Assembly: GCF_013170705.1 (NCBI RefSeq)
Contig: NZ_CP033334.1
Coordinates: forward strand, 6,735,501 to 6,799,500
Source: Mesorhizobium loti
Lineage (GTDB): Bacteria > Pseudomonadota > Alphaproteobacteria > Rhizobiales > Rhizobiaceae
Length of the DNA stretch: 64,000 nt
Direction of reading: 5' to 3'
Shown here: piece by piece, positions 1-64,000 of the stretch
Layout: each line of letters opens with the position of its first letter
Numbering within the stretch: position 1 is the first letter of the stretch
Position numbers and translations under genes: made by a program
The notes under the pieces: generated by a model
The model's input: only the letters and a program-made list of their open reading frames with translations
Database searches by the model: none
Told to the model about the DNA's origin: nothing

Positions 1-54
1 CGCGACGTCGCCGCGCCATCGACGCCGACAATTGGCAGGGCAGTTTTTTCATGA
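1..54 (+). CDS. thiG: C-terminal end of probable thiazole synthase ThiG (partial)
   Basis: An open frame runs from the window edge to a TGA at 52-54 and encodes 17 residues ending in TPTIGRAVFS. Its stop overlaps the thiE start as ATGA, which implies translational coupling. thiG directly before thiE is the usual order in rhizobial thiCOGE clusters, and the short Ser/Pro-containing tail fits the end of ThiG. Only the last residues are visible, so the identity is an inference from position. Confidence 0.5.
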   Translation, partial: RDVAAPSTPTIGRAVFS

Positions 55-656
55 AGCTCGATCCGTTCTATCTGATCGTCGATAGTGCAGCCTGGATCGA
101 GCGGCTGGTCCCACTCGGAGTCCGGCTTGTGCAACTGCGCATCAAGACCGTGTATCAGGCCGGGTTGCGCACCGAAATCCGGAAGGCGAAGGCCCTGTGT
201 GCCGAGCAACAATGCCAGCTCATCGTCAACGACCATTGGCGCCTGGCAATCGAGGAAGGCTGCGACTTCGTGCATCTCGGCCAGGACGATTTGCAGACCG
301 CCGACCTCTTGGCGATACGCGCAGCCGGCTTGAGGCTCGGACTGAGCACACATGATGACATTGAGCTGGAAACGGCGATGGCCGCCGGGCCGGACTATAT
401 CGCGCTTGGGCCCATCTACCCGACCATCCTGAAGAAGATAAAATGGGCGCCGCAGGGACTCGAACGGATCAGAGAATGGAAGCATCGGGTAGCGCCAATC
501 CCATTGGTCGCCATTGGCGGTCTCAACCCTGACAGGCTCAACGGTGTTTTCGCGGCGGACGCCGATAGCGCGGCAGTGGTCACCGATATCACGCTGAATG
601 CCGACCCCGAGGCGCGTACGCGAGAATGGATCAAAAAGACGGAGCGATGGCGCTGA
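51..656 (+). CDS. thiE: Thiamine-phosphate synthase ThiE
   Basis: A 201-residue TIM-barrel protein of the TMP synthase family, which joins hydroxymethylpyrimidine diphosphate to thiazole phosphate to make thiamine phosphate. Family features are visible in order: VQLRIK (residues 27-32), VNDHWRLAIEEGCDFVHLGQDDL (the diphosphate/Mg site), the GPIYPT loop, and the phosphate-binding VAIGGLNPD near the C-terminus. Length is at the short end for ThiE. The ATG overlaps the preceding stop and the gene overlaps the following thiD by about 30 bases, so the set is probably one transcript. Extra thiamine genes on symbiosis islands or plasmids are known in rhizobia. Confidence 0.9.
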   Translation: MKLDPFYLIVDSAAWIERLVPLGVRLVQLRIKTVYQAGLRTEIRKAKALCAEQQCQLIVNDHWRLAIEEGCDFVHLGQDDLQTADLLAIRAAGLRLGLSTHDDIELETAMAAGPDYIALGPIYPTILKKIKWAPQGLERIREWKHRVAPIPLVAIGGLNPDRLNGVFAADADSAAVVTDITLNADPEARTREWIKKTERWR

Positions 657-1417
657 GGCGGGAACCGCATGTCCTTGTCGTTGGCGGATCGGACTCCAGC
701 GGTGGAGCTGGCATTGCCCGCGATATAGAAACGGTTTCCGCCTTCGGGCTGCGCAGTTGTCTTGCCATCACCGCCGTGACAGTCCAGACGCACTCGGCTG
801 TCGAGCACGTCAAGCTTGTGCCGTCGGAGCTTGTCGCCGCTCAGATGCGCGCCGCGTTCGCTGCCAACGATGTCGCGGCCGTCAAGATAGGCATGATTGG
901 GACATCGGCGGCTGTTGAGGCAGTCGGCGCTGTTTTGGTCAACCGCCAAGTGCCTGTGGTACTCGACCCGGTCCTGGCCTCTACCTCGGGACGCAATCTG
1001 CTGCCGGACGATGCCATTAATATGCTGCGCCACGATCTGATGCCGATCTGCCGGCTTGTAACGCCTAACCTGGTCGAGCTGGCTGCGTTTACCGGCTCGT
1101 CACCGGCCGCGGACGAAGAAGGGGCTTGTCGTCAGGCTGAAGAGCTATCGAGGACGGTGAGGACCGCCGTACTCGTCAAGGGCGGCCATGTACAAGGAAC
1201 CCGTTGCGTCGACGTGCTTTTGCAGCCGAACCAACCTGCAGTTCGGTTTGAGGCGCCCCGCTTGCCGCGAGGGATGCGCGGAACGGGTTGCATGATGGCC
1301 AGCGCAGTCGCCGCCTCGCTTGCTCTTGGAGCGTCGCTGAAAGCGAGCGTGCGCCAAGCCAAGCAACATGTTTTCGATGCGCTTGCCGGATCGAAGGATA
1401 TCGGGCCGATAAGCTGA
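626..1417 (+). CDS. thiD: Hydroxymethylpyrimidine/phosphomethylpyrimidine kinase ThiD
   Basis: A ribokinase-fold kinase of 263 residues that phosphorylates HMP-phosphate to the diphosphate used by ThiE. The N-terminal GGSDSSGGAGI motif, ITAVTVQ, the central VLDPVLASTSG and the C-terminal GTGCMMASAVAA anion-hole motif (catalytic Asp replaced by Met-Met context) are all in the expected places. The gene overlaps thiE. An alternative start at 647 gives MALRREPHVLVVGG and is closer to the usual N-terminus; neither has a strong ribosome-binding site, so the start is uncertain. It ends the thiamine cluster. Confidence 0.88.
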   Translation: MDQKDGAMALRREPHVLVVGGSDSSGGAGIARDIETVSAFGLRSCLAITAVTVQTHSAVEHVKLVPSELVAAQMRAAFAANDVAAVKIGMIGTSAAVEAVGAVLVNRQVPVVLDPVLASTSGRNLLPDDAINMLRHDLMPICRLVTPNLVELAAFTGSSPAADEEGACRQAEELSRTVRTAVLVKGGHVQGTRCVDVLLQPNQPAVRFEAPRLPRGMRGTGCMMASAVAASLALGASLKASVRQAKQHVFDALAGSKDIGPIS

Positions 1418-1675
1418 TCGGCCCGAACGTATCCAACGATCCGATCAAGTCTGGCAGGCGATCGTGGGTCTACTCCTAGGACATGAAGGCCCTATCAGGG
1501 TGAGAATGCGGCATACACGGTCGCTTTCGCCTATGAACAACACGCCGCTTTGAGGAGGAAGCCGCATGCCTCTGTGCCAACCGGTTGATGGGTCATCCGA
1601 AACCCGCACCTAGTCGTCGCTAGCGACAGCATGCCGCTTGGCACGTTGTTGGGTGAGCGAACGTTCGAACCGGGG

Positions 1676-2704
1676 TTAGCCAACTCGAGCCATAATTGCG
1701 GATTGAATCGCCGTTGCGGTATATAGGGAAGCATCTAACGACAGGTTCCCAAACGCCGGTTGACAAAGGAGGTAGTTTGCACCTGCCGCTTCCAGCTGAT
1801 CAAGAAGAGCTTGTCCCGCAGATGCTGCCGTTCCTACTGCGCACAATTCCTTCTCGATTGCTCCATCGAAGGTCAGCGGCAGGTTTGGTGGAATTGGCAT
1901 GCTATTGAGATCATAAAGAAATTTAAAGCTCTTGAGCCACCGTTCGTAAGCAGGTGCGGCGAGTGAACGTGCATCTGTTTCAGAACGCCCAATCACGACC
2001 ATTCGGAGCAATCCAAGAAATGGCGCTTGGTCGTCCGCCTCACCGGTGTGCTCTCGACCGGCGCGGAAGGCATCAGTGATTCTTCGAACGGAAGAGGAAG
2101 GTCCCACGCACGCTATGTTCATGCCATTCGCAGCGGCCCAGCCTGCCGATTCCGGTCGATTGGTGGCGATCCAAGTCGGCGGATGTGGACGCTGATGAGT
2201 TCTTAGCGTCAGCGGAACGCTGTTCAACTCAAAATGGCGACCTTGATACGATAGCGTGCCGCCCTTCAGCGCATTGATAAGAATTTCGCTGGCTTCCGCA
2301 TAGTGGTTTGGCGCCGCGTCCGAGCCAATCCCGAAGTAACCCAATTCGATCGGGAGCGAGCCGCGCCCTATCCCAAGTTCCAGCCTGCCACCGCTCAATT
2401 GGTCCAGCATACAGATCTCTTCAAACGCACGTAGCGGATGATAAAGGGCAAGCAACATTACCAACGGTCCGACACGAAGGCGCCGGGTTCGCTGGGCTAC
2501 GCTCGACAAGAACAGATTCGGTGAGGGACCTCTCCCATGTGGGGTACAATGGTGCTCTGCGAGATGATATGCATAGAACCCAAGGTGATCGCACGCCTCC
2601 GCTAACATCAGGCGATCTTCGTACTGTCGGGCGATATCGGGGCCGTCCTCGTCCAGATGATCGAAGATTCCGACAGCTAGGCCTGAAGGAAAGGCCTTAT
2701 CCAT
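1676..2704 (-). CDS. LLM-class flavin-dependent oxidoreductase (luciferase-like monooxygenase)
   Basis: A 342-residue bacterial-luciferase-like protein. Typical signatures are the N-terminal beta strand GLAVGIFDHLDED, EDRLMLAEACDHLGFYAYHLAEHH, the RLRVGPLVMLLALYHPLRAFEEICMLDQLSGGRLELGIGRG block (FMN phosphate site), and HPPTWIATN. These enzymes use FMNH2 and O2; the substrate cannot be read from sequence. The gene follows the HisC-like aminotransferase on the same strand with a 126-bp gap, so the two may be co-transcribed and act on one small molecule. The 258 bases between it and thiD contain no gene that I can support. Confidence 0.85.
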   Translation of the reverse strand: MDKAFPSGLAVGIFDHLDEDGPDIARQYEDRLMLAEACDHLGFYAYHLAEHHCTPHGRGPSPNLFLSSVAQRTRRLRVGPLVMLLALYHPLRAFEEICMLDQLSGGRLELGIGRGSLPIELGYFGIGSDAAPNHYAEASEILINALKGGTLSYQGRHFELNSVPLTLRTHQRPHPPTWIATNRPESAGWAAANGMNIACVGPSSSVRRITDAFRAGREHTGEADDQAPFLGLLRMVVIGRSETDARSLAAPAYERWLKSFKFLYDLNSMPIPPNLPLTFDGAIEKELCAVGTAASAGQALLDQLEAAGANYLLCQPAFGNLSLDASLYTATAIQSAIMARVG

Positions 2705-2830
2705 GATATTGTCTCCATTTTTTGACGCAACAATTCCGGTTGCTTGCGTATTCCAAGCAATTTGAAGGTTTTTCGCTTGTGTAATCGCTCGAATTATGCG
2801 TGCGAAATGCTAAAGCAGGGCCTTAACAAC

Positions 2831-3940
2831 CTAACGCGGGGGCGTTAACATATTCAATATTCTACTAATACGACTAGCGTCACGAAGAAACGCATCCATT
2901 TGCTCTTTTGTACCGATGCTGACGCGGATGTAATTTTCCAAACCTTTATCGGGAAAGACGGCAACAAGTACTTTTTGCCTTGCAAAGGCTGATTGCCACC
3001 ATGAGCCGTCCTGTCCCGTTGGCACGCGGGCAAGCAAGAAGTTTGCGTGGGAAGGGATTACGGAAAATCCAAGTTGCGACAGCGCGAGCGTCACTCGCCG
3101 TCGTTCATGCCTGATGTGTCTGTGGTTGTCTGCATAGGCGGCGCGGTGCGCAAGGACGCTGATACCAACCGCCTGCCCGATCACATTCATGTTGAAGACG
3201 TTCTGGATGTTGCGTAGCCTGCCGATAATTTCAGGGTGACCGAAACCGAAACCGACGCGAACGCCGGCGGCAGCATAGCTTTTCGAAAATGTCCTTAAGA
3301 CCAGAAGGTTCGAATAGCGATCGATGAGGCGTAGACCATTCTCTGGTGCAAAGTCGACGTAGGCCTCATCCAGCACGATCAAGCGGTCCGATTTCGCTAC
3401 CAGGCGTTCGATATCGGCCACCGGAACGAACGTTCCAGTCGGATTGTTCGGATTGGCTAACAGAATGAACTTGGCGTCCTTTGCAGGACCGAAGAGCAAT
3501 TGCTCCATCGGCAAGGAATTATCTTCGCTAAATTCGATTTCGAGAAATTGAGCACCCTGCAACGTGGCAAGCTTGCGGTTAAACGAAAAACCTGGCGACA
3601 TCATCGCCACGCTATCCCCCGGAGCAAGGAAAGCTCGGTAGACAAGTCCAAGCAGTTCAGACGAACCGTTGCCGGCGATTACCTGATCCATGGCGACGCT
3701 ATAGACGTTGGCGGCTGCTTCCCTCAAGCTGATGTTATCGTCTTCCGGATATAGATACTGCCTTTCTAAAGCTGAAATCGCACTTTGCATTATGATTGCT
3801 GGAAGCGGGAATGGGTTCTCATTCGTGTTTAGTTTTACCCAACTTGCATCCGGCGCTGGTCTATCGGATGGCAGAGCATCTAACTGTCTCGCCACTCGCG
3901 AAAGAGACGAAAGCACACTCTGCAGTTTTGCGTCGGACAT
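2831..3940 (-). CDS. Histidinol-phosphate aminotransferase-like PLP enzyme
   Basis: A class I/II fold-type I aminotransferase, about 369 residues from the start at 3940. The frame extends upstream to 3997, but the ATG at 3940 (MSDAKLQSV) has GGAG six bases before it and gives the normal HisC N-terminus. Visible motifs: LNTNENPFPLP, the PLP pocket GNGSSELLGLV, NPNNPTG, VLDEAYVDF, and the PLP lysine in RTFSKSYAAAG. HisC converts imidazole-acetol phosphate to histidinol phosphate, but this accessory copy beside a flavin monooxygenase and away from other his genes may serve another amino-acid-derived pathway. Confidence 0.8.
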   Translation of the reverse strand: MSDAKLQSVLSSLSRVARQLDALPSDRPAPDASWVKLNTNENPFPLPAIIMQSAISALERQYLYPEDDNISLREAAANVYSVAMDQVIAGNGSSELLGLVYRAFLAPGDSVAMMSPGFSFNRKLATLQGAQFLEIEFSEDNSLPMEQLLFGPAKDAKFILLANPNNPTGTFVPVADIERLVAKSDRLIVLDEAYVDFAPENGLRLIDRYSNLLVLRTFSKSYAAAGVRVGFGFGHPEIIGRLRNIQNVFNMNVIGQAVGISVLAHRAAYADNHRHIRHERRRVTLALSQLGFSVIPSHANFLLARVPTGQDGSWWQSAFARQKVLVAVFPDKGLENYIRVSIGTKEQMDAFLRDASRISRILNMLTPPR

Positions 3941-4177
3941 GTTTTTCTCCGTTTCAGTCGCAGAGGAATCCGGATGAACTGATGGTCTAGAGCACATGGA
4001 CGACCGACGGTGCGTTCACACCGCCTTTGTCAGCACATTGACCCCGTGAGGGCGGGCGGGCTGTCCTCCCGGGTCGAACCGGCCGACGCTCAGATCCGCA
4101 TCCACTCGTCATCGGGCCAAGGCTCCGCCAAACCACCAACGCTTGATTTGTCACTGATATTTGCCTCGGTCGGCCTT

Positions 4178-4450
4178 TCAAGGACGCTTGATCTTGATGC
4201 CGTATTTCCTCAGCGTGTATCCAGTCTGGCGCGGCGTCAGTCCCAGGAGGCGCCGCCTTTGCCTGCAGCGAGCCACATCTCTCCACGGCCCCGATAGCAC
4301 GCTCGCGATTTGACATACTCGCACCTTTAAGAGGCCGCGCTGGCAGCCCAGTGGTGCCTGATCGCTGACGACGGGCGGGGCCGTAGCGGCGGCCCAGGGA
4401 GCAGCCTCATTCGGCGACGTGGCCGGCCTGGCTGGCATCACCGGACCCAC
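4178..4450 (-). pseudogene. nifA: Frameshifted 3' remnant of nifA (NifA DNA-binding domain)
   Basis: The minus strand encodes the C-terminal helix-turn-helix of NifA, the sigma-54 activator of nitrogen-fixation genes. RRRLLGLTPRQTGYTLRKYG, then IKIKRP and a stop, matches the family tail closely, preceded by a Pro/Ala-rich linker. The first helix (NRERAIGAVERCGSLQAKA) continues in a different frame from about 4316 to 4254, so there is a frameshift at about 4255. The GAF and AAA+ domains are absent. It is therefore a decayed fragment, not a functional regulator. Sequence from 4451 to about 4740 upstream of it holds nothing that I recognise. Confidence 0.75.
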
Positions 4451-4829
4451 TTACAGCACCATGTTGCCCGGTCCGCTCTTCCACGCGCCGCGGAACGCGG
4501 CAAGCGCGAAAAACGCCGTGACCGTAAGTCGGGGCGCCGCGACGTGGTCGAGTGCACATCGGGGCGATGCTTGGCGCATGGGTTTCCTCTCATGAATCGC
4601 GATCTTCGACTGACTTCTGCACGCCGCAACCGCACGTTGATTCACGAGACCGGAATGGGGCGGGAGAGTCAATCGAGCTTTCTTTCATCCGCGAAAGGAA
4701 ACTCGGCGCTCATGATAGAATTCCCTCAGTTTCGTATATCTTCAGCAGATGAGATCGAACGGTAGAATGTCTGCCACGGCGTCTCCGCGGTGCCGGTGCT
4801 GATAGCTCGGGCCACCAGCGTAATCAGCT

Positions 4830-5971
4830 CCTGGCAAAGCCGGCGCAGTGGCGTGGCGACCGCCATCGCGACGAGTCACCTGCTCGGGCTGACCGCGACC
4901 CCGGCATGATTTCATTCACAATCGCGACGAAGTCTTGACCTTTGCCCTCCTCGCGGAGCACCTGATGGCCCCCTGTCGGTCCACAGCTGCAACCCGTTGC
5001 GCTGGCCTTCCTCCCAGCGCCCTTCGAGATACTCTTGGAAAGAATCCATGAGAACCGAGCGCGAAGGTGGCCGCCGGTGCTCGGGCTCACCGCCCGCTGC
5101 AAGCCAGCGTTCGACAGTTCTCACGTTCATGCCAATCCGGGGCGCGATCTGTCGCGGCGATAGACCGGCCTCCCGCAACTGAAGGATTTCAGCATAGAAC
5201 TCGCTGCGCTGGTTGCGCCTCGACTGGCGCAGGCAATCAAGTTTCGGGGAAGTTTCTACCGGTGGTTCCGGCTCGGCTTCGGCATTTCCGGCCATCTCGG
5301 ACGCCATGGCCTTTCCGGCGGCGCTGACCGCCTTGCGATGGCGACCGACGGCCAGACGCAACGCTTCGCCCAGGTTCTGGAGAAGATGCCAGCGGTCGGC
5401 GACCTGCGTTGCATCGGGAGCACCGCGACGGGCGCCCTCGGCATAAACGCCGGCACGATCGCGCGCGATGACCTCGATGCCAGGATGGCGTTAAGCCGTG
5501 ATGCGACCGTGCCGGCATTTCGATCCGGCAATAGATCCAGCACGCGGTCGCGCGCCAAATCGCAGATGATCGTTCCGTAGCGCTGTCCTTTGCGCCAGGC
5601 CCAGTCGTCGATGCCAACCACCCGCGGCGCTTGCGGCGGCTCGAATACCCGGCCGCGCGGACCATCCGCAACAGCGTGTCGCCGCTCACCGGCATGGCGA
5701 GCTTGTCCGACAGGCGCGAGCCCGGCTCGCCACCCACAGCGAAGCCGATCGCCAGATGGCTTTCGCCGAGCCGAACCGTGCGCCGGGCTTTCGGCTGAAC
5801 CGTCTCAGGAAGCCTCTCGGTGAACCGGCGCGGGCATTGTGAATTCGCGCATCGAAACGGTCGTGCGTGGAGCCGAATTTCGACAACCCGCCCCTGCCAC
5901 GGCAGATCGGTCAACCGGCGCATGTAGTGACTGTGGACGCGGCCGGTTCGGCGGCCGCAACATGGAAGCAC
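4830..5971 (-). mobile_element. ISL3-family transposase relic (several frameshifts)
   Basis: Pieces of one ISL3-type transposase lie in successive frames on the minus strand. The N-terminal zinc-finger-like part (residues from 5971: CRRTGRVHSHYMRRL, then RPFRCANSQCPRRFTERLP) is followed after a shift by VGIDDWAWRKGQRYGTIICD (5620-5560, around the first catalytic Asp) and DLLPDRNA. After another shift comes a helix-turn-helix-like REAGLSPRQIAPRIGMNVRTVERWL near 5150. The 3' part towards 4830 is too eroded to align. No clear terminal inverted repeats were found. It cannot make an active transposase. Confidence 0.8.
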
Positions 5972-5979
5972 GTTTCCAT

Positions 5980-7225
5980 TGCCTTCGGCCGAGCGACGAG
6001 CACCGCCCTGTCAGCCTGCGGAAGAATTTGGACAATCGAAAGCTCGGGCGAAATCAGCGAGCGGAAGGCATGGAGCGCGGGCAAATCACGGCGTCAACTG
6101 CGATTCCGACTCTATGAACTTATTCGCACCGTCCGTGAATCCCGCAATCTGCACCAAATATGCGGAAGAACCCTTGATTGTCGCGCTGCATCAATCTTTC
6201 TACCATAGCCAAAGTAGCACTTTCGCGGCCGAACTGCAGACCTCTAGCAAAGCCAGCTGCTCTGTGCCGCTTCCAACCGCCTAGTCACATTTTCGAAGCG
6301 CGTGTTGGAATCGGTGATTCCGTGACACATTATCGCCACCTTTTAGCCCCGACATTATCGCAATCTCCCACGAGAAAGCCGGCGTTGCCCCAGACGGTTC
6401 GGTCCGGCATCGGCTCAAACAGCCCCCCGCTTAACGGTCGGTGCCGGATCGAACCACCTTGCATGTCTGAAGGAAATCAGGTGCGACGCCAATGACGGTC
6501 GTGATTGGCTCTTCGACTCGCCAGCTTTTCGAAAGGAACATATCCTAAGATGGTTAGATTGCGGTCGAAGCTACGAAGCGGATGAATATCAATAACGCTG
6601 CCCGTACGACGGCCGCAGGTCCTACGCATATGGCGGCTCAAGTGCTGGGCGGTGGCCGAAGCCTGGAAGAGGCCGGCGAGCGCCTCTTCGCCTTCACCCG
6701 ATTTTCTGGAGATCGCTGCGGTGCAGGGGAGTGTTGTGCGGGACGGTGTCGTATGCAGGGGCTGCTGAAGTGACCCTCGAGAGGTGAGCTGCGCAGCGCT
6801 CCGATCCACTCTTGCGACAACTCCAACAGCAATGGCTTCTCAAAGACTGTTTCGAAATTCGCTCTGGCGAGTCATATGATGATGGTTTCGAAAACCGGAG
6901 CGCAGTGGACATTTGGGTCCGTGAGACCTCATCGGACGAAGTATTATTACTGTCGCGGTAGTCGGCTATGGTAGGTGATGACGAGGTCCATCAGATCGGA
7001 ACGCGAACGCGCCGCGAGCTATTAGCATTCAGCGGCGAAGGGACCGGGATCCGCAAGAAGTCGCAGCGTGGTCTCATCTCTCCAGATTCGTTCTGATGCG
7101 CGCAGCTGCCGTCGGCATCTTCTACAGAAGAATCTGCTGGAGTAGAAATAACAGCTTCCCACAATCTGCTGCCCCGGTCTGCGTAGGATCCATGTTCTTG
7201 CCCGCTCTTATCGGAGTCAGTGGCA
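5980..7225. other. Gene-free stretch of eroded DNA
   Basis: About 1.2 kb between the ISL3 relic and the cold-shock gene. Open frames here are short, overlap on both strands and show no family motif. I see only a repeated 10-mer ACATTATCGC at 6327-6336 and 6352-6361. It probably represents decayed insertion DNA. Confidence 0.5.
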
Positions 7226-7253
7226 CGTCTGCCCGGCTCTTGTCGGGCAGACG
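7226..7253 (-). terminator. Stem-loop downstream of the cold-shock gene
   Basis: A perfect 10-bp inverted repeat (CGTCTGCCCG / CGGGCAGACG) with an 8-base loop lies 9 bases after the cold-shock stop codon. It has the position and strength of a transcription terminator, but no run of T follows on the minus strand, so it may act as an mRNA 3' stabiliser instead. Confidence 0.6.
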
Positions 7254-7262
7254 CAGAAAAGT

Positions 7263-7475
7263 TCAGCCAGCTTTGCTGAGACTGCCAGCGGAGGACTTGC
7301 CAGTACGGCGGTCCTGTTCGATCTCATAGTTGATCTTCTGGCCGTCGGTGAGGGTCGAGAGGCCTGCGCGTTCGACAGCAGAAATGTGGACGAAAACATC
7401 CCGACCGCCATTGTCGGGCTGGATAAATCCAAATCCCTTGGTGCTGTTGAACCACTTCACCGTTCCGGTCGCCAT
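7263..7475 (-). CDS. cspA: CspA-family cold-shock protein
   Basis: A 70-residue single cold-shock domain. The RNP1 motif KGFGFIQP and RNP2 motif VFVHISA are intact, after the canonical start [10 protein letters not shown]. The frame extends 7 codons further, but the ATG at 7475 has AAGGA 8 bases upstream and gives the family N-terminus. Such proteins bind single-stranded nucleic acid and act as RNA chaperones. It is a free-standing gene amid insertion debris; rhizobia carry many paralogues. Confidence 0.92.
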
Positions 7476-7899
7476 AGTCGTATTCCTTGTAAACATTTCG
7501 ATGCGGGCAGGCCATAAGCCAGTCCGCCCGCTTCATACCGAGATTTTAGGGGCAGCAAAAGCGAGAAATTGCAAAAGCCCAGTCCAATCGCAACCCGGCG
7601 CGCAAGGCTCATGATCGCCTGTCGCCCCAAGCATCTCGCGCTGGAGCTCGAATGGCCCAAAAGACAAGCGATTCCTGCAACGCTCCGAAAAAAGATCGCA
7701 GAACCGCGTCTATCGCTGGTTTTGGAGTCGTATCACGGGATCTGCGATCTACCGACTTGAGCAAGGGTACGCTGACGACACAGCGACTACGGGCGCGCGC
7801 TAACGCCATCATATTCGTCGCTCGCCTACGGATGGTTCACCTAGCAACCTTTCAAGTGGCAAGCACTTCCCATTCGGCGATGTCAGATGTCCGACAATG
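7476..7899. other. Intergenic stretch upstream of the cold-shock gene
   Basis: About 420 bases between the cold-shock gene and the IS630 relic. It must hold the cold-shock promoter and 5' leader (7476-7600, minus strand). No further gene, repeat or RNA can be supported. Confidence 0.4.
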
Positions 7900-8280
7900 T
7901 CAGATACCCTGCACCGTCGACGCTTCAATGCCGGCGACCGTGGACATCGCGCGCAGCGTCCAATGGGCCGCCTCATGCGGCGGCGTCGCCTGCGTCAGGC
8001 GGACGATCTCGGCGACGTGCTTCGGCGGGACCGGCGCCCTTCCGGGCGAACGGGACCGGTCGCGGAGCAGTCCATCGAAGCATTCGCGCATGAACCGCTC
8101 CTGCGAGCGACAGACAGAGGTCTTGGACTTGTCGGTCTCGGCCATGATTGCCGAGGTGCCCAGACCATCGCCGCTCATCACGCCTTCTAGGCTTCCAGGG
8201 TCCGCGACGATCACTTGCAAGCGCCGACGATCGCTGGCCGAGCCGTTGAGGGACATGCCATGGGGATGCATCAAACTCAC
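7900..8280 (-). mobile_element. IS630-family transposase N-terminal relic
   Basis: A 126-residue frame reading ETDKSKTSVCRSQERFMREC and FDGLLRDRSRSPGRAPVPP, then HVAEIVRLTQATPPHEAAHW and TLRAMSTVAGIEASTVQGI. This is the winged-helix N-terminal part of an IS630-type transposase, including the 'W-R-x-x-ERF' and 'A-THW' signatures of the family. The catalytic DDE domain is missing, so the element is truncated and inactive. Confidence 0.75.
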
Positions 8281-8339
8281 ACGCTACACCGCAAACGGAA
8301 TCCCAAAATCGGACCTTTTTTGATCCGATCAATCCACTC

Positions 8340-8370
8340 TCATGCCCGCCGATCCGATCGGCGGGCATGA
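8340..8370. repeat. Perfect 14-bp inverted repeat with 3-base loop
   Basis: TCATGCCCGCCGAT and its exact reverse complement are separated by CCG. There is no adjacent T-run. It sits just upstream of the IS630 relic and beyond the end of the IS110 relic. Perfect preservation in otherwise eroded DNA is notable; it could be a terminator half, an IS end structure or a protein-binding palindrome. Confidence 0.7.
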
Positions 8371-8586
8371 GGCACTTGTACGGCGGATGTGAGGTGCAAG
8401 AGGCCGCGGGTCGGGCCGCATGACCTGGTTTCGTTTGGGGCTGCCTCTGTCTAGGTGGCGAGCGTCGAGGCTGATAGTGAGCTCCCCGGCATTGTCGCGC
8501 CTCCAGCGCCGCGTATCGCGCCGAGGCTGATCCCGTGTTGTGGTCTCCTCTGCTGGCGGTCTGTCAAATAGTGGTCACGCCGCCTT

Positions 8587-9395
8587 TGGCGCGGATCGCA
8601 TTCTTGCCGCGCGCGCTCAGCCGACGATTTCGGGTGCACAGTCGAACTTGCGCTTTCCACCCGATATCGCGAACGATTTTCGGCAGCGCCTCGATCCGGT
8701 CGACCTTATGCTGGCCGATGCGCGCTCCCATCCGGTAAGCCCAGGCGCCTTCGACCAGCGCGCGCCGGGCATGAGTATTGCCGGCTCGGTGATGCCGCCG
8801 CGCCAGACGGTCTCAGCACTCGATTGTTCTCCGGGGACCAGGCCGAAATAGGCCATGAGCTGGCGTGGGTTTGAGAAGCGTGTGAAGTTCACCGACCTCC
8901 GCGCCCGGCACAGGGCATTAATCACCGCGATGCCGCGCATCGCCTGCAAAGCGTCAACGAACGGGGCGCTGCAGGCGCCGTTCCGCATCCATGACGGCAT
9001 CGACATAGTCCTGAAATGCGACCTGCTGAGCGGGATGGTCGAGGGCCGAAGCCATCGCCGATAAGCCTTTCGCCAGGCCCTCCCGCGCTCATGCTAGCGC
9101 CCGTGACGGAGCAGAAATCCTTGAAGATGTTGGCGCGCTCGCGTCACCACTTGTCGCACGACGGCTGCGCAGCCGGATCAGGTCGCGCATGGCTTCATGA
9201 TCGGCGTCGGGCACCCAGACGGGGTCAACTCTCCGGCCCGATGAGGCGAGCGGGCCTGGTGGCGTCGCGACGGTTCGTCTAACCCGATGGCCAGGCTCCC
9301 GCGAACTCGCGTCGGGGCCACTACGTCGCACCGATGGCCGAGGCGCGTGAGTTGGCGATGAACGCCATAGCGGCACGGGCAACTCGCGCACCGAG
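8587..9395 (-). mobile_element. IS110-family transposase relic (frameshifted)
   Basis: The N-terminal DEDD-domain part is recognisable from about 9390 (RQLTRLGHRCDVVAPT, AGELTPSGCPTPIMKPCAT, with WVPDADHEAMRDLIR in another frame). The C-terminal Transposase_20 part lies at 9006-8617 (ALQAMRGIAVINAL, FSNPRQLMAYFGLVPGEQSS, ETVWRGGIT). Several frame changes occur between and after these blocks. The element interrupts or abuts the livF relic at about 9395. No intact product is possible. Confidence 0.75.
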
Positions 9396-9860
9396 AGGTG
9401 CGGAAGCAGTACCCAGCCCTCGGGGACAAGCGAATTACCTCGGCGCACGACCTCATCAGGGGGCATGCCGTCCATGCACTCCCCCTCCAATCTGATCTCG
9501 CCTGCGATGGCTTCACCAGCCGCAGATAGTGTTCATCAAGCTGGTCTTGCCCACGCCATTGCTGCCCACGTCGGCGGCGTGACGCCACTGATCTTCGCGC
9601 CGAAGTTCAACTCGTCGATAGCGCATTGCCTGTGTCCCCTCAGCGAGGACGCAGCCGAAATGCAAGACCGTGGTCCGGTCACAAAGACGGATCACGGATC
9701 GCATATCTAAGCTTCTCGCTTGCCGGTGACCTCGGCTGTCTTCGGTCGCGTCTAAACCGGCCTCTGGCTCGTCCAGCGGCAAGATACGAGGTCCAGCCGC
9801 CAAAGCTGTCGAGATGCTAAGCATTCGACGGAGCCCGCCAGGAAGATTTCCTGCCGGACT
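9396..9860 (-). pseudogene. livG-livF remnant (branched-chain amino-acid ABC ATPases)
   Basis: From 9860 to about 9610 the minus strand encodes the end of a LivG-type ATPase: AGNLPGGLRRMLSIS, LAAGPRILPLDEPEAGLDA (Walker B) and LCDRTTVLHFGCVLAEGT. It then runs into the start of a LivF-type ATPase: NGVGKTSLMNTICGW (Walker A), and in the next frame GECMDGMPPDEVVRRGNSLV with LLPHLSVREL. Both are truncated and frameshifted. LivG then LivF is the normal order of the high-affinity branched-chain amino-acid transporter operon, so this is a fragment of one operon. Confidence 0.75.
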
Positions 9861-9866
9861 AGCTCG

Positions 9867-10018
9867 TTGGCCTCGATGTCAATGATGAGGCCGCCGCCGA
9901 CGAAAGAGAAATCGGGATTGTAGGACACCGGTTCACCCACAACCGCGTTATTGGCCATGACCGGCCAGGCAGCGAGCAACGCTCCCGCTGCAGCAAAGAT
10001 TTTCGCATACAATCTCAT
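9867..10018 (-). pseudogene. N-terminal fragment of an exported protein
   Basis: From the ATG at 10018 (AAGGT 7 bases upstream) the frame reads a signal peptide (MRLYAKIFAAAGALLAAWPVMA) and then about 30 mature residues ending in SFVGGGLIIDIEANELV. It runs at about 9867 into livG-derived sequence, so the rest of the gene is missing. The start of the mature part is faintly reminiscent of an outer-membrane beta-barrel protease (omptin), but that is a weak impression. Confidence 0.5.
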
Positions 10019-10103
10019 AAAACTACCTTCATAGGGATCATTCGCCATTCGGCCACACGCACGTAACCCTCAGGCGGAAGCGGACGGTCAGGTGCCCAAC
10101 CGG

Positions 10104-11774
10104 TCATGTACCTTTCACGTTGGTCAACAGCAGCCCATTGCACCAAACGTGGTCCACCCGTCCCCACTCGCAGGCTGCCGCGGCATCCGGAAAGAACCCA
10201 CGCCCGTTAAGGTTGGCACTCGTGTTGCAGAGCAGCGGAATCCCAGTGAGTTGCTCATATTCGACCAGGAGCTCTGCAATTGGGTGATCAGATTTTCTAG
10301 AAACTGTCTGTAATCGCGCAGTGCCGTCGAGATGAACGATTGCCGGAATTTTCTCTTTCCACTCCAAACGTGTTCGATGATCGAACAGCATGTAAGGATC
10401 CGGCGTGCCGGGTTCGAATATCTCATGAGCACGATCCTCCAAGCATATTGGCGCTACCGGCCGGAAGTGCTCTCGACCTTTTACGTTGTTGAGGTGGTTC
10501 TTCATTTGCGGCGAAGTCGCGGCCGCCAGGATGCTTCTGCCTCCCAACGCACGTGGACCAAGCTCTGCACGGCCTGAGAGGAAAACGACAGGCTTGTCGT
10601 CGGCGAGCACGTTGGCAAGTTCTTTTAAGCTGCATGGAGCAGCATGCCATCCAGGGGGCACGGAGCCATGGTTCATGTTTGGCCCGCTGTAGACCGACCA
10701 ATCGAGGTGGACGAAGCCTTTGTCGGCGGCTAGGGCGCAGCAAGCAGCACCGATCGCCGACCCGCTGTCGTTTGGAAACGGAGGTACCCAGACTGTATCG
10801 AACAAACCGCTCGCGCGAAGTGCACTGTTCCATTTGATATTCAGCCCGCATCCCCCGGCGATGCACAGGTTTCGCGTCCCGGGAACCGACTGCCGCAGCG
10901 CGATTGTCATCTCGCGAACAAGAAGGCGCTCGAGAAAGGCATGAAATGAAGCAAGTATGTCCTCGGGTCTCTCGGCGACTAGGCGCGACGCGCTTACATC
11001 GAAGAAACCATGCACAGCTGCGAGTAGCGCGTCTTCGCAGCGGCTGCTGCTCCTGTATTCGAGGCCAATCTTTGTGTCGCCGGCGAAGTGTTCGTTATAA
11101 AGCTCTTGAAATATAGAGACGATATTTTCGTGAACAGCCCCTAGCGCGATATAGGCCATCAGCTTGCCGGCTATATCTAGATTCCAGCCGGTCCGCACTT
11201 CCTGTCTATAGGGACCGAAGTGTTGGCCCGCTGCGGCGTAGGCATGGCCTATAATCGGAAACAGGCATCTGACAAACCGGACTCCGCTTGGTTCCACGTA
11301 GTAAAGCCGCGGGAAGATGAAGCCGTCCCATATCAGGCAAAAGGCGGGTTGTTTTGCTTTGGCGAATGAGCTGGTGCAGTATGCGGAAGCTACGTGGCCA
11401 ATGACATGCGGATAGCTTTCATAAGGAAATGCCCCGCCGCCGAGCATGAGGCCCGAGCTGTGATAGGCTGTCAGGGGACCATTAGCGTCCCGCTCTACAT
11501 ATGGTGCCCCGTGGAGAGTGACCGGGGCACCCTCACTGACAACCTGGAATTCCGATTCGATCTCACCGTCCCAGCCATCGATGACGAACCGGTCAATATC
11601 GCGCGGATCGAGGCCATGTTCCGCTAAGGCGGCAGTAATCGTTTCAAGACGATCAATGGATTGGTATCGTGGGTTATTATTGAGTTTCTCCTGCTCGATG
11701 CAAAAGATCAATCGGCCGTCCTCGACGACAGCGATCGCCCCGTCGTGCGTTAGCTTGATACCGCAAATGCGCAT
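10104..11774 (-). CDS. nodU: NodU, Nod-factor 6-O-carbamoyltransferase
   Basis: A full-length 556-residue carbamoyltransferase of the NodU/CmcH family. NodU transfers a carbamoyl group from carbamoyl phosphate to the non-reducing sugar of the lipo-chitooligosaccharide Nod factor. Visible are the Kae1/ASKHA-like N-terminal half (ICGIKLTHDGAIAVVEDGRL, SYPHVIGHVASAYCTS, CLIWDG) and the YrdC-like C-terminal half (GRAELGPRALGGRSILAA, FRPVAPICLED, CNTSANLNGRGF). A nod box lies about 110 bases upstream, so expression should depend on NodD and plant flavonoids. It is alone: nodS, nodI and nodJ are not adjacent here. It is intact amid decayed DNA, which suggests selection. Confidence 0.93.
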   Translation of the reverse strand: MRICGIKLTHDGAIAVVEDGRLIFCIEQEKLNNNPRYQSIDRLETITAALAEHGLDPRDIDRFVIDGWDGEIESEFQVVSEGAPVTLHGAPYVERDANGPLTAYHSSGLMLGGGAFPYESYPHVIGHVASAYCTSSFAKAKQPAFCLIWDGFIFPRLYYVEPSGVRFVRCLFPIIGHAYAAAGQHFGPYRQEVRTGWNLDIAGKLMAYIALGAVHENIVSIFQELYNEHFAGDTKIGLEYRSSSRCEDALLAAVHGFFDVSASRLVAERPEDILASFHAFLERLLVREMTIALRQSVPGTRNLCIAGGCGLNIKWNSALRASGLFDTVWVPPFPNDSGSAIGAACCALAADKGFVHLDWSVYSGPNMNHGSVPPGWHAAPCSLKELANVLADDKPVVFLSGRAELGPRALGGRSILAAATSPQMKNHLNNVKGREHFRPVAPICLEDRAHEIFEPGTPDPYMLFDHRTRLEWKEKIPAIVHLDGTARLQTVSRKSDHPIAELLVEYEQLTGIPLLCNTSANLNGRGFFPDAAAACEWGRVDHVWCNGLLLTNVKGT

Positions 11775-11885
11775 AATAGAGCCCTGTCAAGGTTAGCGTG
11801 GCACAAATGTAGAACAATCCGGAAAACGTGAGCGCGAAAGCACGGGACATGCGCTTTCAATTAATGCGCTATGCAGCATCTTGAC

Positions 11886-11933
11886 GGATCGGTAAATTTG
11901 ATTGTTTGGATTGAGTGCATTCATGGGGTGGAT
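11886..11933 (-). promoter_or_regulatory. nod box (NodD-binding promoter element) of nodU
   Basis: Read on the minus strand the 48-bp block begins ATCCACCCCATGAATG and continues ATCCAAACAATC, then AAATTTACCGATCC. This matches the conserved parts of the nod box consensus (ATCCA, GATG-like, ATC-n-AAACAATC, and TTTACCAATC with A to G at one place). Its 3' edge is about 111 bases from the nodU start, the usual distance. Activation by NodD with flavonoid is established for such elements. Confidence 0.9.
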
Positions 11934-12514
11934 ATGCGGCCCATGCCCAACAGGCGTCTAACCCAACCATACTCTTCCTCGTCGAGCACTGATGGGGGCT
12001 CAGTTGGGCACCTCGATTTACCGCACTTTCAGCGTGAAGGAGCAGCGGTGACCGCAGGGCAGTTCAGGTGAACGACGGCGTATAATTGGTGGTCTGTCAC
12101 AGGTTAGTGTGATTCAGAGAGGCTTCCGCAGATTTGGAGTCACGAGCGAAGTTGGTACGCCGCGGCACGACGCGGCCTGCGACGACTACGACGCCATCGT
12201 TTTGCGGGGGAGCAGGCATCTCGACTTCCTGCGGCATCTGCAGGCCTACTATTTCGGCATTCCCTGCGCCCTTTTCATAGTCGATCAAGGCGGCGATTGC
12301 GCCCGATTGGCCCAAGCCTGACTCGAGTCGAATCGAGGCGCGCCTGTTCTATCGGCATATCGACCCGGCGCCCCTCGGCTGGGATAGACCGCATCGACAA
12401 GCGCGGCCGCTCCCTAGCGTCAGATGTGCCATCTAGCATGCTTCGAACCCGGGTCTGTAAGGGACCCAGGAGAATGGAGCATGAGGAGACGGATGGAATC
12501 TCAAACGCGATCTG
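11934..12514. other. Unassigned stretch upstream of the nod box
   Basis: About 580 bases with short open frames on both strands. The best is a 70-codon plus-strand frame at 12109-12321 (CDDYDAIVLRGSRHLDFLRH), which I do not recognise. I cannot support a gene. Confidence 0.35.
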
Positions 12515-12846
12515 TTGGACCCCCTGGCAAAGATCCCCGAAACTGCTCCTGTCATGCCTATGCCTGCACCTGAACGCGAACTGCGCGTCGAGGGCGTGAC
12601 AATCTTTCCGCCCGGCGAAAGCAAGCCGACCGAGACCGGCCTTGCGTTTGCCATTCAGGCGGGAAGCGCGCTGGGCGTCATCGGCGCATCGGGTTCCGGC
12701 AAGTCGACGCTCTCGCGCGCTACTGTCGGCGCATGGCCCCGGCCGCCGGAAAGGTTCGCATCGACGGCGCAAGCCTCGACCAATGGGACCGGGAAGCGTT
12801 GGGCCGTCATATTGGATATCTGCCGCAAGGCCAAAGCCCCGGCGCA
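12515..12846 (+). pseudogene. Type I secretion ABC ATPase remnant (PrtD/HlyB-like)
   Basis: The plus strand encodes LDKIPET-like linker sequence, RELRVEGVTIFPPG, and a Walker A GVIGASGSGKSTLSRATVGAW. After a frame change at about 12735 it continues AAGKVRIDGASLDQWDREAL and GRHIGYLPQGQS (Q-loop). This order and spacing are those of the nucleotide-binding domain of type I secretion ATPases exporting RTX-type proteins. The membrane domain, signature motif and Walker B are missing. A frameshift plus double truncation makes it a relic. Confidence 0.75.
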
Positions 12847-13708
12847 TCGACCCAGTGCGGGGCTTGTTTGGGTTGCCAGATGGTCGGCACCGTATCCAAC
12901 GATGCAGACCGTGGCTGTACGTGCAGGGCTCCGGAGCTGTTGCTTTGCCGCGAAGAGGAGACTGAGGTGACGGTTTGTACCGGACATTTGGGCAATAGGC
13001 AGAGGGCTGCCCATCAGCAATCGGTTACCAACGCTGCCAATATCCGCGGCGCAACGCCCTCCCCCTCCCCTCCCCGAAGCTCCGGTGGAAAGGGCAAGCG
13101 AGCTGCCGCAAGACGGCCACTGGCCGTGGAGGTCAGCTCGAAAGACGCTCTCTCCGCCGCCGGCAGGTTTGTCCGGGGAACAGACTCAAGTGATTCAAAT
13201 GACTTGACCTGCCTTATTGTTTTGAGTCTCGCATTGCGCAGTTTCCGGCGAAAACCCGAGTTTGATCGCCTCAGACGATCACGGCGCTATGGGCGTGATC
13301 GAGAGGACGATCCAGTCTTGGCTAAGGTTCATTAGAACAGCGATCGGTTTCTGAGAGGAGGTCCGGGGCAGTTTGTAATGTTCGGGAACCGAACCAATCC
13401 ACAGAAATATTTTATTGGTATGTCTGTTGGTTAACGCCGTCGGTCCGCGACCCCAGGCATTTGAAAATTAAAGTCAAATTTGCTTTGCTTGGATTCCGCC
13501 TCTGGGCACCATCAGCTTTAAATTGTATTTTCCTCTCGCAACTTGGTTTTTCGTCATAAGTTTTGACACAACCATTGCGCCTGTCACAACTCTCTCTAGG
13601 TTCTCTCTCGGTGTTGGTATTCTTGATGGTATCCAGCCACCTAGTGTATTTCGGCAATTGGTAGGGTGAACACCCAAATTCCTGGCTTGGTGCCGTTTTT
13701 CAATCACG
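12847..13708. other. Gene-free, partly AT-rich stretch
   Basis: About 860 bases with no recognisable gene. The part from about 13380 to 13670 is clearly richer in A+T than its surroundings. A minus-strand frame at 13474-13716 (80 codons) crosses it but has no family signature that I recognise. It may be foreign DNA from an element end. Confidence 0.4.
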
Positions 13709-13885
13709 TTGTGCACTCAGTTCGATCATATCAGCAACGGCAGAGCCAGCTGGAACGTGGTGACATCGACCGGCGAGAAAAAAGCGCACAACTTCAACTT
13801 CTGCACACTGGACGACCACGAAACGCGCTACGAGCGCGCCAAGGAGTTCATCGAGGTGATGCGAGAGCGCGATTTTCACGACGAA
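13709..13885 (+). pseudogene. NtaA/SnaA/DszA-type flavin monooxygenase fragment
   Basis: A short frame contains FDHISNGRASWNVVTSTGEK and FNFCTLDDHETRYERAKEFIEV. This is the conserved 'SxGRxxWNxVTS ... R-Y-x-R-A-x-E-F' segment of the nitrilotriacetate/desulfurisation class of FMNH2-dependent monooxygenases. Only about 55 residues of a roughly 440-residue protein remain, with unrelated sequence after it. It marks the last recognisable relic before the compact region that begins at 14125. Confidence 0.7.
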
Positions 13886-14124
13886 TCCCATTCGTCTCTC
13901 AAATCAACGCACAGGCTTGCTTCCGGGCCCTATCCGCCTCCGGCCACCATCTACCAACTCACTTCATCGTCCTGCGGCCCATTCCAGCCGATCGGCCGAA
14001 ATCAGCGACGTCGCGACTCGCCAGACGAAATGACTTTGCTCTACTCGGCCCTTCAGTGGAATTGATTTGCTTGGTGATCCCCCATCCTTAGGGCAAACTT
14101 CCCGGAGGGGCTGCAGGAGGTGAT

Positions 14125-14565
14125 ATGAGAGCACGTGCAGCGACGCTTGGGGATCTCGAGGATGTCTTCCATGGCCTGTCCAAGCGGATGTCGGACGAAT
14201 ACGCGGCGGCCGGCAAGGACAGCAAGATCGCCTACGACAATCTGATGATGAATTTGAAGGAAGGCCGTGCGCACGCGCTTGTCGAGGGCGACAAGGCCGT
14301 GGCGATCATCGCCTGGCATGAGAACAGCGACGCCGCCGATACGCTGTTTGCCGCGCAGGAGGATTTCTTCCGCGCCTCGACCGTCCGTTTCTGCAAGCGG
14401 CACATCCGCCACATCCAGGCGCTCGCCGGCAACCTTCCCATCCACTCACGCAGCTGGCTGCAGGGCCCCGACGTCGCCAGGTGGTTTAGCGTCATCGGCT
14501 ATGTCGAGCGCGGCCAGGAGAACGGCGCCAATCTGTTCGAACTGCCGCCGGCGCGCGCCAGCTGA
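14125..14565 (+). CDS. Putative GNAT-like acetyltransferase / phage-related small protein
   Basis: A 146-residue protein. The N-terminal MRARAATLGDLEDVFHGL resembles the first strand and helix of GNAT N-acetyltransferases, followed by GRAHALVEGDKAVAIIAWHE in the position of strands 2-3. The acetyl-CoA pyrophosphate loop is not clear, and the C-terminal half (THSRSWLQGPDVARWFSVIG-like part) may be an acceptor region. Similar small proteins are often labelled phage-related. The ATG follows a full-strength AGGAGGTGAT ribosome-binding site directly upstream, so the gene is likely well translated. It is the first intact gene after the eroded region. Function is unknown. Confidence 0.65.
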   Translation: MRARAATLGDLEDVFHGLSKRMSDEYAAAGKDSKIAYDNLMMNLKEGRAHALVEGDKAVAIIAWHENSDAADTLFAAQEDFFRASTVRFCKRHIRHIQALAGNLPIHSRSWLQGPDVARWFSVIGYVERGQENGANLFELPPARAS

Positions 14566-14808
14566 GGATCCCCGGCTGGTGGCAAGTCTCCTCCTTGCCG
14601 CAACGCCGGCTGTACCTCGCTATCGCCCGCGCAATTCTTTGATGCGGGTCACTTTTTCGAGCGCTTTAACTCGGGGGCCTTGCGAATTGCAGACTCGGCC
14701 GCCTTATGGACCGTTTAGCCGAGCGGCTTGCGCAGGGCGACGATTGGCGGGATGTTACAGGGGGGCACCGGGCAAACCGGCAGGCCGGGATCGATATGGC
14801 TGCTGAAA

Positions 14809-15297
14809 ATGTCGCGAGCTTTCTTCGCCCTTCTTACCTTTGTTGCCTTGCTGGGGCCGGTAGAGGCAAGCAAGCGTGTGTCTCATCTGCTTGACCGCTC
14901 CAACCTGCCGATCTCCTATCTTCGCGAATCGGACCTCGTGACCGCATACACGACTGCAATGGCGCGCTTCCGTCTGCAGTTCGCGGGACGTGCGGGCGAA
15001 ACCAATCTTGCGGTCTCTCTCGAGCCGTTGCTTCTGCGGGCGGAATTCCGTGCGCGAACATGGCGCTCGGCGGACGGCAGCTTGTTGCAAGGCTTCGCCG
15101 GCAAGGGCGGCTTCCGGTTGACTATCGGCAACTGCCTGGCACGTATCTGCGCTGCCAGCGAATGCAGCGATGCCGGTTGGCCGGTTTACACCTGCAGCGA
15201 CGGACGCAAGCGCAAGATGTCCGTCACCGATTTTGTGACGGCAAGCTTCGACGGCGTCCCCTATCGTCGATTGAGCGCCTCCCCTTCACGGGAATGA
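14809..15297 (+). CDS. Hypothetical exported protein
   Basis: From the ATG at 14809 the product has 162 residues. It starts with a signal peptide (MSRAFFALLTFVALLGPVEA) followed by a mature part with four cysteines (CLARICAASEC and TC) that could form disulfides. The longer frame from 14728 would place 27 charged residues before the signal peptide and is less likely. I recognise no family. It is a single gene between the GNAT-like gene and a small membrane protein. Confidence 0.6.
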   Translation: MSRAFFALLTFVALLGPVEASKRVSHLLDRSNLPISYLRESDLVTAYTTAMARFRLQFAGRAGETNLAVSLEPLLLRAEFRARTWRSADGSLLQGFAGKGGFRLTIGNCLARICAASECSDAGWPVYTCSDGRKRKMSVTDFVTASFDGVPYRRLSASPSRE

Positions 15298-15585
15298 TGG
15301 CGCAATGGCGGGTACTGCGACTCGCCGCCGCAGCCGTGCAGAACCCTCAGCGTGCCGAATTGATCGGCGACATCATCTTTTTTCCGAGAACACGGTCCAA
15401 ATGGAATGAGATGGCGGCGTTCCCCGGGCGCGAACTCGTGTCGCATTCGAGCCAGATGGCCGAAAAATCGATGACAAGTGCCGCCGGAACGTGTTGAAGA
15501 CGGCGGTCAACATGGAGAGGAACGTGCGATCGGGTTGCACTCGGCAAGTGTTGATGGTTTGTTGCCGGTCAGCGGAGAACGAGTG

Positions 15586-15921
15586 ATGCGAGAATCCATC
15601 GGTCAAGACGAATACGGGTCTTTCGATCCGGACGACCTGCCGAATCTGAATGCAATCGGCCCGGCCATGGGCGGCGGCAACGACTTCGAAAAATACGCGG
15701 TCGCCGTGATCATCGTATTCGGCGCCCTGATCATTGGCGGGCTGATGGCCGCGTCGATGACCTTCGGCCATCGCAACGGGTTCCTCTTCGCGCTTGGCGG
15801 CGCGACCTCGGCCTGGATATCGGGAAACGCGCTTCTGCTCGACCGGCCGCGCATCTATGCGCTGTTCGTCGGCATCGCCGCGCTGATGCTGATTGCATCG
15901 ACCATCACGCTGGTTACCTGA
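15586..15921 (+). CDS. Small polytopic membrane protein, unknown function
   Basis: The ATG at 15586 has GGAG 8 bases upstream and gives 111 residues (MRESIGQDEYGSFDPDDL). The frame extends back to 15478 but without a good start. An acidic N-terminal third is followed by three hydrophobic spans: YAVAVIIVFGALIIGGLMAA, FLFALGGATSAWISGNALLL and IYALFVGIAALMLIASTITL. It is likely an inner-membrane protein. No family is recognised. Confidence 0.65.
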   Translation: MRESIGQDEYGSFDPDDLPNLNAIGPAMGGGNDFEKYAVAVIIVFGALIIGGLMAASMTFGHRNGFLFALGGATSAWISGNALLLDRPRIYALFVGIAALMLIASTITLVT

Positions 15922-15970
15922 CGGCCCGGCCGGCCATGAGCCGGCGCTTGTCCAAGGGTTTACCCGGATA

Positions 15971-17710
15971 TCAATATCCGAGAGCCTCCCCCGATGCCGC
16001 GCGGCTGTCGATGGCGCCATTGTAGCGCGCGCCGCCGCCTTTCTCGATTTCCGCCAGGCTCTTGCCTCCAACGAGAATGCCGGCCGCCTGGCCCCAGGTC
16101 TGGCCACCGAGATCAAGGTGATAGCCCATGCCCGCCAGCAGCCTTTCGGTATCGGGCGAAAGTCCGAACGGCTCGACATAGACCGTATCAGGCAGCCATT
16201 GGTGGTGGATGCGCGGCGCGTCGATCGCCTCCTGGATGTTCATGCCATGGTCGATGACGTTGACGATCGCTTCCAGCGTGATGGTGATGATGCGCGAGCC
16301 CCCGGGGCTGCCGATGACCATGAACGGCTTGCCATCCCTGGCCACGATGGTCGGGCTCATCGATGACAGCGGCGTCTTCTTCGCCTGGATGGCGTTGGCC
16401 TCGCCCTGGACCAGGCCATAAAGGTTCGGCACGCCGGGCTTCTGGGTAAAATCGTCCATCTCGTTGTTCAGCAGGATGCCGGTGCCGTCGGCGACGACGC
16501 CTGCGCCGAAGGAGCCGTTCAGCGTATAGGTCACTGCAACCGCGTTGCCGTCCTTGTCGATGATCGAATAATGCGTGGTCTCCTTCGACTCGCCAAAACC
16601 CTTCGGCATCAGGTCCTGCGACACACCAGCCCGGAACGGATCGATCTTGTCGCGGATGTCCTTGGCATAGGCTTTATCAAGCAGTTTCGAGACCGGGTTG
16701 TCGACGAAATCGGGATCGCCGAGCGCCGAATTGCGGTCGACATAGGCATGGCGCATCGCCTCGACCATGACATGCACCGTCTCGGCCGAGCCGGCGCCGA
16801 GATAGGACAGCGGATAGCCCTCGAGCACGTTGAGGATTTCGCAGATGATGACACCGCCTGAACTCGGCGGCGGCGAGGACGTGATCTCGTAACCGCGATA
16901 GGAACAGGTCACCGGCTTGAGTTCGCGCACCGCATATTGCTCGAAGTCGGCCTTGGCCAGAATGCCGCCCTTGGCGCTGCTTGCCTTGACGATGGCGTCG
17001 GCGATGGCGCCTTTGTAGAAGGCATCGGGGCCTTTGTCGGAAATCGCCGAGAGCGACGCGGCAAGGTCAGGTTGAACCAGCTTCTCGCCGATGGCGTAGG
17101 GCTTGCCGCCAGGTTTCAGGAAGGCGGCCGCCGCCGCCGGGTCCTTCGCCAGCCGGCCCGCATTGCCGGCAAAAGAGGCGGCATCGCCCTGATCGAGGAT
17201 GAAGCCATCCTTGGCGTAGGCGATCGCTGGTGCCATCAGATCCTGCCTTGAAAGCGTGCCGTATTTCTCGCGCGCCATTTCGAAACCGGCCACCGAGCCC
17301 GGCACGCCGACCGCGAGATAGCCGTCAAGGCTGGCGCCCTTCACGGGGTTGCCATCCTTGTCGAGATACATGGTCCTGGTTGCCGCCAGCGGCGCGCGCT
17401 CGCGGAAATCGAGGAAAGTCGATTTGCCGTCGGCGAAACGGATGGTCATGAAACCGCCGCCGCCGATATTGCCGGCATTGGGGTAGACGACGGCCAGCGC
17501 ATAGCCGACCGCGACAGCCGCATCGACCGCGTTGCCTCCCTTCTTCAACACCTCGACGCCGACTTCCGACGCCAGATGCTGGGCCGTCACCACCATGCCG
17601 TGTTCGCCTTTGGCGGGCGCCGGCGACGCCGCAAACATCACCTGAAGCGGTGCTGTCGCAAACGCAAAAGAGAGGCTGACGGCGATCAGGGTTTGGCTGA
17701 CATGGCGCAT
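15971..17710 (-). CDS. ggt: Gamma-glutamyltranspeptidase
   Basis: A 579-residue Ntn-hydrolase precursor with an N-terminal signal peptide (residues 1-28, ending FAA), so it is periplasmic. It should self-cleave before the catalytic Thr of ETTHYSIID (the TTHxS-type motif at about residue 380) to give large and small subunits. Also visible are the substrate-site motifs NIGGGGFMTIRF and LDFRERAP, SSPPPSSGGVI, and SSMSPTIV and GSPGGSRIIT in the small subunit. It hydrolyses or transfers gamma-glutamyl groups of glutathione and related peptides. It lies 98 bases downstream of rhaI on the same strand but is probably a separate unit. Confidence 0.95.
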   Translation of the reverse strand: MRHVSQTLIAVSLSFAFATAPLQVMFAASPAPAKGEHGMVVTAQHLASEVGVEVLKKGGNAVDAAVAVGYALAVVYPNAGNIGGGGFMTIRFADGKSTFLDFRERAPLAATRTMYLDKDGNPVKGASLDGYLAVGVPGSVAGFEMAREKYGTLSRQDLMAPAIAYAKDGFILDQGDAASFAGNAGRLAKDPAAAAAFLKPGGKPYAIGEKLVQPDLAASLSAISDKGPDAFYKGAIADAIVKASSAKGGILAKADFEQYAVRELKPVTCSYRGYEITSSPPPSSGGVIICEILNVLEGYPLSYLGAGSAETVHVMVEAMRHAYVDRNSALGDPDFVDNPVSKLLDKAYAKDIRDKIDPFRAGVSQDLMPKGFGESKETTHYSIIDKDGNAVAVTYTLNGSFGAGVVADGTGILLNNEMDDFTQKPGVPNLYGLVQGEANAIQAKKTPLSSMSPTIVARDGKPFMVIGSPGGSRIITITLEAIVNVIDHGMNIQEAIDAPRIHHQWLPDTVYVEPFGLSPDTERLLAGMGYHLDLGGQTWGQAAGILVGGKSLAEIEKGGGARYNGAIDSRAASGEALGY

Positions 17711-17808
17711 GGCGGTGCTCCTGGGCGGGGTGCCCAGAAGACCCTGTCGCTGCCGTCAAGTCCACCATCAATGGTGGGCCAGAAGGATCAATTCAGATGT
17801 CAGGCGTG

Positions 17809-19101
17809 TCAGACAATCCCGCCCGAGCCGCCGGCGACGGCAGGGCGCTCGGCCGCGACCTTGGCGCGGTAGCCAGCCGCCCGGTAGGCGGCGACGGGAT
17901 CGATGGCGCCGCCGGTTTTCAGCCGCGCCATGGCCAGGATCGGCTCGACATCGGTGCGGTAGGCCGCCTTCAGCGTCTGCGTCGCCATCAGCGCGTCATT
18001 GCCGTCCTGGAAACCTTCGAGTGCCCTGCGGTCGACCAGCAGCGCCTGCGCATAGGCGCGCTGCACCTCGACCGCAGACAGCATCAGGCTTTCGATCGGA
18101 TCGGTGACGTTGTGGCTCTGGTCGAGCATGTGGGCCGGGTCAAAGCCGCCGGCGCCGGAAAGCTCGGCATCGACCAGTTCGTTGAAGACGAGAAACAGCC
18201 TGTAGGGATCGATCGAACCGGCATCGAGATCGTCGTCGCCATATTTCGAATCGTTGAAGTGGAAGCCGCCGAGTTTCTTGAACTGAATCAGCCGCGACAC
18301 GATCATCTCGATGTTGACGTTGGGCGCGTGGTGACCGAGGTCGACGAGGCAGAACGCCTTGTCGCCAAGCTCTTTCGCTATGATGTAGTTGGTGCCCCAG
18401 TCCTGCACGACGGTTGAATAGAAGGCCGGCTCGTACATCTTGTGCTCGGTGAACAGCTTCCAGTCGGCGGGCAGCCCGGCATAGACCTGCTTCATCGCAT
18501 CGAGATAGCGCTCGAATGCCTTGGCGAAATTGACCTGGCCCGGAAAATTCGAACCGTCGCCGATCCACACCGTCAGCGCCTTGGAGCCGAGCGTCTTGCC
18601 GATCTCGATGCATTCGAGATTGTGCTCGACCGCCTGCCGGCGGGTACCGGCATCGGCATGCGAGAGCGAGCCGAATTTGTAGGAAAGCGCTTGGTCCTTC
18701 GCGTCGGAGAAGGTGTTGGAATTCATGGCATCGAACCCGAGACCGAAACGCGAGGCCGCCTGCTTCAGTCGGTTCGGGTCGGCCTTGTCCCAAGGGATGT
18801 GCAAGGAAACGGTCGGTGTCGCCTGCGTCAACTGGCTGATGACGGCGCAATCCTCGATCTTGTCGAAGATGTCGCGCGGCTCACCGGCTCCGGGAAAGCG
18901 GGCAAAGCGGGTGCCCCCGGTGCCGACGCCCCAGGAGGGGATGGCCACGGCGAATTTCTCGACCTTGTCGCGGATAGCGTCGATGGCGATGCCGCGACGG
19001 TCGAGTCGCTCGCCGAGCGAGGCGTAGTCGTGCTCGAGGTCAGCCTTGCGGGCGATGTTATTTCTTTCGACGACGTCGGCGGAAATGATCGTTTCGGACA
19101 A
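17809..19101 (-). CDS. rhaI: L-rhamnose isomerase (rhizobial type)
   Basis: A 430-residue TIM-barrel sugar isomerase that converts L-rhamnose to L-rhamnulose. It contains VAIPSWGVGTGGTRFARFPG, the metal-site regions LTVWIGDGSNFPGQ, FTEHKMYEPAFYSTVVQDWG, LVDLGHHAPNVNIE and FHFNDSKYGDDDLD, characteristic of the Pseudomonas/Rhizobium-type enzyme rather than the E. coli RhaA type. It follows rhaD on the same strand with a 91-bp gap containing an intergenic repeat, and the pair forms the rhaDI catabolic transcript known in Rhizobium leguminosarum. Confidence 0.93.
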   Translation of the reverse strand: MSETIISADVVERNNIARKADLEHDYASLGERLDRRGIAIDAIRDKVEKFAVAIPSWGVGTGGTRFARFPGAGEPRDIFDKIEDCAVISQLTQATPTVSLHIPWDKADPNRLKQAASRFGLGFDAMNSNTFSDAKDQALSYKFGSLSHADAGTRRQAVEHNLECIEIGKTLGSKALTVWIGDGSNFPGQVNFAKAFERYLDAMKQVYAGLPADWKLFTEHKMYEPAFYSTVVQDWGTNYIIAKELGDKAFCLVDLGHHAPNVNIEMIVSRLIQFKKLGGFHFNDSKYGDDDLDAGSIDPYRLFLVFNELVDAELSGAGGFDPAHMLDQSHNVTDPIESLMLSAVEVQRAYAQALLVDRRALEGFQDGNDALMATQTLKAAYRTDVEPILAMARLKTGGAIDPVAAYRAAGYRAKVAAERPAVAGGSGGIV

Positions 19102-19130
19102 CTGCTATTCCTCCCAAATGCCAGTTGGCG

Positions 19131-19184
19131 CTGCCCCTCATCCGGCCCTTCGGGCCACCTTCTCCCCGTGAACGGGGAGAAGGA
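19131..19184. repeat. Intergenic palindromic repeat between rhaD and rhaI
   Basis: Two adjacent hairpins: GGCCC-TTC-GGGCC (19144-19156), then a perfect 12-bp stem CCTTCTCCCCGT / ACGGGGAGAAGG with a GA loop (19158-19183). This double-hairpin sequence recurs in intergenic regions of rhizobial and related genomes. Inside the rhaDI transcript it could stabilise the upstream mRNA or reduce rhaI expression. Confidence 0.8.
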
Positions 19185-19192
19185 GAGAAGGC

Positions 19193-21295
19193 CTAGCGCG
19201 TAAAGCTCTGCGCGTTGCCGGCGTCGACGTTGATGATGTTGCCGGTCGATTTGGCTGACATGTCGGAAGCAAAGAAATAGATCGCTTCGGCGATGTCTTC
19301 CGGGAAGACCGAGCGCTTCAGCATGGAGCGCGAACGGTAATGTTCCTCGAGGTCGTCCGTGGACATCTTGTAGGCGGCCGCACGCTGCTCTTTCCACTCG
19401 CCGGTCCAGATCTTGGAGCCGCGCAGCACGGCGTCCGGATTGACGACATTGACCCTGATCTGCGCTTCCGCGCCCTCCAGCGCGAGACACCGGGCGAGAT
19501 GGATCTCGGCGGCCTTGGCGGTGCAATAGGCGGCGGCGTTGGGCGAGGCGGCAAGGCCGTTCTTGGACGCGACGAAGACGACATTGCCGCCGATCTTCTG
19601 CACCCGAAACAGCCGAAACGCTTCTCTAGAGACCAGGAAGTAGCCGGTCGACAATATGTCCATGTTCTTGTTCCACAGCGCCAGCGACGTCTCCTCGATC
19701 GGCGCCGAGGAGGCGAGACCCGCGTTGGACACCAGGATGTCGATGCCGCCGAACTCGACCGCCGTTTCGGCGAAACCGGCTACGACCTGATCCTCCGAGG
19801 TGACGTTGATGACCACCGGCCGGACGAAATCCTTGCCGTACGCCTTCGCCAGTTCATCATTGGCGCTGGCGAGTGCTGCCTCGTCGATGTCGGCCAGCAC
19901 CACACAGGCGCCTTCGCGCAGCAGGCGGTTGGCCGTAGCGCGGCCGATGCCGCCGGCGCCGCCGGTGACCAGCGCGATCTGGCCGGCCAGCGACTTAGGC
20001 TTCGGCATGCGCTGCAGCTTCAGATCCTCGAGCAGCCAGTATTCGATATCGAAGGCTTCCTGTGCGGGCAGGCCGACATAGGACGAGACGGTCGAGGCGC
20101 CGCGCATGACATTGATGGCGTTGACGTAGAATTCGCCGGAGATCCGCGCCGTCGCCTTGTCGCCAGCGAAGGTGAACATGCCCACACCAGGCATCAGATA
20201 GACCACGGCGTTTGGATCGCGGATGGCAGGCGAGTCCGCATGCTTGCAGCTGTCGTAATAGGCCTGGTAGCCGACGCGGTATTTGGCGACGTCGTCGGCG
20301 AGGCGCGCGATCACCGCATCGACATCGGGCTTGGCCGGATCGAACTCGATGACCAGCGGGCGGATCTTGGTGCGCAGGAAATGGTCGGGGCATGAGGTGC
20401 CCAGTGCCGCCAGCGGGCGCAGATCCCTGGAGTTGACGAATTCGAGCACGGCGGCCGAATCGTCGAAATGGCCAAGCTTGTGGCTCTTTTCCGAGATCAG
20501 GCCGCGAATTCTGGGCATCAGTTTCGCGGCGATGGCGCGACGCTCAGCGGCGTCCAGCGACTTGACCACTTCGCCGCCGAAAATGGCGAGGCCCTCGGAG
20601 CGGCGCTCGAACCACTCGATCGCCTGGTTGATCACCGAGATCGTCGTCTCGTAGCATTCCTTGGGCGTGTCGCCCCAGGTGAACAGGCCGTGGCTTTCGA
20701 GGATGACCCCCTTGGCGGCGGGGTGTTCAACACAGAATTTCTCCAGCCACAGGCCAAGTTCGAAGCCGGGCCGCTTCCACGGCAGCCAGCCGATGGCGTC
20801 GCCGAAGATCTCCGTCGTCAACGCCTTGGAATCCCTAGCCGCGGCGATGGCGATGATGGCGTCGGGATGCATGTGGTCGACAAAAGGCTTCGGCACATAG
20901 GCATGCAGTGGCGTGTCGATCGAGGCCGCACGCGGATTTAAGTTGAAGGTGCAGTGGGGAAGATACCCCACCATCTCGTCCTCGTGCTCGACGCCGCGAT
21001 AGAGGCTTTTGAGCGCGCGCAGTTTGTCCATGTAGAGCGTGGCGAAACCGTCGAGCTTGATCGAAGCGCTGTCGCCGCCGGAGCCCTTGACCCAGAGCAC
21101 TTCGACATCAGCGCCGCTGAGCGGATCCTTCTGCCAGATCTTGGACGACGTGTTGCCACCGCCATAGTTGGTGACGCGCTTGTCGGAGCCGAGCGTGTTC
21201 GAGCGATAGACCAGAAGCTCAGGCCCGCTCATCCCCTGGGCCTTCGTATCGTCCCACAGATTGGCAAGGCGCGAGCCGGAGCGCTTGTCGAGCAT
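19193..21295 (-). CDS. rhaD: Bifunctional rhamnulose-1-phosphate aldolase / L-lactaldehyde dehydrogenase
   Basis: A 700-residue fusion. Residues about 25-400 are a class II aldolase domain (YGGGNTSSKIW, ILESHGLFTWGDTPKECYE with zinc-ligand His). Residues about 430-700 are a short-chain dehydrogenase with the Rossmann motif VTGGAGGIGRAT, NAGLASSAPIE, and the catalytic YCTAK. The aldolase half splits rhamnulose 1-phosphate to dihydroxyacetone phosphate and L-lactaldehyde; the SDR half is expected to oxidise the lactaldehyde. First gene of the rhaDI operon, divergent from rhaR, with the inverted repeat at 21365-21437 in its promoter. Confidence 0.95.
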   Translation of the reverse strand: MLDKRSGSRLANLWDDTKAQGMSGPELLVYRSNTLGSDKRVTNYGGGNTSSKIWQKDPLSGADVEVLWVKGSGGDSASIKLDGFATLYMDKLRALKSLYRGVEHEDEMVGYLPHCTFNLNPRAASIDTPLHAYVPKPFVDHMHPDAIIAIAAARDSKALTTEIFGDAIGWLPWKRPGFELGLWLEKFCVEHPAAKGVILESHGLFTWGDTPKECYETTISVINQAIEWFERRSEGLAIFGGEVVKSLDAAERRAIAAKLMPRIRGLISEKSHKLGHFDDSAAVLEFVNSRDLRPLAALGTSCPDHFLRTKIRPLVIEFDPAKPDVDAVIARLADDVAKYRVGYQAYYDSCKHADSPAIRDPNAVVYLMPGVGMFTFAGDKATARISGEFYVNAINVMRGASTVSSYVGLPAQEAFDIEYWLLEDLKLQRMPKPKSLAGQIALVTGGAGGIGRATANRLLREGACVVLADIDEAALASANDELAKAYGKDFVRPVVINVTSEDQVVAGFAETAVEFGGIDILVSNAGLASSAPIEETSLALWNKNMDILSTGYFLVSREAFRLFRVQKIGGNVVFVASKNGLAASPNAAAYCTAKAAEIHLARCLALEGAEAQIRVNVVNPDAVLRGSKIWTGEWKEQRAAAYKMSTDDLEEHYRSRSMLKRSVFPEDIAEAIYFFASDMSAKSTGNIINVDAGNAQSFTR

Positions 21296-21364
21296 AGGTA
21301 TCCTCCCTGGGACGCAAAAAGCCGCGGTCCATTTTGCCCGGAATGTCTACGCAAGAGGCTCGCT

Positions 21365-21437
21365 TGTCAATCACAAACGATCAATATCGATCATATTGCA
21401 CTGCACAATGAAATTATATGATCGGAAATGATTGACA
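21365..21437. promoter_or_regulatory. Candidate RhaR operator in the rhaD-rhaR divergent promoter
   Basis: A left half-site TGTCAATCA-n4-CGATCA (21365-21383) is mirrored by TGATCG-n4-TGATTGACA (21419-21437): 15 of 19 positions are symmetric, with half-sites 35 bases apart. A second CGATCA follows the first at a 10-base step (21388-21393). The 184-bp region serves both rhaDI and rhaR and the inverted repeat is centred in it. Assignment to the DeoR-family repressor RhaR is an inference from position and symmetry. Confidence 0.65.
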
Positions 21438-21479
21438 GTGCTTGTTTTGAGTGCCTAGATGGCAATGCAGGGAGGAACC

Positions 21480-22283
21480 ATGCACGAAAAAGAGCGCCAC
21501 AGGATCATTCTGTCCGCCGTCCAGGAAAAGCCTGTGGTGACGGTGCAGGAGATGGTCGACCTGACGGAGTCCTCCGAGGCGACGATCCGGCGTGACATCG
21601 CGGCTCTTCACGTGCAAAAGCGCCTGCGCCGGGTGCGCGGCGGCGCCGAGGCGATCTCGCCGCCGCAATTCATCGGCCTGGCCGGCCGGCCCTTTTCCGT
21701 CAACGAAACGATCAACGCCGCGCAGAAGCGGGCCATCGCCCGAGAAGCCGTGGAATTGTGCGGGGACGGCGAGCCGATCATCATCAATGGCGGCACCACC
21801 ACCTTCCAGATGGTGCATTTCCTGACCGGCCGCCGCATGCCGATCTTCACCAATTCGTTCCCGATCGCCGAGCATCTGCTCAAGCATTCCAAGAACACGG
21901 TGATGCTGTCGGGTGGCACCATCTACCGCGAGCAGAACATCATCCTGTCGCCCTTCGACAATGACGTGACGCGCAATTTCTACGCGCGCCGCATGTTCAT
22001 GGGGGCGCAAGGCCTGGGACCGCTCGGCCTGATGGAAGGCGATCCGCTGCTGATCCAGGCCGAGCAGAAGCTTATCGACCAGGCCGACGAATTGGTCGTG
22101 CTCGTCGATTCCTCGAAATTCCGCAAACGCTCCAGCCTGATCCTGTGCGGGTTGTCGCGCATCGCCACGGTCATCACCGATGACGGCATCGAGGATCGCG
22201 AAGCCAAGATGTTGGAGACCGCCGGCGTGACGCTGATCGTCGCCCGCAAATCGGCAAAGGAAGAATCTTCACTGCAGGCCTGA
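21480..22283 (+). CDS. rhaR: DeoR-family transcriptional regulator of rhamnose genes
   Basis: The ATG at 21480 follows GGAGG at the ideal distance and yields 267 residues. The N-terminal DeoR helix-turn-helix is VTVQEMVDLTESSEATIRRD, followed by the linker RRVRGGAEAI. The C-terminal sugar-phosphate sensor has INGGTTTFQMVHFL, TNSFPIAEHLLK, MLSGGTIY, VLVDSSKFRKRSSL and VITDDGIED. DeoR regulators respond to phosphorylated sugars. In R. leguminosarum RhaR represses the rhamnose operon, and the gene order here is the same. Confidence 0.92.
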   Translation: MHEKERHRIILSAVQEKPVVTVQEMVDLTESSEATIRRDIAALHVQKRLRRVRGGAEAISPPQFIGLAGRPFSVNETINAAQKRAIAREAVELCGDGEPIIINGGTTTFQMVHFLTGRRMPIFTNSFPIAEHLLKHSKNTVMLSGGTIYREQNIILSPFDNDVTRNFYARRMFMGAQGLGPLGLMEGDPLLIQAEQKLIDQADELVVLVDSSKFRKRSSLILCGLSRIATVITDDGIEDREAKMLETAGVTLIVARKSAKEESSLQA

Positions 22284-22331
22284 GACGCCCGCAGCGGCGA
22301 TGGAAATGCAACGCTCAAGGGAGGATATACG

Positions 22332-23327
22332 ATGAGCTTCTTGAAGAAATTGATGGTTACCGCGGCCTTTTCCGCCGCCATGTTCGTGAATGCGGCCTAT
22401 GCCGAGAATGTCAAGATCGCGCTGGTGGTGAAGTCGCTCGGCAACGGCTTCTTCGACGCGGCCAACAAGGGCGCCGAAGAGGCGGCCAAGGAACTCGGCG
22501 ACGTCGACATCATCTACACCGGCCCGACCAAGGCGACCGCCGAAGCGCAGATCGAAGTGGTCAACTCGCTGATCGCCCAGAAGGTCAACGCCATCGCCAT
22601 TTCCGCCAATGACGCCGACGCGCTGGTGCCGGTGCTGAAGAAGGCCATGGAGCGCGGCATCACCGTCATCTCCTGGGATTCCGGTGTCGCCAAGGAAGGC
22701 CGCCAGCTTCACCTCAACCCGTCCGATACCGGCCTGATCGGCGAGACCATCATCAAGCTTGCCGCCGACTACCTGCCGGAAGGCGGCGATGTCGCCATCT
22801 TGTCGGCCTCCTCGACCGCGACCAACCAGAACGCCTGGATCGACGCGGCCAAGAAAATCCTGCCGGAGAAGTTCCCCAAGATCAAACTCGTCGCCACCGT
22901 CTATGGCGATGACGACTCGGCCAAGAGCACCGACGAAGCCAAGGGCCTGCTGAAGTCCTACCCGAACCTCAAGGCGATCATCGCGCCGACCACCGTTGGC
23001 GTCGTTGCCGCCGCACAGGTCGTCACCGACGAGAACCTGATCGGCAAGGTCAACGTCACCGGCCTCGCGCTGCCGTCCGAGTTCAAGAAGTTCATCGACA
23101 ACGGCGCCAGCCAGGCGGTCGCGCTGTGGAACCCGATCGACCTCGGCTACTCCGCCGTCTACCTCGCCCATGACCTGGCGGTGAAGAAGGAAGAAGCAAA
23201 GCCCGGCGCCACGCTGTCGATCGGCCGCGTCGGCAAGGTGACGCTCGACGACACCAACTCGGCTGCGATGGCTCCGCCCTTCCAGTTCGACAAGACCAAC
23301 ATCGAAAAGTTCTCCAAGATCTATTGA
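22332..23327 (+). CDS. rhaS: Rhamnose ABC transporter, periplasmic substrate-binding protein
   Basis: A 331-residue type I periplasmic binding protein with a signal peptide (MSFLKKLMVTAAFSAAMFVNAAYA, cleavage after residue about 24). Family motifs: KIALVVKSLGNGFFDAANKG, IYTGPTKATAEAQIE, AISANDADALVPVLKKAMERG, WDSGVAK, and the hinge region DLGYSAVYLAHDLA. It captures L-rhamnose for RhaTPQ. It follows rhaR by 48 bases, with a GGGAGG ribosome-binding site, and is followed by a stem-loop at 23348, typical where the binding protein is needed in excess. Confidence 0.93.
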   Translation: MSFLKKLMVTAAFSAAMFVNAAYAENVKIALVVKSLGNGFFDAANKGAEEAAKELGDVDIIYTGPTKATAEAQIEVVNSLIAQKVNAIAISANDADALVPVLKKAMERGITVISWDSGVAKEGRQLHLNPSDTGLIGETIIKLAADYLPEGGDVAILSASSTATNQNAWIDAAKKILPEKFPKIKLVATVYGDDDSAKSTDEAKGLLKSYPNLKAIIAPTTVGVVAAAQVVTDENLIGKVNVTGLALPSEFKKFIDNGASQAVALWNPIDLGYSAVYLAHDLAVKKEEAKPGATLSIGRVGKVTLDDTNSAAMAPPFQFDKTNIEKFSKIY

Positions 23328-23347
23328 TCTCGGCCCCTCTCAAGCTG

Positions 23348-23379
23348 TCGCGGCGGGGCTCACGTCCCGCCGCGATTTT
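23348..23379 (+). terminator. Intercistronic stem-loop after rhaS
   Basis: A perfect 10-bp stem TCGCGGCGGG / CCCGCCGCGA with an 8-base loop is followed by TTTT. It lies 21 bases after the rhaS stop and before rhaT. Structures of this kind cause partial termination or protect the upstream mRNA, giving more binding protein than membrane components. Confidence 0.8.
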
Positions 23380-23413
23380 AAACGGACCTTGTTTCAGGGC
23401 TTGATACACAACC

Positions 23414-24955
23414 ATGGACACGACAGCCCAACACGGCGCGGCAATGGAGAGGCCCTTGGCCTCCACCCCACGCCTGACGCTGTCCGCCATCTCGAAGAGC
23501 TTTCCCGGCGTGCGCGCGCTGCACAATGTCAGCCTGTCGCTCTACCCCGGCCAGGTGACCGCATTGATCGGCGAGAACGGCGCCGGCAAGTCGACGCTGG
23601 TCAAGATCATGACAGGCATCTACCAACCGGATGCCGGCACGATCAGCATCGACGGCCAGGCCGTCACCCTGCCCAGCGCGCATGCCGCCTTCGGCCATGG
23701 GGTCACCGCCATCCATCAGGAAACGGTGCTGTTCGATGATTTGACGGTCGCTGAAAATATCTTTCTTGGCCATGCGCCACGCTCGCGCTTCGGCACCATC
23801 GACTGGCGCACGATGCGCAAGAATGCGCGCGAAGTGCTGGACACCATGCATGCCGGCCATATCGATGCCGACGCACGGCTGAAGGACCTCGGCATTGCCA
23901 ACAAGCACCTCGTCGCGGTGGCGCGCGCCATGTCGATCGACGCGCGGATCGTCATCATGGACGAGCCGACCGCCGCCCTTTCGATGAAGGAGATCGAGGA
24001 GCTTTTCCTGTTGATCGAATTCCTCAAGAGCGAGGGCAAAGCGATCCTGTTCATCAGTCACAAGTTCGACGAGATCTATCGTATCGCCGATCGCTACACG
24101 GTGTTCCGCGACGGCGAAATGGTCGGCGAAGGGCTGATCAAGGATGCCGGCCAGAGCCAGATCGTGCGCATGATGGTCGGCCGCTCGGTCGATCATATCT
24201 TTCCGCAGCGCAAGGCCGAGATCGGCGCGCCGGTGCTCTCGGTCGCCGGCCTGTCGCACCCGACCGAATTCAGGGATATCGGCTTCGAACTGCACAAGGG
24301 TGAGATCCTGGGCTTCTACGGCCTTGTCGGCGCCGGGCGCAGCGAGGTGATGCAGGCAATATCGGGCATCACCCGCGCCTCAGGCGGCACGATCACGTTG
24401 GACGGCAAGGTAATCGCGCCGAAATCAGCAGCGGATTCGATCGAAGCCGGCATCGTCTATGTGCCGGAGGAACGCGGCAAGCAAGGCGTGGTGATCGGCC
24501 TGCCGATCTTCCAGAACGTGTCGCTGCCCTCACTCAAGCGCACTTCCAAGTCAGGCCTGCTGCGGCTGTCGGAAGAGTTCGCGCTCGCCCGCTCCTACAC
24601 CGAGCGGCTTGACCTCAGGGCCTCCTCGCTCAGCCAGGATGTCGGCACGCTGTCGGGCGGCAACCAGCAGAAGATCGTCATCGCCAAATGGCTGGCGACC
24701 GCGCCCAAGGTGATCATCCTGGACGAACCGACCAAGGGCATCGACATCGGCTCCAAGGCCGCCGTGCACGGCTTCATGGCCGAACTCGTGGCGCAGGGCC
24801 TGTCGGTGATCATGGTGTCGTCGGAATTGCCGGAGATTCTCGGCATGTCCGACCGCGTCGTCGTGATGCGCGAGGGGCTTGTCGCGGCCGTCTACGACAA
24901 CAAGGGACTCGACGCCGAAACGCTGGTTCGGACAGCAGCGGGAATCGCGGCATGA
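23414..24955 (+). CDS. rhaT: Rhamnose ABC transporter, ATP-binding protein
   Basis: A 513-residue sugar-importer ATPase with two fused nucleotide-binding domains. The first has Walker [10 protein letters not shown], Walker B IVIMDEPTAALS. The second has the degenerate P-loop GFYGLVGAGRSEV, signature LSGGNQQK and Walker B VIILDEPTKGIDIG. This layout is that of the RbsA/MglA class, which powers pentose and deoxyhexose uptake. An ATG at 23444 (MERPLAS) is an alternative start. The stop overlaps the rhaP start as ATGA. R. leguminosarum RhaT is its counterpart and should not be confused with the E. coli RhaT permease. Confidence 0.94.
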   Translation: MDTTAQHGAAMERPLASTPRLTLSAISKSFPGVRALHNVSLSLYPGQVTALIGENGAGKSTLVKIMTGIYQPDAGTISIDGQAVTLPSAHAAFGHGVTAIHQETVLFDDLTVAENIFLGHAPRSRFGTIDWRTMRKNAREVLDTMHAGHIDADARLKDLGIANKHLVAVARAMSIDARIVIMDEPTAALSMKEIEELFLLIEFLKSEGKAILFISHKFDEIYRIADRYTVFRDGEMVGEGLIKDAGQSQIVRMMVGRSVDHIFPQRKAEIGAPVLSVAGLSHPTEFRDIGFELHKGEILGFYGLVGAGRSEVMQAISGITRASGGTITLDGKVIAPKSAADSIEAGIVYVPEERGKQGVVIGLPIFQNVSLPSLKRTSKSGLLRLSEEFALARSYTERLDLRASSLSQDVGTLSGGNQQKIVIAKWLATAPKVIILDEPTKGIDIGSKAAVHGFMAELVAQGLSVIMVSSELPEILGMSDRVVVMREGLVAAVYDNKGLDAETLVRTAAGIAA

Positions 24956-25929
24956 AGGCTCTCCTGAAATACCGCGAGATCTGGCTGGCCGCTGCCATCG
25001 TCGTGCTGATCGCGCTGATCTCGACCCGCTTCCCCGCCTTTGCCGATCCAGGCAATCTGCGCCAGGTATTCAACGACACCTCGATCCTGATGATCCTGGC
25101 GCTTGGGCAGATGGTGGTCATCCTGACGCGATCGATCGACCTGTCGATGGCCTCCAACCTTTGCTTCACCGGCATGATGGTGGCGATGCTGAATGCCGCG
25201 CACCCGGCGATCCCTATCCCGGTGCTGATCGTCACCGCGCTCGCCGTCGGGTTGGTGCTCGGGGCCATAAACGGCCTTCTGGTGTGGCGGCTGAACATCC
25301 CTTCGATCGTGGTGACATTGGGCACGCTGACCATCTATCGCGGCGCCACCTTCGTGCTGTCTGGCGGCGCCTGGGTCAATGCCGACAAGATGAGCCCTGA
25401 ATTCATCGGCTTCCAGCGCGCAGCCTTCCTCGGCATCCCGGTGCTGTCCTGGATCGCCATACTGGTCATCGCGCTGTTCTTCATCCTGATGACACGCACG
25501 GCGCTCGGCCGCTCGATCTACGCCATCGGCGTCAACCCGACGGCATCGGTCTATACCGGCATCGACGTCGGCCGGACGAAATTCATCGTCTTCTGCATCT
25601 CCGGCATGATCGGCGGCCTTGCCGGCTACCTCTGGATCTCACGCTACGTGATCGCCTCGGTCGAAGTCGCCAACGGCTATGAACTCAACATCATCGCCGC
25701 CTGTGTCATCGGCGGCATCTCGATCGCCGGCGGCATCGGCTCGGTCGGCGGCGCGGTGCTGGGGGCGCTGTTCCTCGGCATCATTTCCAATGCGCTGCCG
25801 GTCATCAACATCTCGCCCTTCTGGCAGATGGCGATTTCGGGCAGCGCCATCATCCTGGCCGTCGTGCTCAACGCTCGCGGCGAACGCCAGCAGGGCCGCA
25901 TCATCCTGAGAAAGGTGGAGGCGGCATGA
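24952..25929 (+). CDS. rhaP: Rhamnose ABC transporter, permease
   Basis: A 325-residue membrane protein of the BPD_transp_2 (RbsC-type) family, starting at the ATGA overlap with rhaT. About ten hydrophobic spans are seen. Family motifs include LGQMVVILTRSIDLSMASN, NIPSIVVTLGTLTIYRG and ARTKFIVF-type coupling region (GRTKFIVFCISGMIGGLAG), then GGISIAGGIGSVGGAVLGAL. Together with RhaQ it forms the heteromeric transmembrane channel. It overlaps rhaQ by ATGA, indicating tight coupling. Confidence 0.94.
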   Translation: MKALLKYREIWLAAAIVVLIALISTRFPAFADPGNLRQVFNDTSILMILALGQMVVILTRSIDLSMASNLCFTGMMVAMLNAAHPAIPIPVLIVTALAVGLVLGAINGLLVWRLNIPSIVVTLGTLTIYRGATFVLSGGAWVNADKMSPEFIGFQRAAFLGIPVLSWIAILVIALFFILMTRTALGRSIYAIGVNPTASVYTGIDVGRTKFIVFCISGMIGGLAGYLWISRYVIASVEVANGYELNIIAACVIGGISIAGGIGSVGGAVLGALFLGIISNALPVINISPFWQMAISGSAIILAVVLNARGERQQGRIILRKVEAA

Positions 25930-26921
25930 CCGACATCCCCGCCCCGCGCCATATTCCCGACCGGCTCGACAAGCCGCTGTCTTCAGCGATCTTTTCCTGG
26001 GAGGCGCTGCTGGTGGTGGTGGCCGTCGCCATCTTCGCCATCAACAGCTTCGCCTCGCCCTATTTCCTCGACCCCTATTCGCTGTCGGACCTGACCTTCA
26101 ACTTCACAGAGAAGGGCCTGATCGCCTTCGCCATGGCGCTGCTGATCATTTCGGGCGAGATCGATCTGTCGGTGGCCGCTATCATCGCGCTCGCCTCGAC
26201 CATGATGGGCATGGCGGTGCAGGCAGGTGCCGGAACCCCGGCGCTGGTGGCGATCGGCATCGTCGTCGGCCTCGGCTGCGGTGCCTTCAACGGACTGCTG
26301 GTGACACGGCTCGGTCTGCCCTCCATCGTCGTCACCATCGGCACGATGAGCCTGTTTCGCGGCATCGCCTTCATCATCCTCGGCGACCAGGCCTACAAGG
26401 GCTACCCCGAAAGCTTCGCCTTCTTCGGCCAGGGCTATGTCTGGTGGGTCGTGTCGTTCGAACTGGTGCTCTTCCTGATCGCGGCCGTCGTCTACTGGTT
26501 CCTCCTGCACCGCACCAGCTTCGGCCGCCGTGTCTTCGCCATCGGCAACAATCCGGTCGCGGCTCAGTTTTCCGGCGTGCGCGTCGGCCGCATCAAATTC
26601 ATCCTGTTCTGCCTGACCGGACTGATGTCGGGCATCGCCTCGGTGCTGATCACTTCGCGGCTTGGTTCGACAAGGCCGTCGATCGCGCAAGGCTATGAGC
26701 TGGAAGTCATCACCATGGTGGTGCTCGGCGGCGTCAGCATTCTGGGCGGCGCCGGCAGCATTGTCGGCGTGGTGCTCGCGGCCTTCATCATGGGGCTTGT
26801 GACCTTCGGCCTCGGCCTGCTCAACGTTCCCGGTATCGTCATGTCGATCTTCATCGGCCTGCTGCTGATCATCGTCATCGCGCTGCCGATCGTCTGGCGG
26901 CGGCTGCGCGGGGGACGCTGA
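25926..26921 (+). CDS. rhaQ: Rhamnose ABC transporter, second permease
   Basis: A 331-residue paralogue of RhaP with the same topology. A longer cytoplasmic N-terminus ([20 protein letters not shown]) precedes the first span [19 protein letters not shown]. Motifs: [57 protein letters not shown], and the terminal [20 protein letters not shown]. It pairs with RhaP. Its stop and the rhaU start share a base (TGATG). Confidence 0.94.
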
Positions 26922-27238
26922 TGCCGCAGAAATACGCGTTCAAGATGCAGCTCAAGCCCGGCATGAAGGCCGAGTACAGGAAGCGTCACGACGAGATCTG
27001 GCCGGCGCTGATCGCGCTCTTGAAGCAGGCCGGCGTCTCCGATTACTCGATACATCTCGACGAGGAGACCAACACCCTGTTCGGCGTGCTGTGGCGGCGC
27101 GACGACCACAGCATGGACGAATTGCCCAAGCATCCGGTGATGCAGCGCTGGTGGGCTGACATGGCCGACATCATGGAAACCAGGCCTGACAACGAGCCGG
27201 TGGTGGTGCCGCTGGAAACCGTGTTCCATATGGAATGA
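26921..27238 (+). CDS. rhaU: L-rhamnose mutarotase
   Basis: A 105-residue dimeric alpha-beta barrel protein of the RhaM/RhaU family. [20 protein letters not shown] contains the active-site His, followed by [35 protein letters not shown] with the Trp pair, and the terminal LETVFHME. It interconverts alpha- and beta-rhamnose so that the isomerase and transporter receive the right anomer. Length is exactly typical. It is embedded in the rha operon with overlaps on both sides. Confidence 0.95.
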
Positions 27239-28611
27239 GTGCGATGCGCCACATCGCCGTGATCGACATCGGCAAGACCAACGCCAAGGTGGCGCTGGTG
27301 GACCTCACAACGTTGAGCGAGGTCGCGCTGCGCCGGATGGCCAATGCGCCGGTGCGGCAGGCGCCCTACCCGCACCATGATGTCGAAGCGCTGTGGACAT
27401 TCATCCTCAACAGCCTGGCCAGCCTCAACCGCGAACAGCGCATCGACGCCATTTCGATCACCACCCACGGTGCGACCGGCGCGTTGGTCGATGCCTTGGG
27501 TGAATTGGTGCTGCCGGTACTCGACTATGAATTCGATGGTCCCGACGCGCTGGCGGCGGACTATGACGCGATCCGCCCGCCCTTCGCCGAGACCGGCACG
27601 CCGCGCCTGCCGCTCGGCCTCAATCTCGGTGCGCAGTTCTTCTGGCAGCAGAAACGCTTTCCGGCCGATTTTGCGCGGGCCGCGGCGATGCTGATGTATC
27701 CGCAATACTGGGCCTTGCGCCTCACCGGCGTTACCGCAAACGAGGTTACCTCGCTGGGCTGCCACACGGATCTCTGGGACCCATGGAAGGTGGATTTCTC
27801 GTCATTGGTCGACCGCATGGACTGGCGCGGCCTGATGGCGCCGGTGCGACCGGCGAGAGACCGTCTCGGCCCGATCCTGCCCGCGCTCGCGGCGCAAACC
27901 GGGCTTGATCCGCAAACCCCGGTGTTCTGCGGCCTGCACGATTCCAACGCCTCACTGTTGCCGCATCTCTTGTCGGATGCGCCACCCTTCTCGGTCGTCT
28001 CGACCGGGACCTGGGTGGTGTCGATGGCGGTCGGCGGGAGGCCGGTCAAGCTCGACCCGGCGCGCGATACGCTGGTCAATGTCAATGCACTCGGCAATCC
28101 CGTGCCGTCGGCTCGTTTCATGGGCGGGCGCGAATTCTCGCTGCTGACGGACGGCAAGTCGCAGGATTACAGCGGCGGCGACGTGCTGGCGGTCCTGACC
28201 AACAAGATGCTGCTTTTGCCGTCGACGCAGCAAGGTTCGGGACCGTTTCCGCACCTTGCGGCGGCATGGCTCAATGCCGACGGCATGAACAATGCCGAGC
28301 GTTTTGCCACCATCTCGTTCTATCTTGCGCTGATGACGGCGACCTGTCTCGAGCTGATCGGCGCCGACGGTCCGACCACCGTGGAAGGACCCTTTGCCCG
28401 CAACCGGCTGTTTGTCCACATGCTGGCGGCGGCCACCGCCCGCAGCGTCGTCGCCTCGGAAGCCGCGACCGGCACCAGCATTGGCGCCGCATTGCTGGCA
28501 TCGGATCAGGCCGCCACGCACGGCAACGGCGAAAGGCTGGAACCACCGACCGACCCGGCCTGGGCGGACTATGTCAGCGCATGGCGCGCGGCGGTCGCGG
28601 CACAGGGCTGA
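27235..28611 (+). CDS. rhaK: Rhamnulokinase-type sugar kinase
   Basis: A 458-residue FGGY-family kinase. The N-terminal phosphate-1 motif is [31 protein letters not shown] lies in the first half, and [15 protein letters not shown] (catalytic Asp), [13 protein letters not shown] and [17 protein letters not shown] are in the second half. It starts at an ATGA overlap with rhaU. In R. leguminosarum RhaK is needed both for growth on rhamnose and for transport activity. Its stop codon directly abuts the stop of the convergent racemase-arginase gene, with no spacer. Confidence 0.92.
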
Positions 28612-30438
28612 TTACAGGATCCGCTTGCCGAAGGCCGACATGATGAAATTGACGGTATCGGTGCCGATCCTGGGCTCCAGATCCTTGGTCAGGCTAGAGA
28701 CATCCATCGACAGCAGGCCGCCGGACAGCGCGATCGCCTCCATCGCCTGATGCGTTTCGCGCACTGTCAGCCCGCCGGAGCCAGCAGCCCAGCCGGCGAA
28801 TTCGGTCGCTGTCGGCGAATAGCTGACATGAAAGCCTTGCGTGCCCGACGTGGCGATGCGGATCGCTTCATGCATCAGGTCGCGCATGCCCATGGCGTCG
28901 ATGTCGGTCATGGTGAAGGCCGACACCCGCGAATCCTTCAGCACCCGCGCCTCGGCCGGATCGGCATGGCGCAAGCCGACGATAACGACATTTTCCGGCG
29001 ACAGCTGCGGCTGCAGCGCGCCGGCCTTGTGGTCGAGCCCGAGCGCACGCGCCAGCACCGAGGCCTCCGGCAGATCGATGCCCTCTTCGTCCTCGGGCAT
29101 CAGGGCGGCGATGGAATCGATCCAGATCAGGCCGAAGGAGTGCGTCGCGCGCGCCGTCACGGTCAGCGCCTTGTGGACGACGCGACGGTCGGCGCCCGCG
29201 GTGAGACGGATCAGCCCCGAGGGGGGTCGCTCGACATCGGCCAGTTCGACGACGTCGAAATTCATCGCCTCCAGCCGCCCGCCCGTCCCCTCGCGGACGA
29301 GGATGCCGGCGGCTTCCGTTTCAGCCGAGATCGACACCATCTTGCGGCCGGAAAAGTCCGCGACGTCGTGCATCGGCGCCTTCTCGACATATTCCGAAGT
29401 CATCGCCAGCAGCATGGCGCCATAACTCATGCGGAAGGCGACGCGGTCGCCGACGGCGGGTGGCGGATCGGCATCCTGGACGTCGAGCAGCAGATGGTCG
29501 CTGGAGGCGCCGAGCACCCTTATCCCCTTGGCGATCGGCGTCAGCCCTTCGACCAGCACGTCCTCGCGGCCGATATTGGCGATGGCGCGCAGCCTGTCGC
29601 CTTCGTCGGGAAAGACCGGCTGGTTGCCGAAGGCGTCGTAGCCGGACTCGCCGATCGGCCGCGACGGCTTGAGCTTGACCTCGATGATGTCGCTGGTCAG
29701 CCGGCAGGCATCGGGTTCGAGTTCGGCCCATGGCATCTCGCGAAAAGTCTCGACGCCGCCTTGCAGGATAGCCTCGCCGACCCTGAGATTGTTGATGCCG
29801 GCGGGCAGCCTGCCCTCGAGCAGCAGCGTCAGCGACGACGAGGCACCGCCTGAGATCCAGTCGAGACTTTTGCCGGACAGGCGCTCGGTCTTGTAGGCGT
29901 GAGCGACGAGCTGGCCAAGATTCTCCGGCGTCGGCATGATGGCGCCGAAGCAGCCAAGATTGGTGCCGATGCCGGCTATGCGAACCCCTTTGAATTCGAG
30001 GATCTTCTCGACGGTGGGTATCAGGTCGCTCGGCCAGATGCCTTCACGGAGATCGCCGAGATCGATCATGAGCATGATGTCGTGGACGCGGCCCATGCGC
30101 TCGGCAATGCGCGAAATCTCGCGAATGGTGGCGAGTTCCGATTGCAGACTGATGTCGACGGTGCGCACCACCTCCTCGACGCGCGCCATGGGTGGGCTGC
30201 GCAGCAGCATGATCGGCGCGTTGATGCCGCTGTCGCGCAGCCGGCGGATGTTCTCGAAACGCGATTCGGCAATGCCGGCGACGCCGCCGCGCAGCATGGC
30301 GCGCGCCACTTGCGGCATGCCGCACATGCCCTTGGTGACGCCGAACACCTTGATGCCCGACAGCGCGCAGCGCTCGACGATGGTGCGGGCGTTGCGCTCG
30401 ATCCGGCCAAGGTCGATGGCGACTTGCGGTCCCGACAT
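28612..30438 (-). CDS. PLP amino-acid racemase fused to a metal-site-deficient arginase-like domain
   Basis: A 608-residue fusion. Residues 1 to about 365 form a fold-type III PLP domain of the ornithine-racemase/YhfX-like alanine racemase group: AIDLGRIERNA, the PLP lysine K36 in VFGVTKGMCG, LMIDLGDLREGIW, GTNLGCFGA, SGGASSSLTLLLEG and NNLRVGEAILQG. Residues about 366-608 resemble arginase/agmatinase and end in a family-like tail, GLTVRETHQAMEAI ... SAFGKRIL. In that part the GGDHS-type motif reads AGADRRV, the DAHAD-type motif reads WIDSIAAL, and the SxDxD motif reads VSYSPTA. At most one or two Mn ligands remain, so ureohydrolase activity is unlikely. It starts 2 bases after dadA on the same strand. 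Suggested role: racemisation with an amino-acid-sensing or scaffold domain. Confidence 0.85.
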   Translation of the reverse strand: MSGPQVAIDLGRIERNARTIVERCALSGIKVFGVTKGMCGMPQVARAMLRGGVAGIAESRFENIRRLRDSGINAPIMLLRSPPMARVEEVVRTVDISLQSELATIREISRIAERMGRVHDIMLMIDLGDLREGIWPSDLIPTVEKILEFKGVRIAGIGTNLGCFGAIMPTPENLGQLVAHAYKTERLSGKSLDWISGGASSSLTLLLEGRLPAGINNLRVGEAILQGGVETFREMPWAELEPDACRLTSDIIEVKLKPSRPIGESGYDAFGNQPVFPDEGDRLRAIANIGREDVLVEGLTPIAKGIRVLGASSDHLLLDVQDADPPPAVGDRVAFRMSYGAMLLAMTSEYVEKAPMHDVADFSGRKMVSISAETEAAGILVREGTGGRLEAMNFDVVELADVERPPSGLIRLTAGADRRVVHKALTVTARATHSFGLIWIDSIAALMPEDEEGIDLPEASVLARALGLDHKAGALQPQLSPENVVIVGLRHADPAEARVLKDSRVSAFTMTDIDAMGMRDLMHEAIRIATSGTQGFHVSYSPTATEFAGWAAGSGGLTVRETHQAMEAIALSGGLLSMDVSSLTKDLEPRIGTDTVNFIMSAFGKRIL

Positions 30439-30440
30439 GC

Positions 30441-31691
30441 CTAGCCTCCGTAGACCAGCCCCTGCGGGTCGATCTCCGGCTTGCGGCCGGCGACAAGGTC
30501 GGCCAGGAATTTCCCGGAGCCGCAGGCCATCGTCCAGCCGACATGGCCGTGGCCGGTGTCGAGATAGAGATTCTCATAGCGCGCCTGGCCAATGACCGGC
30601 ACGGAGTTCGGCATCATTGGCCGCAGGCCAGCCCACAACTCCGCTTTCTTCTCGTCGAAGGCGCCGGGAAAGAGATCCCTGGCGGTCCTGAACATGGTGG
30701 CAAAGTCGCTTGGCTTGTGGGTGCGGTCGAAGCCTGTGAATTCGGCGGTCGAGGCCAACCGCAAGCGATTGCCAAGGCGCGAATAGGCCATCAGCTGGTC
30801 CTCATCGGCGCCACCCATGGTCGGGCCCTTGCTTTCGTCTTCCAGCGGAATGGTCGCGGTGTAACCCTTCACCGGATAGACCGGCAGGTCGATGCCGTAC
30901 CGGCGGCCGAGCAGGCCGCTTTCCGGACCCATCGAGATAACCACCGCATCGCCTGAGACGGTGCCGGCGGAGGTCATCACCGCGCGCACCCGGCCGCCCT
31001 CGATGTCGAGGCCTTCGACCGTCGTGCCGTAGAGAAATCTCACGCCGAGCTTTTCGGCGGCATGGGCAGCGAGCTTCTCCACGAACTGCCGGGAATCGCC
31101 GGTCTGGTCGATCGGCGAGTAGACGCCGCCGGCGATCTTTTCCTTCACGCCGGCAAGGCCCGGTTCAAGCTCGACCAGCCGGTCGCGGCCGACGATCTCG
31201 ATCGGCAGGCCATGCTCGGCCAGGTATCGGTAATTGTCGGTGCCGGTGTCGAGACTGTGCTGTGAGCGGAAGAAATAGAGGATACCCTTCTTGCGCTCGT
31301 CATAGTGGATGCCGGTGTCGGCCGAGATGGCGTTGATGCACTCACGCGAATAGAGCGCCAGGCGTAGCTTGACCTGGCTGTTGGCGCGCAGGCGGGCCAC
31401 GGTACACTGGCGCAGGAAACGCAGGCTCCAGGCAAGGAAATAAGGATCGAAGCGCAGCCGCACCTTGATGCCGAGATCATGGTTGTAGAGCCCGCGCAGG
31501 AAGGTCTTCAGCGCCGCTGGCGAGGCCCAGGCGGTGGCGTCGCCCGGCGAAACCAGCCCGGCATTCGACTGGCTGGTGCCACGCGCCGGCGCCGGATGGC
31601 GCTCTATCACGGTGACCTCATGACCGTCGGCGGCCAGATAATAGGCCGCCGCCGTGCCGACGACGCCAGCTCCAAGCACCGTTATCTTCAT
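30441..31691 (-). CDS. dadA: D-amino-acid dehydrogenase small subunit (DadA-like FAD oxidoreductase)
   Basis: From the ATG at 31691 (GGGGGA 6 bases upstream) the product has 416 residues, the usual DadA length. It has the FAD-binding ITVLGAGVVGTAAAYYLAADGHEVTVIER type start, SNAGLVSPGDATAWASP, VYPVKGYTATIP, ELWAGLRPMMPNSVPVIG, and the C-terminal GHVGWTMACGSGKFLADL. It oxidises D-amino acids to keto acids, passing electrons to the respiratory chain. It precedes the racemase fusion by 2 bases, so the two likely form a racemise-then-oxidise catabolic unit. The upstream galE lies 103 bases away on the same strand. Confidence 0.93.
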   Translation of the reverse strand: MKITVLGAGVVGTAAAYYLAADGHEVTVIERHPAPARGTSQSNAGLVSPGDATAWASPAALKTFLRGLYNHDLGIKVRLRFDPYFLAWSLRFLRQCTVARLRANSQVKLRLALYSRECINAISADTGIHYDERKKGILYFFRSQHSLDTGTDNYRYLAEHGLPIEIVGRDRLVELEPGLAGVKEKIAGGVYSPIDQTGDSRQFVEKLAAHAAEKLGVRFLYGTTVEGLDIEGGRVRAVMTSAGTVSGDAVVISMGPESGLLGRRYGIDLPVYPVKGYTATIPLEDESKGPTMGGADEDQLMAYSRLGNRLRLASTAEFTGFDRTHKPSDFATMFRTARDLFPGAFDEKKAELWAGLRPMMPNSVPVIGQARYENLYLDTGHGHVGWTMACGSGKFLADLVAGRKPEIDPQGLVYGG

Positions 31692-31794
31692 GCCATCCCC
31701 CAAAAGCTCGCAGCGGCACGGCGCTTCCACGCCGTGTCGCGAATGCTTCCATAGCGTGTCACCGCGCGCGTTGCGAGCCCTCGGGGAACCTGGC

Positions 31795-32790
31795 TCAGCC
31801 GCGTGCGGAGTTCTTGCTGGTCAGGATGCGTTCCCAGGCGAGCGCGTCGGCGACGATCTGGTCGAGGTCATCGCGTTGCGGGGCCCAGCCGAGTTCCGCT
31901 CGCGCGAGGTCCGAATTGGCGACCACGGCCGCCGCATCGCCGGGACGCCGATCGCCCATCCTCACCTCGAAATCATGGCCGAAGGCGCGCCGCACGCTGT
32001 CGATCACCTCGAGCACGGAATAGCCATGGCTGTAGCCGCAATTGGCGACGAGGCTCGTGCCTCCCTCGCGCAACCGCTGCAAGGCAAGGCGATGCGCGGC
32101 GGCCAGGTCGCTGACATGGATGTAATCGCGCATGCAGGTGCCGTCCGGCGTCGGGTAGTCGGTGCCGAACACCTGCATGAAGGGACGCTTGCCAAGCGCG
32201 GTCTCGCAGGCAACCTTGATAAGGTGCGTGGCGCCTGGCGTCGACTGGCCCGTGCGGCCCTTCGGGTCGGCGCCGGCGACGTTGAAGTAGCGAAGCGCCG
32301 TGTAGCGGATGTCGTGCGCAAGGCCCGCGTCGCGCAGCATCCATTCGCTCATCAATTTGGAGAGGCCGTAGGGCGATTCGGGCGCCAGGCGGGCGTCCTC
32401 GCGCACCGGCTCAAGCCCGGCGCCTCCATAAACGGCGGCGGTCGAGGAAAAGATGAAATTGGGTACACCCTCGCGCACCGCGGTTTCGATCAGCGTGCGC
32501 GTCTTTGAGGTGTTGTTATCATAATAGGCAAGCGGGTCGGCGACCGATTCCGGAACCACGATGGAGCCGGCGAAATGGATAATGGCGTCGACCTGATTGT
32601 CCCGGATGATCGATCCGACCAATTCCTTGTCGGCGACATCGCCGACGACGAGCTTTGCCTCCGGCGCAACCGCCCATTCGAAGCCGGTCGAAAGCCGGTC
32701 GAGAACGACCACGCTGTCGCCGGCATCCAGCAATTCCCAGACCATGTGGCTACCGATATAGCCGGCGCCACCTGTCACCAAAACCGTCAT
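31795..32790 (-). CDS. galE: UDP-glucose 4-epimerase
   Basis: A short-chain-dehydrogenase-type epimerase of 331 residues interconverting UDP-glucose and UDP-galactose. It shows the NAD motif VTGGAGYIGSH, DVADKELV, IIHFAGSIVVPESV, FSSTAAVYGG and the catalytic SPYGLSKLMSE. An ATG two codons upstream (32796) is possible, but GAGG is better spaced for 32790. In rhizobia such a gene (exoB) supplies UDP-galactose for exopolysaccharide and LPS. No other sugar-nucleotide gene is adjacent. Confidence 0.93.
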   Translation of the reverse strand: MTVLVTGGAGYIGSHMVWELLDAGDSVVVLDRLSTGFEWAVAPEAKLVVGDVADKELVGSIIRDNQVDAIIHFAGSIVVPESVADPLAYYDNNTSKTRTLIETAVREGVPNFIFSSTAAVYGGAGLEPVREDARLAPESPYGLSKLMSEWMLRDAGLAHDIRYTALRYFNVAGADPKGRTGQSTPGATHLIKVACETALGKRPFMQVFGTDYPTPDGTCMRDYIHVSDLAAAHRLALQRLREGGTSLVANCGYSHGYSVLEVIDSVRRAFGHDFEVRMGDRRPGDAAAVVANSDLARAELGWAPQRDDLDQIVADALAWERILTSKNSARG

Positions 32791-33068
32791 CCGCATCCTC
32801 GCATCTCAAGATTTATCGGAAACTGTCTCAAACACCGCCTTACTGGAAAGCCCTCCGCATGGCCATTAGAACCCTTGGTAACCGGCGTTCACTTGATGTG
32901 GCATCGTGTGGAAACAAAAGTGATCCACAGAGCGTGTCCTGGACTGGGAATAGGCCACGATCCGCCAGCGTTAGGAACAGGTACGGGGCGTGGCATTTTG
33001 ACCAAAACGGCCTGGTGGACGACCCATAGGGCAATGATTATGATCCCGCGCAAAATTGGGAAGCCGAC
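32791..33068. other. Divergent promoter region galE / hemA
   Basis: A 278-bp gap between divergent genes. An inverted repeat GTGGA-n11-TCCAC occurs at about 32919-32939. I do not find a convincing Fnr/FixK box. Promoters for both genes must lie here. Confidence 0.4.
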
Positions 33069-34346
33069 ATGAACTACCAGCGGTTCTTCGAAGAAGCGAT
33101 CGACCAGCTCCATGCGGAGCGTCGCTATCGCGTCTTCGCCGATCTCGAGCGTATCGCGGGCAAGTTTCCGCGCGCCATCTGGCGCTCCAACGGCCGCGCC
33201 GAGGAAATCACCGTCTGGTGCTCCAACGACTATCTCGGCATGGGCCAGCACGCGGATGTCATCGCCGCCTTCCAGAACGCGGCCGGCAAGATGGGTTCGG
33301 GAGCCGGCGGCACCCGCAACATCTCCGGTACCTCCAACCCGCTGGTCGAACTCGAGCAGGAACTCGCCGACCTGCACGGCAAGGAGGCCGCGCTGGTCTT
33401 TACCTCCGGCTTCGTCTCCAACGAAGCTTCGATCTCGACCATTGCCCGGCTTTTGCCCAACTGCCTGATCATCTCGGACGAGTTGAACCACGCCTCGATG
33501 ATCGAGGGCGTGCGGCGCTCGGGCGCGGAAAAGAAGATCTTCCGCCACAATGACGTCGCGCATCTGGAAAGCCTGCTGCAGGCGGCGGGGCGCGAGCGGG
33601 CCAAGCTGATCGTCTTCGAAAGCGTCTATTCGATGGACGGCGACATCGCGCCGATCCGGGAGATCGTCGAACTCGCCGAGCGCTACAACGCCATGACCTA
33701 TATCGACGAGGTCCATGCCGTGGGCATGTACGGACCGCGCGGCGGCGGCATCACCGAGCGCGAAGGCCTTGCCGACCGCATCGACATCATCCAGGGCACG
33801 CTGGCCAAGGCGTTCGGCACGCTGGGCGGCTACATCACCGGCACCAGCGCGGTGATCGACGCGGTTCGCTCCTATGCGCCGGGTTTCATCTTCACCACGG
33901 CGCTGCCGCCGGCGATCGCCGCCGCCACCACCGCCTCCATCCGCCATCTCAAGCGTTCGCAGGCCGAGCGCGACGCGCAGCAGCAGCAGGCGAGCCGAAC
34001 CAAACACATCCTGGCGGCCGCCGGCCTGCCGGTGATGGAATCGGCGACCCATATCGTGCCGGTGCTGGTTGGCGATCCGGAGCTTTGCAAGATGGCGAGC
34101 GACCGGCTGCTTGGCGTCCACGGCATCTACATCCAGCCGATCAACTACCCGACCGTGCCGCGCGGCACCGAGCGGCTGCGCATCACGCCGACACCGTTCC
34201 ATTCCGATGCGCTGATCGCCGAACTGCAGGATGCGCTGGTCGAGACCTGGGATGCGCTCGGCATTCCCTATGCCAGTTCCGGCCAACCTTCGGTCGCCAA
34301 GACCGACCGCATCATTCCGCTCCTGGTCCCCAAGTCGGGCGGCTGA
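33069..34346 (+). CDS. hemA: 5-aminolevulinate synthase
   Basis: A 425-residue PLP enzyme of the alpha-oxoamine synthase family that condenses glycine and succinyl-CoA (C4 pathway), the first step of haem synthesis in Alphaproteobacteria. Diagnostic parts: [57 protein letters not shown] and the PLP lysine in [14 protein letters not shown]. Length is standard. It is a single gene, separated by a small hairpin from the convergent aminotransferase. In nodulating bacteria it contributes haem for leghaemoglobin-era metabolism and respiratory cytochromes. Confidence 0.96.
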
Positions 34347-34351
34347 TCCCG

Positions 34352-34367
34352 GGCGGCTAAAGCCGCC
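34352..34367. terminator. Short hairpin between hemA and a convergent gene
   Basis: GGCGGC-TAAA-GCCGCC lies between two convergent stop codons (34346 and 34374). It has the position of a bidirectional terminator, but without a long T-run. Confidence 0.55.
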
Positions 34368-34373
34368 TTCGGT

Positions 34374-35540
34374 TCAAACGCTCTTCATCCACTTCGCCAG
34401 CCGGTGCGCCGCTTCCTCGATCTGATCGAGGCGGCGGTGGAAGCACAGTCTGAGGAAGGCCTCGCCGCCAGGACCAAAGGCCGTGCCCGGCGCCAGGCCG
34501 ACATTGGCCTTGTCGACGATCTCGAAAGCGGCCGCGCGCGAATCGGTGATGCCGTCGACGGCGAAGAACAGATAGAAAGCGCCCTGCGGCACGGTGAACC
34601 GGGCCCGGCCGGTGGCTCCGAGAATGCCGCAGATCAGGTCGCGTGCCTTCCTCGCCCGCTCCACCTGCTCGGCGACGAAGCCATCGCCCTCGTCGAGCGC
34701 GGCGATCGCACCGCGCTGCATGAATTGGGCAACACCCGAGTTCGAATACTGGATCAGGTTCTCGAACACCTGCTGCAGGCTCGGATGCGTCTTGATCCAA
34801 CCGACACGCCAGCCGGTCATGGCCCAGTTCTTGGAAAAGGAGTTGACGAACAGGATGCGGTCCTCCGCCGTCGCGATGTCGAGGAAGGACGGCGCACGGC
34901 CATGGCCATAGTGGAACAGCGAATAGATCTCGTCGGCGATGATCCAGAGGTTCTTCGCCCGCGCAAGATCGAGAATCGCCTGCAAGGTCTCGCGATCGGC
35001 GGTCCAGCCGGTTGGGTTGGAGGGCGTGTTGATGAACAGCGCCCTGGTGCGCGGCGTGATCGCCGCCGCTATCTTCTCGACGTCGCAGGACCAGCCATTG
35101 CCGGAGTTATCGAGCGTGACCGGCACCGGAACGGCTCCCGATATCGCCGCTGCGGCATCGAAATTCGGCCAGGCCGGCGACAGATAGATAACCTCGTCGC
35201 CGGCTCCGGCCAGCGCGTCGAGCGCCAGCTGGATGGCATGCATGCCGGAGCCGGTGACGATGAACTGCTCCTCGGGGAACGTCCTGGCGAAATGCCTGGC
35301 ATAATAGCGGGCGAGCGCCTGCCTGAGGTCAGGAATACCTTTCTGCCAGGTGTAGAAGGTCTCACCATTGGACAATCCCCGAGCAGCGGCGTCGGAAATG
35401 AAGGCCGGCGTCGGCAGGTCGCCCTCACCCGCCCAAAGCGGGATCAACCCCTCGCGCAGGCGGCCGTAGTTGACGACGGCAACAATGCCGCTTTCAGGTG
35501 CCGCGCGGGCTTCGGCGCGCAAGCTGTCGATCAAGGTCAT
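34374..35540 (-). CDS. Class I pyridoxal-phosphate aminotransferase (AspC-like)
   Basis: A 388-residue aspartate-aminotransferase-family enzyme. Motifs: LWAGEGDLPTPAFISDAA, TYTWQKG-type substrate loop (FYTWQKGIPDLR), VTGSGMHAIQLALDAL, NTPSNPTGW, IIADEIYSLFHY, the PLP lysine in VNSFSKNWAMTGWRVGW, and RLCFHRRLDQIEEA with the substrate-carboxylate Arg. The amino donor cannot be fixed from sequence. The gene stands alone between hemA and mscL. Confidence 0.9.
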   Translation of the reverse strand: MTLIDSLRAEARAAPESGIVAVVNYGRLREGLIPLWAGEGDLPTPAFISDAAARGLSNGETFYTWQKGIPDLRQALARYYARHFARTFPEEQFIVTGSGMHAIQLALDALAGAGDEVIYLSPAWPNFDAAAAISGAVPVPVTLDNSGNGWSCDVEKIAAAITPRTRALFINTPSNPTGWTADRETLQAILDLARAKNLWIIADEIYSLFHYGHGRAPSFLDIATAEDRILFVNSFSKNWAMTGWRVGWIKTHPSLQQVFENLIQYSNSGVAQFMQRGAIAALDEGDGFVAEQVERARKARDLICGILGATGRARFTVPQGAFYLFFAVDGITDSRAAAFEIVDKANVGLAPGTAFGPGGEAFLRLCFHRRLDQIEEAAHRLAKWMKSV

Positions 35541-35598
35541 GGCGGGTCTGTTCCGGTCTCAAGCGTTGGTCAGCGCTCCTTACCAGATGCGAAAACAG

Positions 35599-35628
35599 AA
35601 AACCCCGGCCGCGAGCGACCGGGGTTTT
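35599..35628 (-). terminator. Terminator downstream of mscL
   Basis: A perfect stem AAAACCCCGG / CCGGGGTTTT with a 10-base loop lies 23 bases after the mscL stop. It gives a T-run in both directions, so it is a classical rho-independent terminator for the minus-strand mscL transcript. Confidence 0.9.
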
Positions 35629-35650
35629 GGTCCAGCAATGGCAGGCCGAG

Positions 35651-36073
35651 TTATTTCCTGGCGAGCAGATCGCGGATCTCGGTCAGCAGGGCGACATCGG
35701 CGGGGGGCGGCGCGGCGGCTGGCGCGGGCTTCTCGGCCTCAAGCCGACGGCGCAGATTGTTCACCGCCTTGACCATCAGGAAGATGATAAAGGCGAGGAT
35801 GATGAAGTTCAGCACCACGGTGATGAAACTGCCATATGCAAAAACAGCACCTTGCTTTTTGGCGTCCGCAAGCGAGGTGGCGTTGACGGCCGAGGAAAGG
35901 CCGAAGAAATAGTTGTTGAAGTCCAGACCACCGAAAATCGCGCCGACGATCGGCATGATGATGTCGTTGACCAGCGAAGTGACGATCGTGCTGAAAGCGC
36001 CGCCGATGATGACACCGACGGCCAAGTCCATCACGTTACCCTTGGAAATGAATTCCTGGAATTCTTTCAGCAT
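35651..36073 (-). CDS. mscL: Large-conductance mechanosensitive channel MscL
   Basis: The ATG at 36073 has GGAGG 6 bases upstream and gives 140 residues. The MscL start [20 protein letters not shown], the first pore helix [20 protein letters not shown] and the second helix [22 protein letters not shown] are intact, with an Ala/Pro-rich link to the C-terminal helix [12 protein letters not shown]. The homopentameric channel opens on hypo-osmotic shock. Upstream in-frame codons to 36184 are not coding-like and are excluded. Confidence 0.95.
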
Positions 36074-36323
36074 TTCGACCCTCCTTGTCATGACCGGTCG
36101 CGCTGCCGTTCCGTCCTTCGGCATCGACCGTGGGCACAATAACAAAAACCTGAAGTTGCAACATGGGTAAAAGGGAGAAAGCAACCGCTTTCTCCTTCCC
36201 TCACGTCAACCTCCGGAAGTCGCGCCCTTCATGCGCCCAAAGCCGCGATGGACTTGGGGCCCAAGCTGTGATTGCGTTCGGACAAGCCGGATAAAAAAGG
36301 CGGCGAAGGAGGAAATTCCAGGC

Positions 36324-39300
36324 GTGCAGGGCTTGTTCATCGTCATCATCGCGATCGCCTATGTGACGCTGCTGTTCGCCATCGCCAGCCTGGGCGATCG
36401 TCGCTCGGCCATTTCAGGGCCGGGCCGGGCAAGGCCGCTCATCTACGCGCTCAGCCTGGCGATCTACTGCACCTCGTGGACCTTTTTCGGCTCCGTCGGC
36501 CTCTCGTCCGAACGCGGCCTCGAATTCCTCGGCATCTACACCGGTCCGGTGCTGGTGTTCGTGTTCGGCTTTCCCCTGCTCAACCGCATCGTACGGCTGG
36601 CCAAGACCGAGAAGATCACTTCGATCGCGGACTTCCTCGGCGCGCGCTACGGCAAGAGCTTCACCGTCGCGGCGATCGCCACGCTGATCGCCACCATCGG
36701 CGCGGTACCCTATATCGCGCTTCAATTGAAGGCGATTTCCGGCTCGGTCAGCCTGATGGTCGAGCACTATACGGGATCGCCACCCTCCTTCGATCCGTTC
36801 GTCAGCGACATCTCGCTGGTCGTGGCGATGCTTCTGGCGCTGTTTGCCGTGCTGTTCGGCACCCGCCACGCCGACGCCACCGAACATCAGGACGGGCTGG
36901 TGCTGGCGGTGGCGGTCGAAACCGTGGTCAAGCTCGCCGCCTTCCTGGCGATCGGCCTGATGGTCACCTTCCTGATCTTCGGCGGCCCGGGCGACATGTT
37001 CGCCAAGCTGGCGCAAAACGGGCAGGTGCGGCAGGCGATGGGCTACAACACCTCGCTTGCCACCTGGCTGGTGCTGACGGGCCTCAGCGGCTGTGCCATC
37101 ATCATGCTGCCGCGGCAATTCTACGTCACCATCGTCGAGAACCGCGGCGAGGCCGAGCTGCGCACAGCGACCTGGGTGTTTCCGCTCTATCTCGTGGCGA
37201 TCAACCTATTCGTGCTGCCGATCGCGTTTGCCGGCCTGTCGCTGGTCGGCACCGGCACCAGCAGCGATCTCTACGTGCTGTCGCTGCCGCTGTTCAGCGG
37301 CCACGACCTGCTGGCCATGGCGGCCTTCATCGGTGGGTTGTCCGCGGCAACGGCCATGGTGATCGTCGAAAGCGTGGCGCTGTCGATCATGATCTCCAAT
37401 GACCTCGTCATTCCGCTGTTCGTGCGCCGCCTGCTCAAGACCTCGACCTTGGAGACCGAAGACTGGTCGACGCTCATCCTCAACGTGCGGCGCGGAGCGA
37501 TCTTCATCCTTCTGTTCATCGCCTTCCTCTACTATCGCGAGAGCACCAACAGCGCGCGGCTGTCGTCGATCGGCCTGATGTCGTTCGCGGCCATCGCGCA
37601 ATTCGCGCCGGCGCTGATCGGCGGGCTGATCTGGCGCGGCGCCAACGGCAGGGGTGCCGCGCTCGGCATGGTCGCCGGCATCCTTGTCTGGAGCTATACG
37701 CTGCTCTTGCCCTCGCTTGTCGCTCCCGACACCGACATCGTCGTGCATGGGCTGTTCGGCTTCGAGGCGCTGCGCCCGCAAGCCCTGTTCGGTACGGTGG
37801 CCGAGCCGCTGAACCACGGCGTGTTGTGGAGCCTGTCGATCAACGCGGTGTTCTTCGTGCTCGGCTCGCTGTCGCGCGCGTCGGTGCCGCTGGAGCGCAT
37901 CCAGGCATCGATCTTCGTGCCGCGCGACGCCGGCCCGATGCCGAGCCTGCGCCGCTTCCGCACCGCCATCACCGTCAATGACCTCAAGGACACGATCGGC
38001 CGCTATCTCGGCGTCGAGCGCACCGAGCGCTCTTTCCAGTCGTTCGAGAGGACCAACGGCACCTCGCTGCACGGCAAGGAGCAGGCGAGCATGGACGTCA
38101 TCCGCTTCTCCGAGCAGCTTTTGGCCAGCGCCGTCGGCTCCTCCTCGGCGCGGCTGATCCTGTCGCTGCTGTTCAGGCGGCATGACCGCGAGTCCCGGGA
38201 TGCTTTCCGCCTGCTCGACGACGCCACCGAGGCGCTGCAGCACAACCGCGACCTGCTGCAGATCGCGCTCGACCAGATGGAGCAAGGCATCACTGTCTTC
38301 GACAAGGACTTTCGCCTGATCTGCTGGAACCGCCAGTACCGGGCGCTGTTCGATCTGCCTGACGAAATGGGCCAGGTCGGCGTCTCGCTCGACCAGATCT
38401 TGCGCCACCTCGCCGAGCGAGGCGACATCCCCGCCGACCAGCGCGTGATGACGCTCAACCGTCTGACCAGTTTCGTCAGCCCCTGGCAGATGGAGCTGAA
38501 GACCAGCGGCCGCATTCTCGAACTGCGCTCCAACCCGATGCCGGACGGCGGTATCGTCGCCACCTATGCCGACATTTCCGGCCGCGTCGAGCAGGATCTG
38601 GCGCTGAAGCGCGCCAATGAATCGCTGGAGCAGCGCGTCAAGACCCGCACCATCGAGCTGACCCGGGTCAACGAGGAACTGGCGCAGGCGCAAATGCTGG
38701 CCGAGGAGGCCAATCTGGGCAAGACGCGCTTCCTCGCCGCCGCCGGCCATGACATCCTGCAGCCGTTGAACGCTGCCCGGCTCTATTGCTCCTCGCTGAT
38801 CGAGAAAGCCGGCAAGGGTCCGGCCGGCAAGGCTGCGGTCAACATCGAATCCTCGCTGGAATCGGTCGAGACGATCCTCGGCGCCGTGCTCGACATCTCC
38901 CGTCTCGATGCCGGCGCGATGAAGCCGGACGATACCGCCTTCAACCTCGACGGATTGCTGCGACAGATCGGCAATGATTTTCGACCGATGGCCGCGGAAA
39001 AGAAGCTCGGCCTGACGATCATGCCGTCTTCGCTGACGGTGGTGACCGACCGCAATCTGTTGCGCCGCCTGATCCAGAACCTTGTCTCCAATGCCATCAA
39101 ATATACGCGCCAGGGCCGCATCCTGGTCGGCGTGCGGCGACGCGGCGAACTGGCGGAAATCCAGGTGATCGACACCGGTATCGGCATTGCCGGCGACAAG
39201 CTGAACACGGTCTTCCATGAGTTCACCCGGCTGGACGAAGGCGCGCGCGAGGCCGAAGGCCTCGGTCTCGGCCTCTCCATCGTCGACCGCATCGCCCGGG

Positions 39301-39806
39301 TGCTGCGCCTGGAAATCCGTATTTTCTCCAATCCGGGCAAGGGCACGCGTTTCTCGGTCATACTGCCGGTGGCGGCTGTGGCGGCGCCGCGGCGCGAGAT
39401 CGAGAAAGCACCAGCCCATGCCGCTTCCTCGCTTGCTGGGCTGACAGTACTTTGCATCGACAATGACGCGCGCATCCTCGACGGCATGCGTCTTCTGCTC
39501 GAAGGCTGGGGGTGCACCGTCGACACCGCTTCCGGATCAGGAGAGCTCCCGCGGCCTGGCGCGCGCAGGCCCGACATCGTGCTTGCCGACTATCATCTCG
39601 ACGGCGTCACCGGGCTCGACGTGATCAGGACCCTGCGCGCGACCTGCGGCCAGGATCTTGCGTGTATACTGGTGACCGCCGACCGTTCCAACGAGGTGCG
39701 CGCGGCGGCCAGCGAACTCGACGTTCCGATGATCAACAAGCCGCTGAAACCGGCGGTGCTGCGCTCGATGATGGCCAGGGTCAGGCCGATGGCGTCGGCC
39801 GAGTAA
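36324..39806 (+). CDS. Hybrid histidine kinase with SSS transporter-like sensor (MxtR/CrbS-like)
   Basis: A GTG start at 36324 behind AAGGAGG gives about 1160 residues; the frame is open to 36231 but without a good start. Residues 1 to about 540 form a sodium:solute-symporter-like membrane domain of some 13 spans. A PAS domain begins at about 648 (MEQGITVFDKDFRLICWN). Then come a coiled linker, the HisKA box FLAAAGHDILQPLNAARL (His about 808), the HATPase (LVSNAIKYT, GLGLGLSIV) and a receiver with Asp about 1088 (DIVLADYHLDG). In gamma-proteobacteria this architecture (MxtR, CrbS) pairs with a LuxR-type regulator to control acetate use. The convergent regulator at 40122 is the likely partner. 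Confidence 0.9.
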   Translation: MQGLFIVIIAIAYVTLLFAIASLGDRRSAISGPGRARPLIYALSLAIYCTSWTFFGSVGLSSERGLEFLGIYTGPVLVFVFGFPLLNRIVRLAKTEKITSIADFLGARYGKSFTVAAIATLIATIGAVPYIALQLKAISGSVSLMVEHYTGSPPSFDPFVSDISLVVAMLLALFAVLFGTRHADATEHQDGLVLAVAVETVVKLAAFLAIGLMVTFLIFGGPGDMFAKLAQNGQVRQAMGYNTSLATWLVLTGLSGCAIIMLPRQFYVTIVENRGEAELRTATWVFPLYLVAINLFVLPIAFAGLSLVGTGTSSDLYVLSLPLFSGHDLLAMAAFIGGLSAATAMVIVESVALSIMISNDLVIPLFVRRLLKTSTLETEDWSTLILNVRRGAIFILLFIAFLYYRESTNSARLSSIGLMSFAAIAQFAPALIGGLIWRGANGRGAALGMVAGILVWSYTLLLPSLVAPDTDIVVHGLFGFEALRPQALFGTVAEPLNHGVLWSLSINAVFFVLGSLSRASVPLERIQASIFVPRDAGPMPSLRRFRTAITVNDLKDTIGRYLGVERTERSFQSFERTNGTSLHGKEQASMDVIRFSEQLLASAVGSSSARLILSLLFRRHDRESRDAFRLLDDATEALQHNRDLLQIALDQMEQGITVFDKDFRLICWNRQYRALFDLPDEMGQVGVSLDQILRHLAERGDIPADQRVMTLNRLTSFVSPWQMELKTSGRILELRSNPMPDGGIVATYADISGRVEQDLALKRANESLEQRVKTRTIELTRVNEELAQAQMLAEEANLGKTRFLAAAGHDILQPLNAARLYCSSLIEKAGKGPAGKAAVNIESSLESVETILGAVLDISRLDAGAMKPDDTAFNLDGLLRQIGNDFRPMAAEKKLGLTIMPSSLTVVTDRNLLRRLIQNLVSNAIKYTRQGRILVGVRRRGELAEIQVIDTGIGIAGDKLNTVFHEFTRLDEGAREAEGLGLGLSIVDRIARVLRLEIRIFSNPGKGTRFSVILPVAAVAAPRREIEKAPAHAASSLAGLTVLCIDNDARILDGMRLLLEGWGCTVDTASGSGELPRPGARRPDIVLADYHLDGVTGLDVIRTLRATCGQDLACILVTADRSNEVRAAASELDVPMINKPLKPAVLRSMMARVRPMASAE

Positions 39807-39821
39807 GATCAGGTCTTACTC
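39801..39821. repeat. Perfect 8-bp inverted repeat spanning the kinase stop codon
   Basis: GAGTAAGA-TCAGG-TCTTACTC includes the TAA of the kinase gene. It may act as a weak terminator or mRNA 3' hairpin; no T-run follows. Confidence 0.6.
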
Positions 39822-39837
39822 ATACGCACCGCCTGGT

Positions 39838-40062
39838 AAGCACTATGCCAGGGCCTTCGAGATATCGTTCGCGGTCTGGATTGCCAGCGGAGCAAGACCT
39901 TTCGCCGCGGCAGGCGGGGCCGACGCCACCGCCTCGATGTCGCCGCGTCTTGGCAGGGCGAGCTATCTCGGCGAGCGGGCAGTCGGCGCGCCGGACGGCA
40001 GCGCCGCGGCCGTTGCGATCTGGATGCGCGCGATCGCACAGGCGATAGCCAAGCAAGGGTGA
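39838..40062 (+). pseudogene. C-terminal remnant of dihydroxyacetone kinase (DhaL domain)
   Basis: A 74-codon frame without a start ends at 40060. It contains AAGGADATASMSPRLGRASY and LGERAVGAPDGSAAAVAIWM, the typical end of the DhaL nucleotide-binding domain (GAxATxxMxPxxGRxSYLGERxxGxPDPGAxAVAxWL). The remaining roughly 500 residues of the kinase are absent. It lies between a kinase gene and its convergent regulator, so it is the scar of a lost gene. Confidence 0.65.
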
Positions 40063-40121
40063 CAGACAAGGCTGAACAATAACCTGGAGCGCATCGCCTG
40101 AATCCGTTGCCACGCCGTCAC

Positions 40122-40781
40122 TCAGTGCGCCGGCTGCAACGGATCGCTGCCGATCTTGGACAGCAAGATAACCGCCTGGGTGCGGCTGTCGACGCCGAGC
40201 TTCTGCAGGATGGCAGAGACATGCGCCTTGACCGTCGCCTCGGAGACGCCGAGTTCGTAGGCGATCTGCTTGTTGAGCAGGCCCTCGGCCAGCATGCCGA
40301 GCACGCGGGTCTGCTGCGGGGTCAGCGCCTGCAATCTTTTGATCAGGTCCGATATTTCGGGGTCGCGCTCGACGCCGAGATCGACGCCAACCGGAGCCGC
40401 TATGTCGCCGGCCAGCACCGACTGCACGGCGTTGCGGATCTCTTCCATGCTCGCCGATTTGGAGATGAACCCGGAGGCGCCAAGATCGAGCGCACGCCTT
40501 ATCGTCGCCGGATCGTCATGCGCAGAGACAACGATCAGCGGCACCGCCGGATGGATACCGCGCAGCGAGATCAGGCCGGAAAGGCCGCTGGCGCCCGGCA
40601 TCGACAGGTCGAGCAGCACAAGGTCGACATCCTCATTGGCCACGACCAGCGCCTTGGCACTTTCGAAATCGCCGGCCTCGTGGATGGCGGCGACATTGCC
40701 GATGCCGGCAAGTGCCTCACGCAGCGCGCCGCGAAACAGCGGGTGATCGTCGGCGATGACGAAAGAATAGCCTGACGGCAA
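40122..40781 (-). CDS. LuxR/NarL-family response regulator
   Basis: A 219-residue protein: an N-terminal receiver (ADDHPLFRGALREAL, phospho-acceptor Asp in DLVLLDLSMPGASG, Lys in GFISKSASMEEI) and a C-terminal LuxR-type helix-turn-helix (LTPQQTRVLGMLAEGLLNKQ, then IAYELGVSEATVKAHVSAIL). It matches the CrbR/ErdR type that works with SSS-sensor kinases such as the one convergent to it at 36324. Its target genes are not in this window; acetyl-CoA synthetase would be the expected one by analogy. Confidence 0.9.
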   Translation of the reverse strand: MPSGYSFVIADDHPLFRGALREALAGIGNVAAIHEAGDFESAKALVVANEDVDLVLLDLSMPGASGLSGLISLRGIHPAVPLIVVSAHDDPATIRRALDLGASGFISKSASMEEIRNAVQSVLAGDIAAPVGVDLGVERDPEISDLIKRLQALTPQQTRVLGMLAEGLLNKQIAYELGVSEATVKAHVSAILQKLGVDSRTQAVILLSKIGSDPLQPAH

Positions 40782-40905
40782 ATGTTCCTCCCCGAATCCC
40801 GTCGATGATTTTTAGCTTTTCGGGACCAGTCGGACGATTATGAGGGGCCGCGCGCTGTTTTCAAGCGGCAAAGCCGGCACGTCCCATTTTCCCTGGTTTG
40901 GATGC

Positions 40906-41340
40906 TCAGGTTTTCTGCGAGTTGAGCTGGGCGCCGTCGCCGCTGTCCTTGTCCATATCCTTGACGATGCCCATGAAGCCTTTCAGGAAGCGCTCCATGT
41001 AGCTCATCGTCTTGTTGAAATCCTCCTCGCTCGGGAGCTTCGATTCGAGACGGGCGGAGAGCGAATTCTCCAGCTTGGTGACGCGCTCATCCATTGCCTT
41101 CATCGAGGTCTGCAGGCGGTCGACCTCATCCTGGAAGGCGGCGCGTTCATCGGCCGCCATCTTGCAGACGAGCTGGCCCGAGCGCTCCTCGCAGAGCGAC
41201 ATCGCGCCGGTCTGGGTGTCCATGCGGACATAGCCGTTGTCGGATTTTTCCAGCCGGTAGCGATCGGTTTCTTCCGAATAGGCTGATACCGCGATCAGTG
41301 AACCGAGTGCGGCGGGGATCAAAATGTGATGCAGACGCAT
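40906..41340 (-). CDS. Hypothetical exported coiled-coil protein
   Basis: The ATG at 41340 follows GGAGG 6 bases upstream and gives 144 residues; the longer frame to 41445 is not preferred. A signal peptide (MRLHHILIPAALGSLIAVSAYS) precedes RLEKSDNGYVRMDTQTGAMSLCEE, a two-cysteine segment (LCEE...LVCKM), and a predicted coiled coil (EVDRLQTSMKAMDERVTKLE). It ends in a hydrophilic tail. No biochemical function is recognised. It is conserved-looking and probably periplasmic. Confidence 0.7.
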   Translation of the reverse strand: MRLHHILIPAALGSLIAVSAYSEETDRYRLEKSDNGYVRMDTQTGAMSLCEERSGQLVCKMAADERAAFQDEVDRLQTSMKAMDERVTKLENSLSARLESKLPSEEDFNKTMSYMERFLKGFMGIVKDMDKDSGDGAQLNSQKT

Positions 41341-41447
41341 GTTGTCCTCCATGGCCAAGGCCTGAAATATCGCATGTTTGCGCCGGAAATGGGGAAGACC
41401 CTTGGCGTGGCCTTCCCCGCACGACTGGTTCGGATTATAGCGCAACC

Positions 41448-41798
41448 ATGTCTCAGTTTATCTACAAGATAACCCCGCAAGCGCTTTGGCGCGAGGCCGA
41501 AGCCAATGGCCGCTTTACCGGGGCGCCGATCGATCTCACCGACGGCTTCATCCATTTCTCGACGGCGGCGCAGGTTCGGGAAACGGCGGCAAAGCATTTT
41601 TCCGGCCAGTCGGACCTTCTGCTCGTCGCCATCGACGGCGCCGGCCTGGGGCCTGCCCTGAAATATGAGGTGTCGCGCGGCGGTGCGCTGTTTCCGCATC
41701 TTTACGGCGTGCTGGAGCTGAAAGCCGTCAAGTGGGTGCGACCGCTGCCGCTTGGTCCCGACGGTACCCACCTCTTCCCGGCGCTGGAGGCCGAATGA
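41448..41798 (+). CDS. DUF952 family protein
   Basis: A 116-residue protein starting MSQFIYKITPQALWREAEAN. It shows the DUF952 hallmarks: GRFTGAPIDLTDGFIHFSTA and AKHFSGQSDLLLVAID, then FPHLYGVLELKAVKWV. The fold resembles ADP-ribosyl-transferase-like small proteins, but the activity is unknown. The stop overlaps the pyrD start (ATGA). This gene order with pyrD is common in rhizobia. Confidence 0.88.
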   Translation: MSQFIYKITPQALWREAEANGRFTGAPIDLTDGFIHFSTAAQVRETAAKHFSGQSDLLLVAIDGAGLGPALKYEVSRGGALFPHLYGVLELKAVKWVRPLPLGPDGTHLFPALEAE

Positions 41799-42874
41799 GC
41801 GTGCTCGACCGGCTCGGCCAGAAGCTGCTGTTCACCTTCGATCCGGAAACCGCGCACGGCCTGTCGATCGCGGCGCTGCGCTGCGGGCTGCCGGTCGGCG
41901 CGCGGACGGCGCACGATACCAGGTTGAAGGTCAGCCTTTGCGGCCTCGATTTCCCCAACCCGCTCGGCATGGCGGCCGGCTATGACAAGAACGCCGAGGT
42001 GCCTGACGCGCTGCTTGGCCTCGGCTTCGGCTTTGCCGAGGTCGGCACGGTCACGCCGCTGCCGCAGGACGGCAACCCGAAGCCGCGCATCTTCCGGCTG
42101 ACGGCGGATGAAGCGGTGATCAACCGGCTGGGCTTCAACAATGAGGGCCATGCGGCGGCCGAAAGGCGCCTTGCCGCCCGCAAGGGGCATTCCGGCATCG
42201 TCGGCGTCAACATCGGCGCCAACAAGGACAGCACCGACCGCATCAGTGACTATGAGCGCGGCGTCGTCCGCTTCGCCCCCTATGCCAGCTATCTGACGGT
42301 CAACATCTCCTCGCCCAACACCCCGGGCCTGCGCAACATGCAGGCGCGCGAACAGCTCGGCGAGCTTCTGTCGCGGGTCATGGCCGCACGCGCCATGGCG
42401 TCCGCGCAGCCGCCGGTCTTCCTGAAGATCGCGCCGGATCTGGTCGAGGCCGAGTTGGAAGACATCGCCGCCGAGGTCACCGAGAAGAAAATCGACGGCG
42501 TCATCGTCTCCAACACCACGATTTCGCGGCCGCCGCTGCGCAGCACCGGCACGACAAGCGAAACAGGCGGACTTTCCGGCAAGCCGCTGTTCGAACGCTC
42601 GACCATCGTACTGGCCAGGATGCGCAAACTGCTCGGGTCGGATATCGCCATCATCGGCGTCGGCGGCGTCGATAGCACGGATGCGGCGCTGGAAAAGATC
42701 CGCGCGGGCGCCGATCTCGTCCAGCTCTACACCAGCATGATCTATGCAGGGCCGGCACTGCCGGGCCGTATCGTCGCCGGCATGGCGCGCTTTTGCGAGA
42801 CGGAGCGGCTGAAATCCATCCGCGCGTTGCGCGACAGCCATCTCGATCGGTGGGCGTCAAAGCCGCTCAGCTGA
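41795..42874 (+). CDS. pyrD: Dihydroorotate dehydrogenase (quinone), class 2
   Basis: A 359-residue flavoprotein of pyrimidine synthesis that oxidises dihydroorotate to orotate with quinone as acceptor. The class 2 N-terminal membrane-associating extension (MSVLDRLGQKLLFTFDPETA) is present, then GLDFPNPLGMAAGYDKNAE, INRLGFNNEG, NISSPNTPGLRNMQ (class 2 catalytic Ser region), VSNTTISRP, and YTSMIYAGP. Start overlaps the DUF952 stop. Its 3' end overlaps the convergent MATE gene by 8 bases. Confidence 0.96.
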   Translation: MSVLDRLGQKLLFTFDPETAHGLSIAALRCGLPVGARTAHDTRLKVSLCGLDFPNPLGMAAGYDKNAEVPDALLGLGFGFAEVGTVTPLPQDGNPKPRIFRLTADEAVINRLGFNNEGHAAAERRLAARKGHSGIVGVNIGANKDSTDRISDYERGVVRFAPYASYLTVNISSPNTPGLRNMQAREQLGELLSRVMAARAMASAQPPVFLKIAPDLVEAELEDIAAEVTEKKIDGVIVSNTTISRPPLRSTGTTSETGGLSGKPLFERSTIVLARMRKLLGSDIAIIGVGGVDSTDAALEKIRAGADLVQLYTSMIYAGPALPGRIVAGMARFCETERLKSIRALRDSHLDRWASKPLS

Positions 42875-44207
42875 ACGCCGTCCGCAGCCGCAGCCGCAGA
42901 ATCGCCAGCAGGCTGAAGCCACGCGTCAGCAGGAAGACGTGAAGTGCCGCCCACAGGCCATGATTGCCGAAGGCAGGCGCGAGCGTCAGCAGCGCGACGG
43001 TAAAGACGAGAAATGACAGCAGCATCATGTTGCGCATGTCGCGCGACCATGTCGCGCCGATGAAGACACCGTCCATCTGGAACGCCAGCACGCCGCTCAG
43101 CGCGGTGAATGCCGCCCAGGGCAAATAGATGTCGGCCACCGAGCGGACCTCCCGCGATGTCGTGACGACGGCGACGAGATCGGCACCAGCCGAGAGCAGC
43201 ACCAGCGTCGCGGCTCCTGCCAGCCCGAAACCCCAGAACAAGGTCAGACGCACCGCCCGCCGGAAGGGCTGCTCTGCACGTGCGCCGACGGCACGGCCCG
43301 CGAGCTGTTCGGCGGCGGTGGCAAAACCGTCGAGGAAATAACCGGCGACGAGGAAGAAGTTCATCAAGACCGCGTTGGCGGCCAGCGTCACCGTGCCAAA
43401 CTGCGCACCTTGACGCGTGAACAGCGCGAAGGCGGCGAGCAGCGAGAACGAGCGGATCATGATGTCGCGGTTGAGCAACAGCATGCGCAGGAAGGCGCTC
43501 ATGTCGAGCAGACGATGGCGCGGCAGGGACGGGGTCGAGCGAAAGCGGAGCACCACGATGGCGAGCCCCAGAAGCATGGCCAGGAATTCGCCGGCGACGG
43601 TCGCCCAGGCGACGCCCGCAACGCCCCAGCCGAGCTTCAGCCCAAGCAGGAAGCAGAGTGCGATGTTGATGCCGTTGAGCGCCAGCTGCAGCACAAGGCC
43701 GAGCCCGCCCTCGCCACGCCCCAGCACATAACCGAGGATAGCATAGTTGATCAGCGAGAAGGGTGCGGCAAGGAGCCTGATCCTGATGTAGACGCCCATC
43801 GCCTCGCTGACGCGCGGCTCGGCGCCCATGAACCACTGGCCACCGACGGCGATCAGCGGTGAAAGCGCTGCCAGCACGATGCCGGCGACGACCGCGATCA
43901 GCACGGCGCGCCAGAATACCGCCTGTTCCTCCAGCGCGTCGCCGCGCCCGAAAGCCTGGGCGACGAGACCGGTGGTGCCGGAGCGCAGGAAATTGAAGGT
44001 GGTGAAGACGACACTGAACACCAGAGATCCCGCTGCCAGGCCGCCGAGAAGGGCCGCGTCGCCGAACTGCCCGACAACCGCCGTGTCGACCAGGCCGAGC
44101 ATTGGCGTGGTCAGATAGGCCAGCGTCATCGGCACCGCTATGGCGAGCACGGAACGGTTGGTGACGACAAAAGGTCTGGCGTCGGCTGGGATTGCACCCT
44201 TGTCCAA
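42867..44207 (-). CDS. MATE-family efflux transporter (DinF-like)
   Basis: A membrane protein of about 446 residues with 12 hydrophobic spans. The first repeat begins VTNRSVLAIAVPMTLAYLTT with PMLGLVDTAVVGQFGDAALLGG, the MATE signature; AQAFGRGD and NFFLVAGYFLDGFATAAEQL lie in the two halves. Such proteins export drugs or metabolites using H+ or Na+ gradients. No ATG fits: the frame is open to 44396 but that would cross the divergent gene. A TTG at 44207 is my best guess. Substrate unknown. Confidence 0.85.
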   Translation of the reverse strand: MDKGAIPADARPFVVTNRSVLAIAVPMTLAYLTTPMLGLVDTAVVGQFGDAALLGGLAAGSLVFSVVFTTFNFLRSGTTGLVAQAFGRGDALEEQAVFWRAVLIAVVAGIVLAALSPLIAVGGQWFMGAEPRVSEAMGVYIRIRLLAAPFSLINYAILGYVLGRGEGGLGLVLQLALNGINIALCFLLGLKLGWGVAGVAWATVAGEFLAMLLGLAIVVLRFRSTPSLPRHRLLDMSAFLRMLLLNRDIMIRSFSLLAAFALFTRQGAQFGTVTLAANAVLMNFFLVAGYFLDGFATAAEQLAGRAVGARAEQPFRRAVRLTLFWGFGLAGAATLVLLSAGADLVAVVTTSREVRSVADIYLPWAAFTALSGVLAFQMDGVFIGATWSRDMRNMMLLSFLVFTVALLTLAPAFGNHGLWAALHVFLLTRGFSLLAILRLRLRTAFS

Positions 44208-44339
44208 GGGATTGCTGCCTTGCTGATTGATGCTTGATCGAGGAGCCGATGTGCCCCATTTTCTGACCACCGCGCAATCATTCTTCCCGCGATGGCCAAC
44301 CGAAATCCCGGTCTGGCGCGAGCCCGCCGGATTCCGTTC

Positions 44340-45242
44340 ATGCCCCTGCAGATCGTCCACCATCCTGACTACGACGCCGGCTTCGCTGCCAACCATCGCT
44401 TCCCGATGAGCAAGTATCCGCTCCTGATGGAGGCCTTGCGGGCACGCGGCCTGGCCGGACCCGACGCGCTCAACACAGCGGCCCCCGCACCAGCGTCATG
44501 GCTGAAGCTTGCCCATGCGGCCGACTATGTCGACCAGGTCATCGGCTGTTCGGTGCCGGAAAAAATCGAGCGTGAGATCGGTTTTCCGGTCGGCCCCCGC
44601 GTTTCGCTCCGCGCACGGCTTGCCACCGGCGGCACGGTGTTGGCTGCGCGACTTGCCTTGCGCCACGGCATTGCCTGCAACACCGCCGGCGGCAGCCATC
44701 ATGCGCGACGCGCGCAAGGTGCCGGCTTCTGCACCTTCAACGACGTCGCCGTCGCCTCGCTGGTGCTGCTCACAGAGGGTGCGGCACAAAACATCCTGGT
44801 CGTCGACCTCGATGTGCATCAGGGCGACGGCACCGCGGATATTCTGAGCAACGAGCCACGCGTGTTCACCTTTTCCATGCATGGCGAGCGCAACTACCCC
44901 GTGCGCAAGATCGCTTCCGATCTCGACATTGCACTGCCCGACGGCACGGGCGATGCCGCCTATCTCGAAAGGCTGGGCACGATCCTGCCGGAGCTCTCGG
45001 CCCAACTGCGCTGGGACATCGTTTTCTACAATGCCGGTGTCGACGTCCATGCCGAGGACCGGCTCGGCAGGCTGGCGCTTTCCAACGACGGCCTGCGCGC
45101 TCGCGACGAGATGGTCATCGGCCATTTTCGCGCACAAGGCATTCCGGTCTGCGGCGTCATCGGCGGCGGCTATTCCACGGACGTGCCGGCACTTGCCGCA
45201 CGGCATGCCCTGCTGTTCGAGGTCGCCTCGGGTTACGCCTAG
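44340..45242 (+). CDS. Histone deacetylase-like amidohydrolase
   Basis: A 300-residue zinc hydrolase of the class IV-like bacterial HDAC family. Active-site motifs are complete: GGSHHARRAQGAGFCTFNDV (tandem His), VDLDVHQGDGTADI (zinc Asp and His), YNAGVDVHAED (zinc Asp), and GGGYSTD. The bacterial members deacetylate small amines or acetylated lysines; the true substrate is unknown. It is divergent from the MATE gene, with starts about 130 bases apart. Confidence 0.9.
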   Translation: MPLQIVHHPDYDAGFAANHRFPMSKYPLLMEALRARGLAGPDALNTAAPAPASWLKLAHAADYVDQVIGCSVPEKIEREIGFPVGPRVSLRARLATGGTVLAARLALRHGIACNTAGGSHHARRAQGAGFCTFNDVAVASLVLLTEGAAQNILVVDLDVHQGDGTADILSNEPRVFTFSMHGERNYPVRKIASDLDIALPDGTGDAAYLERLGTILPELSAQLRWDIVFYNAGVDVHAEDRLGRLALSNDGLRARDEMVIGHFRAQGIPVCGVIGGGYSTDVPALAARHALLFEVASGYA

Positions 45243-45256
45243 CCGTCTGTCTTAAT

Positions 45257-45300
45257 GCAATTCCGAACGGAAAACCGTTTCACACTGTTCCTGGAATTGC
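45257..45300. repeat. RIME-like intergenic palindrome
   Basis: Outer arms GCAATTCC / GGAATTGC enclose an inner hairpin AACGG-AAAA-CCGTT. This nested palindrome type recurs in intergenic regions of Mesorhizobium and other rhizobia. It lies between convergent stops at 45242 and 45308 and could double as a terminator. Confidence 0.75.
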
Positions 45301-45307
45301 TCCAGAG

Positions 45308-45571
45308 TCACTTCCGATAGTTGGCGATCCTTAGCAGGATGAAGGCCGGCACGACGATCGCGGCACCGAGCAGGATGTAGCCGAGGAAGCGGTCGATGGC
45401 ATGGAAGCCCAGGTTCCAGAGGTCAATGAAGAATTTCTGGATGCCGTAGAACACATCCATCGGCGACCAGCCGAAGGCATTCATGACAAGGCCGACGAGG
45501 AACGACACCACCAGCAGCTTCAGGATCACCCTGAGCGGCGAGTCGCCGAGAAAACGCGTCAGTGCGGACAA
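45308..45571 (-). CDS. Small inner-membrane protein (DUF6460-like)
   Basis: An 87-residue protein with two clear transmembrane helices: VILKLLVVSFLVGLVMNAFG and DRFLGYILLGAAIVVPAFIL, separated by an amphipathic segment (WSPMDVFYGIQKFFIDLWNL). It ends in LRIANYRK. It fits the small alphaproteobacterial DUF6460 family, with no known function. Confidence 0.8.
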   Translation of the reverse strand: MSALTRFLGDSPLRVILKLLVVSFLVGLVMNAFGWSPMDVFYGIQKFFIDLWNLGFHAIDRFLGYILLGAAIVVPAFILLRIANYRK

Positions 45572-45792
45572 GGCCGTCTCCCGATTGAGATGCCCAGACT
45601 CACGGGCACCGCCCAGAGATACGTGCTTGCCGGTAATCCATCAAGCCGGCGGGCTCTGTCCGCGGAATCCGATTGACCGCTGCTGGATGCTGCTGGATAT
45701 TGGCCGCCGAGTTAACCTGCATATCCACCTTACTTATCTGTTTTCTAACCAATTGCCGCTATTGCCATTACAAGAGCGGGAGCCAGGCTTTG

Positions 45793-46881
45793 GTGGGAAC
45801 GGGAAAAATCGGCGCGCGCCGCGCGGTCATGCTGTCGGTTGTCGTGCCATGCTATAACGAACGCGATGGCGTGGCCGAGCTTCACCGACGCGTCAGCGCC
45901 GCATGCCTTGAGCAAAACGCTTCCTACGAGATCGTGCTCGTCATCGACGGCGCGACCGACGGCACCCGCGAAGCCATTTTCGAACTGGCCGAAAAGGACG
46001 ACCATGTCGTCGCCATCGACCTTGCCCGCAATTACGGCCATCAGATCGCGCTTAGCGCCGGGCTGGAATTCTGTCGCGGCGAGCGCATTCTCATTCTCGA
46101 CGCCGACCTTCAGGATCCGCCCGAACTGCTCAGCGCGATGATGGCCAAGATGGATGAAGGCTTCGACGTCGTCTACGGCCAAAGGGTGAAGCGCGACGGC
46201 GAAAGCTGGTTCAAGCGGGCTTCGGCCTCGATGTTCTACCGATTGCTCGGCCGGATGGTCGATGTCGAGATCGCTTCGGACTCCGGAGACTTCCGGCTGA
46301 TGAGCCGCCGTGCGCTCGATCATCTGAACGCGATGCCCGAACGCTACAGGTTCATTCGCGGCATGGTGAGTTGGATCGGCCTGAACCAGGTCGCCTTTCC
46401 ATACGAGCGGCACCGGCGTTTTGCCGGCACCACCCACTACCCGCTGAAGAAGATGGTACTTCTTGCGGTCGACGCGATGACCAGCTTTTCGATCCTGCCT
46501 TTGCGGTTTGCCTCGCTGCTGGGAATGATGTTCGGCCTGCTCGGCATGGTCGTGCTTGGCTATACGCTGTTCGAATGGTCCAGGGGTAACGTGGTTCCCG
46601 GCTGGACGAGCCTTGCCGCGATCACGCTGATCATGGGCAGCGTCCAGCTTCTGGTGCTTGGCATCTTCGGCGAATATCTCGGCCGCATGTACATGGAGAC
46701 AAAGCGGCGGCCGCTGTACTTCGTCAATGAGGTCGTTTCGCGCGACCAGCCGACCAAGGATAGCGACCTGCCCGTCCATCGCCTGCAGGAGATGGCGAAA
46801 GGGTCGCGCCTGGCTGAGGCGAAGGTCGACAGGATGCAACCGAAACGGCGTGGGCGGCATGCGGTCGGCTCTTCCATCTGA
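45793..46881 (+). CDS. Family 2 glycosyltransferase, undecaprenyl-phosphate sugar transferase type (GtrB/DPM1-like)
   Basis: The GT-A domain has the nucleotide-sugar motifs LSVVVPCYNERDG, EIVLVIDGATDG and ILDADLQDPPELL, then GDFRLMSRRALDHLNAMPER. Two C-terminal membrane spans follow (MMFGLLGMVVLGYTLFE and LIMGSVQLLVLGIFGEYLGR). This layout is that of GtrB/ArnC proteins that charge undecaprenyl phosphate with a sugar. GTG 45793 or TTG 45790 has GGGAG at good spacing; ATG 45829 (MLSVVV) is the alternative start. It overlaps the next gene, gtrA-like, by 23 bases, as is usual for a GtrB/GtrA pair. Confidence 0.9.
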   Translation: MGTGKIGARRAVMLSVVVPCYNERDGVAELHRRVSAACLEQNASYEIVLVIDGATDGTREAIFELAEKDDHVVAIDLARNYGHQIALSAGLEFCRGERILILDADLQDPPELLSAMMAKMDEGFDVVYGQRVKRDGESWFKRASASMFYRLLGRMVDVEIASDSGDFRLMSRRALDHLNAMPERYRFIRGMVSWIGLNQVAFPYERHRRFAGTTHYPLKKMVLLAVDAMTSFSILPLRFASLLGMMFGLLGMVVLGYTLFEWSRGNVVPGWTSLAAITLIMGSVQLLVLGIFGEYLGRMYMETKRRPLYFVNEVVSRDQPTKDSDLPVHRLQEMAKGSRLAEAKVDRMQPKRRGRHAVGSSI

Positions 46882-47305
46882 TGTCTCGCGGGTGCTGCGC
46901 TTTGGCGCTGTCGGGCTTCTCAACACGGCGCTTGGATATACGCTGATCCTGGCCGGGCTGGCGCTGGGCCTTGGCGATATCGTTTCCAATGCGGCAGGTT
47001 ATACCGCCGGCCTCACCCTTGGTTTCTTTCTCAATCGCCGCTGGACGTTCGGACGTGCAGGCTGCCCCGGCGCGGTTGCCCGATACGCGATGACCTTCGT
47101 CGTTGCCTATGGCGCCAATCTGGGCATCGTCATTGCCGCCATGTCAGCCGGCTTCATCGAGAGCCCGTTCGTCCACCTGGCGGGAAACTGCCTATATTCG
47201 GTCATCTTCTATCTCGGCTCGGCCCGGTTCGTCTTCGCCGGCGGCGCGGATGATCCTGACGCCTTCGCCGCAACGAATACGAGATGGCCCGGAGCCGTGA
47301 CATGA
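46859..47305 (+). CDS. GtrA-family flippase-like membrane protein
   Basis: A 148-residue protein with four transmembrane segments: LRFGAVGLLNTALGYTLILA, DIVSNAAGYTAGLTLGFFLN with the conserved NRRWTFG, a third span (YAMTFVVAYGANLGIVIAAM) and a fourth (HLAGNCLYSVIFYLGSARF). GtrA proteins are thought to translocate the lipid-linked sugar made by GtrB. It overlaps the upstream glycosyltransferase. Its stop overlaps the start of an 18-codon frame that leads into the next gene. Confidence 0.9.
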   Translation: MRSALPSDVSRVLRFGAVGLLNTALGYTLILAGLALGLGDIVSNAAGYTAGLTLGFFLNRRWTFGRAGCPGAVARYAMTFVVAYGANLGIVIAAMSAGFIESPFVHLAGNCLYSVIFYLGSARFVFAGGADDPDAFAATNTRWPGAVT

Positions 47306-47393
47306 ACCAGGCCGCAGCAGTCGTGACGGCGACGCCGTCACCCGGAGCCGCAACATGAGCCAGGCCGCCGCAATCGCCATGGCAACGCCTTCG
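47288..47393 (+). repeat. Tandem 53-bp duplication creating an 18-codon mini-ORF
   Basis: Bases 47288-47340 and 47341-47393 are imperfect copies, both starting CCCGGAGCCG and carrying ATG-A(A/G)-CCAGGCCGC. The first copy encodes MNQAAAVVTATPSPGAAT, whose ATG (47302) overlaps the gtrA-like stop and whose TGA (47356-47358) overlaps the ATG (47355) of the next gene, whose own start is MSQAAAIAMATPSLGD. The start region of the downstream gene has thus been duplicated out of frame, leaving a relay of two ATGA junctions. Confidence 0.8.
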
Positions 47394-48845
47394 CTGGGCG
47401 ACGCGCAACGCATCAGGCTGATATTCTGCCTTCTGTGCGCCTGCATGGTTGCTTGTGTGCTTAGCGCCATTGCCAGCGCGATCCTGCAGGATCCCGACAA
47501 TTGGTGGCAGGTGAAAGTTGGCCTGGACTTCCTGGAACACCGGACGTTTCCGCTTGTGGACCCTTATTCCCATACGTTCGGCGGCCAGCCCTGGATCGCC
47601 AAGGAGTGGCTGGGGCAGGTCTTTCTGGCACTTGCCTACCGCGCGGGCGGCTGGAATGGCGTCGTCGCACTGATCATCGCCACCGTCGGTCTGACGGTCT
47701 TCCTGATGGGATGGTTCCTCAGCACATGGCTGAAGCCCATACTGGCGATAGGGCTTACCTTCGTGGTGGCTTTCCTGATCGCCCCGATCTATACGGCACG
47801 CCCCCACGTCTTCACCTTGCCGATCATCGTCGTCTGGACGGCAATGCTGTTTCGCGCCGCGCGGGAAGAGAGGGCTCCGCCCCTGTGGCTGCTCATACTC
47901 GTCGTCTTGTGGGCCAACCTGCACGCCACCTTCACCCTGAGCTTCGTCATCGCCGCCTTTGCCGGGCTTGGTCTGCTGACGCGCTCGGGCTTGTCGAAAC
48001 CCGTTCTCCTGGCGAAATGGGTGGCTTTCGGCCTACTCTGCCCAGTCGTGAGCCTGATGCACCCCTATGGCGTGAAAGCCATCCTGGCGACATTCACCGT
48101 GGCCTATGGCAACGAGGCGGTGCCACTCATCCTGGAGTGGCGGCCGTTCAATGCCCAGGAGCAGATCTTCGAGGAAGCGGTGATGCTGCTGGCGCTTTTC
48201 GGGCTTCTGGTGTCCAGGCTGCGGATCGGCTGGGCCAAGGCGTTGTTCGTCATCTTCACCTTGCATGTCTATCTCACCCATCTGCGATTTGTATATCTGC
48301 CCTTCCTGCTGATTCCCTTGGTGATCGCCGTCGAGGTCGCACAGCAATACCCTTCGCTCTCAACCACGACCTGGCTGATGGAAAAGCGTGACGGGCTGGA
48401 AAAATTCTTCGCCAGCCGGTTCTACGCGGTCTGCGGCGCCATGGCCGTCTTTCTGGTCGCGGCGGCCGCAATCCTCGGCAGTGCCTACCAGGTGACACCG
48501 AGCCCGAAGACATCCGCCAGTGGTGCCCTCGCATTCGCCGGGGATCACCACCTGTCGGGCAACGTGCTGAATTCCTATAATTTCGGCGGCACACTGATCT
48601 TTCATGGCATCAAGACTTACATCGACGGCAGGACGGACCAATTGTTCCTGAGCGGTTTCACGAAAACCGACGACGCAACGGGACGCAGCGACGGAAAACC
48701 GCTGCTCGAGGCCCAACTGAAGAAATACGCCATTGGCTGGGCGCTGCTTACAGCCGACGACACCCGCATCCCCTTCTTCGCGGAGTTGGGGTGGAAGCGG
48801 GCATATGCGGACGATTATGCGGTGATCTACCTGCCCGGCACCTGA
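47355..48845 (+). CDS. Polytopic membrane protein, GT-C glycosyltransferase-like
   Basis: A 496-residue protein with about ten hydrophobic spans (for example LIFCLLCACMVACVLSAIAS and LAIGLTFVVAFLIAPI) and a soluble C-terminal domain of about 110 residues. The first periplasmic loop carries DPDNWWQVKVGLDFLEHRTF and DPYSHTFGGQPWIAKEWLGQ, with acidic residues as in the catalytic loop of GT-C enzymes. The C-terminal part FAGDHHLSGNVLNSYNFGGT is also typical of this family. It would use the lipid-linked sugar made by the upstream pair. Translation is probably coupled through the mini-ORF. Confidence 0.7.
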   Translation: MSQAAAIAMATPSLGDAQRIRLIFCLLCACMVACVLSAIASAILQDPDNWWQVKVGLDFLEHRTFPLVDPYSHTFGGQPWIAKEWLGQVFLALAYRAGGWNGVVALIIATVGLTVFLMGWFLSTWLKPILAIGLTFVVAFLIAPIYTARPHVFTLPIIVVWTAMLFRAAREERAPPLWLLILVVLWANLHATFTLSFVIAAFAGLGLLTRSGLSKPVLLAKWVAFGLLCPVVSLMHPYGVKAILATFTVAYGNEAVPLILEWRPFNAQEQIFEEAVMLLALFGLLVSRLRIGWAKALFVIFTLHVYLTHLRFVYLPFLLIPLVIAVEVAQQYPSLSTTTWLMEKRDGLEKFFASRFYAVCGAMAVFLVAAAAILGSAYQVTPSPKTSASGALAFAGDHHLSGNVLNSYNFGGTLIFHGIKTYIDGRTDQLFLSGFTKTDDATGRSDGKPLLEAQLKKYAIGWALLTADDTRIPFFAELGWKRAYADDYAVIYLPGT

Positions 48846-49047
48846 TTTGCAGCGTCCCGAGGGGCCGGTGCAGCCGGCGCCCAAACCCCGGCATCCGGCT
48901 TGACATGGATATTGCAGTGCAGCAAACTTATGTTGCAGGGCACAGTCCATAAAACCATGGGCCACGTTTTCTTGTACGACGGGGACATCGCAGCATGAGG
49001 AGCATGTCAGGTTCCGCCGCACGAACCACGGCGTACGGACCGGCCGA

Positions 49048-50934
49048 ATGAACTACAGGCGCGATATCGATGGCCTGCGGGCCGTTGCGGTGCTTCCCGT
49101 CGTGCTCTTCCATTTCGGCGTCTCCGCCATTCCCGGCGGCTTCACCGGCGTCGACATCTTCTTCGTGATATCGGGCTATCTGATCAGCGGCAGCCTGCTC
49201 GACGATCTCGAGCGCGGCCAGTTCTCGATCGGCCGCTTCTACTGGCGCCGCGCACGACGCATCCTGCCGGCACTGACCTTCGTCATCGTGCTCGCAAGCA
49301 TTGCCGCCTGGTTCATCCTTCTGCCGTCCGACCTTCACGAGTACAGCCTCAGTGTGATCGCGGCCTCGACCTTCTGGTCGAACATCTATTTCTGGAAGAC
49401 GACCAACTATTTCTCCATTGACGCGGAACTGCGGCCCCTGCTGCACACATGGTCGCTTTCGGTCGAGGAGCAGTATTATATCTTCGCGCCGGTCCTTGTG
49501 TATCTGATCTACCGATACGCCGCGAAGCGCTGGCTGACGATATTGCTGCCGATTGCCATCGGCAGTTTCGCCCTGGCGGTGATGGCAACCACGCTGGCGC
49601 CGACCGCCGGCTTCTACTTGCTGCCGACGCGTATCTGGGAACTGGCGCTGGGCGCCATGCTGATGCTGAGAAAGCCGCCGGCACTTGCCAGCCGCCCGGT
49701 GACGGAACTGATCGGCCTCGCCGGTTTTGGCCTGCTCACATTCGGCTTCCTGACGATTTCGGAGAGCGACCCGTTTCCGGGCTACAACGCCCTGTATCCC
49801 TGTATCGGGACGGCGCTGCTGATCTATGCGGGCCAGATGCACCCGGACAGACCCGTCCCTGTCGCCACCCGCGTGCTTCAGCTCGCTCCGCTGGTCTGGG
49901 TCGGCCTCATCTCCTATTCGCTCTATCTCGTTCACTGGCCGATCAATTCGTTCGTCCACTATCTCTCGCTGAAAGCCATCGGCGTGCCGACGATCCTCGC
50001 AATGATCGTGGCGAGCGTCGCCCTGGCGACGTTCTCCTGGAAATATGTCGAGCAGCCGTTCCGCCGGAAAAGCACCTTCACGGCGCCGCTGCCCATCTTC
50101 GCCTTTTCGGCGACAGCGATCGCCCTTTTGTGCGTCGGCGGCTTGGCCGGTGCGCTCGGCAAGGGGTTTCCGCAACGGTTCCCGGACTTCTCGACGGAGC
50201 GGGTGCTGGTGGGTGACTGGCGCAATGGCGTCTGCTTCAACGAGGGCGCGAGCCGGATCGAGAACTGGAACCTAGCCGACTGCACCCGAACGCATGGCTT
50301 TCCAGTCAATGTGCTGTTGTGGGGCGATTCCTTCGCCGCTCACTACGTATCGGGGCTGGAGGCCAACGCGCAGAAAATCCAGGCCAATGTCATCCAGTAC
50401 ACCTATGCCGGCTGCCCGCCAAACCTGAGCTACTTCTCCTATGCCCGGCCGGCCTGCACGCGCTTCAACGAACGGGCACTGTCGATCATCCGCGATGCCA
50501 ACATCCAGGCCGTGATCCTGAGTGGACGATGGACCGACTACCAGGCCAGGGGCTTCGACGGCCTGCAGAAGACCATCGACCGGCTCAACGGGATGGGCGT
50601 CAAGGTCTATGTCATCGGGCAATCTCCGGAGTTCATCGCCGACGTGCAGAAAATCGCCTTCTTCGCCCGGCGAGAGCACCTGGCGAACACATCCTGGCCG
50701 ATGGCCATGAATCCGGACATCAACAAGCAGGTGCTGCCTTTCGTCAAAGGGGCAACTTTCATCGACCCGCTGGCCTATCTGTGCGACGCGGCCGGCTGCT
50801 CCTACGCAGACGCCGGCACCAGGCAATTTCTCTACTTCGACTACGGTCATTTCTCTTCGGCAGGCGCGATACTCGCCATCTCGAAATACTGGCCGAGCTT
50901 TGCCGCCGGCGACAAGGTCGCGAAGGCAAAATAA
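49048..50934 (+). CDS. OafA/YrhL-type acyltransferase with C-terminal SGNH domain
   Basis: A 628-residue membrane O-acyltransferase. Residues about 1-370 form the ten-span acyltransferase-3 domain: YRRDIDGLRAVAVLPVVLFH (catalytic His), VDIFFVISGYLISG, RRARRILPAL, and HTWSLSVEEQYYIF. Residues about 400-628 form the SGNH hydrolase-like domain, with GDS in LLWGDSFAAHY and the Asp/His pair in FDYGHFSSAGA. It O-acetylates sugars of LPS or exopolysaccharide in the periplasm. It follows the GT-C-like gene by 202 bases and likely modifies the same glycan. Confidence 0.93.
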   Translation: MNYRRDIDGLRAVAVLPVVLFHFGVSAIPGGFTGVDIFFVISGYLISGSLLDDLERGQFSIGRFYWRRARRILPALTFVIVLASIAAWFILLPSDLHEYSLSVIAASTFWSNIYFWKTTNYFSIDAELRPLLHTWSLSVEEQYYIFAPVLVYLIYRYAAKRWLTILLPIAIGSFALAVMATTLAPTAGFYLLPTRIWELALGAMLMLRKPPALASRPVTELIGLAGFGLLTFGFLTISESDPFPGYNALYPCIGTALLIYAGQMHPDRPVPVATRVLQLAPLVWVGLISYSLYLVHWPINSFVHYLSLKAIGVPTILAMIVASVALATFSWKYVEQPFRRKSTFTAPLPIFAFSATAIALLCVGGLAGALGKGFPQRFPDFSTERVLVGDWRNGVCFNEGASRIENWNLADCTRTHGFPVNVLLWGDSFAAHYVSGLEANAQKIQANVIQYTYAGCPPNLSYFSYARPACTRFNERALSIIRDANIQAVILSGRWTDYQARGFDGLQKTIDRLNGMGVKVYVIGQSPEFIADVQKIAFFARREHLANTSWPMAMNPDINKQVLPFVKGATFIDPLAYLCDAAGCSYADAGTRQFLYFDYGHFSSAGAILAISKYWPSFAAGDKVAKAK

Positions 50935-51030
50935 AAACCCAGGCCCGCGCCGAGGGAACTTCTGGAGAGTGCGTTTCGAGAGCCGCTTTGCGATTGCCCG
51001 AAGGCCGAACCTCATGGTAACGAGGGCACG

Positions 51031-51104
51031 CGCGGGTATGATGTAATGGTAGCCTGTCAGCTTCCCAAGCTGAACGCGCGGGTTCGATTCCCGCTACCCG
51101 CTCC
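51031..51104 (+). tRNA. tRNA-Gly (anticodon CCC)
   Basis: A complete cloverleaf. The acceptor stem GCGGGTA pairs with TACCCGC, and the anticodon arm is TCAGC-TTCCCAA-GCTGA with anticodon CCC. The T arm is GCGGG-TTCGATT-CCCGC, and CCA is encoded at 51102-51104. It reads GGG glycine codons. It borders the accessory-looking block 51.1-60.7 kb and could be an integration site, though I saw no repeat of its 3' end in the window. Confidence 0.95.
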
Positions 51105-51189
51105 AAGCTTTCGGCGCACCATCCAGACAACAGGCGGATAAGGCGACACTTTTTAGAGCCGCCGCCCAATCAAACAAAGGACGACACCT

Positions 51190-51423
51190 GTGAGCGAACC
51201 GACCGTGGCCGAGGCGACTGAAACTATCTATGCGTCGCTGCGGGCGGACAATGCCGACATCGACGCACATATCGCGACGCTTAAGGCAGCCCTGACACGA
51301 GAGGGTATAAAAGAGGCTGTGTTCGATCCGACCAAGTTGGCGCAGAACAACCGCTCGGGCCGCAAACTGATGCAGGCTTATTTTCGGCAGCGCGGGGTGA
51401 GCGTGAGGTTTTCGGACCAGTAG
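51190..51423 (+). CDS. Small hypothetical protein
   Basis: A GTG start with AAGGA 8 bases upstream gives 77 residues, mainly helical and charged (SEPTVAEATETIYASLRADN, then IDAHIATLKAALTREGIKEA). The C-terminal part, FDPTKLAQNNRSGRKLMQAY FRQRG, is basic. It looks like a small conserved soluble protein, but I recognise no family. It follows tRNA-Gly by 85 bases. Confidence 0.65.
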   Translation: MSEPTVAEATETIYASLRADNADIDAHIATLKAALTREGIKEAVFDPTKLAQNNRSGRKLMQAYFRQRGVSVRFSDQ

Positions 51424-51501
51424 GCCGCGCGGACGATCTCAAACGCGCCTTGGGGTGCTCGGCCCGGTCCGGCGGTTCGGTACGGGATTGGTCAGGCCCA
51501 T

Positions 51502-52263
51502 CTAAGCCTGGCCGATGCGCATCTGCTTCTTGAGCAGGAATCGGGCAAGGTTGTTGATATTTCGCGGCGCCACCTTCTTGGGGAGATGGGCCAGCAGGCC
51601 CTTGGACTTGGCGTCGCTCTGGAACCGCTCGGCCCACTCTTCAGTGCAGCTGTCCCGCTGCAACCGCAGATTTGTCCTGAACTCGCAGTTCGGCACTTCA
51701 ATCGACAACTGCCGGGCCACCGACGCGACGTAGGGACGAGGGTCGTCCAGCAGATCTTCATAAAACAAATGGTCGTAAGGCAGGTCGGCCATGCGCAGAT
51801 AAGCCTCCCAGAAAGCATAGCTCTGCCCGATCATGAAATAGGCCTGGCAGATTCCGGCGAAGTCGTATTGCGGAACCCGATCCGCGCCGCCCATCGTGCT
51901 TCTCCAGCGACCCGACGCCTTCGCCCGGCAATAGGAGATCGCTTGGCGAAGGCGGTCCCGCCGCTCCAGAAAGACCACACCCATGGCATGGCGCCGGATG
52001 CATTCGGCAAGGAAGTCGGCTTCATATTTCGCTTGCGACCAGTGAAGGTGGCGTGGAAACAGCTTGACGGCAAACCGGCCATTTTCGGTCCCGCCACGAT
52101 CAATGACGGCGGACAGGAGTTCGTCGAAGGATTTCGGCCTGACGCCCAACGTGTCCGAATCGAGCCATTCGGCTGACCGGCCCAATATTCCCGTGCTGTT
52201 TGCCAGACTGCCGAGCCATTCGGAGCCGCTGCGGGCTTCGGTCACTATCGCCACGCCCTTCAT
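51502..52263 (-). CDS. Stf0-like sulfotransferase
   Basis: From the ATG at 52263 the product has 253 residues. It begins MKGVAIVTEARSGSEWLGSL, where the Arg-Ser-Gly-Ser segment is the 5'-phosphosulfate-binding loop of PAPS-dependent sulfotransferases. Also typical are FAVKLFPRHLHW, VVFLERRDRLRQAISYCRA (3'-phosphate site Arg), and YEDLLDDPRPYVASVARQL. It would transfer sulfate from PAPS to a carbohydrate or glycolipid. The frame is open to 52395, but the shorter start fits the family. A perfect tandem 20-mer lies about 140 bases upstream. Confidence 0.8.
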   Translation of the reverse strand: MKGVAIVTEARSGSEWLGSLANSTGILGRSAEWLDSDTLGVRPKSFDELLSAVIDRGGTENGRFAVKLFPRHLHWSQAKYEADFLAECIRRHAMGVVFLERRDRLRQAISYCRAKASGRWRSTMGGADRVPQYDFAGICQAYFMIGQSYAFWEAYLRMADLPYDHLFYEDLLDDPRPYVASVARQLSIEVPNCEFRTNLRLQRDSCTEEWAERFQSDAKSKGLLAHLPKKVAPRNINNLARFLLKKQMRIGQA

Positions 52264-52401
52264 GCGTGCGGATTGCCTCTGGCCTGTGGACCTGTAATCA
52301 AAATTGCGGAATGCGATTCTCTTCGGTAGCCGTCTGGCATGGTCACAATTCCCGATAAACAGCGCCCTAACGGGTAACGGCTGATTTGGTTCCACCGATT
52401 C

Positions 52402-52443
52402 TTAGATTAAGCTAAAATACGCGTTAGATTAAGCTAAAATACG
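52402..52443. promoter_or_regulatory. Tandem 20-bp direct repeat upstream of the sulfotransferase
   Basis: Two identical 20-mers (52402-52421 and 52424-52443) lie 22 bases apart, about two helical turns. Each contains the dyad TTAG-ATTAAG-CTAA followed by AATACG. Such in-phase copies are typical of cooperative operator sites. The AT-rich core contrasts with its surroundings. The regulator is unknown. Confidence 0.6.
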
Positions 52444-52582
52444 TGACTGGATCCGTAACGATCGGCTGATCGGTACCTGGGTACCGATTTGCAAACGCAT
52501 ACATTGGCCCTGCACGGTTGTGCATCCCGACGACACCGGCCACGCTGTTGGTGGCCGGCTTGCGTCAGCGAGAATCCAATTG

Positions 52583-52903
52583 CTACCAGAGCCATACCCG
52601 CTCGCGCCAGCAACGGACGTGGCGACGACCATGGCGCCAGTAACTGCGGCACACCCGTCTCCAGCCGCGGCGCCTGCCGCCATGCCGGCGACGATAGCGG
52701 TAATGCCCGCGACGATGGGAAACCTGTTCCAGTTCGACCTCTTCACCGCCTTCGAAGACAGCCGGATCCGGCTTATCCAGCTTGTCGAGAATTCCGTTGC
52801 CTTGGGGAATACCGGCAACAGCCCGGCCGGGCCCGGCTACGCTCGCAACCGCCACCGCGCCGACGACGCCCAGCATTCCAGTGAGAAACAACCGACGTTC
52901 CAT
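52583..52903 (-). CDS. Small exported Arg/His/Trp-rich protein
   Basis: The ATG at 52903 has GGAGG 6 bases upstream and gives 106 residues. The signal peptide is MERRLFLTGMLGVVGAVAVA with cleavage near AVA-GI. The mature part has a short acidic segment (DKLDKPDPAVFEGGEEVELE) and then a strongly basic, aromatic tail rich in Arg, His, Tyr and Trp (HRRGHYRYRRRHGGRRRGWR). Such tails may bind anionic polymers or metal. The start with paired Arg could suggest Tat-like export, but the motif is incomplete. No family is assigned. Confidence 0.6.
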   Translation of the reverse strand: MERRLFLTGMLGVVGAVAVASVAGPGRAVAGIPQGNGILDKLDKPDPAVFEGGEEVELEQVSHRRGHYRYRRRHGGRRRGWRRVCRSYWRHGRRHVRCWRERVWLW

Positions 52904-53020
52904 CAAAAACCTCCAGAGTTGTGACTATCGGCACCTCGTTCCCTCGCCCAAAACAGGCTCCAGCGACATGTCGATTGGATCGAACGCGCGACTGCGCTTC
53001 TTGTTCCATCACCCCCTTCG

Positions 53021-53067
53021 CGCAGGATGAATCGTGCAGCATCTTGGCGGCCGGCGGCAGAACGCGA
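53021..53067. repeat. Left copy of the ~47-bp direct repeat (gguR 3'-end remnant)
   Basis: This block (CGCAGGATGA... GCAGCATCTTGGCGGCCGGC ...) matches 60709-60755, the last codons of gguR, in the same orientation. One base is deleted and two are changed. The copy ends 12 bases before the autotransporter stop codon. Together the copies bracket 7.6 kb holding the autotransporter and its two-component genes. Confidence 0.85.
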
Positions 53068-53078
53068 CGCCGGCGCCC

Positions 53079-56000
53079 TCAGAATTTCACGCCGAGATCG
53101 ACCTTGGCGCCCTGGTCAACGCCGCCGCCGAACTGGCCAGTATAGGACAGGCCGAGCTTGGCGTTGGGGGCGAGCAGCAGGTCGAGACCCGCCTCGATGA
53201 GCGCGCTGTCCCTGCCGATCGGCACGCCAGCGATGGTGAAGCGATCGCCGCCGGCGAAAGTGACGGTCGACAGCGGCGTGATATCGCCGAGGGCATGACG
53301 CCAGCCGAGCATGCCACGCGCTGTGACGTTGACGCCGCCAAGCGTGAATTCGGTGGAACCGCGCAAGCCGAGGGTGGTGAAGGTGGCATCGGTGGTCGAA
53401 GCGGCGCTGGCCAGCGCCGCTGGGCCACCTTGCTCGGTAAACCCGTTTGTGTGCACGCTGACATAAGCAAGATTGGCGAAAGGCTCCAAGTTGAATTGTC
53501 CGGCATCGGCCTTGTAGGCGAACTCCCCGAAGATTTGCGCGGTGCCAGCACCATAGTCGGCCGAGAGCGCGTCGGCAAAACCGTCGAAGGCTACCGAGCG
53601 CCTGGTCGATATGCTGCTCCAACTGTAGGCGGCGCCGGTGCGGAAGGCGATGGCGCGCCAATTGGTACCGCCATAGAGGCCGAGATGATAGTTGTCGCTC
53701 TTACCGTTCGAATTGCGATCATCGGCACCGAAGCTCGAATGACTGTAGCCGCCAAGCAGACCGAGACGCCAGCGGCCGACCGACGCATCGGCGCCGGCCA
53801 GCAGGCCGCCAGTCGAGCGATCAAAGGCGGCGGCGTTGCCATCGGAGTCCGTGCTGCCCCAAGACCCAAAAGCCTGACCCCAGACGGCGAAACGATCGGT
53901 GTCGGCGGCGACCATTTCGGGACCACCCTCGCCATAGGCCATGATCGGTAGAGCGGCCATGCTGTCGTCGCCGAAGGCGGCAGAGATGCGGCTGGTGGCG
54001 GCATCACGGACGAAATGGCCATCTCCCAGCAGCATGCCCTTGGCCGAGGCATGAATCTCGCCCGACAATTGGTCGAGGGCATCTCGAGCGGCAGCCGTGG
54101 CGGGTAGCCCCAGGATGGCGTCGTAGAGCGGATTGCCGCTGTCTAGGCTCTCGGCGCCGCCACCGGTGGCCATCTGGTTGGCGCCCAGGCCAACCGAGGC
54201 AAAACTGATGTTATTGCGGTGCAGCCGCAGATAGACGTTGTCCGCGTCGTAGCTGAGCGAAGGATCGAGGAAGGCAAAATTGCTGATCACATTGGCGAAC
54301 GTACCGCTGACGCCGCCGGTCGCCGACAGGATCGTGTAGTCGGTCTGAGGTCCGTAACTGCCCGCGCCAGCCAGCACGCTGACCGTCCCGCCGTTGATCG
54401 TGGCCGGCCCGGTCACGTCGAGACGGGAGGCTTGTCCGGCCGCGTTCGCGGCGACCTGATAGGTCGAGCCGGCATTGAAGGTGACGGCACCCACGTTCAT
54501 CGTGCCGATGCCGACGCCAGATGCGACCGGGCCAGTGAAGAGGCGGCCGGAGACCGTGACCGTGCCCGTGATCGTGCCGGTGCCGCCGAGCGCAGCACCC
54601 GATGCAACCGCGACCTGGGTACTGTTCAAGGCCCCTTCGATGAGCAGCGTTCCACCGGTCACGTTGGTATTTCCGGTATAGGTATTGCCACCGCTCAAGG
54701 TGAGCGTGCCCGTGCCCGATTTTGTCAGCCCAACGACCGTCGGCACGAGAATCGCCGGGAGGGTGCTGCTGCCGGGACTGACGAGTTGCATGCCATTCCT
54801 GATGACGCCACTAAAGGTGGTGTCAGTGGCTTGATCCACGGTGAGCAAGCTGGGGGATCCCATCGCCACCGTGCTGGTGATATCGCCCGCGCCCGACAGC
54901 GAACCAACGGTCTGCGACGTGATGCCGAGATCGAGAGTGGCGCCGCTTGCGACGAAAAGCGATCCGGTCGGGGCGCCGAGCGTGCCGCCATCTCCAAGGA
55001 ACAGCCTCCCCGCCTCGATATTGGTGCCGCCTTCGTACGTATTGGCTCCGATCACGTACAGTTCGCCCGCGCCCTGTTTGGTCAGCGCCCCGACGCCGCC
55101 CAGCGGGGAAGAGATCTCGACGTCATAACCGTTGCTGTCGATGAAGGCGCCGCCCGCCTTGATCGTCACATCGCCGGCAGCGAAATGCCCGAGCAGATCG
55201 GTGTCGGCACTCGTGGCGCGCAAAATGCCGCCATCGAAATTGACCCTCGCGCCATCGTGACCTTTCCAGACACCGCCGGTTTCCAGAACCCCGCGTGCTC
55301 CGGCCGTGCCGTCCAGATTCAGCGTGCCACTGGCGGAGCTTGTGCGCACCATATCGACCGTGCCGACGCCGGTGCTGACTCTGCCACCATCCGCGACGGT
55401 AAGCGTGCCCGCACCCTGATAGCCGAGGCGCAGATAATCCGTCGTCCACACTGACCCGATGCCGGTAACGAGCATCGTGCCATTGCTGCCGGCCACTTCG
55501 CCGATATAGCTGGTCAGGTTCGCGACCGTACCGCCATGTGCGATCGCCAGCGTGCCGCCATCGACGGTGGTGAACGAAAACGCACTGTTGCCGGTCAGGG
55601 TCAGCGTGCCCGCACCATCCTTGATGAGCCACACGGCGCCGTCCCCAGCGCCCGTCATGAATCCGTCCGTGATCGCACCGCTGAAACTGGTGTTGGTCGC
55701 CTGATTGACCGTGAGCGGGCTTTGCCGGCCGCCATACACCGTAGTGGTAATGCTGCCGGCGCCGGACAGCGCGCCGACCGTCTGGTTGGTACCGGTAAGA
55801 TCAAACGTGCCACCGCCGGCGATCGCAAGCGCACCAGTCGGTGCGCCAAGCGTGCCGCCCAGGTCGACGTCGAACTTCAGCGTGCCCGCCGAGATCGTGG
55901 TTCCACCCGTGTACGTGTTGAATCCGGAAAGAATGAGCGTTCCGAGGTCGGTCTTGTCGATGCCACCGCTGCCGGTGAGCGCAGACAAGATGGTCGCGGA

Positions 56001-57896
56001 CATGCCCGCGCCGTCCGTGGTGCCGTCGCCCACGCGGATCGGAACGCTGGATCCGGTGAGATTGAGCGCATCGCCGGACATTTGATAGCCATCGACGAAG
56101 AACTGCATCCCGCCGCCCAAATCCATCGCGCCACCGCCCGCACTGACCGTGACCACGCCCGGCGCGCCCTGGAAGATCATCATGGCCGCTGGATCGTAGA
56201 CGCCGCTCGCGCTGCCGCCCGCGTTCGTCCAGTTGGTTCCGGCAGCGCTCCAGGTGCCTGTGCCGCCGTTGACCATATTGTTAGGCACGGTGTGCGCGCC
56301 GTTCCAGAAGCTGTAGGAGCCGGGCGCTACCGCCCCGACCAGCAGGTTGACCTGGTTAGCCACTGAAGTCTGCACGGCCAGATCGCCGCCAGCATAACCG
56401 GCTGGCGTCGCGCCAATGGTCATCCCGTTGTCGGTCAGCGCCCCGCCATAGTCGAACAGGCGATAGAGACCGTCGCCGAAACCGCCGGCGTCGCTGACAT
56501 TGAGCGTGCCGGCAAGCGTCAGGTTGCCAGCGACGTTGAACAGGCGCGTGTTGCCCGGTGCGCCGAGAGAGACATCGATAACCGAGCCAGCATTCAGCGC
56601 CAGCGATCCCATCGACAGGGTCTGGCCGGTGCGGCCCAGGAGGATGCCGCCGGACGCCACGGAAACGTCGCCGGCGATCGATCCGGCACCGCCGAGACTG
56701 CCGCCGGACGCAATCGCAACCGTCGACGTGCCCAACAGAATGGGCCCCCACATCACATTGCCCAGGGATCCATCGACGAGCAGCGTGCCGCCCGTCACAT
56801 TGGGGGTGCCGGTATAGGTGTTGCTGCCGCTCAGGGTGAGCGTGCCGGTACCGGACTTGGTCAGCCCGGTCATGGTGGTTACGCCGTTGATTTCGTCGAA
56901 GTAATCCGCGATGGCGCCACTGAAAGTGGTGTTGGTGGCTTGATTGACGGTGAGCAGGCCGGGGTTGAAGTCCGAACGGGTGACGGTGCCCGCACCCGAC
57001 AGCGAGCCGACCGTCAGGGCCGTTGTATCAAGAAGGAGCGTGGCGCCGCTGCCGATGTAGAGCTCCCCCGTTGGCGCACCGAGCGTGCCGTTGCCCTTGA
57101 GGTCAAGGGTGCCCGCTTCGATCCGCGTCCCGCCGGTATATGTGTTGGAGCCCGAAAGCGTTTGCGCGCCCGACCCGCGCTTGACCAAAGCGAGCGTGCC
57201 GCCACCGGCGCCGTCGGCGATGACGCCACCGAAAGAAGAATCTCCAAGTGCCGAACCATCGATCGTCAGCACGGCATCCGTCGCGCCGCCGTTTACGATC
57301 TGCCCGCTGGGGATGTAGTTCGTGATCCGACCGATTGTCGTGCTGTAGCCGTTGAGGTTGAGGAGACCTCCCGCGGCCACTGCCTGACTGCCGAACTCCA
57401 AGTCGGTATTCACTGTCGTTGCGTTGGCGGCCCATATGTTGACGACGCCGTCTCCACCGAGCCTCAACCAAGCGCCATCGATGGCGCCGGTGGCCAGTGC
57501 GTTCACGGTGCCGTTGATTGTCAGCGTGCCACCGGTGATGGCGTTGGCGACGTTCGCATTCACGACGGCATCGAAGGTCGGCAATTGCACGAGGCCGCCG
57601 CTGACGGCGCCGGCCGCGTTCGCATTGAGGACGGCGCCATTGCGGAAGGTTGCGGCCACGGTGCCGCTAAAAGTATCGGCTGTATCGGCGTCGACTTTGC
57701 AACCATTGGTGGGGCCGCCGTTGAAAACCGGGAAACCGCCGGTATACGGTCCCCCTCCCGGGTCACAAGCCTGTTGCGCATGGCCCGTCGAAGGCGCGCA
57801 CGCGATGGCGAGGAGCGCGAGGGTCGAGGTCGTGACCGACAGCCTGCCGAGCGAAATGGTCCTCGAACGATTGCCGCGCCCTGCCTTCATTGCCAT
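53079..57896 (-). CDS. Autotransporter outer-membrane beta-barrel protein with repeated PATR passenger
   Basis: A 1605-residue type V secretion protein. An extended signal peptide ends at about residue 40 (STGHAQQA). The passenger is Gly/Thr/Ser-rich beta-helix with at least six passenger-associated transport repeats of the form GTLTLSG-NTYTGGT-x-GGTL, at about residues 249, 360, 664, 772, 955 and 1074. A larger module (LGAPTG...SLSGAG... LTV(N/D)QAT(N/D)T-FSG) occurs three times. The barrel is about residues 1335-1605 (FAVWGQAFGSWGSTDSD to the terminal Phe). The ATG at 57890 is an alternative start. It lies 314 bases downstream of a co-oriented two-component pair. Likely surface display or adhesion; substrate unknown. 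Confidence 0.92.
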   Translation of the reverse strand: MAMKAGRGNRSRTISLGRLSVTTSTLALLAIACAPSTGHAQQACDPGGGPYTGGFPVFNGGPTNGCKVDADTADTFSGTVAATFRNGAVLNANAAGAVSGGLVQLPTFDAVVNANVANAITGGTLTINGTVNALATGAIDGAWLRLGGDGVVNIWAANATTVNTDLEFGSQAVAAGGLLNLNGYSTTIGRITNYIPSGQIVNGGATDAVLTIDGSALGDSSFGGVIADGAGGGTLALVKRGSGAQTLSGSNTYTGGTRIEAGTLDLKGNGTLGAPTGELYIGSGATLLLDTTALTVGSLSGAGTVTRSDFNPGLLTVNQATNTTFSGAIADYFDEINGVTTMTGLTKSGTGTLTLSGSNTYTGTPNVTGGTLLVDGSLGNVMWGPILLGTSTVAIASGGSLGGAGSIAGDVSVASGGILLGRTGQTLSMGSLALNAGSVIDVSLGAPGNTRLFNVAGNLTLAGTLNVSDAGGFGDGLYRLFDYGGALTDNGMTIGATPAGYAGGDLAVQTSVANQVNLLVGAVAPGSYSFWNGAHTVPNNMVNGGTGTWSAAGTNWTNAGGSASGVYDPAAMMIFQGAPGVVTVSAGGGAMDLGGGMQFFVDGYQMSGDALNLTGSSVPIRVGDGTTDGAGMSATILSALTGSGGIDKTDLGTLILSGFNTYTGGTTISAGTLKFDVDLGGTLGAPTGALAIAGGGTFDLTGTNQTVGALSGAGSITTTVYGGRQSPLTVNQATNTSFSGAITDGFMTGAGDGAVWLIKDGAGTLTLTGNSAFSFTTVDGGTLAIAHGGTVANLTSYIGEVAGSNGTMLVTGIGSVWTTDYLRLGYQGAGTLTVADGGRVSTGVGTVDMVRTSSASGTLNLDGTAGARGVLETGGVWKGHDGARVNFDGGILRATSADTDLLGHFAAGDVTIKAGGAFIDSNGYDVEISSPLGGVGALTKQGAGELYVIGANTYEGGTNIEAGRLFLGDGGTLGAPTGSLFVASGATLDLGITSQTVGSLSGAGDITSTVAMGSPSLLTVDQATDTTFSGVIRNGMQLVSPGSSTLPAILVPTVVGLTKSGTGTLTLSGGNTYTGNTNVTGGTLLIEGALNSTQVAVASGAALGGTGTITGTVTVSGRLFTGPVASGVGIGTMNVGAVTFNAGSTYQVAANAAGQASRLDVTGPATINGGTVSVLAGAGSYGPQTDYTILSATGGVSGTFANVISNFAFLDPSLSYDADNVYLRLHRNNISFASVGLGANQMATGGGAESLDSGNPLYDAILGLPATAAARDALDQLSGEIHASAKGMLLGDGHFVRDAATSRISAAFGDDSMAALPIMAYGEGGPEMVAADTDRFAVWGQAFGSWGSTDSDGNAAAFDRSTGGLLAGADASVGRWRLGLLGGYSHSSFGADDRNSNGKSDNYHLGLYGGTNWRAIAFRTGAAYSWSSISTRRSVAFDGFADALSADYGAGTAQIFGEFAYKADAGQFNLEPFANLAYVSVHTNGFTEQGGPAALASAASTTDATFTTLGLRGSTEFTLGGVNVTARGMLGWRHALGDITPLSTVTFAGGDRFTIAGVPIGRDSALIEAGLDLLLAPNAKLGLSYTGQFGGGVDQGAKVDLGVKF

Positions 57897-58210
57897 GCTC
57901 CCCCACGGCAGCCGTCCGCGCGTCGGCGCAAGGGAGCGCGGGCATACGCCCTCCCCCGCGCCGCCATCGGCGGCACCGCGGTTTCATTGATTTGCTCCCC
58001 GATCCCGGACGGGAGTCGTTGATGATCTTTTCCGCCGGGGCGGCGGATACATCAATCCCGCGTTCGAGGGGGTACCGGCAGAATATCACGGCAAATTTCG
58101 GCATTTGGCCCGGCGGCCAGGCAACTCGCTTACCGGCATCCGGTCGGCCGTCATCTTAAGCCGGACCGCCGAGCGCTCGAGCCCCGCTCCGACCACCTCT
58201 GACGCAGCGA
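57897..58210. other. Intergenic region upstream of the autotransporter
   Basis: 314 bases between the kinase stop and the autotransporter start, on the same strand. A hairpin TCCGCC-GGGGC-GGCGGA lies at about 58040-58056. The length suffices for an independent autotransporter promoter. No gene is seen. Confidence 0.45.
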
Positions 58211-59944
58211 TCAGGCCTTTCGTCCCGCAGCGTGAGTCGGAATGGCCAAGGTCAGTTGCGTGCCGCGCCCAGGCGCGCTTTCGATTGCTATTCGTCCGCC
58301 CATCTGGTCAGCCCGACGACGTATGTTCGCAAGGCCTCGTCCTTCGCCGGCAGCGCCCGAGGCTCTCTCGGGCTCGAACCCCATTCCGTCGTCCGACAGT
58401 ATGACGAGAATGACGCCATCGTCACCGGGGTTCATCGCGAGTTCGATCCTTGTGGCGGAAGCATGGCGCAAGCTGTTGGCGATACCCTCCTGCAACAGCC
58501 GATAGAGGCTGAGCAGCCGCCGCACGTCGAGGCTCGGCGCCGGGGTCGGGAGCGTGCAGCGATAGTCCAGCGTGATGCCGGATCGGGCAAGACGGCCTGC
58601 CATGCGCTCCTGGAACATCGCCAGCGCCTCGTCGATCGGTTCGTTGCCCGCATCGATCGCACTGGCCATGTTGCGCAGGTCATCGACCGAAGACTGCAAT
58701 CCCTGCTCGATTTCCCGTGAGGTCAGTCGATTCTCGCGGACATCGAGGAGAAGATGCGTCAGCACACCTCCGACCCCATCGTGCATGTCGCGCAGCAGAC
58801 GCTGACGCTCTGCGTCGATTGCCAGCAACCGTTCCTGATGGCGCAACAATCGCGAGGAGCGCAGCAGGCTCGCATCCTGCTCCAGCACCTGACGTTCCAG
58901 GTCGCTACGCGCCTCCTCCGCCTCCTGGTTGAGCCTGTGCCCCTGCAGAGCGATCTCGAACAGGATGCCGAACATCGTCAATGGCGGTGCCAGGACCGAC
59001 GCCTGCAGCGCGAAGCCGTTGGGCGGCGGCAAGAGAAACAGGTCGAAGCCAATCGAGGCAAGAGCGACCAGCAATATCGCCAGAACCCGGATCGCCGGCC
59101 CGGGAGCTGTCCGTCCCATCCGCAGCAAGGCCAAAACGCCATATCCCAACAGCAGGGTCAGAGCCACCGCATCGAGCCAGGGCACAATTGTCGCAAAGCC
59201 GACGCCTGCGGCCATGGTCCCAAGCAATATGGCGAAGGCGACGCCAAAGCAGCCGCAGGCTGCCCACGCCTCGCGCGACCGCCAGTCGGCAAAGGCGTTC
59301 ACGGCAAGCGCTGCTAACGTCAGCATCAGATATTCCACGCCGTAGCGCAGCAACGGAAACCAGACATAGGGCAGGCTCTCCGCCCCGAAGGTGGTGAGCC
59401 AGGCGTCGATGCCCACCGATATGAGCAGCAGGCCGGTGATGCACTGGAGCCGCGAAAAGCCGTTGACCGGCAACAGGACGAGCAGCGCTGCGCCCATCAT
59501 CAGTTCCGTCACAACGACCAGCCATACCATGTCGAAACGCTGGAACTTCTCCCGACCGGCGGTCTCATCCATACGGTCGAAAGGCCCTGCATAAGCTGTC
59601 GCGGCCTCCGGACAAGGATTTCCCCGGCAGGTGAGCGACCACTCATTCCCGGCCGACGTCTCCGCGCGCGACAACAGACTCGCCTGCGCCGGCCGCAGGA
59701 CCACGGGCTGCCAGCCTGGGATACGCAGCATGGCCGGCCCTGAAAGCCCGGCAGCATAGGCGCCCACCTCGGCCGGCTCGGACGCCAGCAGCGCCCGCGC
59801 CGCCGGCAACCGATATTCCTCTAGTGTGCCCACAGGCTGAAAACCGGCGATGATGAGCGTATAAGCGCACCAGAACAGCAGTTGCGCGCCGAGAATGATA
59901 GCCAGCGCGCGGCGCCATCCCGTCAGCCGGGGCATGATGGTCAC
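58211..59944 (-). CDS. NarL-type sensor histidine kinase with membrane sensor
   Basis: A 577-residue kinase (GTG start 59944 overlapping the regulator's TGA; ATG 59935 is an alternative). A first membrane helix (ALAIILGAQLLFWCAYTLII) is followed by a periplasmic domain of about 130 residues. Then come some seven membrane spans, as in 7TM-type sensors (for example AWAACGCFGVAFAILLGTMA), a coiled linker, and the HisKA_3 box RQRLLRDMHDGVGGVLTHLL (His about 387). The HATPase ends with LSDDGMGFEPE and GGRIAIESAPGRGTQLTLAI. Its signal is unknown. It sits between its regulator and the autotransporter. Confidence 0.9.
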   Translation of the reverse strand: MTIMPRLTGWRRALAIILGAQLLFWCAYTLIIAGFQPVGTLEEYRLPAARALLASEPAEVGAYAAGLSGPAMLRIPGWQPVVLRPAQASLLSRAETSAGNEWSLTCRGNPCPEAATAYAGPFDRMDETAGREKFQRFDMVWLVVVTELMMGAALLVLLPVNGFSRLQCITGLLLISVGIDAWLTTFGAESLPYVWFPLLRYGVEYLMLTLAALAVNAFADWRSREAWAACGCFGVAFAILLGTMAAGVGFATIVPWLDAVALTLLLGYGVLALLRMGRTAPGPAIRVLAILLVALASIGFDLFLLPPPNGFALQASVLAPPLTMFGILFEIALQGHRLNQEAEEARSDLERQVLEQDASLLRSSRLLRHQERLLAIDAERQRLLRDMHDGVGGVLTHLLLDVRENRLTSREIEQGLQSSVDDLRNMASAIDAGNEPIDEALAMFQERMAGRLARSGITLDYRCTLPTPAPSLDVRRLLSLYRLLQEGIANSLRHASATRIELAMNPGDDGVILVILSDDGMGFEPERASGAAGEGRGLANIRRRADQMGGRIAIESAPGRGTQLTLAIPTHAAGRKA

Positions 59945-60591
59945 AGGCGCAGCAGCCCGCTGCGAAAAGCGCGTACCATGGCCTCGCCCCGATTGCTCAC
60001 CCTGAGCTTCCTGTAGATCGATTTCACGTGATCGCCGATCGTGTACGGCGATATTTCCAGTTCGGCCGCCGCCTGCCGGTTGCTGTACCCCCGCGCCAGA
60101 AGCTGGAGCAGTTCGATTTCGCGCGGTGACAGCGGCGGATCGGCATCATCCGATTTCGAATCTTCCCGTTGCCGGCGCAGATGACGCAGCACATAAGCGG
60201 CGATGCTGGGCGACAATGGCGCACCACCGGTCAACGCATCGGCGGCCTGCTGACCGATGTCGAGACTGTCAATATCTTTCAGCAGATAGCCGTCCGCTCC
60301 CGCCAGCACAGCCGCCAGCACCGTATCCTGATCGCCCAGCACCGAGAGGACGAGTATTTTCGGCTCAAGACCGCCTCGTGCACGGATTTCCTCGATCAGT
60401 TCGATCCCGCTTCCATCGGGAAGGCCAAGATCGAGGATAAACAGGTCCACCTTCTCCTCGAGCAGACCACGCGCACCGGCCAGCGTGCCCGCGATGCCCG
60501 CCAGCGACAAGCCGTCATGCGCCACCACGCCGCGTCCGACATGAGCGGCGACGAGCGGATCATCCTCGACAACGACGACGTTCGCTTTCAC
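59941..60591 (-). CDS. LuxR/NarL-family response regulator
   Basis: A 216-residue regulator from the GTG at 60591 (a TTG at 60615 extends it by 8 codons; both are weakly supported). The receiver has VVVVEDDPLVAAHVG and the phospho-Asp in LFILDLGLPDGSG, with Lys in GYLLKDIDSL. The C-terminal LuxR helix-turn-helix is LSPREIELLQLLARGYSNRQ, AAAELEISPYTIGDHVKSIY. A perfect hairpin CCCTGCA-n7-TGCAGGG (60608-60628) lies just upstream and may be an operator. It is the first gene of the regulator-kinase-autotransporter array. Confidence 0.9.
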   Translation of the reverse strand: MKANVVVVEDDPLVAAHVGRGVVAHDGLSLAGIAGTLAGARGLLEEKVDLFILDLGLPDGSGIELIEEIRARGGLEPKILVLSVLGDQDTVLAAVLAGADGYLLKDIDSLDIGQQAADALTGGAPLSPSIAAYVLRHLRRQREDSKSDDADPPLSPREIELLQLLARGYSNRQAAAELEISPYTIGDHVKSIYRKLRVSNRGEAMVRAFRSGLLRL

Positions 60592-60695
60592 GTCCCCTAC
60601 CCGCCTGCCCTGCAATGGATCTGCAGGGTCATTGTAAACCGATCAATACACCAGATGGCAACCTCCGCACCCGCCGACAATCATGTGGCCACGCA

Positions 60696-61685
60696 TCAAC
60701 CGACCTCCCGCAGGATGAAATCGTGCAGCATCTTGGCGGCCGGCGACAGCACGCGATTCCTGACCGTGATCAGGCTGTAGGGCCTGACCTCGATGTCGAA
60801 TTCGGTCTGGACGACGTCAATGGCGCCGGCGAGCCCGTCGGGATTCTGGATGAATTTCGCCACCTGCACCGAGACCGGTGCGATGGCGTCGGATTGCGCG
60901 ACCATGACCAGCGTGAGCAGCAGCGAACTGGTGTTGAGGATCCGGTCCGGCAGGGCGATGTTGCGGTTCAGGAAATTGCTCTCCATCGCCTGGCGCAAGG
61001 GCGAACCGCCCGACTGGAAGACCCAGTCATAGGCGGCGGTGTCTTCCAGCCGCACCACGCCGCCGCTGGTGAGCGGGTGGCCACGGCGCACGATAAGGCA
61101 GGCTTTCTCGACGCCGATGACACGCGATTCGAACAGCCGCGGATTGAGGTCGTCGGGGATGCGGGCGATGATGAAATCGTGGCGTGTGGCGATCAGTTCG
61201 CGCGCCAGCACATTCGAGGTCTCGACCTGCATGGTGATCTCGATGCGCGGGTAGATGCGGCGGATTTCGCGGATCGCCGGTACCGCCAGTTCGATCGCGG
61301 GCGCCGTCACAGCTCCGAGGAACACCGATCCGCCCTTGCCCGCCTTGAGTTCGGAAATCTCGCGGTCGACCTCGCGCATCTCCAGCAGGATCGACCGCGC
61401 ACGCCTGGCCAGCGCCTTGCCGTAGGGTGTCAGCGTGATGCCGCGGGGCAGCCTTTCGCACAGCTTGACCTCGAGCACCGCCTCCATCTCGGCGATCATG
61501 CGCGAGGCCGCGGGCTGCGAGATGTTCATGACCTGCGCCGCCGCGCTCACCCGGCCATGATCGTCGAGGGCGACGATCATGCGCATGTGGCGCAAGCTGA
61601 GACCGCTGCGCAGCAGGGTTTCGCCGTCGCCCGGTACGTCACTGTAAACGTTTGAAACCGCGACCGGATTCGGTAACGTCGCCAT
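60696..61685 (-). CDS. gguR: LysR-family regulator of the chvE-ggu sugar locus
   Basis: From the ATG at 61685 (AAGGA 5 bases upstream) the product has 329 residues. The N-terminal winged helix is LSLRHMRMIVALDDHGRVSA, AAQVMNISQPAASRMIAEME, followed by LFERLP-type LCERLPRGITLTPYGKALA. The C-terminal effector domain runs GSVFLGAVTAPAIELAVPAI to the end. It is divergent from chvE, as GguR/GbpR-type regulators are in Agrobacterium, Azospirillum and relatives, where they control sugar-inducible chvE. The last 16 codons are duplicated at 53021-53067. Confidence 0.88.
   Translation of the reverse strand: MATLPNPVAVSNVYSDVPGDGETLLRSGLSLRHMRMIVALDDHGRVSAAAQVMNISQPAASRMIAEMEAVLEVKLCERLPRGITLTPYGKALARRARSILLEMREVDREISELKAGKGGSVFLGAVTAPAIELAVPAIREIRRIYPRIEITMQVETSNVLARELIATRHDFIIARIPDDLNPRLFESRVIGVEKACLIVRRGHPLTSGGVVRLEDTAAYDWVFQSGGSPLRQAMESNFLNRNIALPDRILNTSSLLLTLVMVAQSDAIAPVSVQVAKFIQNPDGLAGAIDVVQTEFDIEVRPYSLITVRNRVLSPAAKMLHDFILREVG
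60709..60755. repeat. Right copy of the ~47-bp direct repeat, within the gguR 3' end
   Basis: The intact copy of the repeat at 53021-53067, encoding the C-terminal VLSPAAKMLHDFILRE of GguR on the minus strand. Same orientation as the left copy, so the pair is a direct repeat about 7.69 kb apart. Confidence 0.85.
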
Positions 61686-61750
61686 GGCTTTCCTTACCTC
61701 CGCTCGCGGCCCGTTGGTATCTGCCAGCGACCCATCACGCATCATAACAC

Positions 61751-61766
61751 ATACCACTTGCGGTAT
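61751..61766. promoter_or_regulatory. Candidate LysR-type operator between gguR and chvE
   Basis: A dyad ATACC-ACTTGC-GGTAT lies 66 bases from the gguR start in the 311-bp divergent promoter. It resembles the ATAC-n7-GTAT style of LysR binding site, with one extra spacer base. The rest of 61686-61996 holds no gene. GguR binding is an inference. Confidence 0.5.
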
Positions 61767-61996
61767 AGCAATCATCAAAGATCGCATTTGACAGTTATGG
61801 CAAAAGGGCGGCAACGTCAGCGCGTCCCGAGACGCGACGGTCGCCGACGATAAAATCGTATCGATTGAAATCAGCGTTTCGGGGCCATGGGAGGATACCG
61901 GAGATCGATATGACGGCAGCAGTGCCTTGGCGCTTCTGCACGATTGCGCGGCCCGCGACCCCCGGGGTGCCGCGTCCATCAACCAGGGAGAGTTAA

Positions 61997-63067
61997 GTGA
62001 AAATCATCAAGACACTGGCCGCAGTCGCGGCGCTTGGCATCGCTGCCATGACCTACTCGGCGCACGCGGCCGACAAGGGTCTTGTCGGCGTGCTGATGCC
62101 GACCAAGACCTCGCAGCGCTGGATCAATGACGGCGATGCCGTCAAGTCCCAGCTCGAGGCTCTCGGCTACACCGTTGACCTGCAGTACGCGCAGGACGAC
62201 ATCCCCAACCAGCTCAGCCAGCTGGAAAACGAAATCACCAAAGGCCCGAAGGCGCTGATCATCGCTTCGATCGACGGCACCACCCTGTCGGATGCGCTGC
62301 AGAAGGCCGCTGACGCCGGCGTCGTCGTCGTCGCCTATGACCGCCTGATCAAGAAGACCGCCAATGTCGACTACTACACCACCTTCGACAATTTCGGCGT
62401 CGGCGTGATCCAGGCCAATTCGCTGGTCAAGGGCCTCAAGGAGCGCTTCCCGAACACCAAGCCCTGGAACGTCGAGCTGTTCGGCGGCTCGCCCGACGAC
62501 AACAACGCGTTCTTCTTCTACAATGGTGCGATTTCCGTCCTGCAGCCGCTGATCGACGACGGCTCGATCAAGATCAAGTCCGGCCAGATGGGTATGGACA
62601 AGGTCGGCACGCTGCGCTGGCTGGCGGCGACCGCCCAGGCCCGCATGGACAACCTGCTGTCGGCCAACTACTCGGATGGCAGCCGCGTCGATGGCGTCCT
62701 GTCGCCCTATGACGGCCTGTCGCGCGGCATCACCGCCTCGCTGCGCGCCGTCGGCTACGGCACGGCCGCTCAGCCCTGGCCGATCGTGACCGGCCAGGAT
62801 GCCGAGACCGCCTCGGTCAAGCTGATCATCACGGGCGAACAGTACTCGACCGTGTTCAAGGACACCCGCGATCTGGCCAAGGCCACCGTCGAACTCGTCG
62901 ACAAGGTGCTCTCGGGCGGCAAGCCTGATGGCCTCGACACCAAGACCTACAACAACGACGTCAAGGTCGTTCCCTCGATCCTGCTGACGCCGCATGAGGT
63001 CGACAAGTCGAACTACCAGAAGCTGGTCGTCGACTCGGGCTACATCAAGGCCGAAGACCTGAAGTAA
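61997..63067 (+). CDS. chvE: Multiple-sugar-binding periplasmic protein ChvE
   Basis: A 356-residue periplasmic binding protein with a signal peptide ([24 protein letters not shown]). Motifs: [79 protein letters not shown], and [20 protein letters not shown]. In Agrobacterium ChvE binds glucose, galactose, arabinose and other sugars, feeds the GguAB transporter and also signals to VirA. Here it is followed by a terminator-like stem-loop and gguA. Confidence 0.94.
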
Positions 63068-63084
63068 TTTCGGTTGTAAAGTCA

Positions 63085-63113
63085 GGGGTCCTGCGCAACG
63101 CAGGGCCCCTTTT
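63085..63113 (+). terminator. Intercistronic terminator-like stem-loop after chvE
   Basis: GGGGTCCTGCG-CAA-CGCAGGGCCCC (one T/C mismatch) is followed by TTTT, 18 bases after the chvE stop. It would lower gguA relative to chvE, as is normal for binding-protein operons. Confidence 0.85.
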
Positions 63114-63167
63114 CGTTCACAAGCGACCCCGGTATTGTTTCTGCCGGCCTCGGAGGAGCTTGCGCCA

Positions 63168-64000
63168 ATGACCTCGACGATTTTGGAGATGCGCGACATC
63201 ACCAAGACGTTCCCCGGCGTGAAGGCGCTGTCGAATGTCAACCTGCGTGTCGAGGAAGGCGAGATTCACGCCGTGGTCGGCGAGAACGGCGCCGGCAAGT
63301 CAACGCTGATGAAGGTGCTTTCGGGCGTCTATCCCGCGGGGACCTACGACGGCCAGATCATCTTTCAAGGCCAGGAATGCCAGTTCAAAGGCATCCATGA
63401 CAGCGAACACAAGGGCATCGTCATCATCCACCAGGAGCTTGCGCTGGTGCCGATGCTGTCGATTGCCGAAAACATCTTCCTCGGCAACGAACACGCCAGA
63501 TACGGTGTGATCGACTGGGATGCCAACGAGGAGCGCACCAGCGCCCTGTTGAAGAAGGTGGGTCTCAAGGAGGACCCCAAGACACTGATCACCAATATCG
63601 GCGTCGGCAAGCAGCAGCTGGTCGAGATCGCCAAGGCGCTGAGCAAGGAAGTCAAGCTGCTGATCCTCGACGAGCCGACGGCATCGCTCAGCGAAAAGGA
63701 CAGTCAGGCGCTGCTCGATCTTTTGCTCGAGTTCAAGCGGCAAGGCATGACCTCGATCCTGATCTCGCACAAGCTCAACGAGGTGAACCGGGTCGCCGAC
63801 AAGGTTACCGTCATCCGCGACGGGCGCACCATCGAGACGTTGGCCAAGAAAGACATTTCGGAAGACCGCATCATCACCTCGATGGTCGGCCGTTCGCTCG
63901 ACGACCGCTACCCGCCGCGCGAGCCCAAGATCGGCGAGGTCGTGTTCGAAGTGAAGAACTGGTCGGTCTACCACCCGCTCCATGCCGAACGGCAGGTGAT
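63168..64000 (+). CDS. gguA: Sugar ABC transporter ATP-binding protein GguA (partial, cut by window end)
   Basis: The ATG at 63168 follows GGAGGAG. The visible 277 residues hold the first nucleotide-binding domain: [20 protein letters not shown], Walker [10 protein letters not shown], the Q-loop [14 protein letters not shown], signature-region [16 protein letters not shown], Walker [13 protein letters not shown], and H-loop [13 protein letters not shown]. It then enters the linker to the second domain, which lies beyond the window. Together with ChvE and the downstream permease GguB (not visible) it imports several monosaccharides. Confidence 0.93.

What the first reader, a model, noticed from the sequence alone, without database searches (positions are those of the whole stretch)
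28612..31691. PLP racemase fused to a metal-less arginase-like domain, coupled to DadA
The sequence shows a 608-residue protein whose first ~365 residues carry a fold-type III PLP racemase (K36 in VTKG). The last ~240 end in an arginase-like tail (GLTVRETHQAMEAI, SAFGKRIL), but the places of GGDHS, DAHAD and SxDxD read AGADRRV, WIDSIAAL and VSYSPTA. At most one or two of the six Mn ligands remain. It begins 2 bases after dadA. Known family facts: arginases need both Mn ions; ornithine-racemase-type proteins act on basic amino acids. Inference: a racemase with a retired arginase fold as amino-acid sensor or scaffold, feeding D-amino acids to DadA.
Basis: partly seen in the sequence, partly recalled or inferred. 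Interest (0 to 1): 0.78.

Follow-up and report, generated by a model that had tools for sequence, protein, structure and literature searches.

The report
Arginine racemase fused to dead arginase
A family of bacterial enzymes, mostly annotated as alanine racemases, carries an arginase fold whose metal site is gone while the residues where arginase subunits meet are kept; some members sit in arginine-breakdown gene clusters, so the dead domain probably assembles, and perhaps senses arginine for, a racemase.

Summary

D199/E256 match the pair that holds Arg308 in mammalian arginase, a region where free L-arginine binds in B. caldovelox arginase (PMC7925462). In 8 of 16 further clade-A genomes the gene lies behind AruI and/or guanidinobutyrase genes, pointing to arginine; in Mesorhizobium and Aminobacter only dadA is linked.

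Best reading: an arginine racemase feeding DadA, with the dead arginase as assembly module and possible arginine sensor. Activity, oligomeric state and binding are untested.

The parts
28612..30438 (-). racemase / dead-arginase fusion protein, 608 aa
29374..30438 (-). racemase domain, residues 1-355 (PLP lysine K36 at 30331-30333)
   Evidence: PF01168 93.5 bits; NF040742 Orr 394.5 bits, below its cut-off of 480; lysine in 208 of 208 fusions with a letter there, 5 of 213 gapped
28615..29343 (-). metal-less arginase-fold domain, residues 366-608
29185..29187 (-). R418 at the place of Mn ligand His99
   Evidence: Arg in 108/120 clade A and 90/93 clade B fusions
29116..29118 (-). D441, the only Mn ligand (D122) kept
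   Evidence: 119/120 and 90/93
28897..28899 (-). D514 = B. caldovelox D199 (mammalian D204), subunit-contact residue
   Evidence: 118/120 and 92/93
28756..28761 (-). R560-E561 = R249-E250 (mammalian R255-E256)
   Evidence: 118/120 and 93/93; 119/120 and 93/93
28738..28740 (-). E567 = E256 (mammalian E262)
   Evidence: 119/120 and 93/93
30441..31691 (-). dadA-type D-amino acid dehydrogenase, 2 bases upstream, same strand
   Evidence: NF001933 461.9 bits, cut-off 383; adjacency

Best explanation
The protein is a PLP amino-acid racemase, most likely for arginine, that works with DadA at the head of an arginine breakdown route: L-Arg to D-Arg (this protein), D-Arg to 2-ketoarginine (DadA), then AruI, an aldehyde dehydrogenase and guanidinobutyrase to GABA. 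Its C-terminal domain is a former RocF-type arginase that can no longer bind two Mn ions; it is kept as an assembly module using the arginase subunit interface, and probably binds L-arginine (or another guanidino compound) in the interface pocket between D514 of one subunit and E567 of the next, so that assembly or activity follows arginine supply. Shown by computation: domains, predicted fold, loss of the metal site, purifying selection, grouping of the fusions, retained interface residues, operon context in other genera. Inferred: arginine as substrate, trimer formation, arginine binding, any regulation.
For: Fold. Ligand and catalytic loss against interface retention, 213 fusions versus 19 true arginases; of 21 charged arginase-conserved columns 5 are kept at 95% or more in both clades (D122, D199, R249, E250, E256). 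Interface and free-arginine region in arginase: PMC7925462 passages; papers on Glu256/Asp204 and on arginine activation of B. caldovelox arginase seen only as titles in reference lists. The Arg308 place is Ile607 here and Leu298 in B. caldovelox. Purifying selection. Fusions group together. Pathway: AruI NF005712 776.8 bits (cut-off 500); guanidinobutyrase P0359 520 bits to 3nio; same-strand order GbuA-AruI-ALDH-PRK06524-C45-DadA-fusion in 5 of 16 clade A genomes, partial forms in 3 more; ALDH-PRK06524-C45-DadA-fusion also in L052.
Against: No activity or binding data. The racemase domain is nearest to an ornithine racemase model and below its cut-off. Of the 65 genome-contig loci (mostly Mesorhizobium and Aminobacter), 63 show none of the queried pathway genes besides dadA within the fetched flanks of at most 6 kb, and AruI in none. 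In the window's own genome AruI lies about 450 kb away and no close guanidinobutyrase was found (best 48% identity); the six same-genus genomes without the fusion have AruI too. No D-arginine dehydrogenase is among the 12 solved sequences matched by DadA at E 1e-10. The retained interface residues would serve plain oligomerisation equally well. Lys605/Arg606 next to Ile607 could fill the pocket. E278, whose mutation breaks the B. caldovelox hexamer (PMC11271267 passage), falls in a gap in 209 of 213 fusions, so a hexamer of the known kind is not supported.
Confidence: 0.45

Rival explanations
1. Scaffold only: the dead arginase is a ligand-independent trimerisation module that multiplies racemase dimers into a larger D3 or cage-like assembly; no sensing.
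For: Interface residues retained in both clades while the substrate-binding residues checked are lost; mammalian arginases are trimers and B. caldovelox arginase a dimer of trimers (PMC6988801 passages).
Against: Does not by itself explain why the fold retained is one that binds arginine, beside arginine-pathway genes; an interface salt-bridge partner of the Arg308 kind is absent at its place.
Confidence: 0.35
2. Hetero-oligomer partner: as in metformin hydrolase (MetCaCb), the inert arginase domain assembles with an active ureohydrolase (guanidinobutyrase or agmatinase), joining first and last steps of the pathway in one complex.
For: An agmatinase-family gene lies directly upstream of the clade B fusion in 2 of 5 clade B genomes (G476, G922), and guanidinobutyrase is in the cluster of 7 of 16 clade A genomes; inert subunit precedent in PMC11271267 and PMC11399263 (passages).
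Against: The only ureohydrolase model matched by the dead domain is RocF arginase, while the neighbours are agmatinase/guanidinobutyrase type; 64 of 65 genome-contig loci show no ureohydrolase of the kinds queried in the flanks.
Confidence: 0.12
3. Ornithine, alanine or broad-range racemase; the arginine context is coincidental and DadA takes many D-amino acids.
For: Best curated model is ornithine racemase (394.5 bits); sources name it alanine racemase, ornithine racemase or predicted amino acid racemase; no arginine gene beside it in the window's genus.
Against: Below the Orr cut-off (480); AruI and/or guanidinobutyrase co-localised in five genera.
Confidence: 0.25
4. Vestigial tail: the arginase domain is a decaying remnant without function.
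For: Metal site and substrate loop lost; 3 of 65 loci look broken (L041, L060, L065).
Against: dN/dS 0.134, equal to the racemase part; fold predicted intact; interface charges near-invariant across two clades.
Confidence: 0.03

Closest known systems
RocF-type arginase (Bacillus caldovelox 1cev, Thermus thermophilus 2ef5)
   Different: five of six Mn ligands, E271, H139 and the substrate loop lost; fused behind a racemase
Ornithine racemase Orr / alanine-ornithine racemase family PLP-dependent enzymes
   Same: whole N-terminal domain, PLP lysine, and the stand-alone proteins end at the same border, mostly read MTSPFV.K
   Different: 394.5 bits, below the Orr cut-off of 480; extra domain; arginine-type gene context in some genera
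Metformin hydrolase beta subunit MetCb / MefH-beta
   Same: arginase-fold protein that lost most metal ligands but stays in use as a partner
   Different: MetCb is a separate subunit of an active ureohydrolase; here the dead domain is fused to a racemase
Trypanosoma brucei arginase-like protein without a Mn cluster (title seen in a reference list)
   Same: arginase fold without binuclear cluster
   Different: eukaryotic protein; not examined here
Pseudomonas D-arginine dehydrogenase (DauA/DauB) and arginine transaminase (AruH/AruI) routes
   Same: 2-ketoarginine as intermediate; AruI and guanidinobutyrase homologues
   Different: here a PLP racemase plus DadA would take the place of AruH or of DauA/DauB (AruH recalled; DauA/DauB from PMC5619798 passages)

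Membership tests
Arginase (RocF) | arginase alpha/beta fold | tested here: met
   predicted model against solved structures
Arginase (RocF) | six Mn ligands (H99, D122, H124, D126, D226, D228) | tested here: not met
   one of six in the window; 0-3 of six in 213 fusions
Arginase (RocF) | curated score cut-off TIGR01229 (227.6 bits) | tested here: not met
   67.7 bits
Arginase (RocF) | ureohydrolase activity | not testable with these tools
   needs assay
Ornithine racemase Orr (NF040742) | curated cut-off 480 bits | tested here: not met
   394.5 bits over 4-353
Ornithine racemase Orr (NF040742) | fold-type III PLP racemase domain with Schiff-base lysine | tested here: met
   PF01168; lysine in 208 of 208 with a letter there; Foldseek alanine racemase hits
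Ornithine racemase Orr (NF040742) | ornithine racemisation | not testable with these tools
   needs assay
MetCb-like pseudo-ureohydrolase | loss of three to five of six metal ligands | tested here: met
   window protein lost five of six; definition from PMC11271267 passages; one of 213 fusions lost all six
MetCb-like pseudo-ureohydrolase | separate subunit forming a heterohexamer with an active ureohydrolase | tested here: inconclusive
   it is fused to a racemase, not a separate subunit; neighbour ureohydrolase in some genomes; complex formation not testable
DadA (NF001933) | curated cut-off 383 bits | tested here: met
   461.9 bits

The most novel reading that the evidence does not exclude
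The arginase interface region that binds free L-arginine in B. caldovelox arginase has been taken over as the sensor of a different enzyme: the catalytic site was erased in the common ancestor of the fusions, and the domain now makes an arginine racemase assemble or switch on according to arginine supply, so that D-arginine is made only when arginine is plentiful.
Probability: 0.3. Interest if true: 0.85.

Novelty: new variant of a known kind. Interest (0 to 1): 0.68.

Why it matters
Dead enzyme domains are common and mostly unexplained. Here one can be read: more than two hundred natural homologues, catalytic and interface residues separated cleanly by conservation, a probable single origin, and in some genera a metabolic context that names the likely ligand. 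It also suggests a racemase-dependent arginine-to-GABA route in Hyphomicrobiales behind proteins now mostly called alanine racemase, and gives a direct test of whether the arginase interface arginine site is a functional regulatory site.

Tried and rejected
Search for a fusion with an intact arginase: a bait made of a stand-alone racemase and a true arginase gave only proteins of 365-433 residues with the racemase domain alone among the 120 best of 1993 hits; an intact fusion from a distant racemase subfamily could lie below the list, so this is negative for close relatives only. The searches from the window protein and from the divergent P0121 gave no protein with more than three ligands among those aligned; these are the top 120 of each list, not the whole family.

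Reading the clade B neighbour (P0122) as proof of a MetCaCb-like complex was rejected: it is an agmatinase-type enzyme with an ordinary metabolic explanation, and it is beside the fusion in 2 of 5 clade B genomes. A plain co-occurrence argument for AruI was rejected: all eight clade A genomes of the order draw have it, but so do the six same-genus genomes without the fusion; only gene neighbourhood is used. G476 (clade B) has no AruI match. The class draw of 385 genomes showed no full-length match outside the window genome, with at most three candidates scored a genome; the order draw of 397 showed nine, the window's included.

Papers: the listings showed no description of the fusion or of an arginine racemase in such an operon (searches returned nothing); I read titles and abstract starts there, and passages of PMC11271267, PMC11399263, PMC12267995, PMC7925462, PMC8322407, PMC6988801, PMC3197605 and PMC5619798. 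Subscription papers are not held. Human arginase numbering (D204, E256, E262) was mapped to B. caldovelox by spacing and recall, not by a tool; R255 as an interface residue is recalled, and so are the roles of H139, E271 and the substrate loop.

Full report
What is there. The minus-strand ORF 28612-30438 encodes 608 residues and starts 2 bases after dadA, on the same strand. Residues 8-224 match Ala_racemase_N and 411-584 match Arginase above the Pfam cut-offs. The nearest curated racemase model is ornithine racemase Orr, below its cut-off (394.5 against 480 bits); the only ureohydrolase model matched is RocF arginase, far below its cut-off (67.7 against 227.6 bits). Among solved structures the C-terminal part matches Bacillus arginase best (1cev, E 4e-17).

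Metal site. I aligned the C-terminal parts of 213 fusions (the window, L109 and 211 proteins of at least 540 residues from the lists) with 19 true arginases (18 from fetched genomes plus the 1cev fragment). Clade A (120) and clade B (93) were assigned by whether a protein is more like the window or P0123. Ligands kept in A and B: H99 8 and 0; D122 119 and 90; H124 8 and 1; D126 about 2% and 4%; D226 0 and 24; D228 6 and 0. E271 is kept in 1% and 0%, H139 in none. Per protein, 163 keep one ligand, 48 two, one three, one none. H99 is replaced by arginine in 108/120 and 90/93; an Arg418-Asp441 salt bridge in place of the metals would explain why D122 alone stays, but that is inference.

What is kept. 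D199 118/120 and 92/93; R249 118 and 93; E250 119 and 93; E256 119 and 93. Of the 21 charged columns conserved in arginases, five are kept at 95% or more in both clades: D122 and these four. In human arginase I Arg308 bonds Glu262 of its own chain and, in rat, also Asp204 of the next subunit; in B. caldovelox arginase, which lacks Arg308, L-arginine was bound in the same interface region (PMC7925462, introduction passages). The mapping D204 = D199 and E262 = E256 is by spacing and recall. Papers on Glu256/Asp204 and on arginine activation of B. caldovelox arginase were seen as titles only. The fusion has Ile607 where Arg308 would be; 115 of the 117 clade A tails scored end four residues after the FG, but Lys605 and in most Arg606 lie close. 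Against a hexamer of the B. caldovelox kind: E278 falls in a gap in 209 of 213 fusions.

Selection and origin. In 55 ungapped orthologues (window plus 54 of L001-L062; eight dropped: L029, L041, L050, L051, L052, L055, L057, L060) dN/dS, as ratio of means over 1485 pairs, is 0.133 for residues 1-355 and 0.134 for 386-608. A tree of 95 racemase domains (24 of clade A, 27 of clade B, 44 stand-alone) puts the 51 fusions in one group (97/92), with clade A at 100/100 and clade B at 100/99; it is rooted at the midpoint for drawing only and has some long branches. So one fusion event is likely, and the losses shared by both clades are likely old. Stand-alone racemases end where the fusion's first domain ends.

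Context. dadA is next to the fusion, same strand, in 60 of the 62 genome-contig loci that hold upstream sequence (65 loci; L029, L055, L063 are cut; L050 and L051 lack it). In G627 the order is amino-acid permease, Usp, AruI (776.8 bits, cut-off 500), aldehyde dehydrogenase, PRK06524, C45 hydrolase, dadA, fusion. Of 16 further clade A genomes, five have the series with guanidinobutyrase (G1074, G982, G501, G530, G578; the permease lies inside the fetched stretch only in G530 and G578), G627 has it with guanidinobutyrase elsewhere in the genome, G1036 has GbuA-AruI-dadA-fusion, G716 GbuA-dadA-fusion, five only dadA (G1001, G971, G1066, G1023, G689), and three none of the queried genes besides the fusion in the fetched stretch (G856, G989, G931). 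The eight linked genomes fall in five genera. The guanidinobutyrase of G578 (P0359) scores 520 bits to 3nio guanidinobutyrase against 309 to guanidinopropionase. Of five clade B genomes, an agmatinase-type gene lies directly upstream in G476 and G922, not in G981, G1033, G805 (G805 has a GbuA-like gene, 45%, about 7 kb off on the other strand). These steps fit L-Arg to D-Arg to 2-ketoarginine to 4-guanidinobutanal to 4-guanidinobutyrate to GABA (pathway knowledge recalled; DauA and 2-ketoarginine in PMC5619798 passages).

Limits for the window itself. Of the 65 genome-contig loci, mostly Mesorhizobium and Aminobacter with flanks of at most 6 kb, only L047 (GbuA) and L052 (ALDH, PRK06524, C45) show a queried pathway gene besides dadA, and none shows AruI. 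In G000 AruI is at 348314-349885, about 450 kb from the fusion if the single contig is circular, next to an arginine-deiminase-family gene, and no close guanidinobutyrase is found (best 48%). The six same-genus genomes without the fusion also have AruI. So arginine as substrate in Mesorhizobium rests on homology and the conserved dadA-fusion pair, not on a local operon.

Interpretation. The racemase, the loss of the Mn site and the retention of the interface residues are well supported. That the domain assembles the protein is likely. That it binds arginine is the bold step: the pocket's acidic residues are kept, the ligand is the likely pathway substrate, and precedent for inert arginase-fold subunits exists (PMC11271267, PMC11399263 passages), but nothing here measures binding.

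Noticed in passing
L065:6001-6219: In this Mesorhizobium the fusion matches only over codons 1-54 and the next gene follows directly while dadA is intact, apparently a natural deletion; L041 and L060 look frameshifted.
   Followed up: partly
L026, L032, L037, L049, L053, L056, L004 (and L103) between dadA and the fusion: A related non-coding-looking stretch of 354-379 bases separates dadA from the fusion in 7 of 65 loci, against 30 bases or fewer in 51; copies are 77-98% alike.
   Followed up: partly
L133:3289-5838: A PRK06524 'biotin carboxylase'-named protein and a C45 acyltransferase/hydrolase lie between the aldehyde dehydrogenase and dadA in six genomes and in L052; their role in arginine use is unexplained.
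   Followed up: no
window 29185-29187 and 29116-29118 (R418, D441): Mn ligand His99 is replaced by Arg in 198 of 213 fusions while D122 stays, perhaps a salt bridge in place of the metals.
   Followed up: no
L149:6312-8818: In the window's own genome the AruI frame overlaps or abuts a gene of the arginine deiminase / amidinotransferase family.
   Followed up: no
L057 end and L063 start: Two contigs of one assembly break at fusion residues 372 and 368, near the domain border; could be assembly or an insertion.
   Followed up: no
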